Source: Streptomyces sp. Je 1-79 (lineage in GTDB: Bacteria; Actinomycetota; Actinomycetes; Streptomycetales; Streptomycetaceae). Taken from it: a DNA stretch of 64,000 nt. Position 1 is the stretch's first letter, and each line of letters begins with the position of its first letter. A program made the position numbers and the translations under genes. Under the pieces are notes generated by a model that worked only from the letters and a program-made list of their open reading frames with translations, did not search any database and was not told where the DNA came from. The stretch is taken from NCBI RefSeq assembly GCF_025195125.1, contig NZ_JAMGSL010000005.1:310001-374000 (forward strand), given 5' to 3'. Shown piece after piece: positions 1 through 64,000 of this stretch.

Positions 1-110
1 CACAGCGCCACCACGGGCTCGCGTTCCGCCCAGTCCGACCGCGCCAGCAGCCGTGGGGCCACGGCGGCCGTCAGGACGCCGAGCGCGAGCAACGCGAGGG
101 AGACCAACAT
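1..110 (-). CDS. M56 family (BlaR1-like) metallopeptidase, N-terminal fragment
   Basis: Only the first 36 codons lie in the window; the gene runs off the left edge. The visible peptide begins MLVSLALLALGVLTAAVAP, a membrane helix, and continues LLARSDWAEREPVVALW. That opening is typical of Streptomyces M56 membrane metallopeptidases, which are usually partnered with BlaI-type repressors. The HExxH catalytic motif would lie outside the window, so the family call rests on the N-terminus and on the adjacent DUF5134 gene, a common neighbour. There is no strong Shine-Dalgarno site before the ATG. Confidence 0.65.
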   Translation of the reverse strand, partial: MLVSLALLALGVLTAAVAPRLLARSDWAEREPVVAL

Positions 111-201
111 GCCGCCAGCCTATGAGTCCGCGGAACCCGCGGGTACGGCCGAGCGCGGCAAGTGACGTACGCCACGGAGTCCAAGGCCCGCTGGGTCGCG
201 C

Positions 202-765
202 TCACAGCGCGGCGAGCATGGCCAGCATCGCGAGGGACATCGACAGCCGGCACACCAGCGTGAACTCGGGCCGTACGACCCACACCGGCGGCGGACCGCC
301 CGCGGGCGCCGCCACCGGGACGGCCACGGAGGCCGCCACCGGGACAAGCCGCGCTCCCGAGCGGAGCACGTACACGACGTAGTAGGTGAGGAGCACCCCC
401 GTCACCAGGGGGGCGCCCCCGCCGCTCCCGTGCCCGTCGTGCGTCCCCTGCCCGGGCCACGCCATGTAGACCATCGCCAGCGACCCGACCAGATGGTGCA
501 GATGGTGACCACCGCGCCGCACCGATCCCAGCGCGTGCAGCGCCGCCGCCCCGAAGACCGCCGCGTACACCGCCCACCACCAGGACGGTGGTGTCACGAC
601 CGCGGCCGGCAGCGCCATCGCGGCCATGCCGAAGCCCATCACGGCCTCGCCCGCCGCTGCCCTGCGCTCCTCTCCCGCGCAGCGGCGCGCCCGCAGCAGG
701 CAGTACGCCCCGCTCGCCCCGCACAGCGTCAGCAACAGCCAGGCCCACAAGGCCGGTCCGTGCAC
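202..765 (-). CDS. DUF5134 domain membrane protein
   Basis: This is an integral membrane protein of about 187 residues with several hydrophobic helices and a histidine-rich HHLHHLVGS loop near the middle, followed by MVYMAWPG. That arrangement matches DUF5134 proteins of actinobacteria, whose function is unknown. I chose the GTG at 765 (VHGPALWAW) because GGGAGG sits about seven bases upstream. A longer reading frame exists but would add an Arg-rich, non-membrane leader. The gene lies just upstream of the M56 peptidase fragment on the same strand, so the two may be co-transcribed. Confidence 0.82.
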   Translation of the reverse strand: MHGPALWAWLLLTLCGASGAYCLLRARRCAGEERRAAAGEAVMGFGMAAMALPAAVVTPPSWWWAVYAAVFGAAALHALGSVRRGGHHLHHLVGSLAMVYMAWPGQGTHDGHGSGGGAPLVTGVLLTYYVVYVLRSGARLVPVAASVAVPVAAPAGGPPPVWVVRPEFTLVCRLSMSLAMLAMLAAL

Positions 766-909
766 GGCACACCTCCCGAGGTCTCCCTCCGGTCGATGCC
801 CGCGCCCGGCCCGGCGCACGCGAGCGCACAGGCGTACGTGGGGGAGCACGCGGCGGGGGCGATACGCTCGGGGGGATCGTCAGCGCCCCCGAGGGGAGAC
901 CCGTACAGC

Positions 910-1461
910 ATGGACACCGCCACGCCCCAGGACACCGACCGGATCACCTACCGCGACGCGGTGGAGGACGACGTGCCGGCCCTCGTGCCGCTCGTCGAGT
1001 CGGCCTACCGCGGTGACTCCAGCCGGGCCGGCTGGACCACCGAGGCGGACATCCTCCAGGGGCAGCGGACCGACGAGCAGGGCGTGCGCGCCGTCATCAC
1101 CACGCCGGGCAGCCGGATGATGGTGGTGGAGCGGGACGGCGGCATCGTCGCCTGCTGTCAGCTCGAACACCGTGGCGAGGCCGCCTACTTCGGCATGTTC
1201 GCCGTCCGTCCCGAGCTTCAGGGCGCGGGCCTCGGGCGCCGCATCATCGAGGAGGCGGAGCGCCGGGTGCGCGAGATCTGGGGCGTGAGCGAGATGCACA
1301 TGACGGTGATCTCGGTGCGCGAGGAACTCATCGCCTGGTACGAGCGGCGCGGCTACCGCCGTACGGGACGGATGACGCCGTTCCCGTACGGCGACGAGCG
1401 CTTCGGCGTCCCGCAGCGGGACGACCTGGAGTTCGAGCTCCTGGTGAAGCCGCTGGCCTGA
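910..1461 (+). CDS. GNAT family N-acetyltransferase
   Basis: The protein has 183 residues. The acetyl-CoA-binding motif A is clear: a beta strand MFAVRPELQ followed by GAGLGRRIIEEAE. The C-terminal AWYERRGYRRTGR segment is typical of motif B. It should transfer an acetyl group to an amine, but the substrate cannot be read from the sequence. I chose the ATG at 910 because GAGGGGAG lies nine bases upstream; the open frame upstream is an Arg/Pro-rich extension without family similarity. The gene stands alone, convergent with the phosphodiesterase gene. Confidence 0.9.
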   Translation: MDTATPQDTDRITYRDAVEDDVPALVPLVESAYRGDSSRAGWTTEADILQGQRTDEQGVRAVITTPGSRMMVVERDGGIVACCQLEHRGEAAYFGMFAVRPELQGAGLGRRIIEEAERRVREIWGVSEMHMTVISVREELIAWYERRGYRRTGRMTPFPYGDERFGVPQRDDLEFELLVKPLA

Positions 1462-1554
1462 GGCCGCCGGTCCGGGGCCGGGGTCGCGCGACCCGCGACG
1501 GGGCCTTGCGACAGGGCCTTGCGACGGGCGCCGCAGCTCTGGGCGGCGTCCCGG

Positions 1555-2238
1555 TCAGGCCGTGAATCGGCCGGTGCGACGGATCTCCGGGTAGTCGGTC
1601 GTCGCGCCGTCCAGCTCCAGGGCGCGGACCAGTCGCAGGTGGTCCTGGGTGTTGACCACCCAGCCGATCACCCGCAGGCCCTCCCGGTGGGCGTGCTCGA
1701 CCGTCTCCAGCGTGAGGTGCTGGATGCTCAGGACGAGGGCGCCGGCTCCCACGGCCTTCGCCCGGTCCACGATGTCGTCGTCCCACTCCTCCGCTACGAG
1801 CGCGGTGCGGGCCCCCGGGACCAGCCGGGCGACCTCGGCGAGGGCCTCGTCGTGGAAGGAGAGGACCTCCACGCGCGCGACCAGGTCGCGCCGGTTCATC
1901 ACCTCGGCGAGCGTCCGGGCGGCGGCCACGTCCTTGATCTCGGCCTGGAGCGGGGACCGCACCGCGTCCAGGACCTCCTCGAAGACGGGGACGCGCTCGC
2001 CGTCCCCCGCGTCGAGTTCCCGCAGCTCCGCGAGGGTCTTCTCGGCGATCGGGCCGCTGCCGTCGGTGGTGCGGGCGACATCGGCGTCGTGCATGACGAC
2101 GAGGGCGCCGTCCTTGCTCAGGTGGAGGTCCAGCTCGATGACGTCCATGCCGGACCGTTCGGCGCGGACGAAGGAACGCAGGGTGTTCTCGGGCTCGACG
2201 CCCATGACTCCGCGGTGACCGATGGTGAGGAAACTCAA
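1555..2238 (-). CDS. glycerophosphodiester phosphodiesterase
   Basis: The protein has 227 residues, the usual size of cytoplasmic GDPD enzymes, and no signal peptide. The GDPD signature is present: GHRG at residues 7-10, PENT at 16-19, then the metal-binding ELDLHLSKDG and MHD. Such enzymes hydrolyse glycerophosphodiesters to glycerol 3-phosphate and an alcohol. The start codon is TTG, giving TTG-AGT-TTC (MSFLTIGHRG), with GAGAAG just upstream. No other in-frame start keeps the GHRG strand complete. Confidence 0.92.
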   Translation of the reverse strand: MSFLTIGHRGVMGVEPENTLRSFVRAERSGMDVIELDLHLSKDGALVVMHDADVARTTDGSGPIAEKTLAELRELDAGDGERVPVFEEVLDAVRSPLQAEIKDVAAARTLAEVMNRRDLVARVEVLSFHDEALAEVARLVPGARTALVAEEWDDDIVDRAKAVGAGALVLSIQHLTLETVEHAHREGLRVIGWVVNTQDHLRLVRALELDGATTDYPEIRRTGRFTA

Positions 2239-2505
2239 GATCTTCTCGCTTCCGTCGATGTCCGGGCCCAGGTCCCTCCGGGCTCCCGGTGCGGCTCGGG
2301 GCGCAGCCTAATGACTTCACCGCAAGAAGGAAGCGCATGCGCGCGTGCCATCGGAAGGAGCCCCTCCGGCGGGCGGTTCACCCCCCTCGGGGCATCCCGG
2401 TGCGCCCGTCGGCGACGGGCGCCTTCGACGCCGGCCGCCACCTTGCGCGCTGTGCGGGAGACGGGCCGCCCCGTGTGGGGGATGCGGCGGATGTGATCGC
2501 CACAG

Positions 2506-2558
2506 TCCTGTCGGACAGGAAATTTAGCGGTGACCATGGGGGTGTCGCAGGATAATTT
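2506..2558 (+). promoter_or_regulatory. promoter and candidate operator upstream of the DUF6421 operon
   Basis: The 397-base gap 2239-2635 has no credible gene. It holds a perfect inverted repeat TCCTGTC-G-GACAGGA at 2506-2520, then GTGACC at 2530-2535 and TAATTT at 2553-2558 separated by 17 bases. These look like an operator followed by a sigma-70-type promoter reading toward the gene at 2636. The AT-rich stretch is conspicuous against the flanks. The regulator is unknown. Confidence 0.5.
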
Positions 2559-2635
2559 CTCTTACCCCACTTGTCTGGAGGAACCGCAAACGGATACGGT
2601 GTTTTGACGCGAGGTTCTCCTGTGGAGGAAGTGAC

Positions 2636-4042
2636 ATGACGGAAATTCTTGTGCAGGACGTGACCGGTGGGGGGATATTCACCGCTGCCCCGGTGATCGA
2701 GGCCCCTGCCTGGCCCGAGCTCAAGAATGCCGTGGAGGAGATCCGGCCCTGGCAGAGCAAGGACGGGTCCATCGACTTCGAGGCCGAGGGCGCGCCGTCC
2801 CGCGCCCTCGCCGAGAGCGCGGTCGAGCGGATCGTGGCCGCGGTCGAGCAGCTCTCCCCGCTGCTCCCGCACGACGCGGTGTACCACCGCGCGCTCGTCG
2901 CCGACCTGCGCAAGTGGGTCGAGGGAGGCTTCGAGGTCCCGGACTTCCTGGACTCCCTGCTGGCCTTCCAGCCGGCCGCCGACCGCCGTGACGGGCTCCA
3001 GCACCTGGCGCTCTTCCCGATGTACACCCAGAACGGCAACCCGGACCGCAACCTCGAAGCGGTCGTGCTGCGCATGGTCTGGCCGGAGTGGCTCTCCGAG
3101 CTGGAGCGCACCCGCTACGACAACCCGCTGTTCTGCGGCATCACCTTCGAGGACTTCACCGCCGGGTACGACACGAACTCGGCCGTCCTCTTCCCCGAGA
3201 CCATCGCCGTGCGCGAGGCCCCCGAGCGCTTCAGCTGGGGCGGCATCTTCTGCGACCGCGAGGCCGCGCGCTTCCGCAAGGTCACCGAGGCCTCCGTCGA
3301 CATCCTCGGCATCGAGCTGCCCGAGGACATCGCCGCCATGGTCGAGGACCAGAAGCGCTGCGAGGCCGCCTTCGTGCTGTGGGACATGGTCCACGACCGC
3401 ACCCACAGCCACGGCGACCTGCCGTTCGACCCCTTCATGATCAAGCAGCGCCAGCCGTTCTGGATGTACGGACTGGAGGAGCTGCGCTGCGACCTCACCG
3501 CTTTCAAGGAGGCCGTGAAGCTGGAGGCCGAGGGCAACGCCCACGGCCGCGACGTGCAGTACGCCGTGCTGTTCGACCGGATGTTCCGCTTCCCGGTCAC
3601 CGGTGACCGCAACCGGAACTACGACGGTCTCGGCGGCCAGCTCCTCTTCGCGTACCTCCACAAGCACGACGTCGTGCGCTGGACCGACAACAAGCTGAAG
3701 ATCGACTGGCAGCGCGCCCCCGAGGTCACCAACCAGCTCTGCGCCGAGATCGAGAAGCTGTACCGCGAGGGCATCGACCGCCCGAAGCTGGTCCACTGGT
3801 TCAAGGCGTACGAGCTCGTCTCCACCTACCTCGCCCCGCACCCCGGATCGCGCTGGGCCAAGGGCCCCGACGCCCTGGACCTGACCCTCCCGCCCCGCAA
3901 GCTCGTCGACGACGTGCTTCCGGACGAGTTTCCGCTCAGCATGTTCTATGAGGCCCTGTCCAAGAAGCTGAAGGACGTGATCGCCTCCACCAAGGGCATC
4001 ACCGCCGCGAACGCTTCGCGGGCCGGGCAGGCTGCCGCGTGA
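2636..4042 (+). CDS. DUF6421 family protein
   Basis: This is a soluble protein of 468 residues that I recognise as DUF6421, a Streptomyces family of unknown function. It has no signal peptide or membrane helix. A conserved-looking cluster HDRTHSHGDLPFDPF near residue 255 is rich in His and Asp and could bind a metal, but that is inference. A strong GTGGAGGAAG site precedes the ATG. The next gene starts 29 bases after its stop, and the third overlaps the second by four bases, so it heads a three-gene unit with a short-chain dehydrogenase and a threonine aldolase. That suggests amino-acid or hydroxy-acid metabolism. Confidence 0.9.
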   Translation: MTEILVQDVTGGGIFTAAPVIEAPAWPELKNAVEEIRPWQSKDGSIDFEAEGAPSRALAESAVERIVAAVEQLSPLLPHDAVYHRALVADLRKWVEGGFEVPDFLDSLLAFQPAADRRDGLQHLALFPMYTQNGNPDRNLEAVVLRMVWPEWLSELERTRYDNPLFCGITFEDFTAGYDTNSAVLFPETIAVREAPERFSWGGIFCDREAARFRKVTEASVDILGIELPEDIAAMVEDQKRCEAAFVLWDMVHDRTHSHGDLPFDPFMIKQRQPFWMYGLEELRCDLTAFKEAVKLEAEGNAHGRDVQYAVLFDRMFRFPVTGDRNRNYDGLGGQLLFAYLHKHDVVRWTDNKLKIDWQRAPEVTNQLCAEIEKLYREGIDRPKLVHWFKAYELVSTYLAPHPGSRWAKGPDALDLTLPPRKLVDDVLPDEFPLSMFYEALSKKLKDVIASTKGITAANASRAGQAAA

Positions 4043-4071
4043 ACCCAGTCACGGAGGAGGAGGGGACGACC

Positions 4072-4830
4072 ATGAACGGCAACGGGAACGGCGGGCCGCT
4101 GGAGGGTGCCGTCATCGCGGTCGCGGGAGCGGCCGGTCCGGCAGGGCGGGCGACGCTGATGCGCCTCGCCGAGGCCGGTGCCATCGTCGTCGGTGCCGAC
4201 GCCGACCCGGCCCGCCTGGCCGAGGCGGTCGACGCCGCACGGTACGCCCACGGCGGCGCCACGGTCGTCGGCGACACGGTCGACCTGTTCGACCTCGGCG
4301 CGGCCCGGGAGTGGGCCGACAAGACCGAGAAGGAGTTCGGCCGGATCGACGGTCTCGTCCACCTCGTCGGTGGCTGGCGCGGCAGCGCCTCCTTCGGCGA
4401 GACCGATCTCGCCGACTGGAACTTCCTCGAGAAGCTCCTCATCCGCACCGTCCAGTCCACCTCGCTCGCCTTCCACGAGCCGCTGCTCCGCAGCGACCGC
4501 GGCCGCTATCTGCTGATCAGCGCCGCGGGCGCCTCGAAGCCCACCGCCGGCAACGCGGCCTACGCCGCGGCCAAGGCGGCGGCCGAGGCGTGGACGCTCG
4601 CGATGGGCGACGACTTCCGCAAGCAGGGGGGCGACGAGGGCCCCAGGGCCGCGGCTGCCATCCTGGTGATCAAGGCACTGGTGCACGACGCCATGCGCGC
4701 CGAGCGCCCGAATGCGAAGTTCGCGGGCTTCACCGACGTCACGGATCTGGCCGAAGAGATCGCCGCCGTCTGGGACCGGCCCGCGCAGGAAGTGAATGGA
4801 CAGCGTCTGTGGCTGACCCCCAAGCCGTGA
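4072..4830 (+). CDS. SDR family oxidoreductase
   Basis: The protein has 252 residues with a Rossmann fold. The glycine-rich loop reads AVAGAAGPAGRATL, the LVGGW segment replaces the common NNAG, and AAYAAAKAAAEAW supplies the Tyr-x3-Lys catalytic pair. It should oxidise or reduce an alcohol/carbonyl with NAD(P). I chose ATG 4072 over the GTG at 4039 because GGAGGAGGAGGGG lies immediately upstream. Its stop overlaps the GTGA start of the threonine aldolase gene, which predicts translational coupling. The substrate is unknown. Confidence 0.9.
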   Translation: MNGNGNGGPLEGAVIAVAGAAGPAGRATLMRLAEAGAIVVGADADPARLAEAVDAARYAHGGATVVGDTVDLFDLGAAREWADKTEKEFGRIDGLVHLVGGWRGSASFGETDLADWNFLEKLLIRTVQSTSLAFHEPLLRSDRGRYLLISAAGASKPTAGNAAYAAAKAAAEAWTLAMGDDFRKQGGDEGPRAAAAILVIKALVHDAMRAERPNAKFAGFTDVTDLAEEIAAVWDRPAQEVNGQRLWLTPKP

Positions 4831-5906
4831 CCCCGGCCCTGCCCCCGAAGACCGACGCCCGTCGTCACCACGACCCCTCGGTCCGGGGCTTCGCCAGTGA
4901 CAACTACGCCGGCGTCCACCCGGAAGTGCTCGCGGCCGTCGCGCTCGCCAACGGCGGCCACCAGGTCGCCTACGGAGAGGACGACTACACCGGGCACCTC
5001 CAGCGGATCATGCACAGCCACTTCGGTCCGAGCGCCGAGGCCTTCCCGGTCTTCAACGGCACCGGCGCGAACGTCACCGCCCTGCAGGCGCTGACCGACC
5101 GCTGGGGCGCGGTGATCTGCGCCGAGTCCGCGCACATCAACGTGGACGAGGGCGGCGCCCCGGAGCGGATGGGCGGCCTCAAGCTCCTCACCGTCCCCAC
5201 CCCGGACGGCAAGCTCACTCCCGAGCTGATCGACCGGCAGGCCTGGGGCTGGGAGGACGAGCACCGCGCCATGCCGCAGGTCGTCTCGATCACCCAGAAC
5301 ACCGAGCTGGGCACCGTCTACACCGTCGACGAGATCCGCGCCATCGTGGAGCATGCCCACGGCAAGGGCATGAAGGTGCACCTCGACGGCGCGCGGATAG
5401 CCAACGCCGCCGCCTCCCTGAACGTGCCGATGCGCGCGTTCACCAACGCGGTCGGCGTGGACGTGATCTCCTACGGCGGCACCAAGAACGGCATGATGTT
5501 CGGCGAGGCCGTGGTCGTCCTCAACCCGGACGCGGTCAGCCACATGAAGCATCTGCGCAAGCTGTCCATGCAGCTCGCCTCCAAGATGCGGTTCGTCTCG
5601 GTGCAGCTGGAAGCGCTGCTCGCCAAGGACCTGTGGCTGCGCAACGCCTCGCACGCCAACGCGATGGCGCAGCGCCTCGCGGCCGGGGTGCGGGAGGTCG
5701 ACGGGGTGGAGATCCTCTACCCGGTGCAGGCCAACGCGGTCTTCGCGCGGCTCCCGCACGAGGTGAGCACCCGGCTGCAGAAGCGATTCCGCTTCTACTT
5801 CTGGGACGAGGCGGCCGGCGATGTGCGCTGGATGTGCTCCTACGACACCACGGAGGACGACGTCGACGCCTTCCTCCAGGCGCTGAAGGAGGAGCTGGCG
5901 CGATAG
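4827..5906 (+). CDS. ltaE: low-specificity L-threonine aldolase (PLP enzyme)
   Basis: This is a fold-type I PLP enzyme of the beta-eliminating-lyase family, about 359 residues. It should cleave L-threonine or allo-threonine to glycine and acetaldehyde. Visible features are FASDNYAGVHPEV near the N-terminus, EDDYTGHLQ, the HLDGAR strand that holds the cofactor-binding Asp, and the PLP lysine in SYGGTKNGMMFGEA. The start is GTG 4827, in a GTGA overlap with the dehydrogenase stop; a GTG at 4809 is also possible. It is the last gene of the DUF6421 unit and is followed at once by a strong hairpin. Confidence 0.9.
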   Translation: MTPALPPKTDARRHHDPSVRGFASDNYAGVHPEVLAAVALANGGHQVAYGEDDYTGHLQRIMHSHFGPSAEAFPVFNGTGANVTALQALTDRWGAVICAESAHINVDEGGAPERMGGLKLLTVPTPDGKLTPELIDRQAWGWEDEHRAMPQVVSITQNTELGTVYTVDEIRAIVEHAHGKGMKVHLDGARIANAAASLNVPMRAFTNAVGVDVISYGGTKNGMMFGEAVVVLNPDAVSHMKHLRKLSMQLASKMRFVSVQLEALLAKDLWLRNASHANAMAQRLAAGVREVDGVEILYPVQANAVFARLPHEVSTRLQKRFRFYFWDEAAGDVRWMCSYDTTEDDVDAFLQALKEELAR

Positions 5907-5930
5907 CGCCCTCCCGGTGGCATAAGTATG

Positions 5931-5966
5931 CGACCGGCCGGAAAGTCATTGACTTCCGGCCGGTCG
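5931..5966 (+). terminator. 13-bp hairpin downstream of the threonine aldolase gene
   Basis: CGACCGGCCGGAA (5931-5943) pairs perfectly with TTCCGGCCGGTCG (5954-5966) and is followed by TCTTTCT. It begins 24 bases after the aldolase stop codon and is a good factor-independent terminator. Its 3' arm also overlaps the -35 element of the next gene. Confidence 0.75.
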
Positions 5967-5978
5967 TCTTTCTAGGGT
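5949..5978 (+). promoter_or_regulatory. sigma-70-type promoter for a leaderless transcript
   Basis: TTGACT (5949-5954), an 18-base spacer and TAGGGT (5973-5978) match the principal Streptomyces promoter consensus. The -10 ends eight bases before the ATG at 5987, so the transcript should start at or within a base or two of the start codon. No Shine-Dalgarno sequence is present. Confidence 0.75.
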
Positions 5979-5986
5979 CCCCGGCT

Positions 5987-6565
5987 ATGGAGCTGATCCA
6001 GCAGGACCCTGAACTCTCCGCCTACCTCGCCGCGGACGAGGTCGTCGACCACGGGCACCCCGTCGTGCGCGAGACGGCCGCCGCGCTGCGCGCCCGTCAC
6101 CCTGACGTATACGCATACGCCCGCGCGGCCTATGTGTACGTGCGGGACCAGATCCCGCATTCGAGCGACACCGGCGACCCCCGTGTCACCTGGCGCGCCT
6201 CCGACGTGCTCGCGCAGGGTACGGGGATCTGCCACGCCAAGGCGCACGCGCTCGCCGCGCTGCTGCGCGCGGAGTCGATACCGACGGCGCTCTGCTACCA
6301 GAAGTTCGAGGTGCTGCACGGGCTGGTCGCGATCAGGCTGCCCGGCATGGACAGCTGGCACCGGCAGGATCCGCGCGGCGGCGTACCGGGGCAGGAGGCG
6401 GAGTTCTCTCTGGAGGGGGAGCGGCTGGCCTTCCTGCCCGACCCTGAGTTCAATGAAGTGGACTATCCAGTGCTGTATTCTGTACCGCATGCGGGAGTGC
6501 TGAGCGCCATGCGAGCGGCACCGGACAGCCCGGAGCTCCTGCGGATCCTGCCGACCGACCTCTGA
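5987..6565 (+). CDS. transglutaminase-like (papain-fold) protein
   Basis: The protein has 192 residues. The segment GTGICHAKAHALAALLRAE carries the catalytic cysteine of the transglutaminase-core fold. HGLVAIRLP and the following WHRQDPRG supply plausible His and Asp of the triad. There is no signal peptide, so it should act in the cytoplasm, perhaps as a peptidase or amidase; the substrate is unknown. ATG 5987 is chosen because a canonical promoter ends just upstream and no ribosome-binding site exists, implying a leaderless mRNA. The B3/B4 gene follows 13 bases after its stop, so the two form an operon. Confidence 0.85.
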   Translation: MELIQQDPELSAYLAADEVVDHGHPVVRETAAALRARHPDVYAYARAAYVYVRDQIPHSSDTGDPRVTWRASDVLAQGTGICHAKAHALAALLRAESIPTALCYQKFEVLHGLVAIRLPGMDSWHRQDPRGGVPGQEAEFSLEGERLAFLPDPEFNEVDYPVLYSVPHAGVLSAMRAAPDSPELLRILPTDL

Positions 6566-6578
6566 CGCAAGGACGACG

Positions 6579-7280
6579 ATGCCCCTCACCCTGACGGTCT
6601 CCGACGAGGTGCGCGACCTCGTGCCCGGCTTCACCCACCTCGCGATCGAGGCTCACGGACTGGTCAACGGGCCCAGTGACGAGGCCAGTTCGGCCCTGCT
6701 CGACGACGCCGCCCGCCGTCTCGCCGAACGGCTCGCCGGCCAGGCGCCGGACAAGGACCCGCACATCGCGGCCTGGCGAGCGGCGTACTCCGCGTTCGGC
6801 GCCAAGCCCTCCCGTACCCGCAACTCCGCCGAGGCCCTGGCCCGGCGCGCGCTCGCGGACGGTGGGCTGCCCCGGATCAACCGGCTCGTCGACGCCTACA
6901 ACGCGATCAGCGTCGCGCACCTCGTCCCGGTCGGCGGTGAGGACCTCGACCGCATCCAGGGCGAGATGAGCCTCGTGCGGGCCACCGGCGACGAGCCGTT
7001 CGTGACCGTGGCGGGCGGCGAGGAGACCGTGGAGCACCCGGAGCCGGGCGAGATCGTCTGGCGGGACGAGGCGGGCGTCACGTGCCGCCGCTGGAACTGG
7101 CGCCAGGGGCCGCGCACCCGGATCGACGACGACACCGTCAACGCGGTCTTCCTGCTGGAGTCCCTCGTGCCCATGGAGCGGGAGGAACTCCTCGCCGCCG
7201 GCGCCGAGCTCGCCGAGTCGCTGGAGAAGCTGAGCCCCGGGGCGCGGATCACCGTCCGCGACCCGGAGACCTCGGCCTGA
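6579..7280 (+). CDS. B3/B4 domain protein (PheRS beta-like editing fold)
   Basis: The protein has 233 residues and resembles the stand-alone B3/B4 tRNA-binding or editing domain related to the phenylalanyl-tRNA synthetase beta chain. Supporting stretches are WRAAYSAFGAKPSRTRNSAE, INRLVDAYNAISVAHLVP and the C-terminal RNWRQGPRTRI-type loop followed by VNAVFLLESL. Related proteins are proposed to hydrolyse mischarged tRNA or bind nucleic acid; this is family inference. A site AAGGACGACG precedes the ATG. It is the second gene of a pair with the transglutaminase-like protein. Confidence 0.85.
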   Translation: MPLTLTVSDEVRDLVPGFTHLAIEAHGLVNGPSDEASSALLDDAARRLAERLAGQAPDKDPHIAAWRAAYSAFGAKPSRTRNSAEALARRALADGGLPRINRLVDAYNAISVAHLVPVGGEDLDRIQGEMSLVRATGDEPFVTVAGGEETVEHPEPGEIVWRDEAGVTCRRWNWRQGPRTRIDDDTVNAVFLLESLVPMEREELLAAGAELAESLEKLSPGARITVRDPETSA

Positions 7281-7346
7281 ACGGTCCGCCCGTGCCCGGC
7301 GGGAGTGACGATTCGGCGCGGTCCGCGCCGGCGTCGCGGACGGCGG

Positions 7347-8069
7347 TCAGCCGGCGTCCTTGACCTCGGCCGGGGTCGGCGCCGTGCCCCCGAGGTGCGC
7401 GGGCACCCACCAGGTGTCCCCGGCGTCCTTGGGGCGTACGGGATAGGCGCGCTGCGCGGCCTCCAGGAGCTCCTGGCAGCGCTCACGCAGCCGCCGGGTG
7501 ATCGCGCCGGCGTACTGGTCCGTGGGCGCCTCCATCGGCTCGCCCACCCGGATGGTCACCGGGATGTGGCTGCGCCTGAAGTTCCGCGGCCGGCCCTTGG
7601 TCCAGATGCGCTGCGTGCCCCAGAGCGCCATCGGGATCAGCGGCACCCCAGCCTCCTGCGCGAGCCGCGCCGCACCCGACTTGAAGCTCTTCAGCGTGAA
7701 GGACTGCGAGATGGTCGCCTCGGGGAAGACACCGATGATCTCCCCGGCCCGCAGCGACTCCAGCGCGTGCTTGTACGCGTGCTCGCCCTGGGAGCGGTCC
7801 ACCGGGATGTGCTTCATGCCGCGCATGAGGGGGCCCGACACCTTGTGCCGGAACACCGAGTCCTTCGCCATGAAGCGCACCAGCCGCTTCTGCGGCAGCG
7901 CGGCCAGGCCCGTGAAGATGAAGTCCAGATAGCTGATGTGGTTACTGACGAGCACCGCGCCACCCGTGCGCGGGATGTGCTCCGAACCCTGCGTGTCGAT
8001 CTTGAGGTCCAGTGCCTTGAACAGGGTCAATGCGGCACCGATGACCGGCCGATACACGAGTTCTGCCAT
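7347..8069 (-). CDS. 1-acyl-sn-glycerol-3-phosphate acyltransferase (PlsC family)
   Basis: The protein has 240 residues. The acyltransferase motifs are clear: SNHISYLD (the HX4D catalytic motif), KDSVFRHKVSGPLMRG, and FPEATIS. PlsC-type enzymes add a second acyl chain to lysophosphatidate at the membrane during phospholipid synthesis; related actinobacterial paralogues may use other acceptors. AAGGGG lies ten bases before the ATG. The upstream region carries a TACG-N4-CGTA inverted repeat. Confidence 0.9.
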   Translation of the reverse strand: MAELVYRPVIGAALTLFKALDLKIDTQGSEHIPRTGGAVLVSNHISYLDFIFTGLAALPQKRLVRFMAKDSVFRHKVSGPLMRGMKHIPVDRSQGEHAYKHALESLRAGEIIGVFPEATISQSFTLKSFKSGAARLAQEAGVPLIPMALWGTQRIWTKGRPRNFRRSHIPVTIRVGEPMEAPTDQYAGAITRRLRERCQELLEAAQRAYPVRPKDAGDTWWVPAHLGGTAPTPAEVKDAG

Positions 8070-8118
8070 CTGAGACGAACCCCTTCTTCTGTGCCTGGGG
8101 AGGGTTCTCCCGGCGGAA

Positions 8119-8134
8119 GTTACGCAGCCGTAGG
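8119..8134. promoter_or_regulatory. TACG-N4-CGTA inverted repeat upstream of the acyltransferase gene
   Basis: GTTACGCAGCCGTAGG contains TACG (8121-8124) and CGTA (8129-8132) separated by four bases. It lies about 50 bases upstream of the plsC-like start and could be a TetR-type operator. The regulator is not in this window, and the call rests only on symmetry and position. Confidence 0.35.
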
Positions 8135-8305
8135 TTTTCGGCTTTGGGCAGATCGTGCCCCATGTGGGCCCCCGTGACCAGTCCTGACGGCTTCGTACGG
8201 GGAGATAATCGTCACGCCCGGTGGCCGTGACGGGAATGGATCGGCGGACCGGGGCGCTGCACGGGGGAAGCGGTGGGCGACGAGGAACGGCAGGGAGCAG
8301 GAGAC

Positions 8306-8674
8306 ATGGCGGGACAGCCCGGGACGCCCGGCGAAGACGGACCCGGCGCCGGGTCCGGTACGGGCCCCGACGCGGCACTCGGCACCGAGGCCGCGGTCGA
8401 GCTGGGAGAGCGGGCCACGTTGGTCCAGTTCTCCACGGCGTTCTGCCAGCCCTGTCGCGCCACACGCCGGACGCTGGCCGAAGTCGCCGCGATGGTCGAC
8501 GGCGTGGGCCACGTCGAGATCGACGCCGAGGAACGCCTCGACCTCGTACGGAAGTACGGCATCGTCCGCACCCCCACCGTCCTCGTCCTCGACCGTGCCG
8601 GACGAGTCGTCGTCCGCGCCGCGGGGCAGCCCCGTCGCGCCGACGTGATAGCCGCGCTGGGGCGGGCGGTCTGA
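8306..8674 (+). CDS. thioredoxin-fold protein with a CQPC active site
   Basis: The protein has 122 residues. After a Gly/Ala-rich lead of about 35 residues comes a thioredoxin domain: LVQFSTAFCQPCRATR, EIDAEERLDLVRKYGIVRTPTVLVLD (the cis-Pro loop) and AAGQPRRADVI. The active site is C-Q-P-C rather than C-G-P-C, so the redox potential may differ from housekeeping thioredoxin. I chose ATG 8306, six bases after GGAG, over the GTG at 8273. No membrane anchor or export signal is visible. Confidence 0.88.
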   Translation: MAGQPGTPGEDGPGAGSGTGPDAALGTEAAVELGERATLVQFSTAFCQPCRATRRTLAEVAAMVDGVGHVEIDAEERLDLVRKYGIVRTPTVLVLDRAGRVVVRAAGQPRRADVIAALGRAV

Positions 8675-8708
8675 CGCGGTGACACATCTCCCACATCCCG
8701 GTACGCAC

Positions 8709-8738
8709 TTGACTGCACCCGCCACCGATCGTCAGTCT
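8709..8738 (+). promoter_or_regulatory. possible promoter for the flavin reductase gene
   Basis: TTGACT (8709-8714) and CAGTCT (8733-8738) are separated by 18 bases in the gap before the flavin reductase gene. The -35 is good but the -10 lacks its first T, so this is only a candidate. Confidence 0.35.
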
Positions 8739-8871
8739 GACGACGTGCCTTCAGAACTCCTTCTCCATGGGCGGGCCCACGTCGACCTGGCCCGTCACGC
8801 GAGCGCGCGCTGTCCGGGTGTCTGAGAACCCCCGGACCCGTCGAACGCCTCCCTCGCAGAAGGACAACTCC

Positions 8872-9387
8872 ATGACGATCTCGCCCGAACTCCGCACCGT
8901 CGGCGCCCCTCGTCAGGCCTCTCCCGACCTCCTCCGTTCCGTCTTCCGGCAGCACGCCGCCGGAGTCGCGGTGATCACCGCCCAGGGCGACCGTCCCGTC
9001 GGCTTCACCGCGACCTCCCTCAGCTCCGTCGCGGCCGAGCCGCCCCTGATCTCCTTCGGCGTGGGCACCTCCTCCTCCAGTTGGCCGGTGCTGTCCGAGG
9101 CCGAGCACGTCGGCGTCCACATACTCGGCGAGCACCAGCGGGAGCTGGCGGGCACCTTCGCCCGCAGCGGCGCCGACCGGTTCGGCGCCCCGACCCGGTG
9201 GAGCGAGGGTCCCGAAGGTGTGCCGATCCTGGACGGCGTCCTCGCCTGGCTCGTGTGCCGGGTGGTGACCCGCGTCCCGGCCGGGGATCATCGGATCGTG
9301 ATCGCCCAGGTCGTCGCCGGAGACCCCGCCGGGGTGGGCCGCCCGCTGCTCTATCACCAGGGACGCTTCAATGCTCTGCGTGACTGA
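8872..9387 (+). CDS. flavin reductase family protein
   Basis: The protein has 171 residues with the FMN-binding split-barrel fold of flavin reductases. The stretches AAGVAVITAQGDRPVGFTAT, SLSSVAAEPPLISFGVG and GRFNALRD at the C-terminus are characteristic. It probably supplies reduced FMN/FAD using NAD(P)H, or acts on a related substrate. The ATG follows GAAGGA with a suitable gap. The etf genes lie downstream with 190 bases between, so co-transcription is uncertain. Confidence 0.9.
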   Translation: MTISPELRTVGAPRQASPDLLRSVFRQHAAGVAVITAQGDRPVGFTATSLSSVAAEPPLISFGVGTSSSSWPVLSEAEHVGVHILGEHQRELAGTFARSGADRFGAPTRWSEGPEGVPILDGVLAWLVCRVVTRVPAGDHRIVIAQVVAGDPAGVGRPLLYHQGRFNALRD

Positions 9388-9435
9388 GGGTTCCCTTCCT
9401 TCGGCGTTGTCAAGGTCACACGCCTGAGCGCTTGC

Positions 9436-9445
9436 TTACTGGTAA
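9436..9445. promoter_or_regulatory. small palindrome upstream of etfB
   Basis: TTAC-TG-GTAA lies in a comparatively AT-rich stretch between the flavin reductase gene and etfB. It may be part of an operator or simply promoter DNA. Nothing else stands out in 9388-9577 apart from AGGAG immediately before the GTG of etfB. Confidence 0.25.
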
Positions 9446-9577
9446 CGAACTGGGTGTACTGACGAGTAATATTTCGGTCGGAGCGGTCGGACGCCCCGAC
9501 CGGAAACCCGCCCTTCAGGCGCCTATGCTGCGAGCAACAAGGCAGCCCAGTTATGACGATGCAGTAGGAGAGCCGGC

Positions 9578-10363
9578 GTGAGCTTGAGGATCGTTGTCTG
9601 TGTGAAGTACGTGCCCGACGCCACCGGCGACCGGCACTTCGCCGATGACCTGACCGTCGATCGCGACGACGTCGACGGCCTGCTGTCGGAGCTCGACGAG
9701 TACGCGGTCGAGCAGGCGCTGCAGATCGCGGAAGAGGCCGACGACGCCGAGGTCACCGTGCTGACGGTCGGCCCGGAGGACGCCAAGGACGCGCTGCGCA
9801 AGGCGCTGTCCATGGGTGCCGACAAGGCCGTCCACGTCGAGGACGACGACCTGCACGGCTCCGACGTCATGGGCACCTCGCTGGTGCTCGCCAAGGCCAT
9901 CGAGAAGACCGGCTACGACGTCGTCATCGCCGGCATGGCCTCCACCGACGGCACCATGGGCGTGCTGCCCGCGATCCTGGCCGAGCGCCTGGGCGTCCCG
10001 CAGGTCACCCTGCTCTCCGAGGTCAAGATCGAGGACGGCAAGGTCACCGGCCGCCGTGACGGCGACACCGCCTCCGAGCAGCTTGAGGCGTCGCTGCCGG
10101 CCGTCGTGTCGGTGACGGACCAGTCGGGCGAGGCCCGCTACCCGTCCTTCAAGGGCATCATGGCCGCCAAGAAGAAGCCGGTGGAGTCCCTGGACCTCTC
10201 CGACCTCGAGATCGACGCCGAGGAGGTCGGCCTGGAGGGCGCGTGGACCGCGGTCGACTCCGCCGCCGAGCGTCCGGCCCGCACCGCCGGCACGATCGTC
10301 AAGGACGAGGGCGAGGGCGGCAAGCAGCTGGCCGAGTACCTCGCGAGCCAGAAGTTCGTCTGA
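9578..10363 (+). CDS. etfB: electron transfer flavoprotein beta subunit
   Basis: The protein has 261 residues. It starts LRIVVCVKYVPD, contains NEYAVEQAL-type ELDEYAVEQALQI, SMGADKAVHV, and TDGTMGVLPAILAERLG, the AMP-binding region of EtfB. With EtfA it forms the soluble FAD/AMP heterodimer that carries electrons from acyl-CoA and related dehydrogenases to the quinone pool. GTG is the start, with AGGAGAG nine bases upstream. The etfA gene follows after 57 bases on the same strand. Confidence 0.96.
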   Translation: MSLRIVVCVKYVPDATGDRHFADDLTVDRDDVDGLLSELDEYAVEQALQIAEEADDAEVTVLTVGPEDAKDALRKALSMGADKAVHVEDDDLHGSDVMGTSLVLAKAIEKTGYDVVIAGMASTDGTMGVLPAILAERLGVPQVTLLSEVKIEDGKVTGRRDGDTASEQLEASLPAVVSVTDQSGEARYPSFKGIMAAKKKPVESLDLSDLEIDAEEVGLEGAWTAVDSAAERPARTAGTIVKDEGEGGKQLAEYLASQKFV

Positions 10364-10420
10364 GGCTCGCGCGAGCCACCTGACCCGCCCCCCTTTTCGT
10401 TCGCAGGAGATTGAATCCCC

Positions 10421-11383
10421 ATGGCTGAGATTCTCGTCTACGTCGACCACGTCGACGGTGCCGTCCGCAAGCCCACCCTGGAGCTGCTGACGCTGGCCCG
10501 CCGCATCGGCGAGCCCGTCGCCGTCGCGCTGGGTGCCGGTGCCGAGGCCACCGCCCCGGCCCTCGCCGAGCACGGCGCGGTGAAGGTCCTCACGGCCGAC
10601 GCCCCCGAGTTCGCCGACTACCTCGTCGTCCCGAAGGTCGACGCGCTGCAGGCCGCGTACGAGGTGGTCTCCCCGGCCGCCGTGCTCGTGCCGTCCTCCG
10701 CCGAGGGCAAGGAGATCGCGGCCCGTCTCGCGGTCCGCATCGGCTCCGGCATCATCACCGACGCCGTCGACCTGGAGGCCGGTGACGAGGGCCCGGTCGC
10801 GACGCAGTCCGCGTTCGCCGCCTCCTTCTCCACCAAGTCCCGTGTCTCCAGGGGCACCCCGGTCATCACGGTCAAGCCGAACTCGGCCCCCGTCGAGGCC
10901 GCTCCGGCCGCCGGCGCCGTCGAGGCGCTCGCCGTCACCTTCTCGGCCCAGGCCACCGGCACCAAGGTCACCTCGCGCACCCCGCGCGAGTCGACCGGCC
11001 GCCCGGAGCTGACCGAGGCCGCGATCGTGGTCTCCGGCGGACGTGGCGTCAACGGCGCCGAGAACTTCGCCGTCATCGAGGCGCTCGCCGACTCGCTCGG
11101 CGCGGCCGTCGGCGCCTCCCGCGCCGCCGTCGACGCCGGCTGGTACCCGCACTCCAACCAGGTCGGCCAGACCGGCAAGTCCGTCTCGCCGCAGCTGTAC
11201 ATCGCCTCCGGCATCTCCGGTGCGATCCAGCACCGCGCGGGTATGCAGACCTCGAAGACCATCGTGGCCATCAACAAGGACGCCGAGGCCCCGATCTTCG
11301 ACCTCGTCGACTACGGCGTGGTCGGCGACCTCTTCGACGTCGTCCCGCAGCTGACCGAGGAGATCAAGACCCGCAAGGGCTGA
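10421..11383 (+). CDS. etfA: electron transfer flavoprotein alpha subunit
   Basis: The protein has 320 residues. The C-terminal FAD domain is well conserved: [48 protein letters not shown] and [10 protein letters not shown]. It binds FAD and pairs with EtfB. GCAGGAGATT lies before the ATG. A perfect 18-bp hairpin follows the stop codon, so etfBA appears to be a closed operon. Confidence 0.96.
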
Positions 11384-11401
11384 CCTGCGGTTCTGTTCGG
11401 T

Positions 11402-11440
11402 CCGGGGGCCGCGTGGTGATCATCACCACGCGGCCCCCGG
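11402..11440 (+). terminator. 18-bp perfect hairpin after etfA
   Basis: Two 18-base arms (11402-11419 and 11423-11440, beginning CCGGGGGCC and ending GGCCCCCGG) pair perfectly around a three-base centre and are followed by CCGTTTCGG. The hairpin begins 18 bases after the etfA stop and should end that operon. Confidence 0.85.
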
Positions 11441-11456
11441 CCGTTTCGGACACCCA

Positions 11457-11519
11457 TTGACGCGGGTCCCGACGGACTACTAACTTCGCTATACGGATTG
11501 TTGATTCCGTGCAGCGGAA
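11457..11519 (+). promoter_or_regulatory. promoter and TTCCG-N5-CGGAA operator of the DUF6986 gene
   Basis: TTGACG (11457-11462) and TAACTT (11481-11486) are 18 bases apart and make a strong promoter. About 19 bases after the -10, TTCCG (11505-11509) and CGGAA (11515-11519) form an inverted repeat over the 5' leader, just before AGGAGG. Its position downstream of the expected transcription start fits a roadblock repressor. The repeat resembles the TTCCGC...GCGGAA type recognised by some Streptomyces IclR-family regulators such as AllR; that link is inference. Confidence 0.6.
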
Positions 11520-11535
11520 AACAGGAGGATGTGGG

Positions 11536-12834
11536 ATGGGTCAGCAGGAGAAGGTGTCGACGAGCCTCGCCGGAGCGGTCAGCGAGGGCATCAGCGCCTC
11601 CCTCGCGGCGGTGGACGCCGAACTCGACCGGCGTTACCCGGGCGACCCGGGCACCCGCCAGCCCGTCCACACCGTCTACGTCCCCGGCAACCTCTTCGAC
11701 GCCGGAACCATCCGCTCCTGGGGCGACCAGGCGCTCGCCGCACTCGACGAGCACGCCCCGGACGCCGCCTCCTTCGCGGCGGTCCTCGGCCTCTCCGACG
11801 GCCTCGCCGAGGACGTGTACGGCCGCGTGCGGGCCAAGCTGGAGCGCGAGCCCATCGAGGACCTGCGGGTCGACTTCGAGGACGGCTACGCGGGCCAGGG
11901 CGGGGCAGCCGAAGACGCTGACGCCGCCCGCGCCGCCCGGCTGATCTCGGAGGCGTACGCGAACGGCACGGCCGCCCCGTACATGGGCATCCGGATGAAG
12001 TGCATGGAGGCCGCCGTACGCGACCGCGGCATCCGCACCACCGACATCTTCCTCACCGGCCTCCTGGAGCACGGCGGACTGCCCGACGGCCTCGTCCTCA
12101 CCCTCCCCAAGGTCACCTACCCCGAGCAGGTCTCCGCCTTCGTCCGGCTCCTGGAGGCCTTCGAGAAGGCCCACGGCCTGGACGCCGGCCGTCTGGGCTT
12201 CGAGATCCAGATCGAGACCAGCCAGTCCATCCTCGCCACCGACGGCACCGCCGCCGTCGCCCGCATGATCGGCGCCGCCGAGGGCCGCGCGACCGGACTG
12301 CACTACGGCACCTTCGACTACAGCGCCTGCCTGGGCGTCTCCGCCGCCTACCAGGCCAGCGACCACCCGGCCGCCGACCACGCCAAGGCGATCATGCAGG
12401 TCGCCGCCGCGGGCACCGGCGTACGGGTCTCCGACGGCTCCACCAACGTCCTCCCGGTCGGCCCCACCGAGCACGTCCACGAGGCCTGGCGCCTGCACTA
12501 CGGCCTCACCCGCCGCGCCCTGGCCCGCGCCTACTACCAGGGCTGGGACATGCACCCGGGCCACATCCCGACCCGCTACGCCGCCGTCTTCGCGTTCTAC
12601 CGCGAGGGCTTCGAGGCCGCCGCCAAGCGCCTCTCGGCCTACGCCAACCACGCGGGCGGCGACGTGATGGACGAGCCCGCCACCGCCAAGGCGCTCAGCT
12701 CCTACCTCCTGCGCGGCATCGACTGCGGCGCCCTCGACACCGCCGAGGTCGACGCCCTCACCGGCCTGACCCGCGCCGACCTCGACCGTTTCGCGGCCCC
12801 GCGCCGGGGCGACCTGACGGCCACGGCGCAGTAA
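11536..12834 (+). CDS. DUF6986 family protein (HpcH/HpaI-CitE-like aldolase)
   Basis: The protein has 432 residues and a TIM-barrel related to CitE and HpcH aldolases. Recognisable pieces are VYVPGNLFDAG, DLRVDFEDGYAGQG (metal-binding Glu/Asp), GIRMKCMEAAVRDRG, FEIQIETSQSIL and GLHYGTFDYSACLG. C-C lyase or acyl-CoA ester chemistry is likely but the substrate is not known. I chose ATG 11536 because CAGGAGG is seven to nine bases upstream. The gene has its own promoter with an operator and a strong terminator, so it is a single-gene unit. Confidence 0.9.
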   Translation: MGQQEKVSTSLAGAVSEGISASLAAVDAELDRRYPGDPGTRQPVHTVYVPGNLFDAGTIRSWGDQALAALDEHAPDAASFAAVLGLSDGLAEDVYGRVRAKLEREPIEDLRVDFEDGYAGQGGAAEDADAARAARLISEAYANGTAAPYMGIRMKCMEAAVRDRGIRTTDIFLTGLLEHGGLPDGLVLTLPKVTYPEQVSAFVRLLEAFEKAHGLDAGRLGFEIQIETSQSILATDGTAAVARMIGAAEGRATGLHYGTFDYSACLGVSAAYQASDHPAADHAKAIMQVAAAGTGVRVSDGSTNVLPVGPTEHVHEAWRLHYGLTRRALARAYYQGWDMHPGHIPTRYAAVFAFYREGFEAAAKRLSAYANHAGGDVMDEPATAKALSSYLLRGIDCGALDTAEVDALTGLTRADLDRFAAPRRGDLTATAQ

Positions 12835-12887
12835 CGATCCGCAGCCCCCCGCACATCACCGCCACAGGCCGCTGGATCTATCAAGAC

Positions 12888-12922
12888 CGAGGCCGGGCAG
12901 GTCGCCGACCTGCCCGGCCTCG
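12888..12922. terminator. bidirectional 16-bp hairpin between DUF6986 and LacI genes
   Basis: CGAGGCCGGGCAGGTC (12888-12903) pairs perfectly with GACCTGCCCGGCCTCG (12907-12922) around GCC. It sits between the convergent ends of the DUF6986 gene and the LacI gene and can serve both. Confidence 0.85.
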
Positions 12923-12934
12923 CCGCCGTTCCGG

Positions 12935-13969
12935 TTACGCGGGCGGTGGCGGGATCTCCCCCGATCCGCGGGGGATCAGCCGGGTGTCCAGGACGACACG
13001 GGCGGGCTCGTCGTCGAATCCGTCCAGGCGGCGGAAGAGCCGCTCCGCCGCCGTGCGGCCCAGGGCCGCCGCGTCCTGGGCGATCACGGTGATGCCGAGC
13101 AGGTCGGCGAGTTCGATGTCGTCGAACCCCACGAGGGCCACCGGGTGCGCGCGGCCGGCCAGTGCGCGGACCGCCGTGACCGTGACCCGGTTGTTGCCCG
13201 CGAAGAGCGCCGTGACCGGCTCCGGGCCGGAGACCATCGCCGCCACCGCCTCCCGTACCCGGTCAGGACCCGTCGGCCCCAGCGAGACCCACGACGGGTC
13301 GACGGCCAGTCCCGCGTCCTCCATCGCCGCCCGGTACCCGCGCAGCCGCTCCGTCGCCGTGTGGATGCGCGGCTGGTCGCCGATGAAGCCGATCCGGCGG
13401 TGCCCGTGGGCGATCAGGTGCGCCACGCCGTCGCGCGAACCGCCGAAGCTGTCCGACAGGACGACGTCGGCGTCGATCCGGCCCGCCGGACGGTCCACGA
13501 AGACGGTGGCGACACCGGCCTTGATCTCCGGTTCGAGGTAGCGGTGGTCCGAACCGGCCGGGATGACGATGAGTCCGTCGACCCGGCGGGCGCAGAGCGC
13601 GAGCGCCAGCTCCTGCTCGCGGTCCGGGTCCTCCGCGCTGGATCCGTTGATCAGCAGGGCCCCGTGAGCCCGGGCGACCTCCTCCACGGCGCGGCTGAGC
13701 GGACCGTAGAACGGGTCGGCGAGGTCTTCGAGGACCAGCCCCACGGACGCGGTACGGCCCTTGCGCAGCACGCGCGCGCTGTCGTTGCGCCGGAAGCCGA
13801 GCGAGTCGATGGCCTCCTGCACGCGGCGTTCGGTGTCGGGGGTGACTCCCGGCTCGCCGTTGACGACACGGGAGACCGTCTTGAGTCCGACGCCCGCCAG
13901 GGCGGCGACGTCCTTCATCGTGGGCCGATTGCCGTAGCGGTGCTCGGGGCGGCGGGCGGTGTCGGCCAC
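12935..13969 (-). CDS. LacI family transcriptional regulator
   Basis: The protein has 344 residues. The N-terminal helix-turn-helix and hinge read TMKDVAALAGVGLKTVSRVVNGE, with the conserved hinge-region RRNDSARVLRKGRT, followed by a periplasmic-binding-like sugar domain (GLVLEDLADPFYGPL, ALVGFDDIELAD). I chose GTG 13969 because GAGGAGA lies ten bases upstream; a longer frame adds an Arg-rich leader. The gene is divergent from a ROK sugar kinase with a GACAACGTTGTC palindrome between them, so it probably represses both in response to a sugar. Confidence 0.94.
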   Translation of the reverse strand: MADTARRPEHRYGNRPTMKDVAALAGVGLKTVSRVVNGEPGVTPDTERRVQEAIDSLGFRRNDSARVLRKGRTASVGLVLEDLADPFYGPLSRAVEEVARAHGALLINGSSAEDPDREQELALALCARRVDGLIVIPAGSDHRYLEPEIKAGVATVFVDRPAGRIDADVVLSDSFGGSRDGVAHLIAHGHRRIGFIGDQPRIHTATERLRGYRAAMEDAGLAVDPSWVSLGPTGPDRVREAVAAMVSGPEPVTALFAGNNRVTVTAVRALAGRAHPVALVGFDDIELADLLGITVIAQDAAALGRTAAERLFRRLDGFDDEPARVVLDTRLIPRGSGEIPPPPA

Positions 13970-14016
13970 AGTGCGCGAATCTCCTCGGTGTCGTCTCCGT
14001 CTCGTCCGAGCATAGG

Positions 14017-14037
14017 CCCTGGACAACGTTGTCAGGG
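14017..14037. promoter_or_regulatory. LacI-type operator between divergent genes
   Basis: GACAACGTTGTC (14022-14033) is a perfect 12-bp palindrome with a central CG, flanked by CCCT and AGGG arms. It lies 48 bases upstream of the LacI gene start and about 60 bases upstream of the ROK kinase start. Central-CG palindromes with A/C-rich half-sites are typical of LacI-family operators. Confidence 0.8.
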
Positions 14038-14098
14038 CAAGAGAGACTGTACGTCACAGCGATCTACACGCTCTCGGCTCTCTGGAGACACCGCGCAC

Positions 14099-15028
14099 AT
14101 GCAGACTGACCTCGTTGCCGCCCTGGACTTCGGGGGCACCAAGATCGCCGGCGCGCTGGTGGACGGCGCCGGCGGCATTCTCGTACGGGTGCAGCGGCCC
14201 ACTCCCGCCCGGGAGGACGGCGAGACGGTGATGCGGGCGGTCGAGTCGGTGCTCGACGACCTGGCGGCCTCGCCCCTGTGGGACTCGGCGCACGCGGTCG
14301 GCATCGGCAGCGCGGGCCCGGTGGACGCCTCGGCCGGTACGGTCAGCCCGGTCAACGTCCCCGGTTGGCGCGGCTTTCCGCTGGTCGAGCGGGTCCACCG
14401 GGTCTCCGGCGGGCGGCCGGTGACGCTCGTCGGCGACGGTGTCGCGATGACGGCCGCCGAGCACTGGCAGGGCGCGGCCCGTGGCCACGACAACGCGCTC
14501 TGCCTGGTCGTCTCGACGGGTGTCGGCGGAGGTCTGGTGCTCGACGGCCGGGTACACCCCGGCCCCACCGGCAACGCGGGCCACATCGGCCATATCAGCG
14601 TGGACCTGGACGGCGACCTGTGCGCCTGCGGCGGGCGCGGCTGCGTCGAACGCATCGCCAGCGGGCCGCAGATCGCGCGGCGCGCCCTGGAGAACGGCTG
14701 GCGGCCGGGTCCCGACGGCGACACCTCCGCGGCCGCGGTGGCAGCAGCCGCGCAGGCCGGGGAGCCGGTCGCCGTCGCGTCGTTCGAGCGCGCCGCACGG
14801 GCGCTCGCGGCGGGGATCGCCGCCACGGCGACGCTGGTCGAGATCGACATCGCCGTCGTGGGCGGCGGGGTGGCGGGCGCGGGCGACGTGCTCTTCGAGC
14901 CGCTGCGGAGCAGCCTGCGGGAGTACGCCACACTCTCGTTCGTCCGGGACCTCGCCGTCGTCCCGGCGCTCACCGGCACGGACGCGGGCCTCCTCGGCGC
15001 CGCGGCGGCGGCCCGCAAGGTCGCCTGA
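14099..15028 (+). CDS. ROK family sugar kinase
   Basis: The protein has 309 residues and no N-terminal DNA-binding domain, so it is a kinase rather than a ROK repressor. The ATP-binding motif is AALDFGGTKIAGALVD. GNAGHIGHISVDLDG followed by CACGGRGCVERIASG is the ROK zinc-binding signature (CxCGxxGCxE type). It should phosphorylate a hexose such as glucose or an N-acylsugar. GGAG precedes the ATG at a longish distance. It is divergent from the LacI regulator and probably under its control. A degenerate repeat array starts at its stop codon. Confidence 0.92.
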   Translation: MQTDLVAALDFGGTKIAGALVDGAGGILVRVQRPTPAREDGETVMRAVESVLDDLAASPLWDSAHAVGIGSAGPVDASAGTVSPVNVPGWRGFPLVERVHRVSGGRPVTLVGDGVAMTAAEHWQGAARGHDNALCLVVSTGVGGGLVLDGRVHPGPTGNAGHIGHISVDLDGDLCACGGRGCVERIASGPQIARRALENGWRPGPDGDTSAAAVAAAAQAGEPVAVASFERAARALAAGIAATATLVEIDIAVVGGGVAGAGDVLFEPLRSSLREYATLSFVRDLAVVPALTGTDAGLLGAAAAARKVA

Positions 15029-15249
15029 CGGCGGGTCACCGGAAGCAGTCGGCTGCTGACGGGCGGGTCACCGGGTGCGGTCGGCCTGAAGGCACCGGCG
15101 GCTGGAGGTCACCGGACGGAGTGCGCCTGACGGCGGGTCGCCGGGCGCAGTCGGCTGCTGACGGGCGGGCCGCCGGGCGCCGGACCGCCGGGCGCGGTCG
15201 GCCTGGAGGCAGAGTCGCCCGGCGCGCGGCCTGGAGGCGGTTCGCCCGG
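15025..15249. repeat. degenerate tandem repeats starting at the ROK kinase stop codon
   Basis: About eight imperfect copies of a unit like CTGACGGCGGGTCACCGG recur at 15025, 15056, 15086, 15102, 15127, 15158, 15203 and 15231, mostly 25-31 bases apart. The first copy contains the TGA stop of the ROK kinase gene. The 15056 and 15158 copies are nearly identical over 31 bases. No gene is visible in this stretch. Confidence 0.8.
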
Positions 15250-15256
15250 CGCGCGG

Positions 15257-15484
15257 TCATATCCTCACCGCCGTCCCCGCCCCTGCCCTCACCACCGCTC
15301 CCACGACCGGCCTCGCCGTCTCCGCCGCCCGCTGTCGTACGACCACCAGAAACGTGTCGGACTCCAGGTCCATCACGACCTCCGCCGGAAGCCCCTCGTC
15401 CCGGCGCGCGCTCGCGAACTCCTCGGCGGGCCAGCTGCCTCGTGGGCCACCCGCGGGGAACCTCTGCAATACCGTACGGCTCAT
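15257..15484 (-). CDS. small conserved-looking hypothetical protein
   Basis: This 75-residue protein begins MSRTVLQRFPAGGPRGSWPAEEF and ends with a VVRQR...RAG-rich tail. It has no signal peptide or membrane helix. A central EVVMDLESDTFLVVV segment suggests two beta strands. I recognise no domain. The ATG at 15484 has a G-rich upstream site (AAGGGGG, then GGAG directly adjacent). A longer frame reaching 15550 is less likely. It is divergent from the kinase-Nudix gene. Confidence 0.6.
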   Translation of the reverse strand: MSRTVLQRFPAGGPRGSWPAEEFASARRDEGLPAEVVMDLESDTFLVVVRQRAAETARPVVGAVVRAGAGTAVRI

Positions 15485-15624
15485 CTCCGCACCCCCTTGC
15501 CTCGCCGGTCCAACGACGGTCCGTACCGAAGTGTTACGCACCGCCCGCACGGGCGTTCGCGCCGGGGGTTTCCATGGCAGGGTGTTGCGGGCAAGCCACT
15601 GAGGGCTACCGAAGAGGGGGAATC

Positions 15625-16662
15625 GTGATCGTCTGGATCAACGGTGCGTTCGGCGCGGGCAAGTCCAGCACCGCGCGCGAGCTGGTCGAGCTGATCCCGA
15701 ACAGCACCCTGTACGACCCCGAGCTCACCGGCGGCACACTGTGCCGGCTCCTGCCCCGGAAGCGGCTCGACGAGGTGGACGACTTCCAGGACCTGCCGAT
15801 GTGGCGCCGCATGGTGGTCGACACCGCCGCCGCCCTGCTCGCCGAGGTGGGCGGTGTCCTCGTCGTCCCCATGACGCTGACGCGGCAGGAGTACCGCGAC
15901 GAGATCTTCGGTGGTCTCGCGGCGCGGCGGATCGAGGTCCGGCATGTGCTGCTCGCTCCAGATGAAACGATCCTGCGGACGCGGATCGACAGCCGCGCGG
16001 CGTTCGAGGAGGACAAGGAGGGCGCCGAGCGCGCCCGCCAGTGGTGTCACGACCACGTCGAGCCCTTCCGTACCGCGCTGGGCTGGCTGTCCGGCGACGC
16101 CTACACCGTCGACAACTCCACGCTCTCGCCCGTCGAGGCCGCGGCCGCTGTCGCCGAGGCCGTCAACGCCGGCCTCGCCGCCCCGTGCGGGATCGTCCAG
16201 ACGCCCGAACCCACCGGTGAGACGCTCGCCGCCGGCGTCCTGCTCTTCGACGAAGAGGACCGCTTCCTCCTCGTCGACCCCACGTACAAGCCCGGCTGGG
16301 AGTTCCCCGGAGGCGTCGTCGAACCCGGGGAGCCGCCCGCCCGCGCGGGCATGCGCGAGGTCGCCGAGGAGATAGGCATCGAACTCGACGCCGTACCCAG
16401 ACTCCTGCTGGTCGACTGGGAACGGCCCCAGCCCCCCGGCTACGGAGGTCTGCGCCTCCTCTTCGACGGCGGACGGCTCCCCGCGGCCGACGCGGACCGG
16501 CTCCTGCTCCCCGGCGCCGAACTGCGCGGCTGGCGCTTCGTCACGGAGGACGAGGCCGCCGAACTCCTGCCCCCGGTCCGCTACCGCCGCCTCCGCTGGG
16601 CCCTGCGGGCCCGCGAACGAGGCACCGTCCTCAACCTGGAGGCCGGCGTACCGGTCGGCTGA
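15625..16662 (+). CDS. P-loop kinase fused to a Nudix hydrolase
   Basis: The protein has 345 residues and two domains. Residues 1-185 form a small P-loop kinase with Walker A INGAFGAGKSS and a downstream LRTRIDSRAAFEEDK lid-like segment. Residues 195-345 are a Nudix domain with a complete box GGVVEPGEPPARAGMREVAE followed by EIGI. The kinase may phosphorylate a small molecule and the Nudix part hydrolyse a nucleotide derivative; the substrates are unknown. The start is GTG 15625 with GAAGAGGGGG upstream. The kinase half is similar to AAA/zeta-toxin-like nucleoside kinases. Confidence 0.88.
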   Translation: MIVWINGAFGAGKSSTARELVELIPNSTLYDPELTGGTLCRLLPRKRLDEVDDFQDLPMWRRMVVDTAAALLAEVGGVLVVPMTLTRQEYRDEIFGGLAARRIEVRHVLLAPDETILRTRIDSRAAFEEDKEGAERARQWCHDHVEPFRTALGWLSGDAYTVDNSTLSPVEAAAAVAEAVNAGLAAPCGIVQTPEPTGETLAAGVLLFDEEDRFLLVDPTYKPGWEFPGGVVEPGEPPARAGMREVAEEIGIELDAVPRLLLVDWERPQPPGYGGLRLLFDGGRLPAADADRLLLPGAELRGWRFVTEDEAAELLPPVRYRRLRWALRARERGTVLNLEAGVPVG

Positions 16663-16692
16663 CCGGGACGAACCCGAGCCACGCCGCCCCGG

Positions 16693-16735
16693 GGGATGCC
16701 GTGCGGCCCATGCCCGCCCGTGCCCACGGCATCCC
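16693..16735. terminator. imperfect hairpin between kinase-Nudix and metallo-hydrolase genes
   Basis: GGGATGCCGTG (16693-16703) pairs with CACGGCATCCC (16725-16735) across a 21-base loop. It lies in the convergent gap between two genes. The region also contains two related TGCCCGCCCG copies, so part of it is repeat DNA. Confidence 0.5.
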
Positions 16736-16793
16736 TCGCATGTCGTGCGGCCTGTGCCCGCCCGCCGGGTCCCGCTCGTGCGCACGGCGTCCC

Positions 16794-17474
16794 CTAGCGG
16801 GCCGCTTCGGCCAGTTGGCGGGCCGGGTCGTCCGTCACCGGGTCCCCGTGGCCGCAGCACAGCACCCGGGGCTTCAGCTCCGCCAGCCGCCGCATCGACT
16901 CCATCGCCCGCTCGCGGTCCACATGCATCACACCGAAGGTCACGCCCTGCACCGAGGCAACCGTGTCGCCGGTGAACAGGACGTCGTGCCGCGGAAGATG
17001 GACCGCGATCGAACCGGCCGTGTGCCCCGGGATGTGGACGGCCACCGCCCCGTCGCCGAAGCCCAGCTCCTCGCCGTCCTCCACCTCGTGGTCGACCCGG
17101 GTGGGCGGCGCCTCGGGCACGGTCAGCCCGTTCTCGTACAGCGGGCGCTCCCAGTCGAGCAGGTCGGGGTCGGGAACCGGGGCCTCCCCCCGGATCACCG
17201 GGGCGTCGAGGCGGTGGGCCAGGATCCTCGCGCCGAACCGGTCGGCCAGCTCCTGCGCGGAGCCCACATGGTCGCGGTGGCAGTGGGTGAGCACGATCCG
17301 GCGGATACGGGCCGGGTCCAGGCCCACTCCCCGTAGCCCCGTCTCGATCTCGTCCGCCGAGCCCGCCCAGCCGGCGTCGATCAGGGTCAACTCCTCGTCG
17401 TCCCGCCACAGATAGGCCTGGCCGATCGAGAAGTGCAGCATGTGCAGTCGCGGGGTGATCTCACTGAGTTCCAT
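16794..17474 (-). CDS. MBL fold metallo-hydrolase
   Basis: The protein has 226 residues with the metallo-beta-lactamase fold. Metal ligands are visible in TLIDAGWAGS, THCHRDHVGS (HxHxDH), IPGHTAGSI and LFTGDTV, and the final CCGHGDP histidine. It resembles glyoxalase-II-like hydrolases. The ATG is preceded by TAGGTT six bases upstream and no Shine-Dalgarno site, so a leaderless mRNA is likely. It is next to the M20 dipeptidase on the same strand, separated by 69 bases, but probably has its own promoter. Confidence 0.92.
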   Translation of the reverse strand: MELSEITPRLHMLHFSIGQAYLWRDDEELTLIDAGWAGSADEIETGLRGVGLDPARIRRIVLTHCHRDHVGSAQELADRFGARILAHRLDAPVIRGEAPVPDPDLLDWERPLYENGLTVPEAPPTRVDHEVEDGEELGFGDGAVAVHIPGHTAGSIAVHLPRHDVLFTGDTVASVQGVTFGVMHVDRERAMESMRRLAELKPRVLCCGHGDPVTDDPARQLAEAAR

Positions 17475-17543
17475 ACGGCGAACCTACGGATCCCCGCAGG
17501 CCCGCCGTACGGTTCTACGCTCTCGGCGAGCTTCGCCGAACGC

Positions 17544-18908
17544 TTAACCCTGCTTCGAGCGGGCGTAGTTCACCAGGAAGTGCGCCTCCGCCACCGCGAG
17601 GCGCTCCAGCTCCTCCGGCGACACCGACTCGTTCACCGCGTGGATCTGCGCCTCCGGCTCGCTGAGACCGATGAGCAGGATCTCCGCCTCGGGGTAGAGC
17701 GACGCCAGTGTGTTGCAGAGCGGGATCGAGCCGCCCATGCCCGAGGTCTGCATCTCCTGCCCGGGGTACGCGACCCCCATCGCCTCCGCCATCGAGACGT
17801 ACGCCGGGCTGGTGACGTCCGCCCGGAACGCCTGGCCCTGGCCGACCTGCTCGAAGGAGACCCGGGCGTTCCACGGCACACGCTTCTCGATGTGCGCGTA
17901 CAGCAGCTTCGTCGCCTCGGACGCGTCCTGGCCCGGCGGGACCCGCAGGCTGATCTGCGCCCGCGCCGTCGACGGGATCGACGGCGTCGCGCCCGCCACC
18001 GGGTGGCAGTCGATGCCGATGACGGTGACGGCCGGACGGGCCCAGATACGGTCGGCCACGGTGCCGTTGCCCGGCAGGCCGACGCCCGCCAGGACCTTCG
18101 CGTCCGCGCGGAAGTCGTCCTCCGGGTACTGCAGACCGTCCCACACCGCGTCGGCCGGCAGACCGTCGATGACCGTCGAGCCGTCCTCGGCGCGCAGCGT
18201 GTCCAGGACCCGGATCAGCGCGGCCAGCGCGTCGGGCGCGGCACCGCCGAACATGCCGGAGTGCAGGTTGCCTTCGAGGGTGTCGATCTGGACCCGGATC
18301 ATCGTCATGCCGCGCAGGGTCGCGGTGACCGTCGGCAGACCGAGCCGGAAGTTGCCGGTGTCACCGATCACGATGGCGTCGGAGGTGAGGAGCTCCGGGT
18401 GCGCCTCGGCGTACCGCTCCAGACCGCCCGTTCCCTGCTCCTCCGAACCCTCCACGATCATCTTGACCGTGACGGGAACACCGCCGTTCGCCTTCAGGGC
18501 GCGCAGCGCGAGCAGGTGCATGATGAACCCGCCCTTGCAGTCGGCCGCGCCCCGCCCGTACCAGCGCCCTTCGCGCTCCGTCAGCTCGAACGGCGGAGTG
18601 ACCCACGCCGACTCGTCCAGCTTGGGCTGCACGTCGTAGTGCGCGTAGAGGAGGACGGTCGGCGCGCCGACCGGGCCCGGCAGTACGCCGTACACCGACT
18701 GCGAACCGTCGGGGGTGTCGAGCAGCGCCACGTCCTGGAAGGACTCGGCGCGCAGCGCGTCCGCCACCCAGTTCGCGGCCCCTTCGCACTCGCTCCGCGG
18801 AGCCACGGCCTCGTCCGCCACCGATTCGAAGGCCACGAGCTCCGTGAGCTCCGCCTTGGCGCGGGGCATGAGGCCGGCGACGGTCTCGGCTATCGGATTC
18901 GCGGTCAT
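17544..18908 (-). CDS. M20 family dipeptidase
   Basis: The protein has 454 residues, the normal length. The dizinc site is complete: LLYAHYDVQP (His, Asp), GRGAADCKGG (bridging Asp), VEGSEEQGTGG (Glu-Glu), DTGN (Asp) and the C-terminal IHAVNES His. The dimerisation domain includes GNLHSGMFGG. It should cleave dipeptides in the cytoplasm. I chose ATG 18908, seven bases after AGGAG; a GTG six bases upstream is less well placed. It is divergent from the geranylgeranyl reductase-like gene. Confidence 0.94.
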   Translation of the reverse strand: MTANPIAETVAGLMPRAKAELTELVAFESVADEAVAPRSECEGAANWVADALRAESFQDVALLDTPDGSQSVYGVLPGPVGAPTVLLYAHYDVQPKLDESAWVTPPFELTEREGRWYGRGAADCKGGFIMHLLALRALKANGGVPVTVKMIVEGSEEQGTGGLERYAEAHPELLTSDAIVIGDTGNFRLGLPTVTATLRGMTMIRVQIDTLEGNLHSGMFGGAAPDALAALIRVLDTLRAEDGSTVIDGLPADAVWDGLQYPEDDFRADAKVLAGVGLPGNGTVADRIWARPAVTVIGIDCHPVAGATPSIPSTARAQISLRVPPGQDASEATKLLYAHIEKRVPWNARVSFEQVGQGQAFRADVTSPAYVSMAEAMGVAYPGQEMQTSGMGGSIPLCNTLASLYPEAEILLIGLSEPEAQIHAVNESVSPEELERLAVAEAHFLVNYARSKQG

Positions 18909-18980
18909 GGGCACGCTCCTGGTGGGTGCGACGTTGTAAGGACGTTGCCGTATGTCGGTTGTACGGCGAACGCATCGCCG

Positions 18981-19019
18981 ATCCTACGGCGCGGGGCCCG
19001 GAAGGCCGCGCCGTAGGAT
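18981..19019. promoter_or_regulatory. 14-bp palindrome with mirrored TAGGAT boxes between divergent genes
   Basis: ATCCTACGGCGCGG (18981-18994) pairs perfectly with CCGCGCCGTAGGAT (19006-19019) around 11 bases. The right arm ends in TAGGAT, a good -10 for the rightward gene at 19066. The left arm gives TAGGAT on the other strand, a good -10 for the leftward dipeptidase gene. Matching -35 boxes are poor, so an activator or an operator role is possible. Confidence 0.55.
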
Positions 19020-19065
19020 GCCCGGAGACTTGGATCATCGGCCGGATCAGGAGCAGAAGCCCATC

Positions 19066-20619
19066 GTGAGCAGCGAGAACGCAGACGCCGAAGAGGTACG
19101 CGCGGAAAAGTCGGAGCAGGCCACGACCGTATGGGACGTGGTGGTCGTGGGCGCCGGTCCGGCAGGCGCTTCCGCGGCGTACGCGGCCGCGGTCGCCGGA
19201 CGCCGTGTGCTGCTCCTGGAGAAGGCCGAACTGCCGCGGTACAAGACCTGCGGCGGCGGCATCATCGGCCCCTCGCGGGACTCGCTCCCGCCCGGTTTCG
19301 AACTGCCCCTGCAGGACCGGGTGCACGCCGTGACCTTCTCCCTGAACGGACGCTTCGCCCGGACGCGCCGCTCGCGCCGGATGCTCTTCGGGCTGGTCAA
19401 CCGGCCCGAGTTCGACGCGGGTCTCGTCGAGCAGGCGCAGAAGGCGGGCGCGGAGCTCCGTACGGGAGTCACCGTCTCCCGGGTCGAGCAGCACGGCCCG
19501 GCCGTGCCGGACCGGCGCACCGTCGCCGTCGTCCTCGCGGACGGCGAGACGGTCCTGGCCAGGGCGGTCGTCGGAGCGGACGGCAGCGCGGGCCGGATAG
19601 GAGCTCACGTCGGCGTGAAGCTCGACCAGGTGGACCTGGGGCTGGAGGCCGAGATCCCCGTTCCGGCCTCGGTGGCCGAGGACTGGAAGGGGCGGGTCCT
19701 CATCGACTGGGGCCCGATGCCCGGCAGCTACGGCTGGGTCTTCCCCAAGGGCGACACGCTCACCGTCGGCGTCATCTCGGCGCGTGGCGAGGGTGCGGCC
19801 ACCAAGCGCTATCTGGAGGACTTCATCGCCCGGCTCGGGCTCGCGGGCTTCGAGCCGGCCATCTCCTCCGGGCACCTGACGCGCTGCCGTAGCGACGACT
19901 CGCCGCTGTCGCGCGGCCGGGTGCTGGTCTGCGGTGACGCGGCGGGGCTCCTGGAGCCGTGGACGCGGGAGGGTATCTCCTTCGCGCTGCGCTCGGGCCG
20001 GCTCGCGGGGGAGTGGGCGGTACGGATCGCCGAGGCGAACGACGCCGTCGACGCGCGCCGTCAGGCGCTGAACTACGCCTTCGCCATCAAGGCGGGGCTG
20101 GGCGTCGAGATGGCGGTCGGGCGGCGGATGCTCGCGCTGTTCGAGCGTCGGCCGGGGCTGTTGCACGCGACGATCACCGGTCTGCGTCCGGCGTGGAACG
20201 CGTTCACGGACATCACCCGCGGCTCGACCACCCTTGCCGGTCTCGTCCGGTCGAACGGCATCGCGCGGCGGGCGCTCGACGTCCTGGACCGCCGGATGGC
20301 GCCGACCGACGGCATGACGCTCCGGGGCGCGGCCCAGTCGGGCCCGACGTCGGCTGACGCGGATGTCTCGGATCCGGCCGAGCTGACGGGTGCGGTGGGG
20401 GTGTCGGGCGCCTCGGATCTGTCGGGCCCGGCGGACGCATCGGACGCGTTGGACGCCGCATCGGACGCAGCGGACGTGTCGGCGCCGGACGCGTCGGACG
20501 TGTCGGCGCCGGATGCGCCGGGCGGGGCGGATGCGTCGGGCGTGGCGGACGCACCTGACGCCTCGGACGCGCCTGACGCGCCTGACGTGCCGGATTCCGG
20601 GGTCAAGCGGTCGGAGTGA
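19066..20619 (+). CDS. geranylgeranyl reductase family FAD-dependent oxidoreductase
   Basis: The protein has 517 residues. It has the dinucleotide-binding motif VVVVGAGPAGASAAYAAA, the PRYKTCGGGIIG segment typical of the GGR family, and VLVCGDAAGLLEPWTREGIS, the FAD-binding GD motif. Such flavoenzymes reduce isoprenoid double bonds or act as hydroxylases. The last 90 residues are a low-complexity Asp/Ala/Ser/Pro tail built from DASD and DAPD-like units, which is absent from typical members. The GTG start has AGGAG upstream. Its 3' end overlaps the convergent deazaflavin reductase by 17 bases. Confidence 0.9.
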   Translation: MSSENADAEEVRAEKSEQATTVWDVVVVGAGPAGASAAYAAAVAGRRVLLLEKAELPRYKTCGGGIIGPSRDSLPPGFELPLQDRVHAVTFSLNGRFARTRRSRRMLFGLVNRPEFDAGLVEQAQKAGAELRTGVTVSRVEQHGPAVPDRRTVAVVLADGETVLARAVVGADGSAGRIGAHVGVKLDQVDLGLEAEIPVPASVAEDWKGRVLIDWGPMPGSYGWVFPKGDTLTVGVISARGEGAATKRYLEDFIARLGLAGFEPAISSGHLTRCRSDDSPLSRGRVLVCGDAAGLLEPWTREGISFALRSGRLAGEWAVRIAEANDAVDARRQALNYAFAIKAGLGVEMAVGRRMLALFERRPGLLHATITGLRPAWNAFTDITRGSTTLAGLVRSNGIARRALDVLDRRMAPTDGMTLRGAAQSGPTSADADVSDPAELTGAVGVSGASDLSGPADASDALDAASDAADVSAPDASDVSAPDAPGGADASGVADAPDASDAPDAPDVPDSGVKRSE

Positions 20620-21064
20620 TCCGGAAGACCGGGTGCTTGGGGGCGATCGCGCGCAGCTCCGCGTCGGTGGAGTCCGGACCGACCCCGCCGAAGAAGATGC
20701 CGACCTCCGCCTTCCACCGCTTCAGGTAGGCGCGGAGGAGAGCGGGCTTCTCGTCGTCGGTCAGCTCCACGGCGGTGAAGGGCTGCGCGTGCTTGCCCAG
20801 GCGCAGCTCGCCGCCGCCGGCCACGCGCATGTTGTGGGTCCACTGGACGTGGCCGCGCGGCGCCATCAGGTACTGGGCGCCGTCCAGAGTGAGCAGGTTG
20901 ACGGGCGTGGTGCGCCATTCACCGCTCTTGCGGCCGCGCACCGCGAGGACGCGGGAGCCCCAGACGCTGATGCCCCGGCGGGTCATCCACGCGACGCTCC
21001 GGTTGAGTACGTTCACCGTGAACCAGCCGGGCTTCATGACGTGGGCGCTGGGCTGAGCGGACAT
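20603..21064 (-). CDS. deazaflavin (F420)-dependent nitroreductase family protein
   Basis: The protein has 153 residues and resembles the Ddn-type split beta-barrel family. Characteristic stretches are GSRVLAVRGRKSGEWRTTPV, YLMAPRGHVQWTHNMR and GGELRLG. Members use reduced F420 to reduce quinones or nitro compounds. GGAGG is five bases before the ATG. It is divergent from a TetR regulator with several repeated motifs in between, so it is probably the target of that regulator. Confidence 0.92.
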   Translation of the reverse strand: MSAQPSAHVMKPGWFTVNVLNRSVAWMTRRGISVWGSRVLAVRGRKSGEWRTTPVNLLTLDGAQYLMAPRGHVQWTHNMRVAGGGELRLGKHAQPFTAVELTDDEKPALLRAYLKRWKAEVGIFFGGVGPDSTDAELRAIAPKHPVFRITPTA

Positions 21065-21086
21065 GGCATCCTCCGAAGGAAACTGT

Positions 21087-21193
21087 GAGCACTGCTCTCG
21101 CTTGAGATCAGTGTGCACGGATCGGCGATCCGAAGCAAGAGCACCGCTCTCGTTTCGCTGCGATGCTCTCGCTTTGATCCGATGCTCTCGTTT
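21087..21193. promoter_or_regulatory. operator array between deazaflavin reductase and TetR genes
   Basis: GCTCTCG(C/T)TT occurs directly at 21094, 21146, 21165 and 21184, the last three exactly 19 bases apart. An inverted relative AAGCAAGAGC is at 21133-21142. Together they form GAGCA-C-TGCTC (21087-21097) and AGAGC-ACC-GCTCT (21138-21150) palindromes. The array fills the space between the divergent starts and is the likely binding site of the adjacent TetR protein. Confidence 0.75.
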
Positions 21194-21230
21194 CAGTGCA
21201 GTGCTCCGGGAAGGTGGCACACTGATCTCC

Positions 21231-21932
21231 ATGACCAGCGTTCAAGGAGCCCGTGCCCGCGCCCGCATCGAGATCACCGCCGCCATCAAGGACGAGGCCC
21301 GCGCCCAGCTCGCCGCCGAAGGTGCCGCCAAGCTCTCCCTGCGTGCCGTCGCCCGCGAGGTCGGCATGGTGTCGTCGGCGCTCTACCGGTACTTCCCCAG
21401 CCGCGACGACCTCCTCACCGCCCTCATCGTCGACGCGTACGACGCCGTCGGCGGGGCGGCGGAGGAGGCCCTGGCCGCCGCCGAGGCCCGGGGCGGCGAC
21501 CACCTCGCCCGCTGGACGGCCGTCTGCCGGGCCGTCCGTACCTGGGCCCTCGCCCATCCCCACGAGTACGCCCTGATCTACGGCTCACCGGTCCCCGGCT
21601 ACTCCGCCCCGCAGGACACCATCGGCCCGGCCTCCCGCGTCGGACTGGTCCTCATCACCATCGCCCGCGACGCCTTCACCGCCGACGGCGTCGCCCCGCC
21701 GCCGCTCCCCGGAGAGCTGCGGCCCGAGGCGGAGCGTATGGCCGCCGATCTGGCCCCCGACCTGCCGCCCGCACTCGTCGTCGCCCTGGTCGCCGCCTGG
21801 TCGCAGCTCTTCGGGCTTGTCTCCTTCGAGGTGTTCGGCCAGTTCCACCGGATCGTCGAGGAACGGGACGAGTTCTTCACGGCGACCGCCGCCCGCCTCG
21901 GCCGCGACATCGGCCTCCTGCCCCGCCCGTGA
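21231..21932 (+). CDS. TetR/AcrR family regulator with WHG domain
   Basis: The protein has 233 residues. The N-terminal helix-turn-helix is LSLRAVAREVGMVSSALYRYFPSRDDLLTAL. The C-terminal ligand domain has RTWALAHPHEYALIYGSPVPG, the WHG-type C-terminal domain of TetR proteins. It should repress the divergent deazaflavin reductase gene and itself through the motif array upstream. No good ribosome-binding site precedes the ATG. The stop codon lies inside the first unit of a tandem repeat. Confidence 0.93.
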   Translation: MTSVQGARARARIEITAAIKDEARAQLAAEGAAKLSLRAVAREVGMVSSALYRYFPSRDDLLTALIVDAYDAVGGAAEEALAAAEARGGDHLARWTAVCRAVRTWALAHPHEYALIYGSPVPGYSAPQDTIGPASRVGLVLITIARDAFTADGVAPPPLPGELRPEAERMAADLAPDLPPALVVALVAAWSQLFGLVSFEVFGQFHRIVEERDEFFTATAARLGRDIGLLPRP

Positions 21933-22050
21933 CCCGGGCCGGACGGCTTCGCCCGTGACCGGTCGGTTCCACCCGTGACCGGCCGGCCCCACCCGTGACC
22001 GCCCGGCGGCGGACCCGCCCGTGACCGGCCGGACGGCCTCGCCCGTTCCG
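21924..22050. repeat. tandem repeats starting at the TetR stop codon
   Basis: CCCGTGACC recurs at 21927, 21952, 21972, 21992 and 22018, each followed by a CGG-rich segment, with a decayed copy at 22042. The period is 20-26 bases. The first TGA is the stop codon of the TetR gene. Nothing coding is visible here. Confidence 0.85.
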
Positions 22051-22073
22051 GCCCGCGGAGGGCCCGGTCGTTC

Positions 22074-22142
22074 TACTCCCACGGGAGTACGCGTGATCAC
22101 CACGCCGGGCTGACGCCGATCGGGTCCGACCGCGTCTAGCGT
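22074..22142 (+). promoter_or_regulatory. palindrome and -10 box upstream of the sensor kinase gene
   Basis: TACTCCC-AC-GGGAGTA (22074-22089) is a perfect inverted repeat placed 48 bases before TAGCGT (22137-22142), which ends seven bases before the ATG at 22150. The palindrome is a good candidate for autoregulation by the response regulator. There is no convincing -35, which fits activator dependence. Confidence 0.6.
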
Positions 22143-22149
22143 GGCGGAC

Positions 22150-23379
22150 ATGGAAGAACAGCGCGGTCAGGGGCCAGGCGATCCGCTCCGGGCGCGCGGC
22201 GGTCCGCCGTGGGCGCTGCGCTGGGCCGATCGCGAGCCGGGCGACGGGCTGCCCTGGCGGTCCACCCTCCTCCTCGCCGTCTTCGTGATGGTGGGCTCCG
22301 GGTTCGCGGCGAGGAACCAGCCGGACCGGGAGTCCCTGGATGCCCTCGGCCGCGGGCTGCTGCTCCTCGGTTCCGCGCTGCTCCTGCTGCGCCACCGCCA
22401 CCCGGTCCCGGTGGTCTTCGCGACGTCGGCCGTCACCCTCGGGTACTTCGCCGCCGGCTACCCGTACGGTCCGGTCTTCCTCCTCGTCGCCGTGGCCTGC
22501 TTCGCGGCGATCGTGCAGGGCCACCGGCGGGCGGCCTGGTGGGCGCTGGGGCTGGTGTGGGCGGGGCATCTGCTCATCGCGCACTGGCTCTATGCCCACC
22601 TCCCCCCGGACGGCGACTCCGCCGCGCCGTGGGGCCAGGAGATCCCGGTCGCCTGCTTCGTCATCGCGATCCTCGCCGCCTCCGAGCTGGTCCGCGTCCG
22701 CCGCGAGCAGTGGGCGCAGCAGCGCGCCGAACGCGCCGCGGCCGAGCGGCGCCGTGCCGACGAGCAACGGCTGCGGATCGCCCGGGAGCTGCACGACGTC
22801 CTCGCCCACTCGATCTCCGTCATCAACGTGCAGGCCGGCGTCGGCCTCGCCCTGCTCGACAGCGACCCCGAGCAGGCCCGCGCCGCGCTGACCACCATCA
22901 AGGCGGCGAGCAAGGAAGCGTTGGGGGAGGTCCGTCAGGTGCTCGACACCCTGCGCGCCCCGGGCGAGGCCCCGCGCACCCCCGCGCCCGGCCTCGACCG
23001 GCTCCCCGAGCTCGTCGAGCAGGCGGCGTCCGCCGGGCTGACCGTGGAGACCACGACGGAGGGCGCGCCCGTGGCGCTTCCGCCCGGCGCCGACCTGGCG
23101 GCCTTCCGGATCGTTCAGGAGGCGCTGACCAACGTGGTCCGCCACTCGGGGTCCCGCGCCGCGCGCGTCACGATCCGCTACCTGCCCGGCGTCCTGGAGC
23201 TCCGTGTCGACGACGACGGACCCGCGACCGGCGGCGACGCCGGTGGCAGCGGCAACGGTCTCGCCGGAATGCGGGAGCGGGCCGGAGGCCTCGGTGGCAC
23301 GATCGAGGCGGGCACCCGCGAGGACGGCGGTTTCCGGGTGCGCGCCGTCCTCCCCGTCCGACCGAAGGAGACGCCGTGA
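22150..23379 (+). CDS. sensor histidine kinase (HisKA_3/DesK type)
   Basis: The protein has 409 residues. It has about five membrane helices in residues 38-185, then a coiled Arg/Glu-rich linker, the HisKA_3 phosphoacceptor in RIARELHDVLAHS (His215), and an HATPase domain with FRIVQEALTNVVRHSG and GNGLAGMRERAGGLGG. It autophosphorylates and passes phosphate to the response regulator encoded next. ATG 22150 is preferred over GTG 22141 because TAGCGT ends seven bases upstream and no ribosome site exists. The stop overlaps the next start. Confidence 0.94.
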   Translation: MEEQRGQGPGDPLRARGGPPWALRWADREPGDGLPWRSTLLLAVFVMVGSGFAARNQPDRESLDALGRGLLLLGSALLLLRHRHPVPVVFATSAVTLGYFAAGYPYGPVFLLVAVACFAAIVQGHRRAAWWALGLVWAGHLLIAHWLYAHLPPDGDSAAPWGQEIPVACFVIAILAASELVRVRREQWAQQRAERAAAERRRADEQRLRIARELHDVLAHSISVINVQAGVGLALLDSDPEQARAALTTIKAASKEALGEVRQVLDTLRAPGEAPRTPAPGLDRLPELVEQAASAGLTVETTTEGAPVALPPGADLAAFRIVQEALTNVVRHSGSRAARVTIRYLPGVLELRVDDDGPATGGDAGGSGNGLAGMRERAGGLGGTIEAGTREDGGFRVRAVLPVRPKETP

Positions 23380-24041
23380 TCCGTGTGCTGCTCGCCGACG
23401 ACCAGTCGCTGGTACGGGCGGGCTTCCGCGCGCTCCTGGACGCCCAGCCGGACATCGAGGTGGCGGGGGAGGCCGCCGACGGAGAGGAGGCGGCGGGCAA
23501 GGCGGGCGAACTCCGCCCGGACGTCGTCCTCATGGACATCCGCATGCCCGTGCTCGACGGTCTCGCCGCCACCCGCCGGATCACCGGGGACCCCGGTCTG
23601 GGAGCGGTGAAGGTGGTCATGCTGACCACGTTCGAACTCGACGAGTACGTCTTCGAGGCCATCCGCGCGGGTGCCTCGGGCTTTCTCGTCAAGGACACCG
23701 AACCCGAGGAGCTGGTACGGGCCGTGCGCGCCGTCGTCGACGGCGACGCCCTGCTCTCGCCGGGCGTGACGCGGCGGCTCATCGAGGAGTTCGCGGCCCG
23801 CTCCAAGCCCCTGGCCGCGGGGTCCGGCCTCGACGAACTCACCGAGCGGGAACGGGAGGTGATGGCCCTGGTCGGCATCGGTCTGTCGAACGAGGAGATC
23901 GCCCGGCGTCTCGTCGTCAGCCCGCTCACGGCCAAGACCCACGTGAGCCGCACCATGGTGAAGCTCGGCGCCCGCGACCGCGCCCAACTGGTCGTCCTGG
24001 CCTACGAGTCGGGCCTGGTACGCCCCGGCTGGCTGGGCTGA
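23376..24041 (+). CDS. LuxR/NarL family response regulator
   Basis: The protein has 221 residues. The receiver domain has the acidic pair in LLADDQ, phosphoacceptor Asp54 in VVLMDIRMP, and the conserved Lys in FLVKDTEPEE. The C-terminal LuxR helix-turn-helix reads LTEREREVMALVGIGLSNEE followed by IARRLVVSPLTAKTHVSR. The GTG start overlaps the kinase stop (GTGA), so translation is coupled. It probably binds the palindrome at 22074 and regulates its own operon; other targets are unknown. Confidence 0.95.
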   Translation: MIRVLLADDQSLVRAGFRALLDAQPDIEVAGEAADGEEAAGKAGELRPDVVLMDIRMPVLDGLAATRRITGDPGLGAVKVVMLTTFELDEYVFEAIRAGASGFLVKDTEPEELVRAVRAVVDGDALLSPGVTRRLIEEFAARSKPLAAGSGLDELTEREREVMALVGIGLSNEEIARRLVVSPLTAKTHVSRTMVKLGARDRAQLVVLAYESGLVRPGWLG

Positions 24042-24104
24042 CGACCGTACGACGTCACGGGCCACGCGGAGGCGGATTCCGGCGGTCCCCGGCCCCCCGG
24101 ACCT

Positions 24105-24935
24105 TCACGACCAGGTGATCGCCGAATTCTCCCGCCAGATCCGGGCCAGCGACGCGTCACCCGCCACGTCGACCGCGCCCTCGGGAAGCCGGTTCCAGAG
24201 CGTCAGATAGAGGCGGTCGGCGGGGCCGGTCATCTCACAGTCCGCGGTGACGGGAAGACCGCCCTTGCCGCGGCCCGTCTCGCCCCGTCCCGTAGTGCCG
24301 TGTTCCGTAGTCCCATGTTCCGTAGTGCCGTGTTCCTTAGTGTCGTGTTCCGTGCGGGGCGGATCCTGTGACAGCCGTACGGTCCACACGTCACCGGTGT
24401 CGGTGGTCCGTACGCGCAGGATCCGCGGCTCCGGTGTACGCACCCGGCTGCGCTCGCGGGCGTGGAAGGCGCGCAGCAGCTCGTCGATCCCGTCAGCGGC
24501 GAGTGCGGGGTCCACCGGTCCCGGGTGCCGGTCCGGCAGGGCGGACTCGGCGTCCGCGCGGTGGACGGCCGTCTCGTGCGCCTGCCGCCGCGCCCAGAAG
24601 GCCAGCGGGGAGGGGGCGGCCATCAACGTCCAGCACTCCAGGGACTCGGGAGCCGCGCGCAGGGCGTCGACGAGTCGGACATGACCCTCGCGGAAGTGGG
24701 CGAGGAGCGCCTCTCCGTCGAGATCCGGCTCGCCGTCGTCGGGGTGGTAGGAGGTGTACCGCTCGGCGACGAAGCCCGTCGCCCAGCGGTGCACCATCGT
24801 CGTGTGCCGCAGGAGATCCCGTACCCGCCAGCCCGGACAGGTCGCCACCTCGGCGTCCGAGCCGGCCTCGGCCGCGGTCTCCGCCAGCGCCCGGCCCGCC
24901 GTGGCCAGGGCGGCGATGTGCTCGTCGATCGTCAT
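24105..24935 (-). CDS. mycothiol-dependent maleylpyruvate isomerase family protein
   Basis: The protein has 276 residues. The N-terminal DinB-like four-helix domain reads CPGWRVRDLLRHTTMVHRWA with the metal-binding His, followed by HETAVHRADAE. The C-terminal MDMPI domain includes DCEMTGPADRLYLTLWNRL. Such enzymes use mycothiol as a cofactor. An insertion of EHGTT-like units (around residues 202-228) comes from a 15-bp DNA repeat. I chose ATG 24935; a GTG nine bases upstream is possible. Nothing indicates the natural substrate. Confidence 0.9.
   Translation of the reverse strand: MTIDEHIAALATAGRALAETAAEAGSDAEVATCPGWRVRDLLRHTTMVHRWATGFVAERYTSYHPDDGEPDLDGEALLAHFREGHVRLVDALRAAPESLECWTLMAAPSPLAFWARRQAHETAVHRADAESALPDRHPGPVDPALAADGIDELLRAFHARERSRVRTPEPRILRVRTTDTGDVWTVRLSQDPPRTEHDTKEHGTTEHGTTEHGTTGRGETGRGKGGLPVTADCEMTGPADRLYLTLWNRLPEGAVDVAGDASLARIWRENSAITWS
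24292..24351. repeat. 15-bp in-frame tandem repeat in the mycothiol-dependent enzyme gene
   Basis: Four 15-base units start at 24292, 24307, 24322 and 24337; units one and three are identical. In the protein they read as a (T/K)EHGT-type pentapeptide repeat. It sits between the two domains, where length variation is probably tolerated. Confidence 0.9.
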
Positions 24936-25020
24936 GATCTCCACACGGCGATTCTTCCAGGGGAGGCCCGGAGGCGCGGCGGATTCCCACCGCCGGCCAG
25001 GACCCGGCGCCCCGCCGGAA

Positions 25021-26247
25021 TCAGGCTGCTCCACCTGTCGGAGAGGCCTGTGCGTTCCGGACCGCGTACCCGATCAGCGCGGCGCCGGCCGCGAGGACGG
25101 CGACGGTGGTGAGGGCGAAGGGCAGGGAGAACCAGTCGGCCAGGAAGCCGATGGAGGGCGGGCCGAGCAGCATGCCGCCGTAGCCGAGGGTGGAGGCGGT
25201 GGCCACGCCGCTCGGGCCGGCCAGCGCGCCCGCCCGGGCCACGGCGACGGGGAAGATGTTGGCCAGGCCGAGCCCGGTCACCGCGAAGCCGAGCAGGGCG
25301 GCCCAGACGCTCGGGGCGAGCGCGCCGAGCAGCATGCCGGCGGCGGCCGTCGCCCCGCCCGCGACGAGGGTGCGGGTCTGGCCGAGGCGTTCGAGCAGGG
25401 CGGTGCCCGACAGTCGGCCGACGGTCATCGTCAGCGCGAAGAGGGCGTAGCCGGCGGCCGCGACGCCGGGGTGCGCGTCGAGGTCCTGTTCCAGGTGGAG
25501 GGCGCCCCAGTCGGCCAGGGCACCCTCGCCGTACGCCGTGCAGAGCGCGATGATCCCGAAGACGACGACCAGTCCGCGCGAGCCGGTCCTGCCCCGGCGC
25601 CGCTCGGCGGCCGGGGTCGCCTCCGGAGGGGCGGGGGACGGCTGCCGGAGCAGTACGGGACCGGCGACGGCCGTCAGGAGAAGCCCGACCACCGTCAGAC
25701 CGAGCAGGTGCGCCGTGGGGGACACGCCTCCGGCGACCAGCCCGCCGAGACCCGCGCCGAGCATCCCGCCGAGGCTGAACGCCGCGTGGAAGGAGGGCAT
25801 CACGGGGCGGCGCAGCGCGGCGACGAGGTCGACGGCGGCGCTGTTCATCGCCACGTTGATGCCGCCGTACGCCGCGCCGAAGACGAGCAGGACGAGGCCG
25901 AGGGCGAGCGGGGAACGGGTGAGGGCCGGCAGGGCGATCGAGAGTGAGAGCAGCACTGCCGTGGCGACGGTGACGGCGTGGCTGCCGTGGCGTCGGCAGA
26001 GCCGCCCCGTCAGGGTCATGGTGACCACGGCGCCGGCCGACACCCCGAGCAGCGCGAGCCCGAGGTCGCTGGCGGAGGCGCCGGTCTGCTGCTTGATGGC
26101 GGGGATGCGGACGACCCAGCCGGCGAAAAGGAAACCGTCGAGGGCGAAGAAGAGGGTCAGGGCGGAGCGGAGGCGGGACAGGGAGGAGGCGGTGTCTCCG
26201 CCGGGGCCCCCCGGAACGGCCGTCCGTACTTTGTTTAGTAGCGGCAC
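25021..26247 (-). CDS. MFS transporter, 12 helices
   Basis: The protein has 408 residues and about 12 membrane helices. Helix 1 reads LTLFFALDGFLFAGWVVRIP, and GRLCRRHGSH is the loop 2-3 motif. It resembles the sugar/fucose-permease-like or drug-efflux MFS group often found beside ROK and DNA-repair genes; the substrate is unknown. The only possible start is GTG 26247. The first codons are CCG-CTA-CTA-AAC-AAA-GTA, unusually AT-rich for this genome, and a canonical promoter places the transcription start at that GTG. It is therefore predicted to be leaderless. Confidence 0.9.
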   Translation of the reverse strand: MPLLNKVRTAVPGGPGGDTASSLSRLRSALTLFFALDGFLFAGWVVRIPAIKQQTGASASDLGLALLGVSAGAVVTMTLTGRLCRRHGSHAVTVATAVLLSLSIALPALTRSPLALGLVLLVFGAAYGGINVAMNSAAVDLVAALRRPVMPSFHAAFSLGGMLGAGLGGLVAGGVSPTAHLLGLTVVGLLLTAVAGPVLLRQPSPAPPEATPAAERRRGRTGSRGLVVVFGIIALCTAYGEGALADWGALHLEQDLDAHPGVAAAGYALFALTMTVGRLSGTALLERLGQTRTLVAGGATAAAGMLLGALAPSVWAALLGFAVTGLGLANIFPVAVARAGALAGPSGVATASTLGYGGMLLGPPSIGFLADWFSLPFALTTVAVLAAGAALIGYAVRNAQASPTGGAA

Positions 26248-26253
26248 AAACTC

Positions 26254-26282
26254 AGGATAGGGGCGAGCCGTACGGATTTCAA
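26254..26282 (-). promoter_or_regulatory. promoter for the leaderless MFS gene
   Basis: Read on the minus strand, TTGAAA (26282-26277), a 17-base spacer and TATCCT (26259-26254) precede the GTG at 26247 by six bases. An AT-rich stretch CTACTAAACAAAGTA overlaps the first codons and could be an operator. Confidence 0.75.
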
Positions 26283-26354
26283 CCTGCCGACCGGTGGGGG
26301 TCGGCCACGCGCCCGGCCGGGGCCGCGTGGACGCGGACGGGCGGCGATGAACCG

Positions 26355-26490
26355 ATCAGGGGTGGCCGACTAGGCTCGATCAGGGCCGATCAGGGACCGC
26401 TGCTCAGGGACCGATCAGGGACCGCTGCTGAGGGACTGCTCAGGGGCCGCTCAGGGACTGCTCAGGGACTGCTCAGGGTTCGATCGATCA
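26355..26490. repeat. 11-bp tandem repeats ending at the HhH protein stop codon
   Basis: TCAGGG recurs at 26355, 26380, 26390, 26404, 26415, 26440, 26451, 26462 and 26473, with a TGAGGGACTGC variant between. The period is mainly 11 bases, with longer GATCAGGGACCGCTG units to the left. On the minus strand the unit reads GTCCCTGAGCA. The HhH gene ends GAGTCCTGATCG, so its stop codon is the first relative of the unit. Confidence 0.85.
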
Positions 26491-27129
26491 GGACTCTGCC
26501 CCCGAAGCCCGGCCCACCGAGGCGCGGACCAGGGCCGCCGCCACGACCGGCAGCTCCTCCCGGGGCACGGCGCGGGCCAGAGCGGCGGGGTCGGTGGGCA
26601 GGCCCGTGCGGCGGGCGCCCTCCAGGACGCGTTCGTCGAGGTAGGGGGCCAGTTCCGGCCAGATTCCCTGGGCTTCGCGCAGAAAGATGTCCGCCCCTGC
26701 CGGGCCGATACCGGGGATCTCCTGCAGTGCCGAGCGCAGCTCGTCCACGTCGCCGTGCGCCGCCTCCCGCATCCGGCGCAGATCACCGCCGTACTTCGCC
26801 AGAACGAGTTCGGCCTCCTCGCCGAGCTGCGTCGCCGTGCGCTCGTCGTACCGCCGGTAGCCGCCCTCGCCCAGCGCGTCCACCCGCTGCTGCCAGCTCG
26901 CCTCGCGCATGCGCCGCGGCGTGCGCATCCCCGCGTCGAACAGTGCCTCCGCCGCCGCGACGGCCGTCTCCGCGCGGATCCTGGCGCTCAGCAGATGGGC
27001 CAGGACCAGCAGCTGGTACAACGGCTGCGGGGTGTCCTTCAGTCGTATGCCGGCCTCCTGCGCGTACGTCCGGGAACTCTCCTCCTCCAGCAGATCCCGC
27101 ACACGGGCCGTCGTTCCGGAGCGCGTCAT
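26488..27129 (-). CDS. HhH-GPD superfamily DNA repair protein (endonuclease III-like)
   Basis: The protein has 213 residues. The helix-hairpin-helix is ALQEIPGIGPAGADIFLREA, and the conserved catalytic aspartate region is PYLDERVL. There is no C-terminal four-cysteine iron-sulphur cluster, unlike EndoIII. The lysine normally preceding the Asp helix is not obvious, so lyase activity is doubtful. It is probably a DNA glycosylase-like protein of the small actinobacterial group. The ATG has no strong upstream site. Confidence 0.85.
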   Translation of the reverse strand: MTRSGTTARVRDLLEEESSRTYAQEAGIRLKDTPQPLYQLLVLAHLLSARIRAETAVAAAEALFDAGMRTPRRMREASWQQRVDALGEGGYRRYDERTATQLGEEAELVLAKYGGDLRRMREAAHGDVDELRSALQEIPGIGPAGADIFLREAQGIWPELAPYLDERVLEGARRTGLPTDPAALARAVPREELPVVAAALVRASVGRASGAES

Positions 27130-27213
27130 GACACCTCCCGATCACGCCGCGCCGCTACCCGGACCCGGACCGCGCAAACCGGCACACCGTCCGATCATGG
27201 GAGACTCGCCCCC

Positions 27214-28440
27214 ATGAACGGCAAGGCGACCACGACCAAGACACGGCTGGACAGAGGGCGCGGCGCGCTCGGGCCCGCGCTGGAACTGGTGCACACGGGC
27301 CGTGCGCCGACCCGTGCCGTGCTCACCGCCGAACTGGGCGTCACCCGTGCCACCGCCGGCGCCGTCGCCGCCGAACTGGAAGCGCTCGGCCTGATCCGCG
27401 TCGACTCCAACCCGGGCGCCGCCGCCGGTTCCCAGGGCCGCCCCTCGCACCGGCTCGCCGTCGACGAGAAGGGCCCCGTCGCCCTCGCCGCCCAGGTCCA
27501 CGCCGACGGATTCCGTGCCGCGCTCGTCGGTCTCGGCGGCACGATCGTCGCCACCGCGCCCGGCTGCGTCACCGTCTCCGCCGACCCCGCCCAGGTGCTC
27601 GGCGCCGTCGTCGACGCCGGAGCCGCCCTGCTCCACGAGAGCGGGCGCCGCTGTGTAGGAGCCGGCCTCGCCGCCCCCTCGGCCGTCGCCGAACCCGAGG
27701 GCACCGCCCTCAATCCGCTCCACCTCGCCTGGCCGGCCGGTGCGCCGGTACGGGAGATCTTCGCCGAACGCGTCAGGGCGGCCGGGATCCAAGGGCCCGC
27801 CTTCACCGGCAACGACGTCAACCTCGCCGCCCTCGCCGAGCACCGCCACGGCGCGGGCCGCGGCGCCAGGGACCTGCTGTGCGTGGCCACCGGCCACCGG
27901 GGCGTCGGCGGCGCCCTCGTCCTCGACGGGCGCCTGCACACCGGCAGTTCGGGTCTCGCCCTGGAGGTCGGGCACGTCACGGTCAACCCCGAGGGCCGGC
28001 CGTGCCACTGCGGCAGCCGCGGCTGCCTCGACGTCGAGACCGACCCGCTCGCCTTCCTCACCGTGGCGGGCCGCGACCCGGGGCCCGAGGTGTCGCTGCT
28101 CCAGCAGTCCCGCGACCTGCTCCGCACGAGCCCCGACGACCCCGGTGTGCGGGCCGCGACGGAGGAGCTGATCGACCGTCTGGGGCTCGGCCTCGCGGGC
28201 CTGGTGAACATCCTCAACCCGGACCGGATCATCCTCGGCGGTCTGCACCGCGAGCTGCTCGACGCCGACCCGGACCGCCTGCGCGCGGTCGTCGCCGACC
28301 GTAGCCTGTGGGGGCGCAGTGGCGGAGTGCCGATCCTCGCCTGCACCCTCGACCACAACAGCCTGGTGGGCGCGGCGGAACTGGCCTGGCAGCCGGTCCT
28401 GGACGACCCACTGGCCGCCCTGGGAAGGCAAGGGGCCTGA
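27214..28440 (+). CDS. ROK family transcriptional regulator (NagC/XylR type)
   Basis: The protein has 408 residues. The N-terminal winged helix includes PTRAVLTAELGVTRATAGAVAAELEALGLI, followed by a ROK domain with GVGGALVLDGRLHTG, LEVGHVTVNPEGRPCHCGSR and GCLDVETD (zinc-binding Cys cluster). The sugar-kinase ATP loop is not intact, as in other ROK repressors. It probably senses a sugar or derivative; the MFS gene two positions upstream is a possible target. GGGAG lies ten bases before the ATG. The 3' end, including the stop, is repeated downstream. Confidence 0.92.
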   Translation: MNGKATTTKTRLDRGRGALGPALELVHTGRAPTRAVLTAELGVTRATAGAVAAELEALGLIRVDSNPGAAAGSQGRPSHRLAVDEKGPVALAAQVHADGFRAALVGLGGTIVATAPGCVTVSADPAQVLGAVVDAGAALLHESGRRCVGAGLAAPSAVAEPEGTALNPLHLAWPAGAPVREIFAERVRAAGIQGPAFTGNDVNLAALAEHRHGAGRGARDLLCVATGHRGVGGALVLDGRLHTGSSGLALEVGHVTVNPEGRPCHCGSRGCLDVETDPLAFLTVAGRDPGPEVSLLQQSRDLLRTSPDDPGVRAATEELIDRLGLGLAGLVNILNPDRIILGGLHRELLDADPDRLRAVVADRSLWGRSGGVPILACTLDHNSLVGAAELAWQPVLDDPLAALGRQGA

Positions 28441-28595
28441 CGTTCCGCCGGCCGCCCTGGGAAGGCAGGGGGTCTGACGTTCCGGCCGCCCTGGGTAGCT
28501 AGGCGTCTGACGTTCCGCCGGCCGCCCAGGGAAGACAAGACGTCTGACGTTCCGCCGGCCGCTCTGGGAAAGGCAGCGGCCTGACGTTCCCCTGT
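28413..28595. repeat. 33-37-bp tandem repeats copied from the 3' end of the ROK regulator gene
   Basis: The gene's last 28 bases, GGCCGCCCTGGGAAGGCAAG plus GGGCCTGA, are followed by copies of CTGACGTTCCGCCGGCCGCC then CTGGGAAGGC-like sequence. CTGACGTTCC begins at 28437, 28474, 28507, 28544 and 28581. Copies differ by small indels and a few substitutions. The first CTGA is the stop codon. Confidence 0.9.
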
Positions 28596-28644
28596 CCGCA
28601 AATTAGGTCGGCAGACGGGTCGGGACGAACTAACGTTCCGCCCC

Positions 28645-29409
28645 ATGACTGATTCCGATCTTCCTCCCCGCCTCGGCAGCCTGACCTTCCACGGGCCGCT
28701 CTCCCGAGACCGCGCGACCCGCATGATCGAGCGCGTCGCCGACGCCTCGCCGGCCACCGTGCTCGACATCGGGTGCGGCTGGGGCGAGTTGCTGCTCCGC
28801 GTCCTGGAGGCCGTACCCGGGTCGACCGGTGTCGGCATCGACATCAACGCCGAGGACCTGGCCAGGGGCCGGGGCCTCGCGAAGGCGCGCGGTCTCGCCG
28901 AGCGCGTCACCTTCGTGGAGGAGTCGGCGCTCGGCACCACCCGCGGGCCCGTCGACGCGATCCTCTGCCTCGGCTCCAGCCAGGCCCTCTGCGACCCGGA
29001 GCAGCCCCACGACCCGGCCGCCGCCCTGCGCGAGCTGCGCCGCCTCGTACGGCCCGGCGGCCGGGTCGTCCTCGGTGAGGGGTTCTGGGAGCGCACCCCG
29101 ACCGACCAGGAGCTCGCCGGGATGTGGCCCGGGGCGAAGACCGGCGACCACCTCCGCCTCGGGGCGCTCGTGGACCTCGCGATCGAGGCGGGCTTCCGGC
29201 CCGCGTGGATCGAGTCCGCGAGCCGCGAGGAGTGGGAGGAGTTCGAGTCCGGCTACCGTCACGAGACGGAGGTCTGGCTCGCCGCCCACCCCGACCACCC
29301 GCTCGCCGCCGAGACCCGGGACCGCGTCGACCGCCAGCGGTCGTCCTGGCTGAACGGCTACCGCGACGTCCTCGGTATCGCCTATCTGACCCTCGTGCCG
29401 GTCGGCTGA
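28645..29409 (+). CDS. class I SAM-dependent methyltransferase
   Basis: The protein has 254 residues. Motif I is VLDIGCGWGELLLRVLE, followed by VGIDINAEDLARG, and LRRLVRPGGRVVLGEGFWE is the post-motif III region. It should methylate a small molecule; nothing nearby indicates which. TAACGT ends eight bases before the ATG with no ribosome-binding site, so the mRNA may be leaderless. The 3' end overlaps the convergent DUF4865 gene by 28 bases. Confidence 0.9.
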   Translation: MTDSDLPPRLGSLTFHGPLSRDRATRMIERVADASPATVLDIGCGWGELLLRVLEAVPGSTGVGIDINAEDLARGRGLAKARGLAERVTFVEESALGTTRGPVDAILCLGSSQALCDPEQPHDPAAALRELRRLVRPGGRVVLGEGFWERTPTDQELAGMWPGAKTGDHLRLGALVDLAIEAGFRPAWIESASREEWEEFESGYRHETEVWLAAHPDHPLAAETRDRVDRQRSSWLNGYRDVLGIAYLTLVPVG

Positions 29410-29978
29410 CCCAGCGACGCCCGTTCCGGCGCGGACACGTGGAGCACCTGGAAACGATCGTCCGCTCCGGCCGGCGGCTCGGCCCCCTCCGCCCAGAGGG
29501 TGAAGAACAGCAGCTCCCAGTGGCGGGGGTCGATGGCGAGCGCGCTCGCCACCACGCCGTCCGTACGGGCCACGCGCGCGTGCCGGGCGAGCGCCTCCGC
29601 CACGGCCTCGGCCGGAGCCTCGGCGTCCCCGAGCCGGACCCTGCGACGCGTCGCGGTCCGCGGCACGGACCCGGACGCCGGGCCCTCCTCGTACGCGAGC
29701 CCCGTCCAGTGCTGCACCACCGGCCGTCCGAAGTCGTTCACGATCCCCTGGAAACCGGGGCCCCAGAGGAAGGAGTTCATGCCTTCCGGAGTCGCCCAGA
29801 GGTAGAACGGCGCGTACTGGTCGACCGGTGATCCGTCCTCGCGCTCCCGGATCAGATACGCCTTGAGGCCGAGCCCGGCGAAGTCGTCGAGCAGATGTCC
29901 CCTGGTCGCGACGCGCCTGCGGATGATCTCCATGTCGTAGTCGGCGGGAAGGGTGATCTCGTACTGCATCGCGTGCAT
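29382..29978 (-). CDS. DUF4865 family protein
   Basis: The protein has 198 residues and matches DUF4865 proteins: MQYEITLPADYDMEIIRRRV, GLGLKAYLIRERE, YAPFYLWATPEGMNSFLWG and FGRPVVQHWTG. Members resemble ferredoxin-like (dimeric alpha/beta-barrel) enzymes of unknown role. GGAG is eight bases before ATG 29978. The TetR gene lies 30 bases upstream on the same strand, so the two form an operon and the TetR protein probably controls it. Confidence 0.88.
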   Translation of the reverse strand: MHAMQYEITLPADYDMEIIRRRVATRGHLLDDFAGLGLKAYLIREREDGSPVDQYAPFYLWATPEGMNSFLWGPGFQGIVNDFGRPVVQHWTGLAYEEGPASGSVPRTATRRRVRLGDAEAPAEAVAEALARHARVARTDGVVASALAIDPRHWELLFFTLWAEGAEPPAGADDRFQVLHVSAPERASLGQPTGTRVR

Positions 29979-30008
29979 CGGAAGTCTCCGGATTTCTCTG
30001 GCGCGTGC

Positions 30009-30581
30009 TCAGGAGGTACGGGAGGTACGGGGCGACAGCAGGGAGAGCAGGCCGCGGACGGCCGTGTCGAAGGCGGCGGGGGAGCCGGAGGCCCGGGCCA
30101 GCACATAGCCGCCCTGCACGGTCGCGACGATCGTGGCCGCCAGCTCGGCCGGATCCAGGGGGCCCGCCAACTCGCCGCTGTCCAGGCCTTCCTGGGCGAT
30201 TCCGGCGAGCCGCCCGCGCAGCCAGTCCAGGGTCTCGTCGACCGGCGCGCGCAGTTCCTCGCTCGCCATGACGTCCGGGTCCATCGTCAGCCGGCCGACC
30301 GGGCAGCCGCGCAACACCGCTCGCTCGCGCAGCAGATACGCCTCCACGCGCGCGTACGCGGACCCGCCACCGTTCAACGCGCCCTCGGCCGTCGCCCGCA
30401 TCTCCTCCGCGGTGCGGCGGATCGCGGCGAGCGCCAGATCCGGCTTCCCGGCGAAGTGGTGGTACATGCTTCCCTGCCCCGCCCCGGCGGCCTGCTGGAT
30501 CGCCTTCGGGCTCGTCCCCACGTAGCCGCGCTCCCAGAGCAGCTCACGGGTGGCCTCGATCAGTCGCTCGGACGTCGTCAT
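30009..30581 (-). CDS. TetR/AcrR family regulator
   Basis: The protein has 190 residues. The DNA-binding domain is TTSERLIEATRELLWERGYVG then KAIQQAAGAGQGSMYHHFAGK, the YsiA/LmrA-like subgroup. The C-terminal domain contains GCPVGRLTMD, usual in this subgroup. A TACC-AGTA-GGTA operator lies inside its own promoter, between the -35 and -10, so autorepression is likely. The -10 ends six bases before the ATG, which implies a leaderless mRNA. It is co-directional with the DUF4865 gene. Confidence 0.93.
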   Translation of the reverse strand: MTTSERLIEATRELLWERGYVGTSPKAIQQAAGAGQGSMYHHFAGKPDLALAAIRRTAEEMRATAEGALNGGGSAYARVEAYLLRERAVLRGCPVGRLTMDPDVMASEELRAPVDETLDWLRGRLAGIAQEGLDSGELAGPLDPAELAATIVATVQGGYVLARASGSPAAFDTAVRGLLSLLSPRTSRTS

Positions 30582-30587
30582 GCGGCG

Positions 30588-30617
30588 AGTGTACATACCA
30601 GTAGGTACAGAGGTCTA
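30588..30617 (-). promoter_or_regulatory. promoter with embedded TetR operator
   Basis: On the minus strand TAGACC (30617-30612), an 18-base spacer and TACACT (30593-30588) precede the ATG at 30581 by six bases. The spacer holds TACC-N4-GGTA (30596-30607), a typical YsiA-type TetR half-site pair. Repressor binding would block RNA polymerase directly. Confidence 0.7.
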
Positions 30618-30751
30618 CGCCCGGCAGAAGGCTCTGTACTCCCCACGTCGTACGCACGAAGCCGCTGGCCGTACGACGACCCGGGCCCCCTCCCGGGGCG
30701 AGGCTCAAGACATCGGCATACGCGACACATGCGCACGAGGAGCTGAGAGAC

Positions 30752-31033
30752 ATGAACACCCTCGCCCACGCGGGCCCCGGCCCGTGGGTCCTGTTCTTCC
30801 CCCTCGTCTGGGCGGCCGTGATCCTCACCGTGGTCACCGTGGTGCGCCGCACCGGATGGCGCGGCAGGCGCGGCCCCGGCCCGCGTCCCGGCCACGACGA
30901 GCAGTCGCCGATCGCGCTCCTCGGCCGCCGGTTCGCGGCCGGCGAGATCGACGAGGACGAGTACTGGCGCCGTCTGACCGTCCTGGAGGAGCAGTTCGGC
31001 CGCACCACAGGCCCCAAGGGGCGTACGTCATGA
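30752..31033 (+). CDS. SHOCT domain membrane protein
   Basis: The protein has 93 residues, with one N-terminal membrane helix (VLFFPLVWAAVILTVVTVV), a basic linker and a C-terminal SHOCT motif LLGRRFAAGEIDEDEYWRRL. SHOCT motifs are thought to mediate oligomerisation. A GAGGAGCTGAGAGA site precedes the ATG. Its end overlaps the ABC ATPase start (ATGA), so it is the first gene of the ABC transporter operon. Confidence 0.88.
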   Translation: MNTLAHAGPGPWVLFFPLVWAAVILTVVTVVRRTGWRGRRGPGPRPGHDEQSPIALLGRRFAAGEIDEDEYWRRLTVLEEQFGRTTGPKGRTS

Positions 31034-31815
31034 CAGTCACCACCCCCGAGACCCTCCCGTCCACGGCCCGTACCGCCGCCCGGGTCGTGGACGCCGTCAA
31101 GGTCTACGGCGGCGGGGACACCGAAGTCAGGGCCCTGGACGGGGTGAGCGTCGACTTCCCGGCCGGCCGCTTCACCGCGATCATGGGCCCCTCGGGCTCC
31201 GGAAAATCCACCCTCATGCACTGCTCGGCCGGTCTCGACAGCCTCACCTCCGGCTCCGCGTTCATCGGCGACACCGACCTGTCCGCGCTCGACGACCGGC
31301 GGCTGACGCTGCTGCGCCGCGAGCGGATCGGGTTCGTCTTCCAGGCGTACAACCTGCTGCCCACCCTCACCGTCGCCGAGAACATCACCCTGCCTCTGGA
31401 CCTCGCCGGCACCGTCCCGGACCAGGAGTGGCTGGACGCACTCATCGATACCGTCAAGCTGCGCGACCGGCTCCACCACCGGCCTGGTCAGCTCTCCGGC
31501 GGCCAGCAGCAACGCGTCGCCGTCGCCCGGGCCTTCGCCGGCACGCCCGACGTCGTCTTCGCCGACGAGCCGACCGGCAACCTCGACTCCCGCTCCGGCG
31601 AGGAGGTACTGCGGCTGCTCGGCCGCGCCGTCCGGCAGACCGGCCGTACGGTCGTCATGGTCACCCACGACCCGGTCGCCGCCGCCCACGCCGACGAGGT
31701 GGTCTTCCTCGCCGACGGACGGCTCGTCGACCGCATGGCGGCGCCGACCGCCGAACGCGTCCTGGACCGCATGAAGGCCTTCGACGGCAGGTCGCGGACC
31801 GAGGCGCCGTCATGA
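31030..31815 (+). CDS. ABC transporter ATP-binding protein (LolD/MacB type)
   Basis: The protein has 261 residues. Walker A is MGPSGSGKST, the signature is LSGGQQQRVAVARA, Walker B is DVVFADEPTGNLD and the switch is VMVTHDP. This is the LolD/MacB/FtsE branch that partners FtsX-like permeases. Its end overlaps the next start in ATGA. The permease partner is damaged, so the transporter may be inactive or use a permease encoded elsewhere. Confidence 0.94.
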   Translation: MTVTTPETLPSTARTAARVVDAVKVYGGGDTEVRALDGVSVDFPAGRFTAIMGPSGSGKSTLMHCSAGLDSLTSGSAFIGDTDLSALDDRRLTLLRRERIGFVFQAYNLLPTLTVAENITLPLDLAGTVPDQEWLDALIDTVKLRDRLHHRPGQLSGGQQQRVAVARAFAGTPDVVFADEPTGNLDSRSGEEVLRLLGRAVRQTGRTVVMVTHDPVAAAHADEVVFLADGRLVDRMAAPTAERVLDRMKAFDGRSRTEAPS

Positions 31816-33315
31816 ACGCCTCCCTGAAGCTCAGCCTCTCCGCGCTCCGCGCCCCCAAGCGGCGCGATGGCGCTGCCCTTCGCCGTCGGACTCGTCGTCT
31901 GCGTCGGCTCGGCCCTGCTGCCCGCCCTGAGGGCGGGGCGGACCGCGCCGCTCGCCGCGCTGCGCGAGACCGCCGTGGACGAGTCGGGCGCCTCGCGCGT
32001 ACGGGCCCTGGCAGGCACCGGCCTGCTGCTCGCCGCCGTCGCCGCCGTTCTCACCGGCGTCCTCGCGGACCCGTCCCTGTGGCTCGCCTCCGCGGGAGCC
32101 GTGCTCGCGCTCGCCGCGTTCGTCGCCCTCGGCCCGGTGGCCGCCTCGAACGCCGTACGGATCCTCGGCGGGCCGCTGCGCGGGGTCAACCGGGGCCTCG
32201 CCCGGCGCAACGCCCTGCGCAGCCCCAGGCGGACCGCAGCGACCGCCACCGCGCTGATGATCGGCGTCGCCGTCGTCTCGCTCTTCACGGTCTTCGGCGC
32301 CTCGCTGAAGGCGACCATGGACCAGACGGTCTCCCGCTCGTTCGCCGGTGACGTGGCCGTCAGCACGCCGGCGTTCGGCGCCGGAGGCAGCGGGCTCAGT
32401 CCGCGGCTCGCCCCGGCGCTCGCGGCGCTGCCCGAGGTCGAGACGGCCGTCGGGCTCGGTCAGGGCGTGGCCGAGATCGACGGCGAGGGCCGGGCCCTGA
32501 CCGTCACCGACCCGACCGCGCTCGCCCGCTCCTTCGACCTCGGGGAGGTACAGGGATCTCTGGACGGACTCGGCACGGACGGCATCGCCGTCGCCGACAC
32601 CGAGGCGGACAAGTCCGGCCTCACGCCGGGCAGCACCACCGAACTGGCCTTCACCGACGGCAGCCGGCACACCTTCACCGTCAAGGCCGTCTACGAACAG
32701 TCCGAACTGGCCGGGGACTACGTCGTCACCCGCGAGGCCTGGGCCCCGCACCGCGCCCAGGACTCCCACACCCTCGTCGCCGTGAGCTTCGAGGACGGAG
32801 TCACGCCGGAGGCGGGCACGGCCGCCGTGAAGGACGTCGCCGCGACGTACGGCAACCCGGAGGTGCAGACGCGTGAGGAGTACGCCGAGTCGTCCGCCGG
32901 AGGCATCGACATGATGCTCACCCTCGTCTACGCGCTGCTCGCGTTCGCCGTCCTGATCGCCCTGCTCGGAATCGCCAACACGCTGACCCTCGCGGTCCAC
33001 GAGCGCACCCGTGAACTCGGCCTGCTGCGCGCGGTCGGACAGACCAGGGCCCAGCTCAGGTCCATGGTCCGATGGGAGTCCGTCCTCGTCGCCGCCTTCG
33101 GCACCGTCGGCGGCCTCGCGCTCGGAGGCTTCCTCGGCTGGGTCCTCGTCAGGGCGTCGGACGGCGCGAGCGACAGCGCGTTCGCCTTCGCCGTCCCTCC
33201 GCTGCACCTTGCGATCGTCGCCCTGGTCGGCGTCGCCGCCGGCGCGGTGGCGGCCTGGCGCCCGGCGAGCAGGGCGGCCCGCCTGGACGTGCTGCGGGCG
33301 ATCGCGACGGAGTGA
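31812..33315 (+). pseudogene. FtsX-like ABC permease with internal deletion and frameshift
   Basis: The intended start ATG 31812 overlaps the ATPase stop and reads MNASLKLSLSALRAPKRR, the usual N-terminus of two-FtsX-domain permeases of about 840 residues. After codon 18 the frame changes. From 31867 a second frame reads MALPFAVGLVVCVGSALLPA, which is the last helix of the first FtsX domain in relatives, and continues for 482 residues through a second extracellular domain and FtsX domain to the normal C-terminus. Roughly 350 codons are missing. A C-terminal half could still be made from ATG 31867. A sequencing or assembly error is the main alternative. Confidence 0.8.
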
Positions 33316-33389
33316 CCCCGCGACCGGTGCACACTGCATCGCCGGCGCGCCGCCCCGCAACGGCCCCGCAATCGCCCCGCAGCCGTCCG

Positions 33390-33989
33390 TCAGCCCGCGA
33401 GAGCCGAGGGGGCGACCGCCGGGGCGCGGGCCGGTTCCTGTGGCGTTCCGAAGGGGACGCCCTCCAGGCTCGTGCCGTGTGCGCCGCGGAAGCGGGTGTG
33501 GCCGACGAAGGGGCCGTCGGTGGTCGCGCCGTACACGGCGTGCGCGCGCGGCGGGACGGCCACCGCGGGCATGGGCGCCGGCAGGGTGAACCAGACGACC
33601 TTGCCGGCGTCGTGCGGACGGATGCCCCAGCTCTCGCTGACGGCCTCGATGATGGCCAGGCCGCGGCCCGAGGTGGCGAACTCCTCGAAGTCGTCGGGGA
33701 CCGTGCGCGCCGAACGGCCGTCGACGGCCGGTATCCGCGGGTCGTGGTCGTGGACCGAGACGGTGAGGCGGTCGAGCAGCAGCTCGATCTCGACGGTGCA
33801 CATCTTGTCCGGCTGTGCGTGCCGGTGAACATTGGTCAGGAGCTCGGTGACACCGAGCGCGGCATGGTCGATCAACGCATCGAGATGCCAGTAGCGCAGA
33901 TGCGCCGATACGATTCTGCGGACCTGACCGATCCGCGACGGCAGGGCTTGGAGCTCCACCGTGCAGTGCCTGCTTGGCTCGCTGATCAC
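33390..33989 (-). CDS. anti-sigma-type ATP-binding protein (HATPase_c_2)
   Basis: The protein has 199 residues. Residues 5-140 form a GHKL ATPase-like domain with the N-box ELLTNVHRHA and G-box TSGRGLAIIEAVSE. Streptomyces has many such proteins related to SpoIIAB/RsbW, which act as anti-sigma factors or regulatory kinases. The C-terminal 50 residues are Pro/Ala-rich and without a domain. The GTG start has GGGGAG eight bases upstream. No sigma or antagonist gene is adjacent. Confidence 0.9.
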   Translation of the reverse strand: MISEPSRHCTVELQALPSRIGQVRRIVSAHLRYWHLDALIDHAALGVTELLTNVHRHAQPDKMCTVEIELLLDRLTVSVHDHDPRIPAVDGRSARTVPDDFEEFATSGRGLAIIEAVSESWGIRPHDAGKVVWFTLPAPMPAVAVPPRAHAVYGATTDGPFVGHTRFRGAHGTSLEGVPFGTPQEPARAPAVAPSALAG

Positions 33990-34181
33990 GGCTGCGACTC
34001 CCCGAAGTTGAGGTCCGGAAGAAGACGAAGATTCGGATCTGACATGCGTACAGCAGGGCGGCGGGCTGGATCACAGCGTCACCGCCGGTGAACCCTCGGT
34101 GAGGTGGTTCCAGCGTGAACCAGCCGTGACCGGCCCGCAACTCGCGGAGACCTTCCGCAGGTCACCGTGGTCCTCGGTGCG

Positions 34182-34529
34182 TCATCGGTCCTTGGTGGCC
34201 CGCTTGAGGGCCGCAAGGAAGCCCCCGGGGCCCGAGGCCCGGTCGCGCGGTCCCCGGGCGGGGCCGTCCATGGTCAGCCGGTAGCGGGTCCCGTTCATGG
34301 TCGCGACGGTCTCGTCGGGCTTGGCGAACCAGGGCCGCCCGGCGCGCACCGAGGCCACGGGGGCGCTGTCGATCTCGCTGCCGTAACTCGTCAGCAGGGA
34401 CAGCCGGCCGTCCTCGATCCGGACCTCGCCCGCCCGCGTCAACGAGCGCGGCCAGCGCTCGATCCGTACGCCTGTGGCCGTGAACTCCGGCTCCGCCGTC
34501 CCGGGCTCCGCCGCCTCGAGATCCGCCAT
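34182..34529 (-). CDS. hypothetical protein
   Basis: The protein has 115 residues and no signal peptide or membrane helix. It looks all-beta in the middle ([43 protein letters not shown]), as in a small PH-like barrel, with a basic tail ending [10 protein letters not shown] do not recognise a named family. A G-rich site with GGAG precedes the ATG. It is divergent from the Cds1-type gene. Confidence 0.75.
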
Positions 34530-34705
34530 GTCGCTCCGCCCCCTTCGCGCCGGTTGTTCCCTCCAGTGTGCCGGGCGGGCCGCGAGCGCACCAGAGGCCC
34601 TTGCTGCAAGGGACTCCTATGGACCCCCAAAGCGAACGTTTGTGCAGGTCGGGGAGTTATCGTCGGCAGTGGGGGACCTGCTGCGCCGGACGAGGAGAAG
34701 GACGC

Positions 34706-35836
34706 ATGAGCACCACGGAGAACACGGCGCGAGCCGCGGTCGCGACCGTCGACGTCGACCACAGCGACCCGGCGTACCGCGCCTGGCTGAAGGAGGCGGT
34801 CCGCAAGGTGCAGGCCGATGCCAATCGCTCCGCCGACACCCACCTGCTGCGGTTCCCGCTCCCCGAGTCGTGGGGCATCGACCTGTACCTGAAGGACGAG
34901 TCGACCCACCCCACCGGCAGCCTCAAGCACCGCCTCGCCCGCTCCCTCTTCCTCTACGGCCTGTGCAACGGATGGATCCGGCCCGGCAAGCCCGTCATCG
35001 AGGCCTCCAGCGGCTCGACGGCCGTCTCGGAGGCGTACTTCGCCAAGCTGATCGGGGTGCCGTTCATCGCCGTGATGCCTCGCACGACGAGCGCGGAGAA
35101 GTGCCGTCTGATCGAGTTCCACGGCGGGCGGTGCCACTTCGTCGACGACTCCCGCACGATGTACGAGGAGTCCGCGGCCCTCGCCGAGCGCACCGGTGGC
35201 CACTACATGGACCAGTTCACCTACGCCGAGCGGGCCACCGACTGGCGGGGCAACAACAACATCGCCGAGTCGATGTACCAGCAGCTGAGGCTGGAGCGTT
35301 ACCCCGAGCCGGCGTGGATCGTCGCGACCGCGGGAACCGGCGGCACGTCCGCGACCATCGCCCGCTACGTGCACTACATGCAGCACGACACCCGGATCTG
35401 CGTCGCCGACCCGGAGAACTCCTGTTTCTTCGACGGCTGGACCAAGAACGACCCCGACGCCACCTCCGACTGCGGCTCGCGCATCGAGGGCATCGGCCGG
35501 CCGCGGATGGAGCCCAGCTTCGTACCCGGCGCCATCGACCGCATGATGAAGGTCCCGGACGCGGCGAGCGTGGCCGCCGTCCGTGCCCTGGAGGGCGCGA
35601 TCGGCCGCAAGGCGGGCGGTTCCACCGGCACGGGCCTGTGGAGCGCGCTGAAGATCGTCGCCGAGATGGTCGAACAGGGCCGCACCGGCAGCGTCGTGAC
35701 CCTGATCTGCGACCCGGGCGACCGCTACCTGGACAAGTACTACTCCGACGCCTGGCTCGCCGAACAGGGCCTCGACGTCGCGCCCTACGCCGCCGCTATC
35801 GACCGGTTCCTGGCGACGGGTGTCTGGCCGGAGTGA
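34706..35836 (+). CDS. cds1: PLP-dependent L-cysteine desulfhydrase (Cds1-like)
   Basis: The protein has 376 residues of fold-type II PLP enzymes. It closely resembles mycobacterial Cds1: [13 protein letters not shown], then [20 protein letters not shown] with PLP-binding Lys74, [19 protein letters not shown] (substrate loop) and [13 protein letters not shown] (phosphate loop). Cds1 converts cysteine to pyruvate, sulphide and ammonia; a cysteine synthase-like activity cannot be excluded. GAGGAGAAGGA lies before the ATG. The end overlaps a convergent SRPBCC gene by 41 bases. Confidence 0.88.
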
Positions 35837-36296
35837 GCCGCCGGTCCAGTCGGCGCATCGCGTCCCGGAAGGACTTGCCCACACCCGGGCGGGCCAGGCG
35901 CATCGCGAACAGGCACGGGGCGGCGCCGTCGACCGCCATCGTCCAGCGGACCCTGGTCCCCGAGCCGGCGGGGGAGAGGGACCAGTCCTCCACCATGGCG
36001 CCGATGCCGGGGGCGTTGGTCTCGTCGATGCGGTAGGCGTAGCGGGTGCCCGGGTCGTGGGCGAGGATCGTCTCCTGGAACGCGACCCCGCCCCGCAGCC
36101 GGACCGCTCGGCCCGTGCCGCCGCCGGTCGGCGTCGCGGAGGCGACCGCGGTGAACCAGGTGGGCATGGAGCCCAGTTCCACCGCTATCGAGCGGAACAC
36201 GGCCGAGGGCGGCGCCGCGAGTTCGGCCGTGAACACCAGCCGGACGGGCGCCGAATCGGCGAAGTCGAGTTCCACGAGCCTGAGTCGGCGAGCCAT
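35796..36296 (-). CDS. SRPBCC family protein
   Basis: The protein has 166 residues with a START/Bet v1-like fold: [39 protein letters not shown], and [14 protein letters not shown]. This is the polyketide-cyclase-like group with a lipid or hydrophobic ligand cavity. I chose ATG 36296, seven bases after GGGAGGGA; a longer frame is made of repeat DNA. Its function is unknown, and it overlaps the end of the Cds1-type gene. Confidence 0.85.
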
Positions 36297-36349
36297 GGCC
36301 GGTCCCTCCCGAGGCGCTGATCCGAGGCCCGCCACCATAGCTGACGCGC

Positions 36350-36445
36350 CGTCAGCTGCCCAGTGGTCTGTGTCGGCAGCCGCCCAGCGGTCCGTGTCGT
36401 CAGCCGCCCAGGAGTACGCGCCGTCAGCCGCCCAGGAGTCCGTCC
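36350..36445. repeat. 24-bp tandem repeats copied from the 3' end of an SRPBCC gene
   Basis: CAGC(C/T)GCCCAG recurs at 36353, 36377, 36401 and 36425, exactly 24 bases apart. The rightmost copy contains the stop codon of the SRPBCC gene at 36424. On the minus strand each unit reads like CCTGGGCGGCTGACG, the gene's terminal LGG-stop. Confidence 0.9.
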
Positions 36446-36861
36446 AGAGCCCGCCCGAACACCCTCCGCCCCGCCAGGGCCAGTACGGGATCGAGCGCGG
36501 CGGGAACCCCCCGTACGCGCAGCTCCTCCTCCCACACCGCGAGGGCGCCGCCACCAGGGCTCTCGTGCACTTCGATCACCGCCCGGCCGAGCACCACGCG
36601 CCCCCGCTTCTCCAGCCGGTACCTGCCCGGCCGCCCCGGTGCGGGGGGCTCCCAGGACACGACCTCCATCGGGTCGTCGAACGAGAGCCGCCCGATCCCG
36701 GTGCGGGCCACGAACAGGGTCCCCACCCCCGTGGGCCCGGGGGAGAGCACCCGGGTCCGGGTGAGCGGAACCAGGCGGCCGTGCGCGGCGAAGTCGGTGA
36801 GCCGCCGCCAGGCCTCCTCCACCGGGAGCGCCGAACGGCGCTCGACGCGGAAGACGCTCAC
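36424..36861 (-). CDS. SRPBCC family protein
   Basis: The protein has 145 residues of the SRPBCC fold: VERRSALPVEEAWRRLTDFAAH, PLTRTRVLSPGPTGVGTLFV and the C-terminal long helix DPVLALAGRRVFGRALDGLL. I chose GTG 36861, which overlaps the stop codon of the DeoR gene in GTGA form, so translation is coupled. Its ligand is unknown. It is distinct in sequence from the SRPBCC protein at 35796. Confidence 0.85.
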   Translation of the reverse strand: MSVFRVERRSALPVEEAWRRLTDFAAHGRLVPLTRTRVLSPGPTGVGTLFVARTGIGRLSFDDPMEVVSWEPPAPGRPGRYRLEKRGRVVLGRAVIEVHESPGGGALAVWEEELRVRGVPAALDPVLALAGRRVFGRALDGLLGG

Positions 36862-37712
36862 CTCTCGTCGCCCGCCGCTACCCCGTCCCCGTCCTCGCCC
36901 GCCACCACGAGGTCCGGCAGGTGTTCCGCCATCTCCTCGCGGGCCCGCGGGGACAGGCCCGCGTCCGTCACCAGCGTTCCCACCTCGTCGAGCCGCGCGA
37001 ACGAACTCAGCCCCACCGTCCCCCACTTCGTGTGGTCCGCGACCACCACCACCCGGCGGGCCGAGCGCATCAGGCGCCGGTTCGTCTCCGCCTCCGCGAG
37101 GTTCGGCGTCGAGAGCCCGGCCTCCACCGAGATTCCGTGCACCCCCAGGAACAGCACATCGAAGTGGAGCGAACCGATCGCCTGGTCGGCCACCGGCCCC
37201 ACCAGCGCGTCCGAAGGGGTCCGCACCCCGCCCGTGAGCACCACGGTGGCCGCGCCCGGCCGTGCCTCGCCCGCCGCGCCTGCCTGCTGAGCGGTGTGGA
37301 AGACGTCGGCGACCCGGACCGAGTTGGTCACCACGGTCAGATCCGGTACGTCGAGGAGATGCCCGGCCAGTGCGAACGTCGTCGTACCACCCGACAGCGC
37401 GATCGCCGAACCCGGCGCCACCAGCCGCGCCGCCGTCCGGGCGATCTCCTCCTTCGCGCCCAGCTCGAGCGCGGACTTGGCCTCGAACCCGGGCTCGTGG
37501 GAACTCGTCTCGACCAACGGCACCGCGCCGCCGTGCACCTTCTCGACGACGCCCTGGCGCGCCAGCGCGTCCAGGTCCCGGCGGATCGTCATGTCCGAGA
37601 CGTTGAGCCGCCGCGTCAGCTCGTTGACCCGTACACCGCCACGCCGCCGCACCTCGTCCAGAATGAGGGCGCGCCGCTGCTCCGCGAGGAGATTCTGATG
37701 GTCACTCACCAC
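36858..37712 (-). CDS. DeoR/GlpR family transcriptional regulator
   Basis: The protein has 284 residues. The helix-turn-helix reads EVRRRGGVRVNELTRRLNVS then DMTIRRDLDALARQGVVEKV. The C-terminal sensor domain is the NagB/RpiA-like fold that binds sugar phosphates (LSGGTTTFALAGHL, DVLFLGVHGI, VADHTKWG). Two GTG codons are possible starts at 37712 and 37709; AAGGA is better spaced for 37712. It is coupled to the SRPBCC gene, an unusual partner for a DeoR protein. Confidence 0.93.
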   Translation of the reverse strand: MVSDHQNLLAEQRRALILDEVRRRGGVRVNELTRRLNVSDMTIRRDLDALARQGVVEKVHGGAVPLVETSSHEPGFEAKSALELGAKEEIARTAARLVAPGSAIALSGGTTTFALAGHLLDVPDLTVVTNSVRVADVFHTAQQAGAAGEARPGAATVVLTGGVRTPSDALVGPVADQAIGSLHFDVLFLGVHGISVEAGLSTPNLAEAETNRRLMRSARRVVVVADHTKWGTVGLSSFARLDEVGTLVTDAGLSPRAREEMAEHLPDLVVAGEDGDGVAAGDER

Positions 37713-37844
37713 AGGGGCCGGTCCTTCCGAAGGGAACTGGGGGATGGAGGGCGGATTCCGTGAGAGCCCGTGCACCGGCGCACGGCCTCCGCGATCCTGG
37801 TTGTCTGCCGTCGAATCCTCCCACCCAGAGAGTGAGACACCGAA

Positions 37845-40328
<2,484 letters not shown>

Positions 40329-42795
40329 AGCAGCGTCAGGTCGTCCGTGCTCGCGTCGGCGAGCGCGGCGACCCGGCCGGCATGCCGCTCCACCATCGAC
40401 TCGAACGTCTGCCGGGCCGTGCGGCCGTTGCCGAACGCGGGCCCCTTGGGCAGCTCGGTGAAGTACTTCCGCAGCGCCTCGTCCGTGCCGGGGGCGAGCC
40501 GGTACTCATGGTCGTCCGACTGCTGCTCCACGATCCGCAGCAGCTCGTCCGGTACGTAGTCGCTGAAGGTGATGGTCCGTGAGAACCGGGACGCCACACC
40601 GGGGTTGACCGTCAGGAAGCGTTCCATCTCCGCCGTGTAACCGGCGACGATCACCACCACCGCGTCCCGGTGGTCCTCCATCAGCTTCACCAGCGTGTCG
40701 ATGGCCTCACGGCCGAAATCACGCCCCGAGTCCTCCGGCGACAGCGCGTACGCCTCGTCGACGAACAGGACTCCGCCACGGGCCCGGTCGAAGGCCTCCT
40801 GTGTCCGGATCGCGGTCGAGCCGATGTGCTCGCCGACCAGGTCGACACGGGAGACCTCGACCAGATGGCCGCGTTCCAGGACTCCGAGCGAGGCGAGGAT
40901 CTCGCCGTACAGCCGGGCCACCGTCGTCTTACCCGTGCCCGGATTTCCGGTGAAGACCAGATGGCGGCGGACCGACGCCGCCTTGAGGCCCGCCTCCTGC
41001 CGGCGGCGGCCGACCTCGATCATGTTGGTGAGCGTCCGCACCTCGTGCTTGACGCTCTCCAGGCCCACCAGCGCGTCCAGTTCGCCGAGCACGTCCTGGG
41101 AGGAGCGCTCGGTGACCGGCGGAGCGGGCTCGGCCGCGGGCGGCGGGGCGACGGAGGCGCGTGGCGGGGGAACGGTACCGAGCAGACCCCCCGACTGCGT
41201 CACCGTCAGTACGGTGCCGGTGTCGGCGGGAAGGCTGCGCACCCCGCTCTCGTCGCTCGTGCAGTCCTCCGCGACCGGCCCGTCCTCCGGGAACTCGTAC
41301 CCCCCGCGCGCGCACCGCTCCGTACGGCACTTGCGCAGGCTGGTGCGGCAGCCGTCCATCACATGGAAGCCGTAGCCGCCGCTCCCGGTCACCCGGCAGC
41401 CGTGGAAGGAGCCCCGCCCCTCCGCGGACACGTAGAACCCGGCCTCGGCGGGCGAGGTGACCGTGCACCGCTCGATCGTCGGGTCCGCGCCCTTGGTGAC
41501 GATCACCCCGGTCTGTACGGCGTCGATCGTGCAGCCGCCGAGCGTCCCGCCGCTGCCGTGGTCCCGGAACCAGGCGCCGGTGGAGGCCTCCCGGATCCGG
41601 CAGTCGTCGAGCTGCGCGGTCGCCCCGTCGCTGACCGACACCGCCGTGTTCCGCACCTGCGACAGATCGCTGTCGACGACGTCCACGCGCGAGCCGCGGT
41701 CGAGCACGAAGAGGGCGTCCGGCACGTCGTGGACCCGGCAGGCGTCGAGGACCGCGGTGGCGCCGTCGCTGATCCAGACCGCCGGATAGTCGCCCGTACT
41801 GTCGTGGATCTCGCACTGGTTGGCGTCCACGCGCGTGCCCGGATCCCACACCGAGAGCCCGTTGCGGCCGAAGCGGCGGACGGTCGAGCGGGTCAGCGTC
41901 AGCACCGAGCGGGAGCGCAGGTCGACCGCGTTCTCGGGGATGTCGTGGATGTCGCAGTCGGAGAGGGTGAGGACCGCGTCCGTGTCGAGCGTGATGCCGT
42001 CGGCCGAGGTGCGGTGCACCGAGGAGTCGACGAGATGCGCGGTGGCGCGGGCCGCGATCTGGAGACCGGTGCCCTTGATCTCGTACACCTCGCAGCCGAT
42101 GCCCTCGAGCCCGCTGCCCTCGCCGGTGACGGCGATCCCCGCGCCGGACGCGTGGTGGATCCGGCAGCGCTCCAGGCGCGGATGGCCGCCGCCGCGCACC
42201 GAGACCCCGGACTGGCCGGCGGCGACGATCTCGCACTCCTCGAACACCCCGCCCGCGCCGTCGAGTACGGCGATGCCGACGCCCGCCGGATTGTCGACGG
42301 TGCAGCGGCGGACGGTGGGGCGGGCGGCGCCGCGCACTTCGAGGCCGGCGGCCGACCGGGTCACGATCCGCAGGTCGAGCAGCTCGGGGGTGCCGTCCTC
42401 GACGAGCAGGGCGGGCGCGGCCGAGTCCTGGCCCTCCACATGCAGATCCTGCACGGTCGCGGAAGCGCGCACGGTCAGCGGTACGCCGTCCACGGGCGCG
42501 ATCCGGACCGAGCCGATCCCGCCCTCGGGGCCGCGCAGGGTGACGGCCCGTTCGATGACGAGGTTCTCCCGGTACGTGCCGGGCGCGACGGTGAGGACGT
42601 CGCCGTCCCCCGCCGCCTCCAGGGCCGCGGCGAGGGAGGCGTACTCGCCCGTGCGGCGCCGCCACCGCGATGTGCCGGTGTGCGTCACCTGGACCGTGCC
42701 CTGTGCCATGGGTGTGCTCTGCCCCCGCCTCATGCATGCGTCGCTGCTGATCCGATGCCCCACCGTAGCGCGCGCGAAGGCGCCGGGTTGACGGG

Positions 42796-43404
42796 TCAGC
42801 TGCCCGCGCCCGTACGGCCCCAGTCGGGACCGGCCTTGGCCCACGCGCGGTCGAGTCGCTGGTACCGCCGGTGTACGAGCCGACGTACGACAAGCCGCCT
42901 CGCCGCCACCACGAACACCGCGACCAGGACCGCCGAGAGGATCCCGACGACGACCGCGTGCGCCTGCGCGGTCTCCGGCCGCATCGGGGCCGCCACCGGT
43001 CGCCCGTCGCGGTCGGTCCACAGCCGGAAGGTGTCGCCCGGATCGGACAGCTCCCGCCGGGTGGCCACCGTGCCCGTACGGGATGTGCCGTCGGGGGTCG
43101 TCCAGGTCGCCACGACGGAGCGACGGGCCGGCTGGTCGCCCGGGGACTCGGGGTTCCGCAGGCCGGAGGCGGGGGCGTCGGCGAGCCGGACCACCCGGGC
43201 CGTCGTGGGCAGCCGCTGGAGGCTCTGCGCCTGGACCGCGCGCTGGAGGGAGGCGTCGGTCCGGGCGCCGGCGATCCAGCCGGCCGCGGGGACGGCGAGC
43301 ACGAGCAGGACGACCGCGAGGAGCGTGGCCCATGCCTCGATCAGGTCGGTGGTCCGGCGCAGGGGGTTGTGCCGCCAGCGCCAGACTCCGGTGGCTGCGC
43401 GCAC
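42796..43404 (-). CDS. Rv1733c-type membrane protein
   Basis: The protein has 202 residues with two membrane helices, one near residues 20-45 ([19 protein letters not shown]) and one near 150-172 ([18 protein letters not shown]). The extracytoplasmic loop includes [19 protein letters not shown] and [17 protein letters not shown], typical of the Rv1733c family of actinobacteria. Its function is unknown. GAGGGGG lies upstream of GTG 43404. Confidence 0.85.
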
Positions 43405-43505
43405 GCCACACCCCCTCGTCGTCCTGGTCCTCCCAACGAGTCTGCCCCGGGGGCGGGTTCCCCGCCCGCCGGCACGGGAAGTGTGACGCGATCGAGCGGG
43501 TTTCC

Positions 43506-43534
43506 GAGGGCGGTTCCCCGCGCGCTCCGCCCTC
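43506..43534 (-). terminator. hairpin overlapping the MOSC gene stop codon
   Basis: GAGGGCGG (43506-43513) pairs with CCGCCCTC (43527-43534) across 13 bases and overlaps the stop codon of the MOSC gene. A second hairpin GGGCGGG-TTC-CCCGCCC is at 43451-43467. Together they probably end the MOSC transcript. Confidence 0.55.
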
Positions 43535-44357
43535 AGTCGAGGATCTTGACCTCGTCGCCGACGCGGATCGTGCCGGGGTGCTCCGGGACCAGATTCTGGC
43601 CGAAGATCAGCTTGTTGCCGTCCCTGCGGTGGGTGGCGAGCGTGCGCAGCGGCTCCTTGCCGCGCTCGCCGGTGAACTGGTCGACGGTGGTCACGACGCA
43701 GCGGCCACAGGGCTTGGCCACCCGGAACATGACCTCGCCGATGGCGAGCCGGGTCCAGCCGTCCTCGGCCCAGGGCGCGGTCCCCTCGACGACGACGTTC
43801 GGCCGGAAACGGTTCATGGGCAGCGGGCCCTCGCCGGGGTGATTCCCCTGGGCGATCAGTGAGTTGAGGGCGTCCAGGGAGGAGGTGGTGGTGGCCAGGA
43901 GCGGATAGCCGTCCGCGAAGCTCACCGTCTCGCCCGGCAGGGCGTGGGCGGGATCGATCGGACGACGGCGGGCAGGGTCGTCCATGTGGACGAGCCGGGA
44001 CTCCGTCTCCAGGAACGCGCTGAACCACGCGTCGGCGGCCGGCCCGGCCGGGACCGCGTCCACCGGGGTGTCGAAGACCTCCACCCGGATCGTGGACGAC
44101 GGCCGCGGCACCTCGATCGAGAGCGCGGGGTGGCCGGACGCGGACACGCGGATGCCACCGCCCGGCAGTGCCTCGGCCGCGGCCGCCGCCATCCGCGGAT
44201 GACGGCGTTGGGTCACGACCTTGCCCGAGGCGTCCACCACGGCCCAGCGGCGGTCACCGGCCAGTCCCCATGGCTGGACCTCCGCCTCGGCGAGCGCGTA
44301 CCCGCGCAGCGCCTTGACCGGGTGGACGTGGACGGAGCGCAGGCGAGGAGTGGACAT
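43533..44357 (-). CDS. MOSC domain protein (YcbX/mARC-like)
   Basis: The protein has 274 residues. It has the N-terminal MOSC beta-barrel ([38 protein letters not shown]) and the MOSC domain with FRPNVVVEG and [13 protein letters not shown], whose cysteine would bind the molybdenum cofactor. Related proteins reduce N-hydroxylated compounds using external electron donors. No fused ferredoxin domain is present. ATG 44357 has AGGA nine bases upstream. Confidence 0.92.
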
Positions 44358-44394
44358 GTCGCCAATCCTGCCAGCCGCTCCGCTCACCCGTCCG

Positions 44395-44847
44395 TCAGTA
44401 GCCCTGGCCCTGGTAGGGGCGGTTGTAGGGGTCCTGGTACTGAACGGGCGCCGGGGCGGGTCGTGCGGCGGGGCGCATCGCCTCGTACCCCGTGGCCGCG
44501 GGACGCTGCGGCTGCTGGGGTCCGGGGTAGCCGCGCGGTGCGGCGGGCTGCTGCGGGATGTACGGCGCCGGGGCGTGCTGCAGCGGCACGGGGGCCATCT
44601 GCTGCGCCGGCTGGGGGTAGCCGTACGAACCGCCGCCGTAGGAGGGGCTGGGTGCCGCCGGGAGGGCGGGCAGCGCCGCGGGCAACGCCGGCAGATAGCT
44701 GTTGCCGGTGTCGTACGCGGCAGGCACTCGGATCGGGGCGATCTGAGGCGTGCCCCGCTCCGCGACCAGGGAGTCGTAGATCGGGGTGTCGGGGAACGAC
44801 GGCGCGGTGTAGTAACCGCCTCCGTAGGTGGAGCGGGGGGAGGTCAT
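44395..44847 (-). CDS. DUF6643 family Pro/Tyr-rich protein
   Basis: The protein has 150 residues and is largely disordered, rich in Pro, Tyr, Gly and Gln. The opening TSPRSTYGGGYYTAPSFPDT and PIYDSLVAERGTPQIAPIRV match DUF6643, a Streptomyces family of unknown function. No signal peptide or helix is present. I chose ATG 44847 because TAACTT (44859-44854 on the minus strand) ends six bases upstream and no ribosome site exists, which suggests a leaderless mRNA. ATG 44853 is the alternative. Confidence 0.82.
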   Translation of the reverse strand: MTSPRSTYGGGYYTAPSFPDTPIYDSLVAERGTPQIAPIRVPAAYDTGNSYLPALPAALPALPAAPSPSYGGGSYGYPQPAQQMAPVPLQHAPAPYIPQQPAAPRGYPGPQQPQRPAATGYEAMRPAARPAPAPVQYQDPYNRPYQGQGY

Positions 44848-45054
44848 GGCCATAAGTTAAGCCCACGATGTGCTGGTTGGGGAGCCCGATAAGAGGGTTG
44901 TTTGACGGGTTCTGAGTGACTGTCGATCCACAATGCGAGCGAACGTGACAAAAACGGTCGCGCCGAGAAGCCCCGAGAGGGCGTCGATCTTGAAAAGGCG
45001 AGCTGGGGAGGGGTTACCCACGGGTCGCCCCGACGCGGTCGCGGTGCCCGGCAT

Positions 45055-45060
45055 TAGGTT
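45055..45060 (+). promoter_or_regulatory. probable -10 box for the TerD gene
   Basis: TAGGTT lies 44 bases before the ATG at 45105, with no clear -35. The rest of the 257-base gap 44848-45104 is comparatively AT-rich and shows no ORF. Confidence 0.35.
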
Positions 45061-45104
45061 GACGTAAAGAAATCTTGATACGCGGAAACCGGGGTGGGGT
45101 GAGC

Positions 45105-46436
45105 ATGTCCATGCTTAAAGGGGCCAATGTTCCGGTGTCGGCACGCACTGTGCGCGTGGAATTGGGGTGGCGTTCAGGGGATGGGGTCCCGGATGTGGAC
45201 GCCTCGGCGCTACTCCTTGTGTCGGGGAATGTGCGCTCCGACGCCGACTTCGTTTTCTACAACCAGCCCGTGCACGCCTCGGGGGCGGTGCGGCACGAGG
45301 GCAAGACCTTCCCGGAAGGCTCCGACGGCGTCGCCGTATCCGGGGGACCCGTCACCGACGTCCTCGTCGTGGACCTGGAAGGCGTGGAGCCGGAGGTCGA
45401 GCGGATCGTCCTCGCCGCCTCCGCCGACGGCGGCGACTTCGGGCACGTGCCGGGGCTCTTCGTACGGGTGACGGACGCGGACGGCGGGGCGGAGCTGGCC
45501 CGTTACGACAGCGCGGACGCGACCGTCGAGACCGCGTTCGTCCTCGGCGACCTCTACCGCCGGGACGGCGGCTGGAAGTTCCGGGCGGTGGGGCAGGGAT
45601 ACGACTCCGGTCTCGCGGGGCTCGCCACGGACTACGGCATCTCGGTCGAGGAGCCGGAGGCCGCCGGGCCGGCCGTCGCGCCGCCCGTGACCGCCGAGCC
45701 GGTCGCCGCCACGACGGTGGCCCAGACACCGACGGCCGGGGCCCCGCCGGCGCCCGCCGCCGCGGCGCAGCCCGTACGTCTCACCAAAGTCACCCTCACG
45801 AAGGAATCCCCCACGGTCTCCCCCACCAAGGGCGCCGGCACGTCCGGCGGCGTGATGCGGGTCCACCTCAACTGGGAGATGCGCGCGGAGAAGGAGGACG
45901 ACACCCGCACGAGGCGCTGGGGCCTCGGCCGCCGCCGCGCCGCCGGGCCCCAGGCTGGCGGCGGCCTCGACCTGGACCTGTGCGTCCTCTACGAGTTGGC
46001 CGACGGCCGCAAGGGCGTGGTCCAGGCACTTGAGGGCTTCGGCTCGCTGACCGAGCCCCCGTACGTCCAGCTCGACGCGGACGACCGCACCGGCGCCCGC
46101 GCCGAGGGGGAGAACCTCACCATCAACCTCGATCGCAAGGACGAGTTCCGCCGGCTCCTCGTCTTCGTGGTCATCTACGCGGGCGCGAGCGACTTCGCCG
46201 GCCTGAACGCGACCGTGACCCTCACGCCACAGGCGGGCGCCCCCATCGAGTTCTCCCTGGACGAGTGCACCGTGCCGGCGCGGACGTGCGCGCTCGCGCT
46301 CATCACCAACGAGGGCGGCGACCTGGTCGTGCGGCGCGAGGCCCGGTTCCTGGTGCACCGGCCCGGGATCTCCATGCAGCAGACCGCCGACGAGACCTAC
46401 GGCTGGGGCCTCACCTGGACCCCCGCCGTCAAGTGA
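45105..46436 (+). CDS. TerD family protein with two TerD-like domains
   Basis: The protein has 443 residues. Residues 1-190 are a TerD domain: [29 protein letters not shown], and [20 protein letters not shown], with acidic calcium-binding loops. A Pro/Ala-rich linker of about 60 residues follows, then a second beta-sandwich domain ([38 protein letters not shown]). TerD proteins are Ca2+-binding and often linked to tellurite or envelope stress. A GGGGTGGGGTGAGC site precedes the ATG. It ends one base from the convergent glycosyltransferase gene. Confidence 0.9.
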
Positions 46437-46437
46437 G

Positions 46438-47706
46438 TCACCGGTCGGGCGCCGCCTCGGGCCGGGCATAGGTACGCCCCTTCCAGGCGGCGCCCCGGCC
46501 CCGGTAGTGCTGCACCGCCGAATCCACCGTCATGAAGAGGTAGAGCAGCGCGGTGAGGGGAAGCGTGGGTGCGAGCCAGAGGGGCTGCCGGTAGTAGCGG
46601 AGCATCGGGAGGTACGTCCCCGCCATCACCGCCCACGCCAGCCCGCCCGCCCAGCCCGCGACCGTGTCGCCGCCGAGGAGCCCGGCCGCCACGGCGACCG
46701 GGGGAGCCAGATAGACCACGGCGAGCCCGGCGACCGTCCCGGCCAGCAGGAGCGGGTTGTGCCGCAGCTGCGCGTACGCGCTGCGCGAGATCATCCGCCA
46801 CAGATCGGCGAGGTGCGGGTACGGGCGGACCGAGTCCACCCGCTCGGCGAGCCCCAGCCAGATCCGTCCGCCCGACCGCCGTACCGCCCGGGCGAGCGAC
46901 ACGTCGTCGATCACGGCCTGGCGGATCGACTCCGGCACCCGCGCGCGCTCGGCCGTCTCCGTGCGCAGGAGCACACAGCCCCCGGCCGCGGCCGTCGCCC
47001 GCGGACGGGGGCGGTTGATCCAGCGAAAGGGATAGAGCTGGGCGAAGAAGTAGACGAAGGCGGGCACGACCAGCCGCTCCCAGACGCTTGCCACCCGCAG
47101 CCTGGCCATCTGGGACACCAGGTCCAGATCGTGGGCGAGCGCCGCTTCCACCAGTCGGCGCAGACTGTCCGGCTCATGGGCGATGTCCGCGTCCGTCAGA
47201 AGCAGGAACTCCGGCCCGCGGGCCGAGCTGCGCGGATCCGAGGTGCACGCGTCCGAGCCCTCCATGTCCGAGATGCGCGGATCCGAGGTGCACGCGTCCG
47301 AGCCACGCGCGCGTGCGAGGGCGATGCCGTGGCGCAGCGCCCACAGCTTGCCCGTCCAGCCCGGCTCGGGCTCGCCCGGCGAGGTGACCGTCAGCGGCAG
47401 CCCGCCGTACCGCAGGGCCAGCTCCTCGGCCAGCTTCCCGGTGCCGTCCGTACTGCCGTCGTCGACGAGCAGGATCTCCGCCTCGCCCGGATAGTCCTGG
47501 ACGAGCAGCGACGGCAGGCTCCGCGGCAGGACCTCGGCCTCGTCCCGCGCCGGTACGACGACGGCGACCCGCGGCCAGGTATCCGGCTCCACGCGCGCGT
47601 GGCCGGACGGCAGGCGCTGATCGGTACGCCAGAAGAACCCCTGACCCAGCAGCAGCCACCCCCAGGCGGCCAGCGAACCCATGGCGATCCAGGCAATGGC
47701 GCTCAT
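46438..47706 (-). CDS. hpnB: HpnB-like glycosyltransferase
   Basis: The protein has 422 residues: an N-terminal membrane helix, a GT2 catalytic domain (VVVPARDEAEVLPRSLPSLL, LLVDDGSTDGTG, LLLTDADI, and QAVIDDVSLARAVRRSGGRI) and about three C-terminal helices. The arrangement fits HpnB, named for hopanoid gene clusters, though no other hopanoid genes are here. A 45-bp duplication inserts a second GSDACTSDPR unit before the TDAD motif. CAGACT ends seven bases before the ATG, so the mRNA may be leaderless. Confidence 0.85.
   Translation of the reverse strand: MSAIAWIAMGSLAAWGWLLLGQGFFWRTDQRLPSGHARVEPDTWPRVAVVVPARDEAEVLPRSLPSLLVQDYPGEAEILLVDDGSTDGTGKLAEELALRYGGLPLTVTSPGEPEPGWTGKLWALRHGIALARARGSDACTSDPRISDMEGSDACTSDPRSSARGPEFLLLTDADIAHEPDSLRRLVEAALAHDLDLVSQMARLRVASVWERLVVPAFVYFFAQLYPFRWINRPRPRATAAAGGCVLLRTETAERARVPESIRQAVIDDVSLARAVRRSGGRIWLGLAERVDSVRPYPHLADLWRMISRSAYAQLRHNPLLLAGTVAGLAVVYLAPPVAVAAGLLGGDTVAGWAGGLAWAVMAGTYLPMLRYYRQPLWLAPTLPLTALLYLFMTVDSAVQHYRGRGAAWKGRTYARPEAAPDR
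47231..47304. repeat. 45-bp in-frame duplication in the hpnB-like gene
   Basis: The 29-base sequence beginning CGCGGATCCGAGGTGCACGC occurs at 47231 and again at 47276. It adds a second GSDACTSDPR peptide unit in the glycosyltransferase. Confidence 0.93.
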
Positions 47707-47752
47707 TCGTCGCAGTCTGCCCCAGATCGGCGGCCGCGCAAGGGTGGTCGGC

Positions 47753-47758
47753 TAGGGT
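47753..47758 (+). promoter_or_regulatory. -10 box for a leaderless racemase transcript
   Basis: TAGGGT ends six bases before the GTG at 47765. No Shine-Dalgarno site is present and the -35 is weak. Confidence 0.6.
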
Positions 47759-47764
47759 GACCGG

Positions 47765-48550
47765 GTGAAGATCGCGCTCATGGACTCCGGAATCGGCCTG
47801 CTCCCGGCAGCGGCCGCGGTTCGCCGACTGCGGCCGGACGCGGATCTGGTCCTCTCCAGCGACCCCGACGGCATGCCCTGGGGCCCGCGCACTCCCGAGG
47901 ACCTCACCGGGCGCGCCCTGGCCGTCGCCCGGGCCGCCGCGGCGCTGGAGCCCGACGCGCTGATCGTGGGCTGCAACACCGCCACCGTGCACGCCCTGCC
48001 CGCGCTGCGGGCCGCGCTGGAGCCCCGTATCCCGGTCATCGGCACCGTACCGGCGATCAAGCCCGCCGCCTCGGGCGGCGGCAAGGTCGCCATCTGGGCG
48101 ACCCCGGCCACCACCGGGAGCCCGTACCAGCGCGGGCTGATCCGCGACTTCGCCGACGGCGCCGAGGTCACCGAGGTGCCCTGCCCCGGTCTCGCCGACG
48201 CGGTGGAGCACGGGGACGCCGACGCGGTGCAGCGGGCCGTGGAGGCCGCCGCCCGGCTCACCCCGCGCGACGTCCGGGCCCTGGTCCTCGGCTGCACGCA
48301 CTACGAACTCGTCGCCGAACGGATCCGCGCGGCCGTGCAGTCGGCCGACCTGCCGCCGGTGATTCTCCACGGCTCCGCCGGGGCGGTCGCCGCACAGGCG
48401 ATGCGCCGCATCGGCGCCGAGCCCGCGCCCGCGGCGGCCCCGTCCGGCAGCCTGACCGTGATCCTCAGCGGCCGGACCGGAGAGCTGCCGGCCGCCGCTC
48501 TGAGGTACGCCGAAGGGCGGCTCCTCCGGGCAGCGGCAGCCGCACGCTGA
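47765..48550 (+). CDS. aspartate/glutamate racemase family protein
   Basis: The protein has 261 residues. It begins KIALMDSGIGLLPAA, like MurI, and has the two catalytic cysteines in VGCNTATVHA and LGCTHYELVAE. It should interconvert L- and D-glutamate or aspartate. Whether it is the main MurI is unclear, since the GNFDSG-type opening is altered to MDSGIG. GTG 47765 is the start, six bases after TAGGGT, so a leaderless mRNA is likely. Confidence 0.88.
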   Translation: MKIALMDSGIGLLPAAAAVRRLRPDADLVLSSDPDGMPWGPRTPEDLTGRALAVARAAAALEPDALIVGCNTATVHALPALRAALEPRIPVIGTVPAIKPAASGGGKVAIWATPATTGSPYQRGLIRDFADGAEVTEVPCPGLADAVEHGDADAVQRAVEAAARLTPRDVRALVLGCTHYELVAERIRAAVQSADLPPVILHGSAGAVAAQAMRRIGAEPAPAAAPSGSLTVILSGRTGELPAAALRYAEGRLLRAAAAAR

Positions 48551-48611
48551 CGGTCCCCGGGACGGCGCCGAGGAGGCGCCGCGCGAGCGGAACGTGAGTA
48601 GGCTGCAACGC

Positions 48612-49196
48612 ATGAGGGACGATTCCCGACATCCACGGCATCTCCACCAACGTCGGCCCCTGGACATGTACGCCCCGGTGCCCAAGGTGTGGATCGGCCG
48701 TGCCACCAACCGCATGCAGTGGGTCGCGGCCGTCGCCGGCGCGGCCTGCATGGCTCTCGGCATCACCATCGCGGTCGAATCGCCTTGGACCTCCGGCGTC
48801 ACCGCGCTGCTGATGGCCGTGATCGGCTGTGTGGCGGCGGGCCTGCTGGTGCTCTTCGGCACGCTCGCCTTCGTCCATGTCGAGGTGAAGGTGGACGACG
48901 AGGCCATGGAGGTCCGCTGCGGACACATCGGCGTACCGCGCCGCCGCATCCTTCTCGCCCATGTGGTCGACGCCGACTACATCCCGAGGGTCACCCCCCA
49001 CGAGTGGGGCGGCTGGGGCTACCGCTGGCGCCCCGACAAGGGCAAGGCCGTCATCGTCCGCCGGGGCGAGGCCCTCGTCCTGCGGCTGGACGACGGCCGT
49101 ACGTTCACGGTCACGGTCGACGACGCCGAGTTCGGCGTACGGGTCATCCGTGAACGCCTCCAGCCGGTGACCCCGCCCGAGCCGACGAGCGCCTGA
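48612..49196 (+). CDS. two-helix membrane protein with PH-like C-terminal domain
   Basis: The protein has 194 residues with two adjacent membrane helices (VAAVAGAACMALGITIAVE and TALLMAVIGCVAAGLLVLFG) and a C-terminal beta-rich domain (VEVKVDDEAMEVRCGHIGVP, GYRWRPDKGKAVIVRRGEAL) resembling a bacterial PH-like barrel. I do not recognise a named function. TAGGCT (48599-48604) ends seven bases before ATG 48612 and no ribosome site exists, which suggests a leaderless mRNA. A GTG at 48594 overlaps that box and is less likely. Confidence 0.82.
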   Translation: MRDDSRHPRHLHQRRPLDMYAPVPKVWIGRATNRMQWVAAVAGAACMALGITIAVESPWTSGVTALLMAVIGCVAAGLLVLFGTLAFVHVEVKVDDEAMEVRCGHIGVPRRRILLAHVVDADYIPRVTPHEWGGWGYRWRPDKGKAVIVRRGEALVLRLDDGRTFTVTVDDAEFGVRVIRERLQPVTPPEPTSA

Positions 49197-49266
49197 GCCT
49201 CATCGGATGCGCCCGCACGGTGACGGGCCGGCCCTTCGTGCCGCCGGAGCGGCGCGGGCGAGCCGT

Positions 49267-50298
49267 TCAGTCCGCCGGTGCCGGGGCGGCGCGGGCCGTC
49301 GCCAGACCCGCGAGCAGACCGGCTCCCGCCGTCACGGGTGTGAAGCTCAGCGCGTTGCCGACCGCGGCCAGGGCGGCCAGCGCCGTCAGAGTGGCCCCCA
49401 CCGTGAGGGCGACCGGCGTCGCCCGGGGCGAGGAGCCCAGACCCCACAGCAGCCAGCCGTAGGCGGCGCCCAGCAGCACGACCCCCGGCACCCCTTGCTC
49501 CGCGGCCTGCTGGAACACCGCCGAATGGGGCTTTCCGTCCGCGGAGAAGGTCTCACGGGCCGTCGGGCTCAGCGCGCCGAACCGGTCGGGACCGACCCCG
49601 AGGACGGGGTTCTCCTTCGCGAGCGCGACCGCGTCCTGCCACAACAGCACCCGGTGCCGGGTCAGCTGGCCCTCCAGCGACACGGTGAGCCCCTCGGGCA
49701 GCCGCTCCTCCGCCACCGCCCACGACGCGCCCACGGCCAGCCCCGCCGCCAGGGCGAGCCCCACGAGCCCGAGGAGCCGGCGCCGCATCCGTACGGCGGC
49801 GAGCGAACAGAGCAGCACACCCGTCGACGCCACGAAGCCGACGACCGAGCCCAGCGCCAGCGCCGCTCCCGCCACCGCCAGGGCGAGTGCCCGCAGAGCC
49901 AGCCGGCCGGAGCTCGTACCCGCGGCGGACGCGGCGCAGCAGGCCGCGCCGGCGGCGAGGACGAGCAGCGCGACGGCCGCTCCCGTATGGCCGGTCGGTA
50001 CGGCGCCGGCATGCGTGGCGCCCGGGACCCCTGGCGCGGAGGCCAGCGCGAGGCCGAGCGCGGCGAGGGAGGCCACGGCCGCGGCGGACACCGGGAGCAG
50101 CGTGCCGGAGATCCGGCCGCAGGCGTAGCCGGCGGTGAGTGCGAGGACGGCGAGGATCACCCCCTCGGGGCGCCCGTCCCGCCCGGTGGCGCTGACGAGC
50201 GACCAGACCACACAGGCGCCGAGGATCAGTACCCCGGCCACGTCCGCCGCCCGGCCGCGCTCGCGCACGACGGCCCCCTGAGCCGCAGATGCAGCCAT
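49267..50298 (-). CDS. O-antigen ligase/polymerase-like membrane protein
   Basis: The protein has 343 residues with about ten membrane helices. The Wzy_C-type loop is recognisable: RHRVLLWQDAVALAKENPVL, then GVGPDRFG and the PHSAVFQQAAEQGVPG segment with its conserved His. Such proteins polymerise or ligate lipid-linked glycans. It is shorter than typical O-antigen ligases. It is divergent from lnt and has no obvious glycan genes nearby other than hpnB. Confidence 0.82.
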   Translation of the reverse strand: MAASAAQGAVVRERGRAADVAGVLILGACVVWSLVSATGRDGRPEGVILAVLALTAGYACGRISGTLLPVSAAAVASLAALGLALASAPGVPGATHAGAVPTGHTGAAVALLVLAAGAACCAASAAGTSSGRLALRALALAVAGAALALGSVVGFVASTGVLLCSLAAVRMRRRLLGLVGLALAAGLAVGASWAVAEERLPEGLTVSLEGQLTRHRVLLWQDAVALAKENPVLGVGPDRFGALSPTARETFSADGKPHSAVFQQAAEQGVPGVVLLGAAYGWLLWGLGSSPRATPVALTVGATLTALAALAAVGNALSFTPVTAGAGLLAGLATARAAPAPAD

Positions 50299-50479
50299 TC
50301 CCGTCGACCCCCGCTCTTTCTGGCCGACACCGTAACGGCGCGGCCGGGATTTGGGGAGCGTATGCGCAGAAACGTTGCGGCAGAAGTGAAGGAAGGGTGA
50401 GGAGAGCCGGGCTCCGGCGTGCGGGGGAGCCCGGTCGGCGTGCCCGGGGCCGGGCTGCTCGGGCCCCGGTGGGGCGCCG

Positions 50480-50485
50480 TAGACT
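50480..50485 (+). promoter_or_regulatory. -10 box for a leaderless lnt transcript
   Basis: TAGACT ends seven bases before the GTG at 50493. No Shine-Dalgarno site and no good -35 are visible. Confidence 0.55.
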
Positions 50486-50492
50486 CCGCAAG

Positions 50493-52094
50493 GTGAGCAC
50501 CACCATCACCCCCGTCGACGCCTCCGGCCCCGCCGCGACCCCCGAGCCCGGCCGAGCAGGCCTGCGACGCCTGGTGCGGCCCGGCGCGGCCGTGCTGTCC
50601 GGGGTCCTGCTCTTCCTGAGCTTCCCGCCCCGCCCGCTGTGGTGGCTCGCGCTGCCCGGCTTCGCCCTGCTCGGCTGGACCCTGCGCGGCCGCCGTCCGC
50701 GCGCGGGGTTCGGCCTCGGCTACCTCACGGGGCTCGGCTTCCTGCTGCCGCTGCTGATCTGGACCGGGGCCGAGGTCGGCAGGTTCCCGTGGATCGCGCT
50801 GTCGGCCGTCGAGGCGCTCTTCGTCGCCGCCGCCGGACTCGGCATCGCCGCCGTCTCCCGGCTCCCCGGCTGGCCGGTCTTCGCCGCCGCGGTGTGGATC
50901 CTCGCCGAGGCGGCACGCGCGCGTGTCCCGTTCGGAGGCTTCCCCTGGGGCAAGATCGCCTTCGGACAGGCCGACGGTGTCTTCCTCTCCCTGGCCGCCG
51001 TCGGCGGCACCCCGGTGCTCGGCTTCGCCGTCGCCCTCTGCGGCTTCGGACTGTACGAGGTGATCCGCCAGGTCCGCGCCTACCGCGCGACCGGCACCCT
51101 GCCCCGCGGCCCGCTCGCCGCGGCCGCCCTCACCGTCCTCGTCCCGGTCACCGGCGCCCTCGCCGCCCTGCCGCTCGTCGACGACGCCGCCGAGGACGGT
51201 ATGGCCACCGTCGCCGCCGTCCAGGGAAACGTTCCGCGGCTCGGGCTCGACTTCAACGCGCAGCGGCGGGCGGTCCTCGACAACCACGTCGCCCGCACCG
51301 AGGAGCTGGCGGAGGCCGTCAAGGCGAAGAAGGAGCCGCAGCCCGACTTCGTCCTCTGGCCGGAGAACTCCTCCGACATCGACCCGTACGCCAACGCCGA
51401 CGCCGCGGAGGCCATCGACCGGGCCGTGCGGAAGATCGGCGTACCGACCGTGATCGGCGCCGTCGTCGCTCCCGAGACGGGCAAGCTGCGCAACACCCTC
51501 ATCAAGTGGGACCCGGCCAAGGGCCCGGTCGCCACCTACGACAAGCGGCACGTCCAGCCCTTCGGCGAGTACATCCCGATGCGGTCCTTCGTGCGGATCT
51601 TCAACAGCAACGTGGACCGCGTCAGCCGCGACTTCGGCCCCGGGAACGAGGTCGGCGTGTTCGACCTCGCCGGCACCAAGGTCGGCCTCGCCACCTGCTA
51701 CGAGGCGGCCTTCGACTGGGCCGTGCGCGACACCGTCACCCATGGCGCCCAGCTGATCTCCGTACCGAGCAACAACGCCACCTTCGGCCACAGCGAGATG
51801 ACCTACCAGCAGCTCGCGATGTCCCGGGTCCGGGCGGTCGAGCACAGTCGTGCCGTCGTCGTGCCGGTCACCAGCGGGGTCAGCGCGATCATCGCGCCGG
51901 ACGGCCGGATCGTGGAGCAGTCGCGGATGTTCACCCCGGACGTCCTGGTCGAGAAGGTGCCGCTGCGTTCCTCGCTGACCCCCGCGACGCGTATGGGCAC
52001 GCTGCCGGAGGCGCTCCTGGTGGCCGTGGCGGCGGCCGGTCTCGGCTGGTCGCTGCTGCGTTCGGTCCGCGCCCGCCGCGGCCGCGACGCCTGA
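50493..52094 (+). CDS. lnt: apolipoprotein N-acyltransferase
   Basis: The protein has 533 residues, about six membrane helices followed by a nitrilase-like domain. The catalytic triad is visible: Glu in FVLWPENSSDIDPY, Lys in TYDKRHVQPFGEYIP, and Cys in GLATCYEAAFDW. Lnt adds the third acyl chain to lipoproteins on the outer face of the membrane. The start is GTG 50493, seven bases after TAGACT, so a leaderless mRNA is predicted. A longer upstream frame is Arg-rich and unrelated. Confidence 0.93.
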   Translation: MSTTITPVDASGPAATPEPGRAGLRRLVRPGAAVLSGVLLFLSFPPRPLWWLALPGFALLGWTLRGRRPRAGFGLGYLTGLGFLLPLLIWTGAEVGRFPWIALSAVEALFVAAAGLGIAAVSRLPGWPVFAAAVWILAEAARARVPFGGFPWGKIAFGQADGVFLSLAAVGGTPVLGFAVALCGFGLYEVIRQVRAYRATGTLPRGPLAAAALTVLVPVTGALAALPLVDDAAEDGMATVAAVQGNVPRLGLDFNAQRRAVLDNHVARTEELAEAVKAKKEPQPDFVLWPENSSDIDPYANADAAEAIDRAVRKIGVPTVIGAVVAPETGKLRNTLIKWDPAKGPVATYDKRHVQPFGEYIPMRSFVRIFNSNVDRVSRDFGPGNEVGVFDLAGTKVGLATCYEAAFDWAVRDTVTHGAQLISVPSNNATFGHSEMTYQQLAMSRVRAVEHSRAVVVPVTSGVSAIIAPDGRIVEQSRMFTPDVLVEKVPLRSSLTPATRMGTLPEALLVAVAAAGLGWSLLRSVRARRGRDA

Positions 52095-52096
52095 AG

Positions 52097-52231
52097 GCGC
52101 GGGGCGGCAGGCCGCGCGGGGTGGCAGGCCGCGCGGGGCGGGTCGCCGCCCGGCGCTCGATCCACGGGCGCTCGATCCACGGGCGCTGGATCCACGGGTA
52201 CTCGATCCACGGGGCGCTTGATCCACCGGGG
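52097..52231. repeat. two tandem arrays between lnt and the Nudix gene
   Basis: Three 17-base units like GCGCGGGGCGGCAGGCC fill 52097-52147. Then CTCGATCCACGGGCG-type 15/16-base units run at 52156, 52171, 52186, 52201 and 52217. The second array ends just before the Nudix promoter. No gene is visible in this gap. Confidence 0.9.
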
Positions 52232-52233
52232 CT

Positions 52234-52239
52234 TAGGGT
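52234..52239 (+). promoter_or_regulatory. -10 box for a leaderless Nudix transcript
   Basis: TAGGGT ends six bases before the ATG at 52246. No Shine-Dalgarno site is present. Confidence 0.6.
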
Positions 52240-52245
52240 CGGGAC

Positions 52246-52728
52246 ATGGGTACTCCTGACTTCATCCGCGAGATCCGGGTCAGCGCCGGCCATCAGCTGC
52301 TCTTCCTGCCGGGCGTGAGCGCGGTCGTCTTCGACGACCGCGGCAGGGTGCTGCTCGGCAGGCGTACCGACAACGGCCTCTGGGCCGTCATCGGCGGCAT
52401 CGTCGAACCCGGGGAGCAGCCGGCCGCCTGCGCCGTCCGCGAGGTGTACGAGGAGACCGCCGTGCGCTGCGAGGTCGAGCGCGTCGTGCTCGTCCAGACC
52501 CTGCGCAAACCCGTCGTCTACCCCAACGGCGACCAGTGCCAGTTCATGGACGTCTCCTTCCGCTGCCGCGCGGTCGGCGGCGAGGCCCGGGTCAACGACG
52601 AGGAGTCGACGGAGGTCGGCTGGTTCGACGTGGACGCCCTGCCGGAGATGAAGCGGTTCTCGCACTTCCGGATCGAACAGGCGCTCGCCGACGAACCCAC
52701 ATGGTTCGACCCCATGCCCACCAGCTGA
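52246..52728 (+). CDS. Nudix hydrolase
   Basis: The protein has 160 residues. The Nudix box is complete: GGIVEPGEQPAACAVREVYE followed by ETAV. The context GRRTDNGLWAVI and YPNGDQCQFMDVSFRCRA fits pyrophosphohydrolases acting on nucleotide derivatives. It is not fused to another domain. ATG 52246 is preceded by TAGGGT six bases upstream, so a leaderless mRNA is likely. Confidence 0.94.
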   Translation: MGTPDFIREIRVSAGHQLLFLPGVSAVVFDDRGRVLLGRRTDNGLWAVIGGIVEPGEQPAACAVREVYEETAVRCEVERVVLVQTLRKPVVYPNGDQCQFMDVSFRCRAVGGEARVNDEESTEVGWFDVDALPEMKRFSHFRIEQALADEPTWFDPMPTS

Positions 52729-52783
52729 AGTATGGGTTGAGCACACATCGGTTGAGGGTGGGGTGCTTCATAGGGTGCGGAGC

Positions 52784-53650
52784 ATGAGCGCCCCCACCAC
52801 ATCAGGGCCCGTACCGGCGCAGGTACCGGCACCACCCGTCCAGGCTCCCGCCGAGGGCCCCTCCGCGGTTCCCGCTCCCGGCTCCGTCCTGCTCGACCTC
52901 GCCGGTCGCACCGCGCTCGTCACCGGTGCGGCCGGAGGCATCGGCCGCGCCTGTGCGCTCCGGCTCGCGGCGGCGGGCGCCCGCGTCAGAGCCGTCGACC
53001 GGGCCGCCGAAGGGCTGGAGGCGCTCGCCGAAGCGGCGGACGGACTGCCGGGCGCGGTCGAGCCGCAGACCCTGGACCTCACCGACCTCGACGCCGCCGA
53101 GCGGGCGGCCGCCGGCGCCGACATCCTCGTCAACAACGCCGGGATCCAGCTCGTCCGCCCCATCGAGGAGTTCCCGCCGGACGTCTTCCACACGGTTCTC
53201 ACCGTGATGCTGGAGGCGCCGTTCCGGCTGATCAGGGGCGCCCTGCCACACATGTACGCCCAGGGCTGGGGCAGGATCGTCAACCTCTCCTCCGTCCACG
53301 GACTGCGGGCCTCGGCGTTCAAGTCCGCCTACGTGGCCGCCAAGCACGGTCTCGAAGGCCTCTCCAAGACCGCGGCGCTCGAAGGCGCCCCGCACGGCGT
53401 CACGTCAAACTGCGTCAACCCCGGCTATGTGCGGACGCCTCTCGTCGAGCGGCAGATCGCCGACCAGGCCGCCGCCCACGGCATCCCGCCGGAGCGGGTC
53501 CTGACCGACGTCCTGCTCAAGGACTCGGCGCTCAAGCGGCTCATCGAGCCGGCGGAGGTCGCGGAGGCCGTCCTCTACCTCTGCACCCCCCAGGCCTCCT
53601 TCATCACCGGCACCTCCCTGACCCTCGACGGCGGCTGGACCGCGCACTGA
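52784..53650 (+). CDS. bdhA: 3-hydroxybutyrate dehydrogenase-like SDR
   Basis: The protein has 288 residues. The Rossmann motif is ALVTGAAGGIGRACAL, NNAGIQLVRPIEEF supplies NNAG, and SAYVAAKHGLEGLSKTAALE holds the catalytic Tyr and Lys. The substrate-loop segment NCVNPGYVRTPLVERQI and the end FITGTSLTLDGGWTAH match 3-hydroxybutyrate dehydrogenases, which make acetoacetate with NAD+. About 30 extra Pro/Ala-rich residues precede the domain. TAGGGT (52771-52776) ends seven bases before the ATG. A PucR-type regulator follows directly. Confidence 0.9.
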   Translation: MSAPTTSGPVPAQVPAPPVQAPAEGPSAVPAPGSVLLDLAGRTALVTGAAGGIGRACALRLAAAGARVRAVDRAAEGLEALAEAADGLPGAVEPQTLDLTDLDAAERAAAGADILVNNAGIQLVRPIEEFPPDVFHTVLTVMLEAPFRLIRGALPHMYAQGWGRIVNLSSVHGLRASAFKSAYVAAKHGLEGLSKTAALEGAPHGVTSNCVNPGYVRTPLVERQIADQAAAHGIPPERVLTDVLLKDSALKRLIEPAEVAEAVLYLCTPQASFITGTSLTLDGGWTAH

Positions 53651-53703
53651 CGGTTGTCCACAGGGGTGGTGCTCCCACCCGTACGGCAGGTATCCCTGTG
53701 TCC

Positions 53704-55602
53704 ATGTCCCAAGAACAGGTCTCCTACCTGGAGCTCCTCACCCGAGGCGCCGCGACGGAGGCGTACGACCGGCCCGTGCTGCTCGCCCGTGCGAGCGGCG
53801 CGGGCCCGGAGGCGTTGGCCGAAATCGAGCGGGCCAAGCAGCTCGCCCTGCGCGTCCGCGCCGAGCTGGAGGGCAGGCGGCGCCGCGAGGCGGAGCTCTC
53901 CGCGCTCTTCGAGACCGCCCACGACCTCGCGGGACTGCGCGACCTCGACGCGGTGCTCCGCGCGATCGTCCAGCGCGCCCGCTCCCTGCTCGGCACCGAG
54001 GTCGCCTATCTCAGCCTCAACGACCCGGCCGCCGGGGACACGTACATGCGGGTCACCGAGGGCTCGGTCTCCGCACGCTTCCAGCAGGTCCGGCTCGGCA
54101 TGGGCGAGGGCCTCGGCGGCCTCGTCGCCCAGACCGCCCGGCCGTACGTCACCGAGAACTACTTCGACGACCCCCGCTTCCAGCACACCGCCACGATCGA
54201 CTCCGCCGTGGGCGACGAGGGACTCGTCGCCATCCTCGGTGTGCCGCTGACCCTGGGGAGCCAGGTCATCGGCGTGCTCTACGCGGCCGACCGGCGCGCC
54301 CGGGTCTTCGAACGGGAACAGGTCGCGCTGCTCGGGTCCCTCGCCGCCCACGCCGCCGTCGCCATCGACACCGCCAACCTGCTCGCCGAGACCCGCTCGG
54401 CGCTGGCCGAGCTGGAGCGCGCCAACGACATCATCCGCGAGCACAGCGGAGTCATCGAGCGGGCCTCCGAGGTCCACGACCGGCTCACCGAACTGGTGCT
54501 CCACGGCGGCGGCGTGCACGACGTGGCCGAGGCCGTCTCCGAAGTCCTCGGCGGAAGAGTCGAGTTCATCGAGGGGTTCGGAGACGGATTCACCGCCGAC
54601 GCCCTCGCCGACGGGCACGCACTGCGCGAGGGCGACCGGTGGGTGGCCGCCGTCTCGGCCGGCGGAGAGTCCTTCGGCGCGCTCGCCCTGCACGACCAGC
54701 CCGACCTCGACCCCGTCGATCAGCGCACCCTGGAGCGCGCCGCCCTGGTGACCTCCCTCCTGCTGCTCGCCCGGCGCTCGGCCGGAGAGGCCGAGCAGCG
54801 GGTACGGGGCGAACTGCTCGACGACCTCCTCGACGCGCCCGACCGAGACCGCCGCCTGCTGCGCGAGCGCGCCGCCCGGCTCCGTACCGACGTCGACGCG
54901 CCCCACGTCGTGCTCGCCGCACGGATCGACCGCGCCGGGGCCGGGGGAGAGGCCGACACCGGCGGCCGGGAGAGCGCCGACCGGCAGCGCCTCTGGTCGG
55001 CGGCCTCCCATCTGGCCGCCACCCGGCGGGGCCTGGCCTCCGCGCGCGACGGAGGGACGGTGCTGCTGCTCCCGCTCGGCCCCGGCGAGAGCGCCGCGGA
55101 GCTGGCCCGGCAGACCGCCAAGCACCTCGGCGGCGCCCTGCGCGAAGCAGTCACGGTGGGGGCCTCCGCTCCCCTCGCCTCCCCCCTCGCCCGGCCCGGA
55201 CAGGTCGCCGTCGCGTACGACGAGGCACGCCGCTGCCTGGACGCCCTGGGCCTGCTGCACCGCTCGGGCGAGGGCGCCGCGGCCGAGGACCTGGGCTTCC
55301 TCGGGCTGCTGCTCGCCGACACCCGGGACATCGAGGGCTTCGTCGACCGCACCATTGGTCAGGTCGTCGCGTACGACCGGCGTCGCGGCACGGACCTGGT
55401 GCGCACGATGGGCGCGTACTTCGCGAGCGGGATGAGCCCGGCGCGCACCAAGGACGACCTCCATGTCCATGTGAACACCGTGGCGCAGCGGATCGAGCGC
55501 ATCGGCCGCCTCCTCGGCCCCGACTGGCAGTCCCCGTCCCGTGCCCTGGAGATCCAGCTGGCCCTGCGGCTGCACGCCATGTCGGCGGCGGTCGCCCGCT
55601 AG
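53704..55602 (+). CDS. PucR/CdaR-type regulator with GAF domain
   Basis: The protein has 632 residues. Residues 70-240 form a GAF domain ([40 protein letters not shown]), followed by a coiled linker and a middle GGDEF-like/CdaR region. The C-terminal PucR helix-turn-helix reads [16 protein letters not shown], then [16 protein letters not shown]. It probably senses a small metabolite and controls the flanking 3-hydroxybutyrate dehydrogenase and MHS transporter genes. ATG 53704 and GTG 53698 are both possible starts. It ends at a strong bidirectional terminator. Confidence 0.88.
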
Positions 55603-55616
55603 TCCCTGTCGTCGAA

Positions 55617-55662
55617 CACGCCGAAGGCGCCGGTCCCGAAAGGGACCGGCGCCTTCGGCGTG
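55617..55662. terminator. 21-bp bidirectional terminator hairpin
   Basis: Two 21-base arms, 55617-55637 (beginning CACGCCGAAGG) and 55642-55662, pair perfectly around a GAAA tetraloop. It sits between the convergent PucR and MHS transporter genes and is the strongest terminator in the window. Confidence 0.95.
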
Positions 55663-55672
55663 CGGGCAGGGA

Positions 55673-57043
55673 TCAGACGTCGGCGCGTACGGGGGCCGGG
55701 GCGGGGACGGCGTCCTCGGCGACCTCCGACAGGTCACGGTTGCGGGTCTCGCGGGCACAGGCGATCGCGACGACCGTGAGCAGGGCGGCGGCGATCACGT
55801 AGAGGGTGATCGGGGTCGAGGAACCGTAGTCGGCGAGCAGCGCGGTCGCGATCAGCGGCGCGGGGGCGCCGGCGGCGACCGAGGAGAACTGGGCGCCGAT
55901 GGAGGCGCCCGAGTAGCGCATCCGGGTCGCGAACATCTCGGAGAAGAACGCGGCCTGCGGCGCGTACATCGCCCCGTGCAGGACCAGGCCGACGGTGATC
56001 GCCAGCAGCAGCGCACCGAACGTCCCGGAGTCGATGAGCATGAAGAACGGGAACATCCAGGCGCCGACACCGACGGCGCCGATCAGATAGACCGGCCGGC
56101 GGCCGATCCGGTCCGACAGCGCGCCCCAGGCGGGGATGACGGCGAAGTGGACGGCGGAGGCGATGAGGACGGCGTTGAGGGCGGTCTGCTTGGAGAGGCC
56201 CACTTGGGTCGTCGCGTAGACGAGGATGAACGCGGTGATCACGTAGTACGAGATGTTCTCCGCCATGCGGGCGCCCATCGCGATCAGCACATCCCGCCAG
56301 TGGTGCTTCAACACGGCGACCAGCGGCATCTTCTCGACCTGCGCGGCCGAGGCCTTGCGCTCCTCGGCTGCGGCCAGCGCGGCCTTGAACACCGGCGACT
56401 CGTCGACCGAGAGCCGGATCCACAGACCCACGATCACCAGCACACCGGAGAGCAGGAACGGTATGCGCCAGCCCCATGCGAGGAAGGCGGAGTCGGAGAG
56501 CAGCGCGGTCAGCGCGGACAGCACGCCGGTCGCGAGCAGCTGCCCGGCAGGCGCACCGGTCTGCGGCCAGGAGGCCCAGAACCCGCGCCGCCGGGCGTCC
56601 CCGTGCTCCGAGACCAGGAGCACGGCCCCGCCCCACTCGCCGCCGAGCGCGAAGCCCTGCACCAGCCGCAACGCGGTGAGCAGCAGGGGAGCGGCCGACC
56701 CGACGGTCGCGTGGGTCGGCAGCAGTCCGATCGCGAACGTCGCCCCGCCCATCAGCAACAGGCTGAGTACCAGCAGCTTCTTGCGCCCGAGCCGGTCGCC
56801 GTAGTGCCCGAACACCAGCGCGCCGAGCGGCCGGGCGGCGAACCCGACGGCGTAGGTGAGGAAGGAGAGAAGGGTGCCCACCAGCGGGTCGGACTCGGGG
56901 AAGAAGAGCTCGTGGAAGACCAACGCGGCGGCGGAGCCGTAGAGGAAGAAGTCGTACCACTCGATGGTGGTGCCGATGAGGCTCGCGGCGACGATGCGCT
57001 TGAGATTCGACTCGGCCGGTGGAGCCGACGCGGGGGAGGCCAT
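55673..57043 (-). CDS. MHS family MFS transporter (metabolite:H+ symporter)
   Basis: The protein has 456 residues and 12 membrane helices. The MHS signature is visible: [20 protein letters not shown] at helix 1, [14 protein letters not shown] at loop 2-3, and [20 protein letters not shown]. Members import organic acids such as shikimate, citrate or betaine with protons. Next to a 3-hydroxybutyrate dehydrogenase and a PucR regulator, a short-chain hydroxy acid is a reasonable guess, but only by context. ATG 57043 is chosen because residues before it are not membrane-like. Confidence 0.92.
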
Positions 57044-57076
57044 GTGCACCACTTCCAGGCGATGAACGGGGACGTT

Positions 57077-57090
57077 GTGTGTTGCCACAC
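57077..57090. promoter_or_regulatory. inverted repeat upstream of the MHS transporter gene
   Basis: GTGTG-TTGC-CACAC lies about 35 bases upstream of the transporter start. TACGGT on the minus strand next to it could be the -10. This is a candidate operator only. Confidence 0.4.
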
Positions 57091-57262
57091 CGTAGAAACA
57101 CGCAGGTCACCGGCGTATGTGGTGGGACACCATAGTTCTTTGGTCCGAAGTGCGCGTGCTCACCATGTGGGCGGGGCGGGAGCCTCTGCGAGGTGCTTCC
57201 CTTCGCCGGGGGAGCGTCAGTGTGTCTTGTGGACCGCCTCAGCGGGCTGGGACCATCCCGGC

Positions 57263-57973
57263 ATGGAATCGCGCGTCGTCGGAATACCCGAGGTGGACGG
57301 CACCGAACAGGTGGCCGTTGTCATCGACGTGATGCGGGCGTTCACCACCGCCGCCTGGGCTTTCCACGGTGGGGCGGACAAGATCGTTCTCGCTGCCGAC
57401 CAGGGCGAGGCGCTGGAGATCAAGGCGTGTCACCCGGGCTGGCTCGCGCTCAAGGACGGCGCACCGGTCAGCGGGTTCGACCTGGTCAACTCCCCTGGCC
57501 TGATCCGGGAGGCCGACTTGACCGGCCGCACCGTGATCCAGAAGACCACCGCGGGAACAGTGGGGGCCCTGGCGGTTGTCGAGGCGAAACTGGCACTGTG
57601 CGCCAGTTTCGTCGTGGCCGGCGCGACGGCCCGGGCTCTGGCGGATGCGGGCGCCGACTCGGTGACGTTCGTGGCCACCGGCGAGGACGGCCGTGCCGCC
57701 GAGGATCTGGCCTGCGCCGAGTACCTGGATCGGCTCCTCGCCGGGGATCGTCGCGACCCCGGCCCCTATCTGCACCGTGCCCGCACCTCCCCAGCCGCGG
57801 ACGACCTGCGCAGCGGGCGACGCCGAGGCGCTCACCCCACCGATGTGGAGCTGTGCCTGGAGGTCGACCGGTTCGACTTCGCGATGAAGGTCGGGATCGA
57901 GGAAGGGCTGACAGTGCTGCGGCCGCTCCGGCCTCGACCACATGCGGTGTCCGCCGTACACCGCGCGCGGTAG
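57263..57973 (+). CDS. 2-phosphosulfolactate phosphatase (ComB) family protein
   Basis: The protein has 236 residues. It matches the ComB fold: [18 protein letters not shown] near the N-terminus, then [20 protein letters not shown] and [20 protein letters not shown]. ComB is part of coenzyme M synthesis in archaea; bacterial homologues are common and of unclear role, so the function here is not certain. The C-terminal tail is Arg/Pro-rich. GACCAT lies just upstream of the ATG, with no good ribosome site. Confidence 0.85.
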
Positions 57974-58070
57974 CGGCGGCCCTGGCCCGGTCACGGGCGC
58001 GTGCGGCCGCCTCGCCGTCCCCGTGGCGCGATGCCACGATGGAGACGGAGAGCGCGAATCGAGGTGCTCG

Positions 58071-59498
58071 ATGAAGGCTCCTTCCGGGAACCGCGCGACG
58101 GCGGGCCGTGGCCTCTTCACCGGCCGGGACCGGGCCGTCATCGCGGCAGCGGCCCTGTCGATGCTGCTCGTCCAGATGGACTGGTTCGCGCTCAACCTCA
58201 CCCTTCCCGTCATCGCCCGGGACTTCCACGAGCCGACCACCGACCTCCAGTGGCTGGTCAGCGGGTACATGCTCACCCTGGGCGCCTTCATGATCACCGG
58301 GGGCCGGGTCGCCGACGTCCACGGCCGGCGGGCGACACTCGTCTGCGGACTCGCCGGCTTCGGCCTCGTCTCCATCCTCTGCGGCCTCGCGCCGTCGACC
58401 GGATGGCTCGTCGCGGGACGCGTGGTGCAAGGGGTGACCGCCGCGTTCATCTTTCCGGTCGCCGTCGCCGTCGTGACCGCCTACTTCAGGGACGACCGGC
58501 AGGGCCGGGCCGTCGGAACGGTGCTCGCCTTCAGCGCCATGGGCACCGCCCTGGGACCGTTCGTGGGCGGCACGCTCGCCGAACACGTCAGCTGGCGTGC
58601 CGTGTTCTACCTCAACGTGCCGATCTGCGCCGCCGCCGCGTTCCTGATGCTCCGCTACGTCCCCGAGACCCGCGACACCCACGCCTCGGGGCGGCTCGAC
58701 CTGCCCGGCGCGGCCGCGATCGCGGCGGGGCTGACGCTGATCATGCTCGGCGTGGACCAGGGAGCCCGGTGGGGCTGGGCCACCCCGGCCACCTGGGGCT
58801 GCCTCCTCGCAGGAGCCGCCCTGCTGGCCCTCTTCGCCCGGATCGAGCGGCGCAGCGCGGAACCGCTCCTGGACCTCGGACTGCTGAGGAACGGCCCGTT
58901 CGTCACCATCACCCTCGCCGGATCCCTGTCCAACGTCGTCTACTGCCTCGTCGCCGTCCTCTCGGCGCTCTACCTCCAGCAGGCGCGGGGCCTGTCGCCC
59001 TTCACCGCGGGGCTGATCTTCCTCGCGCTCTCGGTCGGCGCGGGCACGGCCAGCTACTGCTCGGGGTACCTGGCGCACCGCTGGCGGCCCGAAGTGCTCA
59101 TGGCCGTCGCCATGTTCCTCAGCGGCGCCTCGCTGCTCGCCCTGACCTGGTCGACGCCGATCGTCCTGTACGCGGCGGTCTTCGCGGTGGTCGGAGCCGG
59201 GCTGGGTCTCGGCTGGGCCCTGACGAACGTCGCCACCCAGTCGTACGTACCGGAGACACGGCTCGCCGGCGCGTCCGGCTTCGTCCTCACGTCCCTGGTC
59301 CTGCTCGGTGCCCTGGCCGTCGCCGTCGCCTCGACCGTCCTTGAGGCCCTCAGCGGTTCGGCGTCCCGTGCGGCCTCCGACGGCTCGGCGATCGAGCTGG
59401 TGCTCCGCGCGGCAGCCGTCCTCGCCCTGCTCGGGGGAGTACTCCTGCTCCACCTGATCCGCGCCCCGAGCCCGCCGAAGCTGGGGGACACCCCTTAA
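58071..59498 (+). CDS. DHA2 family MFS transporter, 14 helices
   Basis: The protein has 475 residues and about 14 membrane helices. Motif A is GGRVADVHGRRATL and motif C-like AMGTALGPFVGG is present, with helix 1 MDWFALNLTLPVIARDF. This branch exports drugs or antiseptics. GAGG lies before the ATG. The end overlaps the convergent STAS gene by four bases (CTTAAG shared by both stops). No dedicated regulator is adjacent. Confidence 0.92.
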   Translation: MKAPSGNRATAGRGLFTGRDRAVIAAAALSMLLVQMDWFALNLTLPVIARDFHEPTTDLQWLVSGYMLTLGAFMITGGRVADVHGRRATLVCGLAGFGLVSILCGLAPSTGWLVAGRVVQGVTAAFIFPVAVAVVTAYFRDDRQGRAVGTVLAFSAMGTALGPFVGGTLAEHVSWRAVFYLNVPICAAAAFLMLRYVPETRDTHASGRLDLPGAAAIAAGLTLIMLGVDQGARWGWATPATWGCLLAGAALLALFARIERRSAEPLLDLGLLRNGPFVTITLAGSLSNVVYCLVAVLSALYLQQARGLSPFTAGLIFLALSVGAGTASYCSGYLAHRWRPEVLMAVAMFLSGASLLALTWSTPIVLYAAVFAVVGAGLGLGWALTNVATQSYVPETRLAGASGFVLTSLVLLGALAVAVASTVLEALSGSASRAASDGSAIELVLRAAAVLALLGGVLLLHLIRAPSPPKLGDTP

Positions 59499-59863
59499 GG
59501 GCCGCTCTCGAAGAGCGGGGCGGCTCCCGTTATCTCCAGGAGCCGGGTCACCTGAGGGCTGGCGGCTGTGATGGTCAGAGGATGACGGTCGTCGGCGGCC
59601 TGCATGCGGGCGCGCAGCAGAGCGTTCAGGCCGATGGAGTCACAGAAGGTGACGCCGGACAGATCCAGGGCGACTCCAGCGCCGTCGCAGACGGCCAGGG
59701 CGTGGAGAAGTGTCGTGCGCAGATGCGTGACGCTGTCGAGGTCGAGCTCTCCGCAGACCTTCACAAGGACGCCACCGCCCGCGGTCGGCGTCACCGACAC
59801 CGCGATGCGGCCGTCCTCCGCCTCCTGGAGCGCAGGCCGGGCAGAGTCGGGGAGCGGAGCCAT
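59495..59863 (-). CDS. STAS domain anti-sigma factor antagonist
   Basis: The protein has 122 residues. The STAS fold is clear: GGVLVKVCGELDLDSVTHLR, VALDLSGVTFCDSIGLNALL with the phosphorylatable Ser in DSIG, and a C-terminal LLEITGAAPLF. Such proteins bind and inactivate anti-sigma ATPases in partner-switching modules. A strong AGGAGGTGG site precedes ATG 59863. The only possible partner seen in the window is the HATPase protein at 33390, which is far away. Confidence 0.93.
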   Translation of the reverse strand: MAPLPDSARPALQEAEDGRIAVSVTPTAGGGVLVKVCGELDLDSVTHLRTTLLHALAVCDGAGVALDLSGVTFCDSIGLNALLRARMQAADDRHPLTITAASPQVTRLLEITGAAPLFESGP

Positions 59864-59969
59864 GGTGACCACCTCCTGTACGAGAGGACCCAGGACGAGT
59901 GTGCCCGTCCCTCGATTACACGTCAACAATTACATGAAATGAAGCTCGTATTTCTGGGGAGGGTCGGGC

Positions 59970-60335
59970 ATGATGCCATGTATGGCAGCGAAGAGTGGCG
60001 GCCACGCGGAGTGGACCTTCCTCACCAACCACGCCCGGGTGCTCCTGGCGATCTCCCGAGACCCCGGGGTACGGCTGCGTGAGGTGGCGCTGAGCTGTGG
60101 CGTGACGGAGCGGACCGTGCAGGCGATCGTCGCCGATCTCGAAGCGGCCGGATACCTCACACGGACACGCGCGGAGGACGGGCGGCGGAACCGCTACGCC
60201 ATCCTGCCGGGTGCCGCGTTCCGGCACCCCGCCGAAGCGGGATACGAGATCGCCGGCCTCCTCGAACTCCTCGGCGGGCCCCATGCCCGCATCGGGGTCA
60301 CCAGCGCGGCGTCCCACTCGGCCGGCATGGCGTGA
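59970..60335 (+). CDS. winged helix-turn-helix regulator
   Basis: The protein has 121 residues. The DNA-binding domain reads WTFLTNHARVLLAISRDPGV then RLREVALSCGVTERTVQAIV and TRTRAEDGRRNRYAILPG (wing). It resembles ArsR/MarR-like single-domain regulators. The effector is unknown. GGGGAGGG lies before ATG 59970; other in-frame ATGs at 59973 and 59982 are possible. The upstream gap is relatively AT-rich. It is divergent from the STAS gene. Confidence 0.85.
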   Translation: MMPCMAAKSGGHAEWTFLTNHARVLLAISRDPGVRLREVALSCGVTERTVQAIVADLEAAGYLTRTRAEDGRRNRYAILPGAAFRHPAEAGYEIAGLLELLGGPHARIGVTSAASHSAGMA

Positions 60336-60364
60336 TCGTGCCGGCGACGGGGAAGCGCCTCCTC

Positions 60365-60428
60365 GGCAGGCGGGCAGGCGGGCAGGCGGGCAGGCGGGCA
60401 GGCGGGCAGGCGGGCAGGCGGGCAGGCA
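60365..60428. repeat. 8-bp GGCAGGCG tandem array
   Basis: Seven perfect GGCAGGCG units run from 60365 to 60420, followed by one variant unit. It lies between the HTH gene and the HD hydrolase gene, about 25 bases before the latter's promoter. There is no coding sequence here. Confidence 0.97.
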
Positions 60429-60454
60429 GGCGGGCGGCGACGGCTCGGCGCCCG

Positions 60455-60460
60455 TAGAGT
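60455..60460 (+). promoter_or_regulatory. -10 box for a leaderless HD hydrolase transcript
   Basis: TAGAGT ends seven bases before the ATG at 60468. No Shine-Dalgarno site is present. Confidence 0.6.
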
Positions 60461-60467
60461 CGTAGCC

Positions 60468-60944
60468 ATGCCGGACCTTACGCTCGACCAGGTCGAGGCG
60501 ATCGCACGCGAAGGCCACGCCCACCAGAAGGACAAGACGGGACGGCCCTACCTGGAGCATGTCCAGGCCGTGGCTGACGGGGTGCGGAAGCGGGGAGGCT
60601 CCGACGAGCAGATTGCCGCCGCCTGGCTGCACGACACGATCGAAGACGATGTCCTCTCCCGCGAATGGCTGACGACCGCCGCACTTCCGGAGCATGTGAA
60701 GGACCTGGTCGACGCCCTGACCAAGCGTCCGGACGAGAGCGACGAGTCGTACACGCGACGGATCCTCGCCACACCGGGCGCCCGCCTCATCAAAGAGGCC
60801 GACCTCGCCCACAACGCCGACCCTGCCCGGCTCGCCCTCCTCGACGAACCGACCCGGACCCGGCTCGGAGAGAAGTACGCGAGGTTGCGACGGCTGCTCG
60901 GTCTCCAGGAGCCGTCGGGATCGCGCGACGGTGCCTCGCCCTGA
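60468..60944 (+). CDS. small HD-domain hydrolase (RelA/SpoT hydrolase-like)
   Basis: The protein has 158 residues and consists of one HD domain. The residues that bind metal and nucleotide in RelA/SpoT hydrolases are all present: His31 in GRPYLEHV, His55-Asp56 and Glu59-Asp60 in AWLHDTIEDD, and Asp112 and Asn116 in KEADLAHN. It could therefore be a small alarmone hydrolase of the MESH1 type, degrading (p)ppGpp or a related nucleotide. No synthetase domain is attached. TAGAGT ends seven bases before the ATG. Confidence 0.85.
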   Translation: MPDLTLDQVEAIAREGHAHQKDKTGRPYLEHVQAVADGVRKRGGSDEQIAAAWLHDTIEDDVLSREWLTTAALPEHVKDLVDALTKRPDESDESYTRRILATPGARLIKEADLAHNADPARLALLDEPTRTRLGEKYARLRRLLGLQEPSGSRDGASP

Positions 60945-61080
60945 CACCGGCGCTCTCGGGGTATGGCCCTGCTCCAGTCGGGCGGTCTCCCCTCTCATCG
61001 AGCGGCAAACCCCTCGCCGAGGGTAGGTAAGGGCTAGGGAGAACCGATTCACCCCCGCCTGCGCTGCTCGGAGGATGGAC

Positions 61081-61503
61081 ATGGATGCGATCGTGCGTCT
61101 GCGTACGGTCGGTGCAGGCGTCCTGACCGTCGGACTCGCCTGGTCGTTGTCGGGATGCGGCGCGTCGAGCGCGCGGGTGGACGGTGCCGAGGACGCCGGC
61201 CGCGCCTTCGAGCAGGCGCTCGTTTCGCGGGACTACCGGGCGGCGTGCGGGCTGCTGGCTCCCGAGACGCGCAAGGCGCTGGCGGAGGGCGAGAAGCAGG
61301 CGTGCCCGGAGGCGTTGGAGGGCCAGGACCTTCCCGCGTCGGCAGCGGTGCGCGCCGCCGAGGTCTACGGGAGGCAGGCCCTCGTTCGGGCCGGCGGGGA
61401 AACGCTGTTCCTGTCGCAGTTCGCCGCCGGTTGGCGCGTGGTGGCGGCCGGTTGCACGCCCCAGGGTGACAAGCCGTACCAGTGCCTGGTGAAGGGAGGC
61501 TGA
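61081..61503 (+). CDS. putative lipoprotein
   Basis: The protein has 140 residues. The N-terminus MDAIVRLRTVGAGVLTVGLA then WSLSGCGASS is a lipoprotein signal with lipobox LSGC and modified Cys26. The mature part is alpha-helical with two cysteines (CGLLAPETRKAL, CPEALEGQDL), a common form of small secreted actinobacterial proteins. ATG 61081 is chosen because CGGAGG is seven bases upstream; ATG 61075 is too close to it. It heads an operon with a tiny membrane peptide and DUF6766. Confidence 0.88.
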   Translation: MDAIVRLRTVGAGVLTVGLAWSLSGCGASSARVDGAEDAGRAFEQALVSRDYRAACGLLAPETRKALAEGEKQACPEALEGQDLPASAAVRAAEVYGRQALVRAGGETLFLSQFAAGWRVVAAGCTPQGDKPYQCLVKGG

Positions 61504-61505
61504 GC

Positions 61506-61589
61506 GTGCGTGGTCTCTTCGTCACCTGCCTGGTGGTGATCGTGGGCGGACTCGCCTACTTCACGGCGATCGGGGCGATGCACCGATGA
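61506..61589 (+). CDS. 27-residue single-helix membrane peptide
   Basis: GTG 61506 opens a 28-codon frame (27 residues) that reads as one membrane helix: RGLFVTCLVVIVGGLAYFTA, then IGAMHR. GGGAGG lies six bases upstream, overlapping the end of the lipoprotein gene. Its stop is in an ATGA overlap with the DUF6766 start, so it is both translated and coupled by these signs. I recognise no family. The spacing and ribosome site are the main evidence that it is real. Confidence 0.65.
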   Translation: MRGLFVTCLVVIVGGLAYFTAIGAMHR

Positions 61590-62278
61590 GTCCTGAGCGG
61601 GAACGCGGCAGCTTCTGGCGCGACAACAGCCTCACCCTGGCTTTCGGCGCGGCCTTCCTCCTGGTGCTGGTCGGGCAGGCCTTCGCGGGGCACGCCGAGT
61701 TCAACGACCAGCTCGCGATCGAGGGTCTCCAGACGATCAGCCTGGGTGAGTACGTGACGTCCTCGGACTTCGCCGTGGATGTCACGGAGAACTGGCAGTC
61801 GGAGTTCCTGCAGTTCTTCCTGTTCGTCTTCGGCACCGTGTGGCTGGTCCAGCGGGGGTCGCCGGAGTCCAAGGAACTCCACAAGATCGGTGTCGAGTCC
61901 GACCGCGACCAGCGGATCGGCGATCACGCCACAGCGGACTCCCCGCCCTGGGCCCGGAAGAAGGGCTGGCGCCGACGCGTCTACTCGCGCTCCCTGGGTC
62001 TTGTCATGGGCGGACTCTTCCTCCTCGCCTGGACTGCCCAGTCCATCGCGGGCGTCGCCGCCTACAACGAGCAGCAGTTGCGCCGACTGCAAGAGCCCGT
62101 CGGCTGGGGCACCTACCTGGTCCAGCCGGATTTCTGGGACAGGACACTCCAGAACTGGCAGTCGGAACTCCTGGCCGTGGCAGCGATGGTCATCCTCTCC
62201 GTCTATCTGCGCCAGCGCGGATCCCCGGAGTCCAAGCCGGTCGGATCCGCCCACGGCTCCACGGGCGTCGAGGGCTGA
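61586..62278 (+). CDS. DUF6766 family membrane protein
   Basis: The protein has 230 residues and four membrane helices in two pairs: FGAAFLLVLVGQAFAG and FLQFFLFVFGTVWLVQRGSP, then LVMGGLFLLAWTAQSIAG and LLAVAAMVILSVYLRQRGSP. The two halves are an internal duplication (EFN/AYNEQ, ENWQSEF/QNWQSEL, QRGSPESK twice). It matches DUF6766, function unknown. Its ATG overlaps the stop of the 27-residue peptide. Confidence 0.9.
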   Translation: MSPERERGSFWRDNSLTLAFGAAFLLVLVGQAFAGHAEFNDQLAIEGLQTISLGEYVTSSDFAVDVTENWQSEFLQFFLFVFGTVWLVQRGSPESKELHKIGVESDRDQRIGDHATADSPPWARKKGWRRRVYSRSLGLVMGGLFLLAWTAQSIAGVAAYNEQQLRRLQEPVGWGTYLVQPDFWDRTLQNWQSELLAVAAMVILSVYLRQRGSPESKPVGSAHGSTGVEG

Positions 62279-62327
62279 CGGACTCCGTCGAACCACCCCC
62301 GCTCGTGAGTCGCCAAGGTCTGCGGGC

Positions 62328-62879
62328 ATGACTGAGAGCAGAACCGAGGCCTGGCCGGAACCTCCACTCGCCGGCACCGAGGCGGCAGCCGTCCTCGGTG
62401 CCCTCGAACGGCAGCGGGCCACGCTGGCCTGGAAGTGCTCCGGCCTGGACGTCCCCGGCCTTCGCGCCACACTCGGCACGTCCACCATCACTCTGGGCGG
62501 CCTGCTCAAACACCTGGCGCACGTGGAAGACAGCCACTTCGCCCGGCTGTGGCTCGGTTCGCCCGTCGGTGCTCCCTGGGACACCGTCGACTGGGAGAGC
62601 ACTCCCGACTGGGACTACCGCTCCGCCGCGGAGGACACCCCCGAGCAACTGCGCGCCCTCTGGCAGGAGTCAGTCGCCCGCTCCCGTGTCATCGTCGACG
62701 AGGCGCTCAGCACGGGCGGCCTGGACCAGCTCGGTGCCTACACCACCCGTAGCGGCGAGCGCCCCAACCTCCGTCGCATTCTTCTTGACCTCATCGAGGA
62801 GTACGCTCGCCACGCCGGTCACGCCGACCTCATCCGTGAATCCGTCGACGGGCTCACGGGCGAGGATCCGCCGAGGTGA
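62328..62879 (+). CDS. DinB family protein (DUF664 type)
   Basis: The protein has 183 residues with the four-helix DinB fold. TLGGLLKHLAHVEDSHFARL and LLDLIEEYARHAGHADLIRE contribute the His ligands of a metal site. DinB-like proteins often act as thiol-dependent transferases, which in this lineage could use mycothiol. No strong ribosome site is visible before ATG 62328. Confidence 0.9.
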   Translation: MTESRTEAWPEPPLAGTEAAAVLGALERQRATLAWKCSGLDVPGLRATLGTSTITLGGLLKHLAHVEDSHFARLWLGSPVGAPWDTVDWESTPDWDYRSAAEDTPEQLRALWQESVARSRVIVDEALSTGGLDQLGAYTTRSGERPNLRRILLDLIEEYARHAGHADLIRESVDGLTGEDPPR

Positions 62880-62911
62880 CCTGAGGTGCGATGAGCGCCG
62901 CCGGCCAGTTC

Positions 62912-63151
62912 CTAGTCGGTGGGCTCGCCCGGCGCGGGAGTGCCCGGTCCCGCTCCGGGCTCCGCTGCTTCGCGGTGCCCGCCCGAGCTCTTCTTCTCCT
63001 CCTCGCCCTCGGTGCCGTCCGCCTTGGCCCCGCCTGACGGCGGAGCTGGAATGTCCGGAGCGCTGGGGTCGGCCGGGGGCAGGTCGGGCGTGACCGCGTC
63101 AGGATCCTTCGGTACGGGGTCCGGAAGTTCCGGCTCGGTGGCGCTCTGCAT
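62912..63151 (-). CDS. acidic Pro/Glu-rich hypothetical protein
   Basis: The frame encodes 79 residues, all low-complexity: PELPDPVPKDPDAVTPDLPP and a run of charged GTEGEEEKKSSGG, ending in a GPGTPAPGEP tail. It has no domain. GAGGAGACGG lies right before ATG 63151, which supports it. The composition is unlike a random frame shadow, but I cannot rule out that it is not translated. Confidence 0.5.
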   Translation of the reverse strand: MQSATEPELPDPVPKDPDAVTPDLPPADPSAPDIPAPPSGGAKADGTEGEEEKKSSGGHREAAEPGAGPGTPAPGEPTD

Positions 63152-63239
63152 GACCGTCTCCTCACTGGCGTCTTCGTCGGGCTGCACCTCTCGGCTGCCC
63201 AGGTCTGCGCCCCGCACTCGTCGACCCAGGGAGAGCGCG

Positions 63240-63288
63240 CGGCACCGCCCCGCCCGGGCCTTGGTGGGGCCTGGGTGGGGCGGTGCCG
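63240..63288. terminator. 12-bp hairpin downstream of the ricin-lectin gene
   Basis: CGGCACCGCCCC (63240-63251) pairs with GGGGCGGTGCCG (63277-63288), with further pairing possible inside. It lies 44 bases downstream of the lectin gene's stop and upstream of the acidic protein gene. Bases TTTCGT follow on the plus side. Confidence 0.7.
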
Positions 63289-63331
63289 TTTCGTGCGGTG
63301 GTGGGCCGGGGTCAGAGGAGGACGCGTCGGG

Positions 63332-64000
63332 TCAGGGAAGGGTCCACTTCTGGTTGGGGCCGGTGTGGCAGGTCCACAGGTGGACCCGGGTGCCGTCGTT
63401 CCATGTGCCGCCCTCGGCGTCGAGGCATTTGCCCGACTGCGGGTTGCGCATGGTCGCGTCGCCCTGGGGCTGCCATGCCTGGGCGCCGGTGCCGTTGCAG
63501 GTCCACAGCTGGATCTTCGTACCGTCGGCGCTGCCGCCACCGCTTATGTCCAGGCACTTGCCGAGCGCCCGTACCGTGCCGTCGCCGGGCCGGGACCACT
63601 TCTGCGCGTTGCTGCCGTTGCAGGTCCACAACTGCACCTGCGTACCGTCGGCACTGGCGCCGTCCGCCACGTCCAGGCACTTCCCGTTCACGCCCTTCAC
63701 CTCACCCGCGGTCGGCGCCGGCGTGCCGCCGGACGTCTTGACCCGGACGTTGCGGAAGGCGACGGTGTCGCCCTCGCCGTGGTTCTGGAGACCGACGTGG
63801 CCCTGGCGCAGGCTGCGCGCGGGGTCGGTGTTGGTGAAGTCGTTGATCTTCCGCCCGTTGAGGAAGATCTCCAGGCGCTCTCCCGTGACCCGGAGCTCGA
63901 ACGTGTTCCACTCGCCCGGCGGGTTGAGCGCGGCGTCGCGGGCGACCGTGTCCGCCGACTTGAAGCCGTAGACCGCGCCGGTCGTGCGGTCGGGGGAGTC
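63332..64000 (-). CDS. secreted glycan-active protein: DUF1080-like domain plus ricin B lectin, 5'-truncated
   Basis: The gene enters from the right edge; 222 codons and the stop are visible. The first part (GEWNTFELRVTGERLEIFLN, INDFTNTDPARSLRQGHVGL, QNHGEGDTVAFRNVRVK) matches the DUF1080/3-keto-disaccharide hydrolase beta-sandwich. After a short linker comes a ricin-type beta-trefoil with three QxW repeats (QLWTCNGSNAQKW, QLWTCNGTGAQAW, HLWTCHTGPNQKW). It probably degrades or binds polysaccharide outside the cell; the catalytic N-terminus and signal peptide lie beyond the window. Confidence 0.9.
   Translation of the reverse strand, partial: DSPDRTTGAVYGFKSADTVARDAALNPPGEWNTFELRVTGERLEIFLNGRKINDFTNTDPARSLRQGHVGLQNHGEGDTVAFRNVRVKTSGGTPAPTAGEVKGVNGKCLDVADGASADGTQVQLWTCNGSNAQKWSRPGDGTVRALGKCLDISGGGSADGTKIQLWTCNGTGAQAWQPQGDATMRNPQSGKCLDAEGGTWNDGTRVHLWTCHTGPNQKWTLP

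Follow-up and report, generated by a model that had tools for sequence, protein, structure and literature searches.

The 166-bp gap between two divergent genes, for an F420-type reductase and a TetR-family regulator, in the window (the whole 64-kb stretch of DNA that was analysed) very probably serves as the operator region of the TetR protein encoded next to it, as judged from comparison with relatives. Operator regions of this type are known for TetR proteins, and the unusual part here is a tandem extension which varies mostly in exact 19-bp steps.

A sequence-only reading had described four direct copies of GCTCTCGYTT, the last three of them 19 bp apart, and one inverted copy located between the reductase and TetR genes. 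Both the arrangement and the location were confirmed. Exact copies lie on the plus strand at 21094, 21146, 21165 and 21184 (spacings of 52, 19 and 19 bp), the inverted copy at 21133-21142 reads GCTCTTGCTT and has one mismatch, and the flanking genes occupy 20603-21064 on the minus strand (reductase) and 21231-21932 on the plus strand (tetR). The gap contains five motif copies with at most one mismatch, while among 300 dinucleotide shuffles 281 contained none and 19 contained one. When any 10-mer was counted with at most one mismatch, the top multiplicity was five in the gap vs. four in a single shuffle and three or fewer in the remaining 299. A general repeat search recovered the 19-bp repeat family at 21146-21206, and Tandem Repeats Finder reported 21146-21194 with a period of 19 and a score of 70. 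Across the whole window the motif (at most one mismatch) was not enriched, with eight copies found and 7.1 expected; hence, the clustering is the unusual feature. Four of the 12 exact copies of GCTCTCGYTT present in the 7.28 Mb genome lie in this gap.

The product of the minus-strand gene, the presumed target, is an F420H2/deazaflavin-dependent reductase of 153 aa, assigned from its open reading frame and from the PF04075 (38.8 bits, cut-off 22) and TIGR00026 (49.3 bits, cut-off 46.35) profiles; GGAGG precedes its ATG at 21064. The presumed binder is a regulator of 233 aa, with the N-terminal TetR helix-turn-helix domain (PF00440, 43.9 bits vs. the cut-off of 24) and the TetR-type C-terminal domain (PF13305, TetR_C_33, 93.4 bits vs. 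the cut-off of 26.8). Among proteins of solved structure, Rv1816 (5d1r) and SCO4313 (2oi8) are closest to it in sequence. Of the 80 named relatives returned, 79 were titled Streptomyces.

A dyad scan with a 3-nt spacer found two dyad-symmetric sites in the divergent gap. The putative operator O1 (21081-21103, plus strand), AACTGTGAGC-ACT-GCTCTCGCTT, has seven of ten arm positions complementary and the direct copy at 21094 as its right half, and it overlaps the predicted reductase transcription start. The putative operator O2 (21133-21155, plus strand), AAGCAAGAGC-ACC-GCTCTCGTTT, with eight of ten arm positions complementary, is a 23-bp dyad composed of the inverted copy (left half) and the copy at 21146 (right half). 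Profiles built from relatives support both sites and are distinct for O1 and O2. Beyond O2, tandem units follow on the plus strand at +19 (GCTCTCGCTT, 21165-21174, detected by the repeat finders and by slot occupancy in relatives), at +38 (GCTCTCGTTT, 21184-21193, detected by the motif search and the slot analysis in relatives) and at +57 (a terminal degenerate GCTCCG, 21203-21208, placed 19 bp after the last unit). Thus an array is present as the earlier reading had it, but not as five equal sites; it is made up of two dyads, two 19-bp units and a degenerate GCTC at 21203. The half-site is exact in all three units at 21146, 21165 and 21184, and the spacers between them differ. The O2 profile of the relatives includes a conserved GCTC 19 bp past O2. 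According to the profiles, the tandem units have a strong right half and an eroded left half, which makes a dimer on every unit uncertain. The unit at 21184 begins 47 bp before the tetR ATG, which is the place of O2 in relatives without the extra units.

Two divergent promoters are predicted in the gap, the one of the reductase being framed by O1 and O2. On the minus strand, the predicted reductase -35 box TTGCTT (21133-21138) lies within the left arm of O2 and is separated by a 17-bp spacer from the predicted -10 box CACACT (21110-21115); both rest on a spacing pattern found in relatives. A search with TTGC fixed in the pattern and spacers of 10-24 bp allowed detected a minus-strand CA(C/G/T)ACT exactly 17 (22 gaps) or 18 (61 gaps) bp from the TTGC of O2 in 83 of 99 gaps. 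A spacer of 17 went with an O1-O2 distance of 52 in 20 gaps and a spacer of 18 with a distance of 53 in 48, other pairs being found in 15 of the 83. If this promoter is predicted correctly, the inverted motif copy reads GCTCTTGCTT because the TTGCTT box sits there. The predicted tetR -10 box, CACACT on the plus strand (21218-21223), begins 13 bp before the ATG, and a plus-strand CANACT 12-15 bp before the tetR ATG was present in at least 67 of the 99 gaps; with the box so near the ATG, the tetR mRNA is predicted to be leaderless or nearly so. A repeat search revealed a perfect 13-nt inverted repeat with arms GAGATCAGTGTGC (21104-21116, plus strand) and GCACACTGATCTC (21217-21229, plus strand), which include the predicted reductase and tetR -10 boxes, respectively, so with both promoter predictions accepted the repeat would be a pair of divergent -10 regions. 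The conserved -35/-10-like pattern thus fits operators placed over both promoters, which are predicted ones: a generic sigma-70 scan of the gap reported no promoter, and the same scan expects almost none in shuffles. A separate palindrome, GGATCGGCGATCC, lies at 21119-21131 in the predicted reductase promoter spacer and was absent in 16 other gaps compared.

The locus encoding TetR and the F420-type reductase is widespread in the genus and family of the window. A genus search and a named genome scan yielded 110 gaps (window included), which were reduced to 100 by identity and to 99 by k-mer similarity. Counting of copies in relatives with the same gene pair showed that the array is not absent from them: at least one same-strand half-site (at most one mismatch) was found in 99 of 99 gaps, at least two in 77 and at least three in 19, the window being included. 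In total, the 99 gaps contained 202 such half-sites vs. a shuffle mean of 4.6 and maximum of 10. Their commonest spacings were 53, 52, 19 and 38 bp, and spacings of 57 and 76 bp occurred three times each. The O1-O2 distance was 52 or 53 bp in 71 of the 83 gaps scored. The commonest layout consists of two dyads and a GCTC half-site 19 bp on, further 19-bp units being a variable add-on.

The dyads were also found beyond this sample. In 17 of 20 further loci (L134-L153), where the TetR match is more distant or split, two dyads are separated by 52 or 53 bp; the other three have one dyad (L134), three in another layout (L136) and none (L151, whose contig ends inside tetR). Among 42 family-level loci (L167-L208, some from the same genus), at least one dyad was detected in 40 and at least two in 35. 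No dyad was found at the L202 and L206 loci (TetR identity of 53 and 51%), and only one at L198 and L207, with no reductase found beside either. At four loci (L014, L022, L043, L050) the lack of a reductase is explained by contig ends immediately upstream of tetR. One of them, L043, is titled Microtetraspora glauca, yet the gap upstream of its tetR is the same as in L014 from the genus of the window, which suggests a mislabelled or misclassified strain. The divergent reductases of the relatives fall into two identity classes, approximately 76-89% and 47-60%, at TetR identities of 67-84%; the target gene may thus have been replaced while the operator was conserved.

The distance between O2 and the tetR ATG was analyzed in the 93 of 99 gaps with a single O2 (six were left out) and clusters at 46+19k bp. 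The k=0 class, within 1 bp, is the commonest (54/93), and the window has k=2. Of the 34 gaps with k of at least 1, 25 fit the series within 1 bp and nine do not, which gives a naive binomial p of 1e-13 that ignores relatedness. The slots expected at 19-bp steps were occupied: for k of 1-4 and a residual of at most 2 bp, on-phase slots matched the half-site with up to four mismatches in 38 of 44 cases vs. 15 of 616 off-phase windows. Poor matches (4-5 mismatches) were noted in the second slot of L039, L073, L077 and L090 and in the first slot of L115 and L117, and the slots of L113 were out of phase. The tetR-proximal slot, 45-47 bp before the ATG, contained a copy (at most three mismatches) in 20 of 35 non-minimal gaps, one of which has k=-1. 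The number of extra units per relative ranges from 0 to 4, apparently more in a few, and mostly in one register. A FastTree phylogeny built from all 99 TetR proteins, with 43 weak branches among its 96 inner ones, implies at least 19 changes of copy class, counted with 83 rows labelled, 16 of 99 unlabelled and classes of three or more merged. The nearest relatives of the window by path, L011 and L010, both have k=0.

The proposal that the array is the operator region of the adjacent TetR was borne out by comparison as very probable, since the motif is conserved with the TetR subfamily: it is kept beside different divergent genes, it is missing at four paralogues and its dyad is nearly unique in the genome of the window. 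The tetR gene of L204 (58% identity) faces an MMPL-family transporter gene (PF03176) and that of L196 (57%) faces an alpha/beta hydrolase gene (PF00561), and both gaps contain two dyads and the 19-bp step. The genome of L204 (G222, contig C3) also encodes a closer TetR relative (70%), and the two regulators, sharing the kind of dyad, may cross-regulate. No dyad was detected at the loci of the four TetR paralogues (L154-L157, 42-45% identity). Residues 45-59 of TetR (GMVSSALYRYFPSRD in the window), which we take to contain the recognition helix as placed by the TetR fold, show little or no variation among the 99 orthologues, and residues 46-54 differ in the four paralogues without a dyad.

A search of the own genome for the full dyad with at most three mismatches returned O1, O2 and one site inside an open reading frame, a palindrome on contig C17 within a frame resembling a histidine kinase by eye. 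A partial-dyad search gave 12 rows, two of which correspond to O1 and O2 and two to the single C17 palindrome. Four further rows (L122-L125) were rejected as other targets as they overlap long open reading frames, which is weak evidence in a genome so GC-rich. In the relatives, six off-locus matches (L158, L160, L161, L162, L163 and L165) were rejected as targets, all six being coding, and L158 and L160 were also dismissed as a second 19-bp array, since a GKSSALEA stretch common to both is encoded there. Inspection covered these six matches in relatives and, in the own genome, eight of the 12 partial-dyad rows and, of the 12 exact half-sites, the four in this gap; within that scope no regulon outside the locus came to light. 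The confinement of the dyad in the own genome, the motif following TetR and the coding nature of the inspected off-locus matches point to a local, self-regulating repressor.

At the genome level, the strict O2 pattern was present in 172 of 295 genomes, and by hand reading, 80 of the 295 lacked any TetR match with an E value below 1e-50. In two of the 80 (G175 and G263) there was a TetR hit beside a dyad after all; among the remaining 78, O2-pattern matches occurred in two (G079 and G277), both coding. The reductase was searched for in 30 of the 80 genomes; none was found in 22, and eight gave fragments or weak matches. The TetR and reductase locus seems to have been lost as a unit, so the co-occurrence of TetR and motif provides no independent evidence and was rejected as proof of binding.

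Comparison of sequences brought out the motif, the dyads, their phasing, the promoter-like geometry and the linkage to TetR; binding by TetR, repression, cooperativity and a ligand are what we infer. With high confidence we propose that a local, self-regulating TetR repressor has its operators and promoters in this gap, from which it would repress both promoters. A TetR dimer would recognise the dyad AARCRAGAGC-N3-GCTCTCGYTT. O2 would cover the -35 box of the divergent reductase promoter and O1 its transcription start, the two operators being 52 bp, or about five helical turns, apart. The tetR promoter, with its -10 predicted at 21218, would be covered by the units at 21184 and 21203. Where relatives lack extra units, their O2 lies 45-47 bp upstream of the tetR ATG, a place from which it could act on both promoters; the window has two 19-bp units in between, which would give each divergent promoter operator elements of its own. 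With units every 19 bp, additional dimers would be able to line up head to tail beside O2, probably cooperatively, each added copy raising the occupancy, and a ligand presumably related to the reductase substrate would release the repressor. Of the sequence-only interpretation, the operator identity is thus supported, and the cooperative binding that it suggested, here of more dimers by the tandem extension, is a natural hypothesis to which we give about an even chance, the 19-bp phasing being only suggestive. More speculatively, TetR might nucleate on O2 and extend in 19-bp steps as a head-to-tail row of dimers along the eroded half-sites, with the number of units, which has repeatedly risen and fallen in Streptomyces, acting as an evolvable rheostat. 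If this doubtful extension were true, unit number would set the strength and steepness of repression and separate the control of the two divergent promoters.

Possibly only O1 and O2 matter and the units are functionless by-products of slippage, a less probable view which is compatible with the identity of the operator and opposes the tandem-dimer part of the preferred explanation. It accords with k=0 being the commonest class (54 of 93 single-O2 gaps within 1 bp), with the degenerate left halves of the other copies and with the tetR-proximal slot being occupied in only 20 of 35 non-minimal gaps. However, the half-site is unaltered in all three units of the window although the spacers vary, the on-phase slots are occupied in 38 of 44 cases against 15 of 616 off-phase (k of at most 4 and residual of at most 2 bp only), GCTC 19 bp past O2 is conserved in the O2 profile and the copy class changed at least 19 times on the tree. 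It is similarly uncertain, and on balance rather unlikely, that TetR binds each dyad of 23-27 bp as a dimer of dimers, in the manner of QacR or CprB, and that the 19-bp step reflects that packing; this is a variant of the tandem-dimer explanation. In QacR-type pairs the offset between the two dimers is small, unlike the 19-bp step, which speaks against it. In its favour, TetR, SimR and DesT have sites of 15-17 bp, shorter than this dyad, and QacR, CgmR, MS6564 and CprB use 22-32 bp and two dimers (PMC4150764).

Binding of the array by another regulator, an activator or a developmental one, instead of the adjacent TetR is very improbable. The tandem part is a direct repeat, and BldC is described as binding direct repeats as cooperative multimers (PMC5859096). 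A shared regulator should nevertheless have further sites, and the off-locus matches inspected (six in relatives and one own-genome dyad) are coding; moreover, the motif is kept with TetR where the divergent gene is another one.

Several operators per TetR regulator are already known, and the 19-bp phased array of variable copy number looks like a new variant. The sequence-only reading had taken one site to be the usual number; ActR and SCO7222, however, have three putative operators per gap and gave three EMSA shifts each (PMC3511530), which makes several sites per TetR regulator ordinary. The SCO7222/SCO7223 and ActR systems of S. coelicolor resemble the window in having a divergent TetR regulator and neighbour with three operator repeats in a short gap, whereas SCO7222 protects three discrete regions, its sites there being TGGAACGNCGTTCCA palindromes, and the parts of the description consulted contain no 19-bp phased series of variable copy number (PMC3511530). 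QacR and CprB share long operators, two dimers per site and cooperative binding, but the two CprB dimers occupy opposite sides of one 22-bp site (PMC4150764), whereas the window has direct 19-bp units. BldC, likewise from Streptomyces, forms cooperative multimers on direct repeats in sites of variable length, but it is MerR-like, not TetR, and has a wider regulon (PMC5859096). For MAB_4384 one 27-bp palindrome is reported (PMC5895659). Among open-licence papers judged by title and the start of the abstract, none described this pair of genes or a TetR array with 19-bp phasing, and a literature search by words of the operator sequence returned no bacterial work by title. The TetR/CamR repressor EthR is said to octamerise cooperatively on the mycobacterial ethA-ethR operator; its target is a divergent redox enzyme, as in the window, and the sequence and layout of its operator differ from those of the array.

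Operator number and phasing are usually changed by engineers; here they vary among natural relatives with the same repressor. Such natural alleles would make dose, steepness and autoregulation measurable against the number of operators. The analysis also provides a predicted operator for a TetR_C_33 protein, apparently uncharacterised so far, that regulates an F420-type reductase in the proposed scheme.

Further repeats were noticed outside the gap. A 28-nt repeat with the core CCGTGACCGGCCGG occurs downstream of the tetR stop, ahead of a histidine kinase gene (21939-22056), in five imperfect copies of the same orientation at steps of 20, 20, 26 and 24. On the other side, a geranylgeranyl-reductase-like gene (18952-20619) converges on the F420-type reductase gene, and its product has a long low-complexity Ser/Ala/Asp/Pro tail encoded over short tandem repeats (20390-20619).
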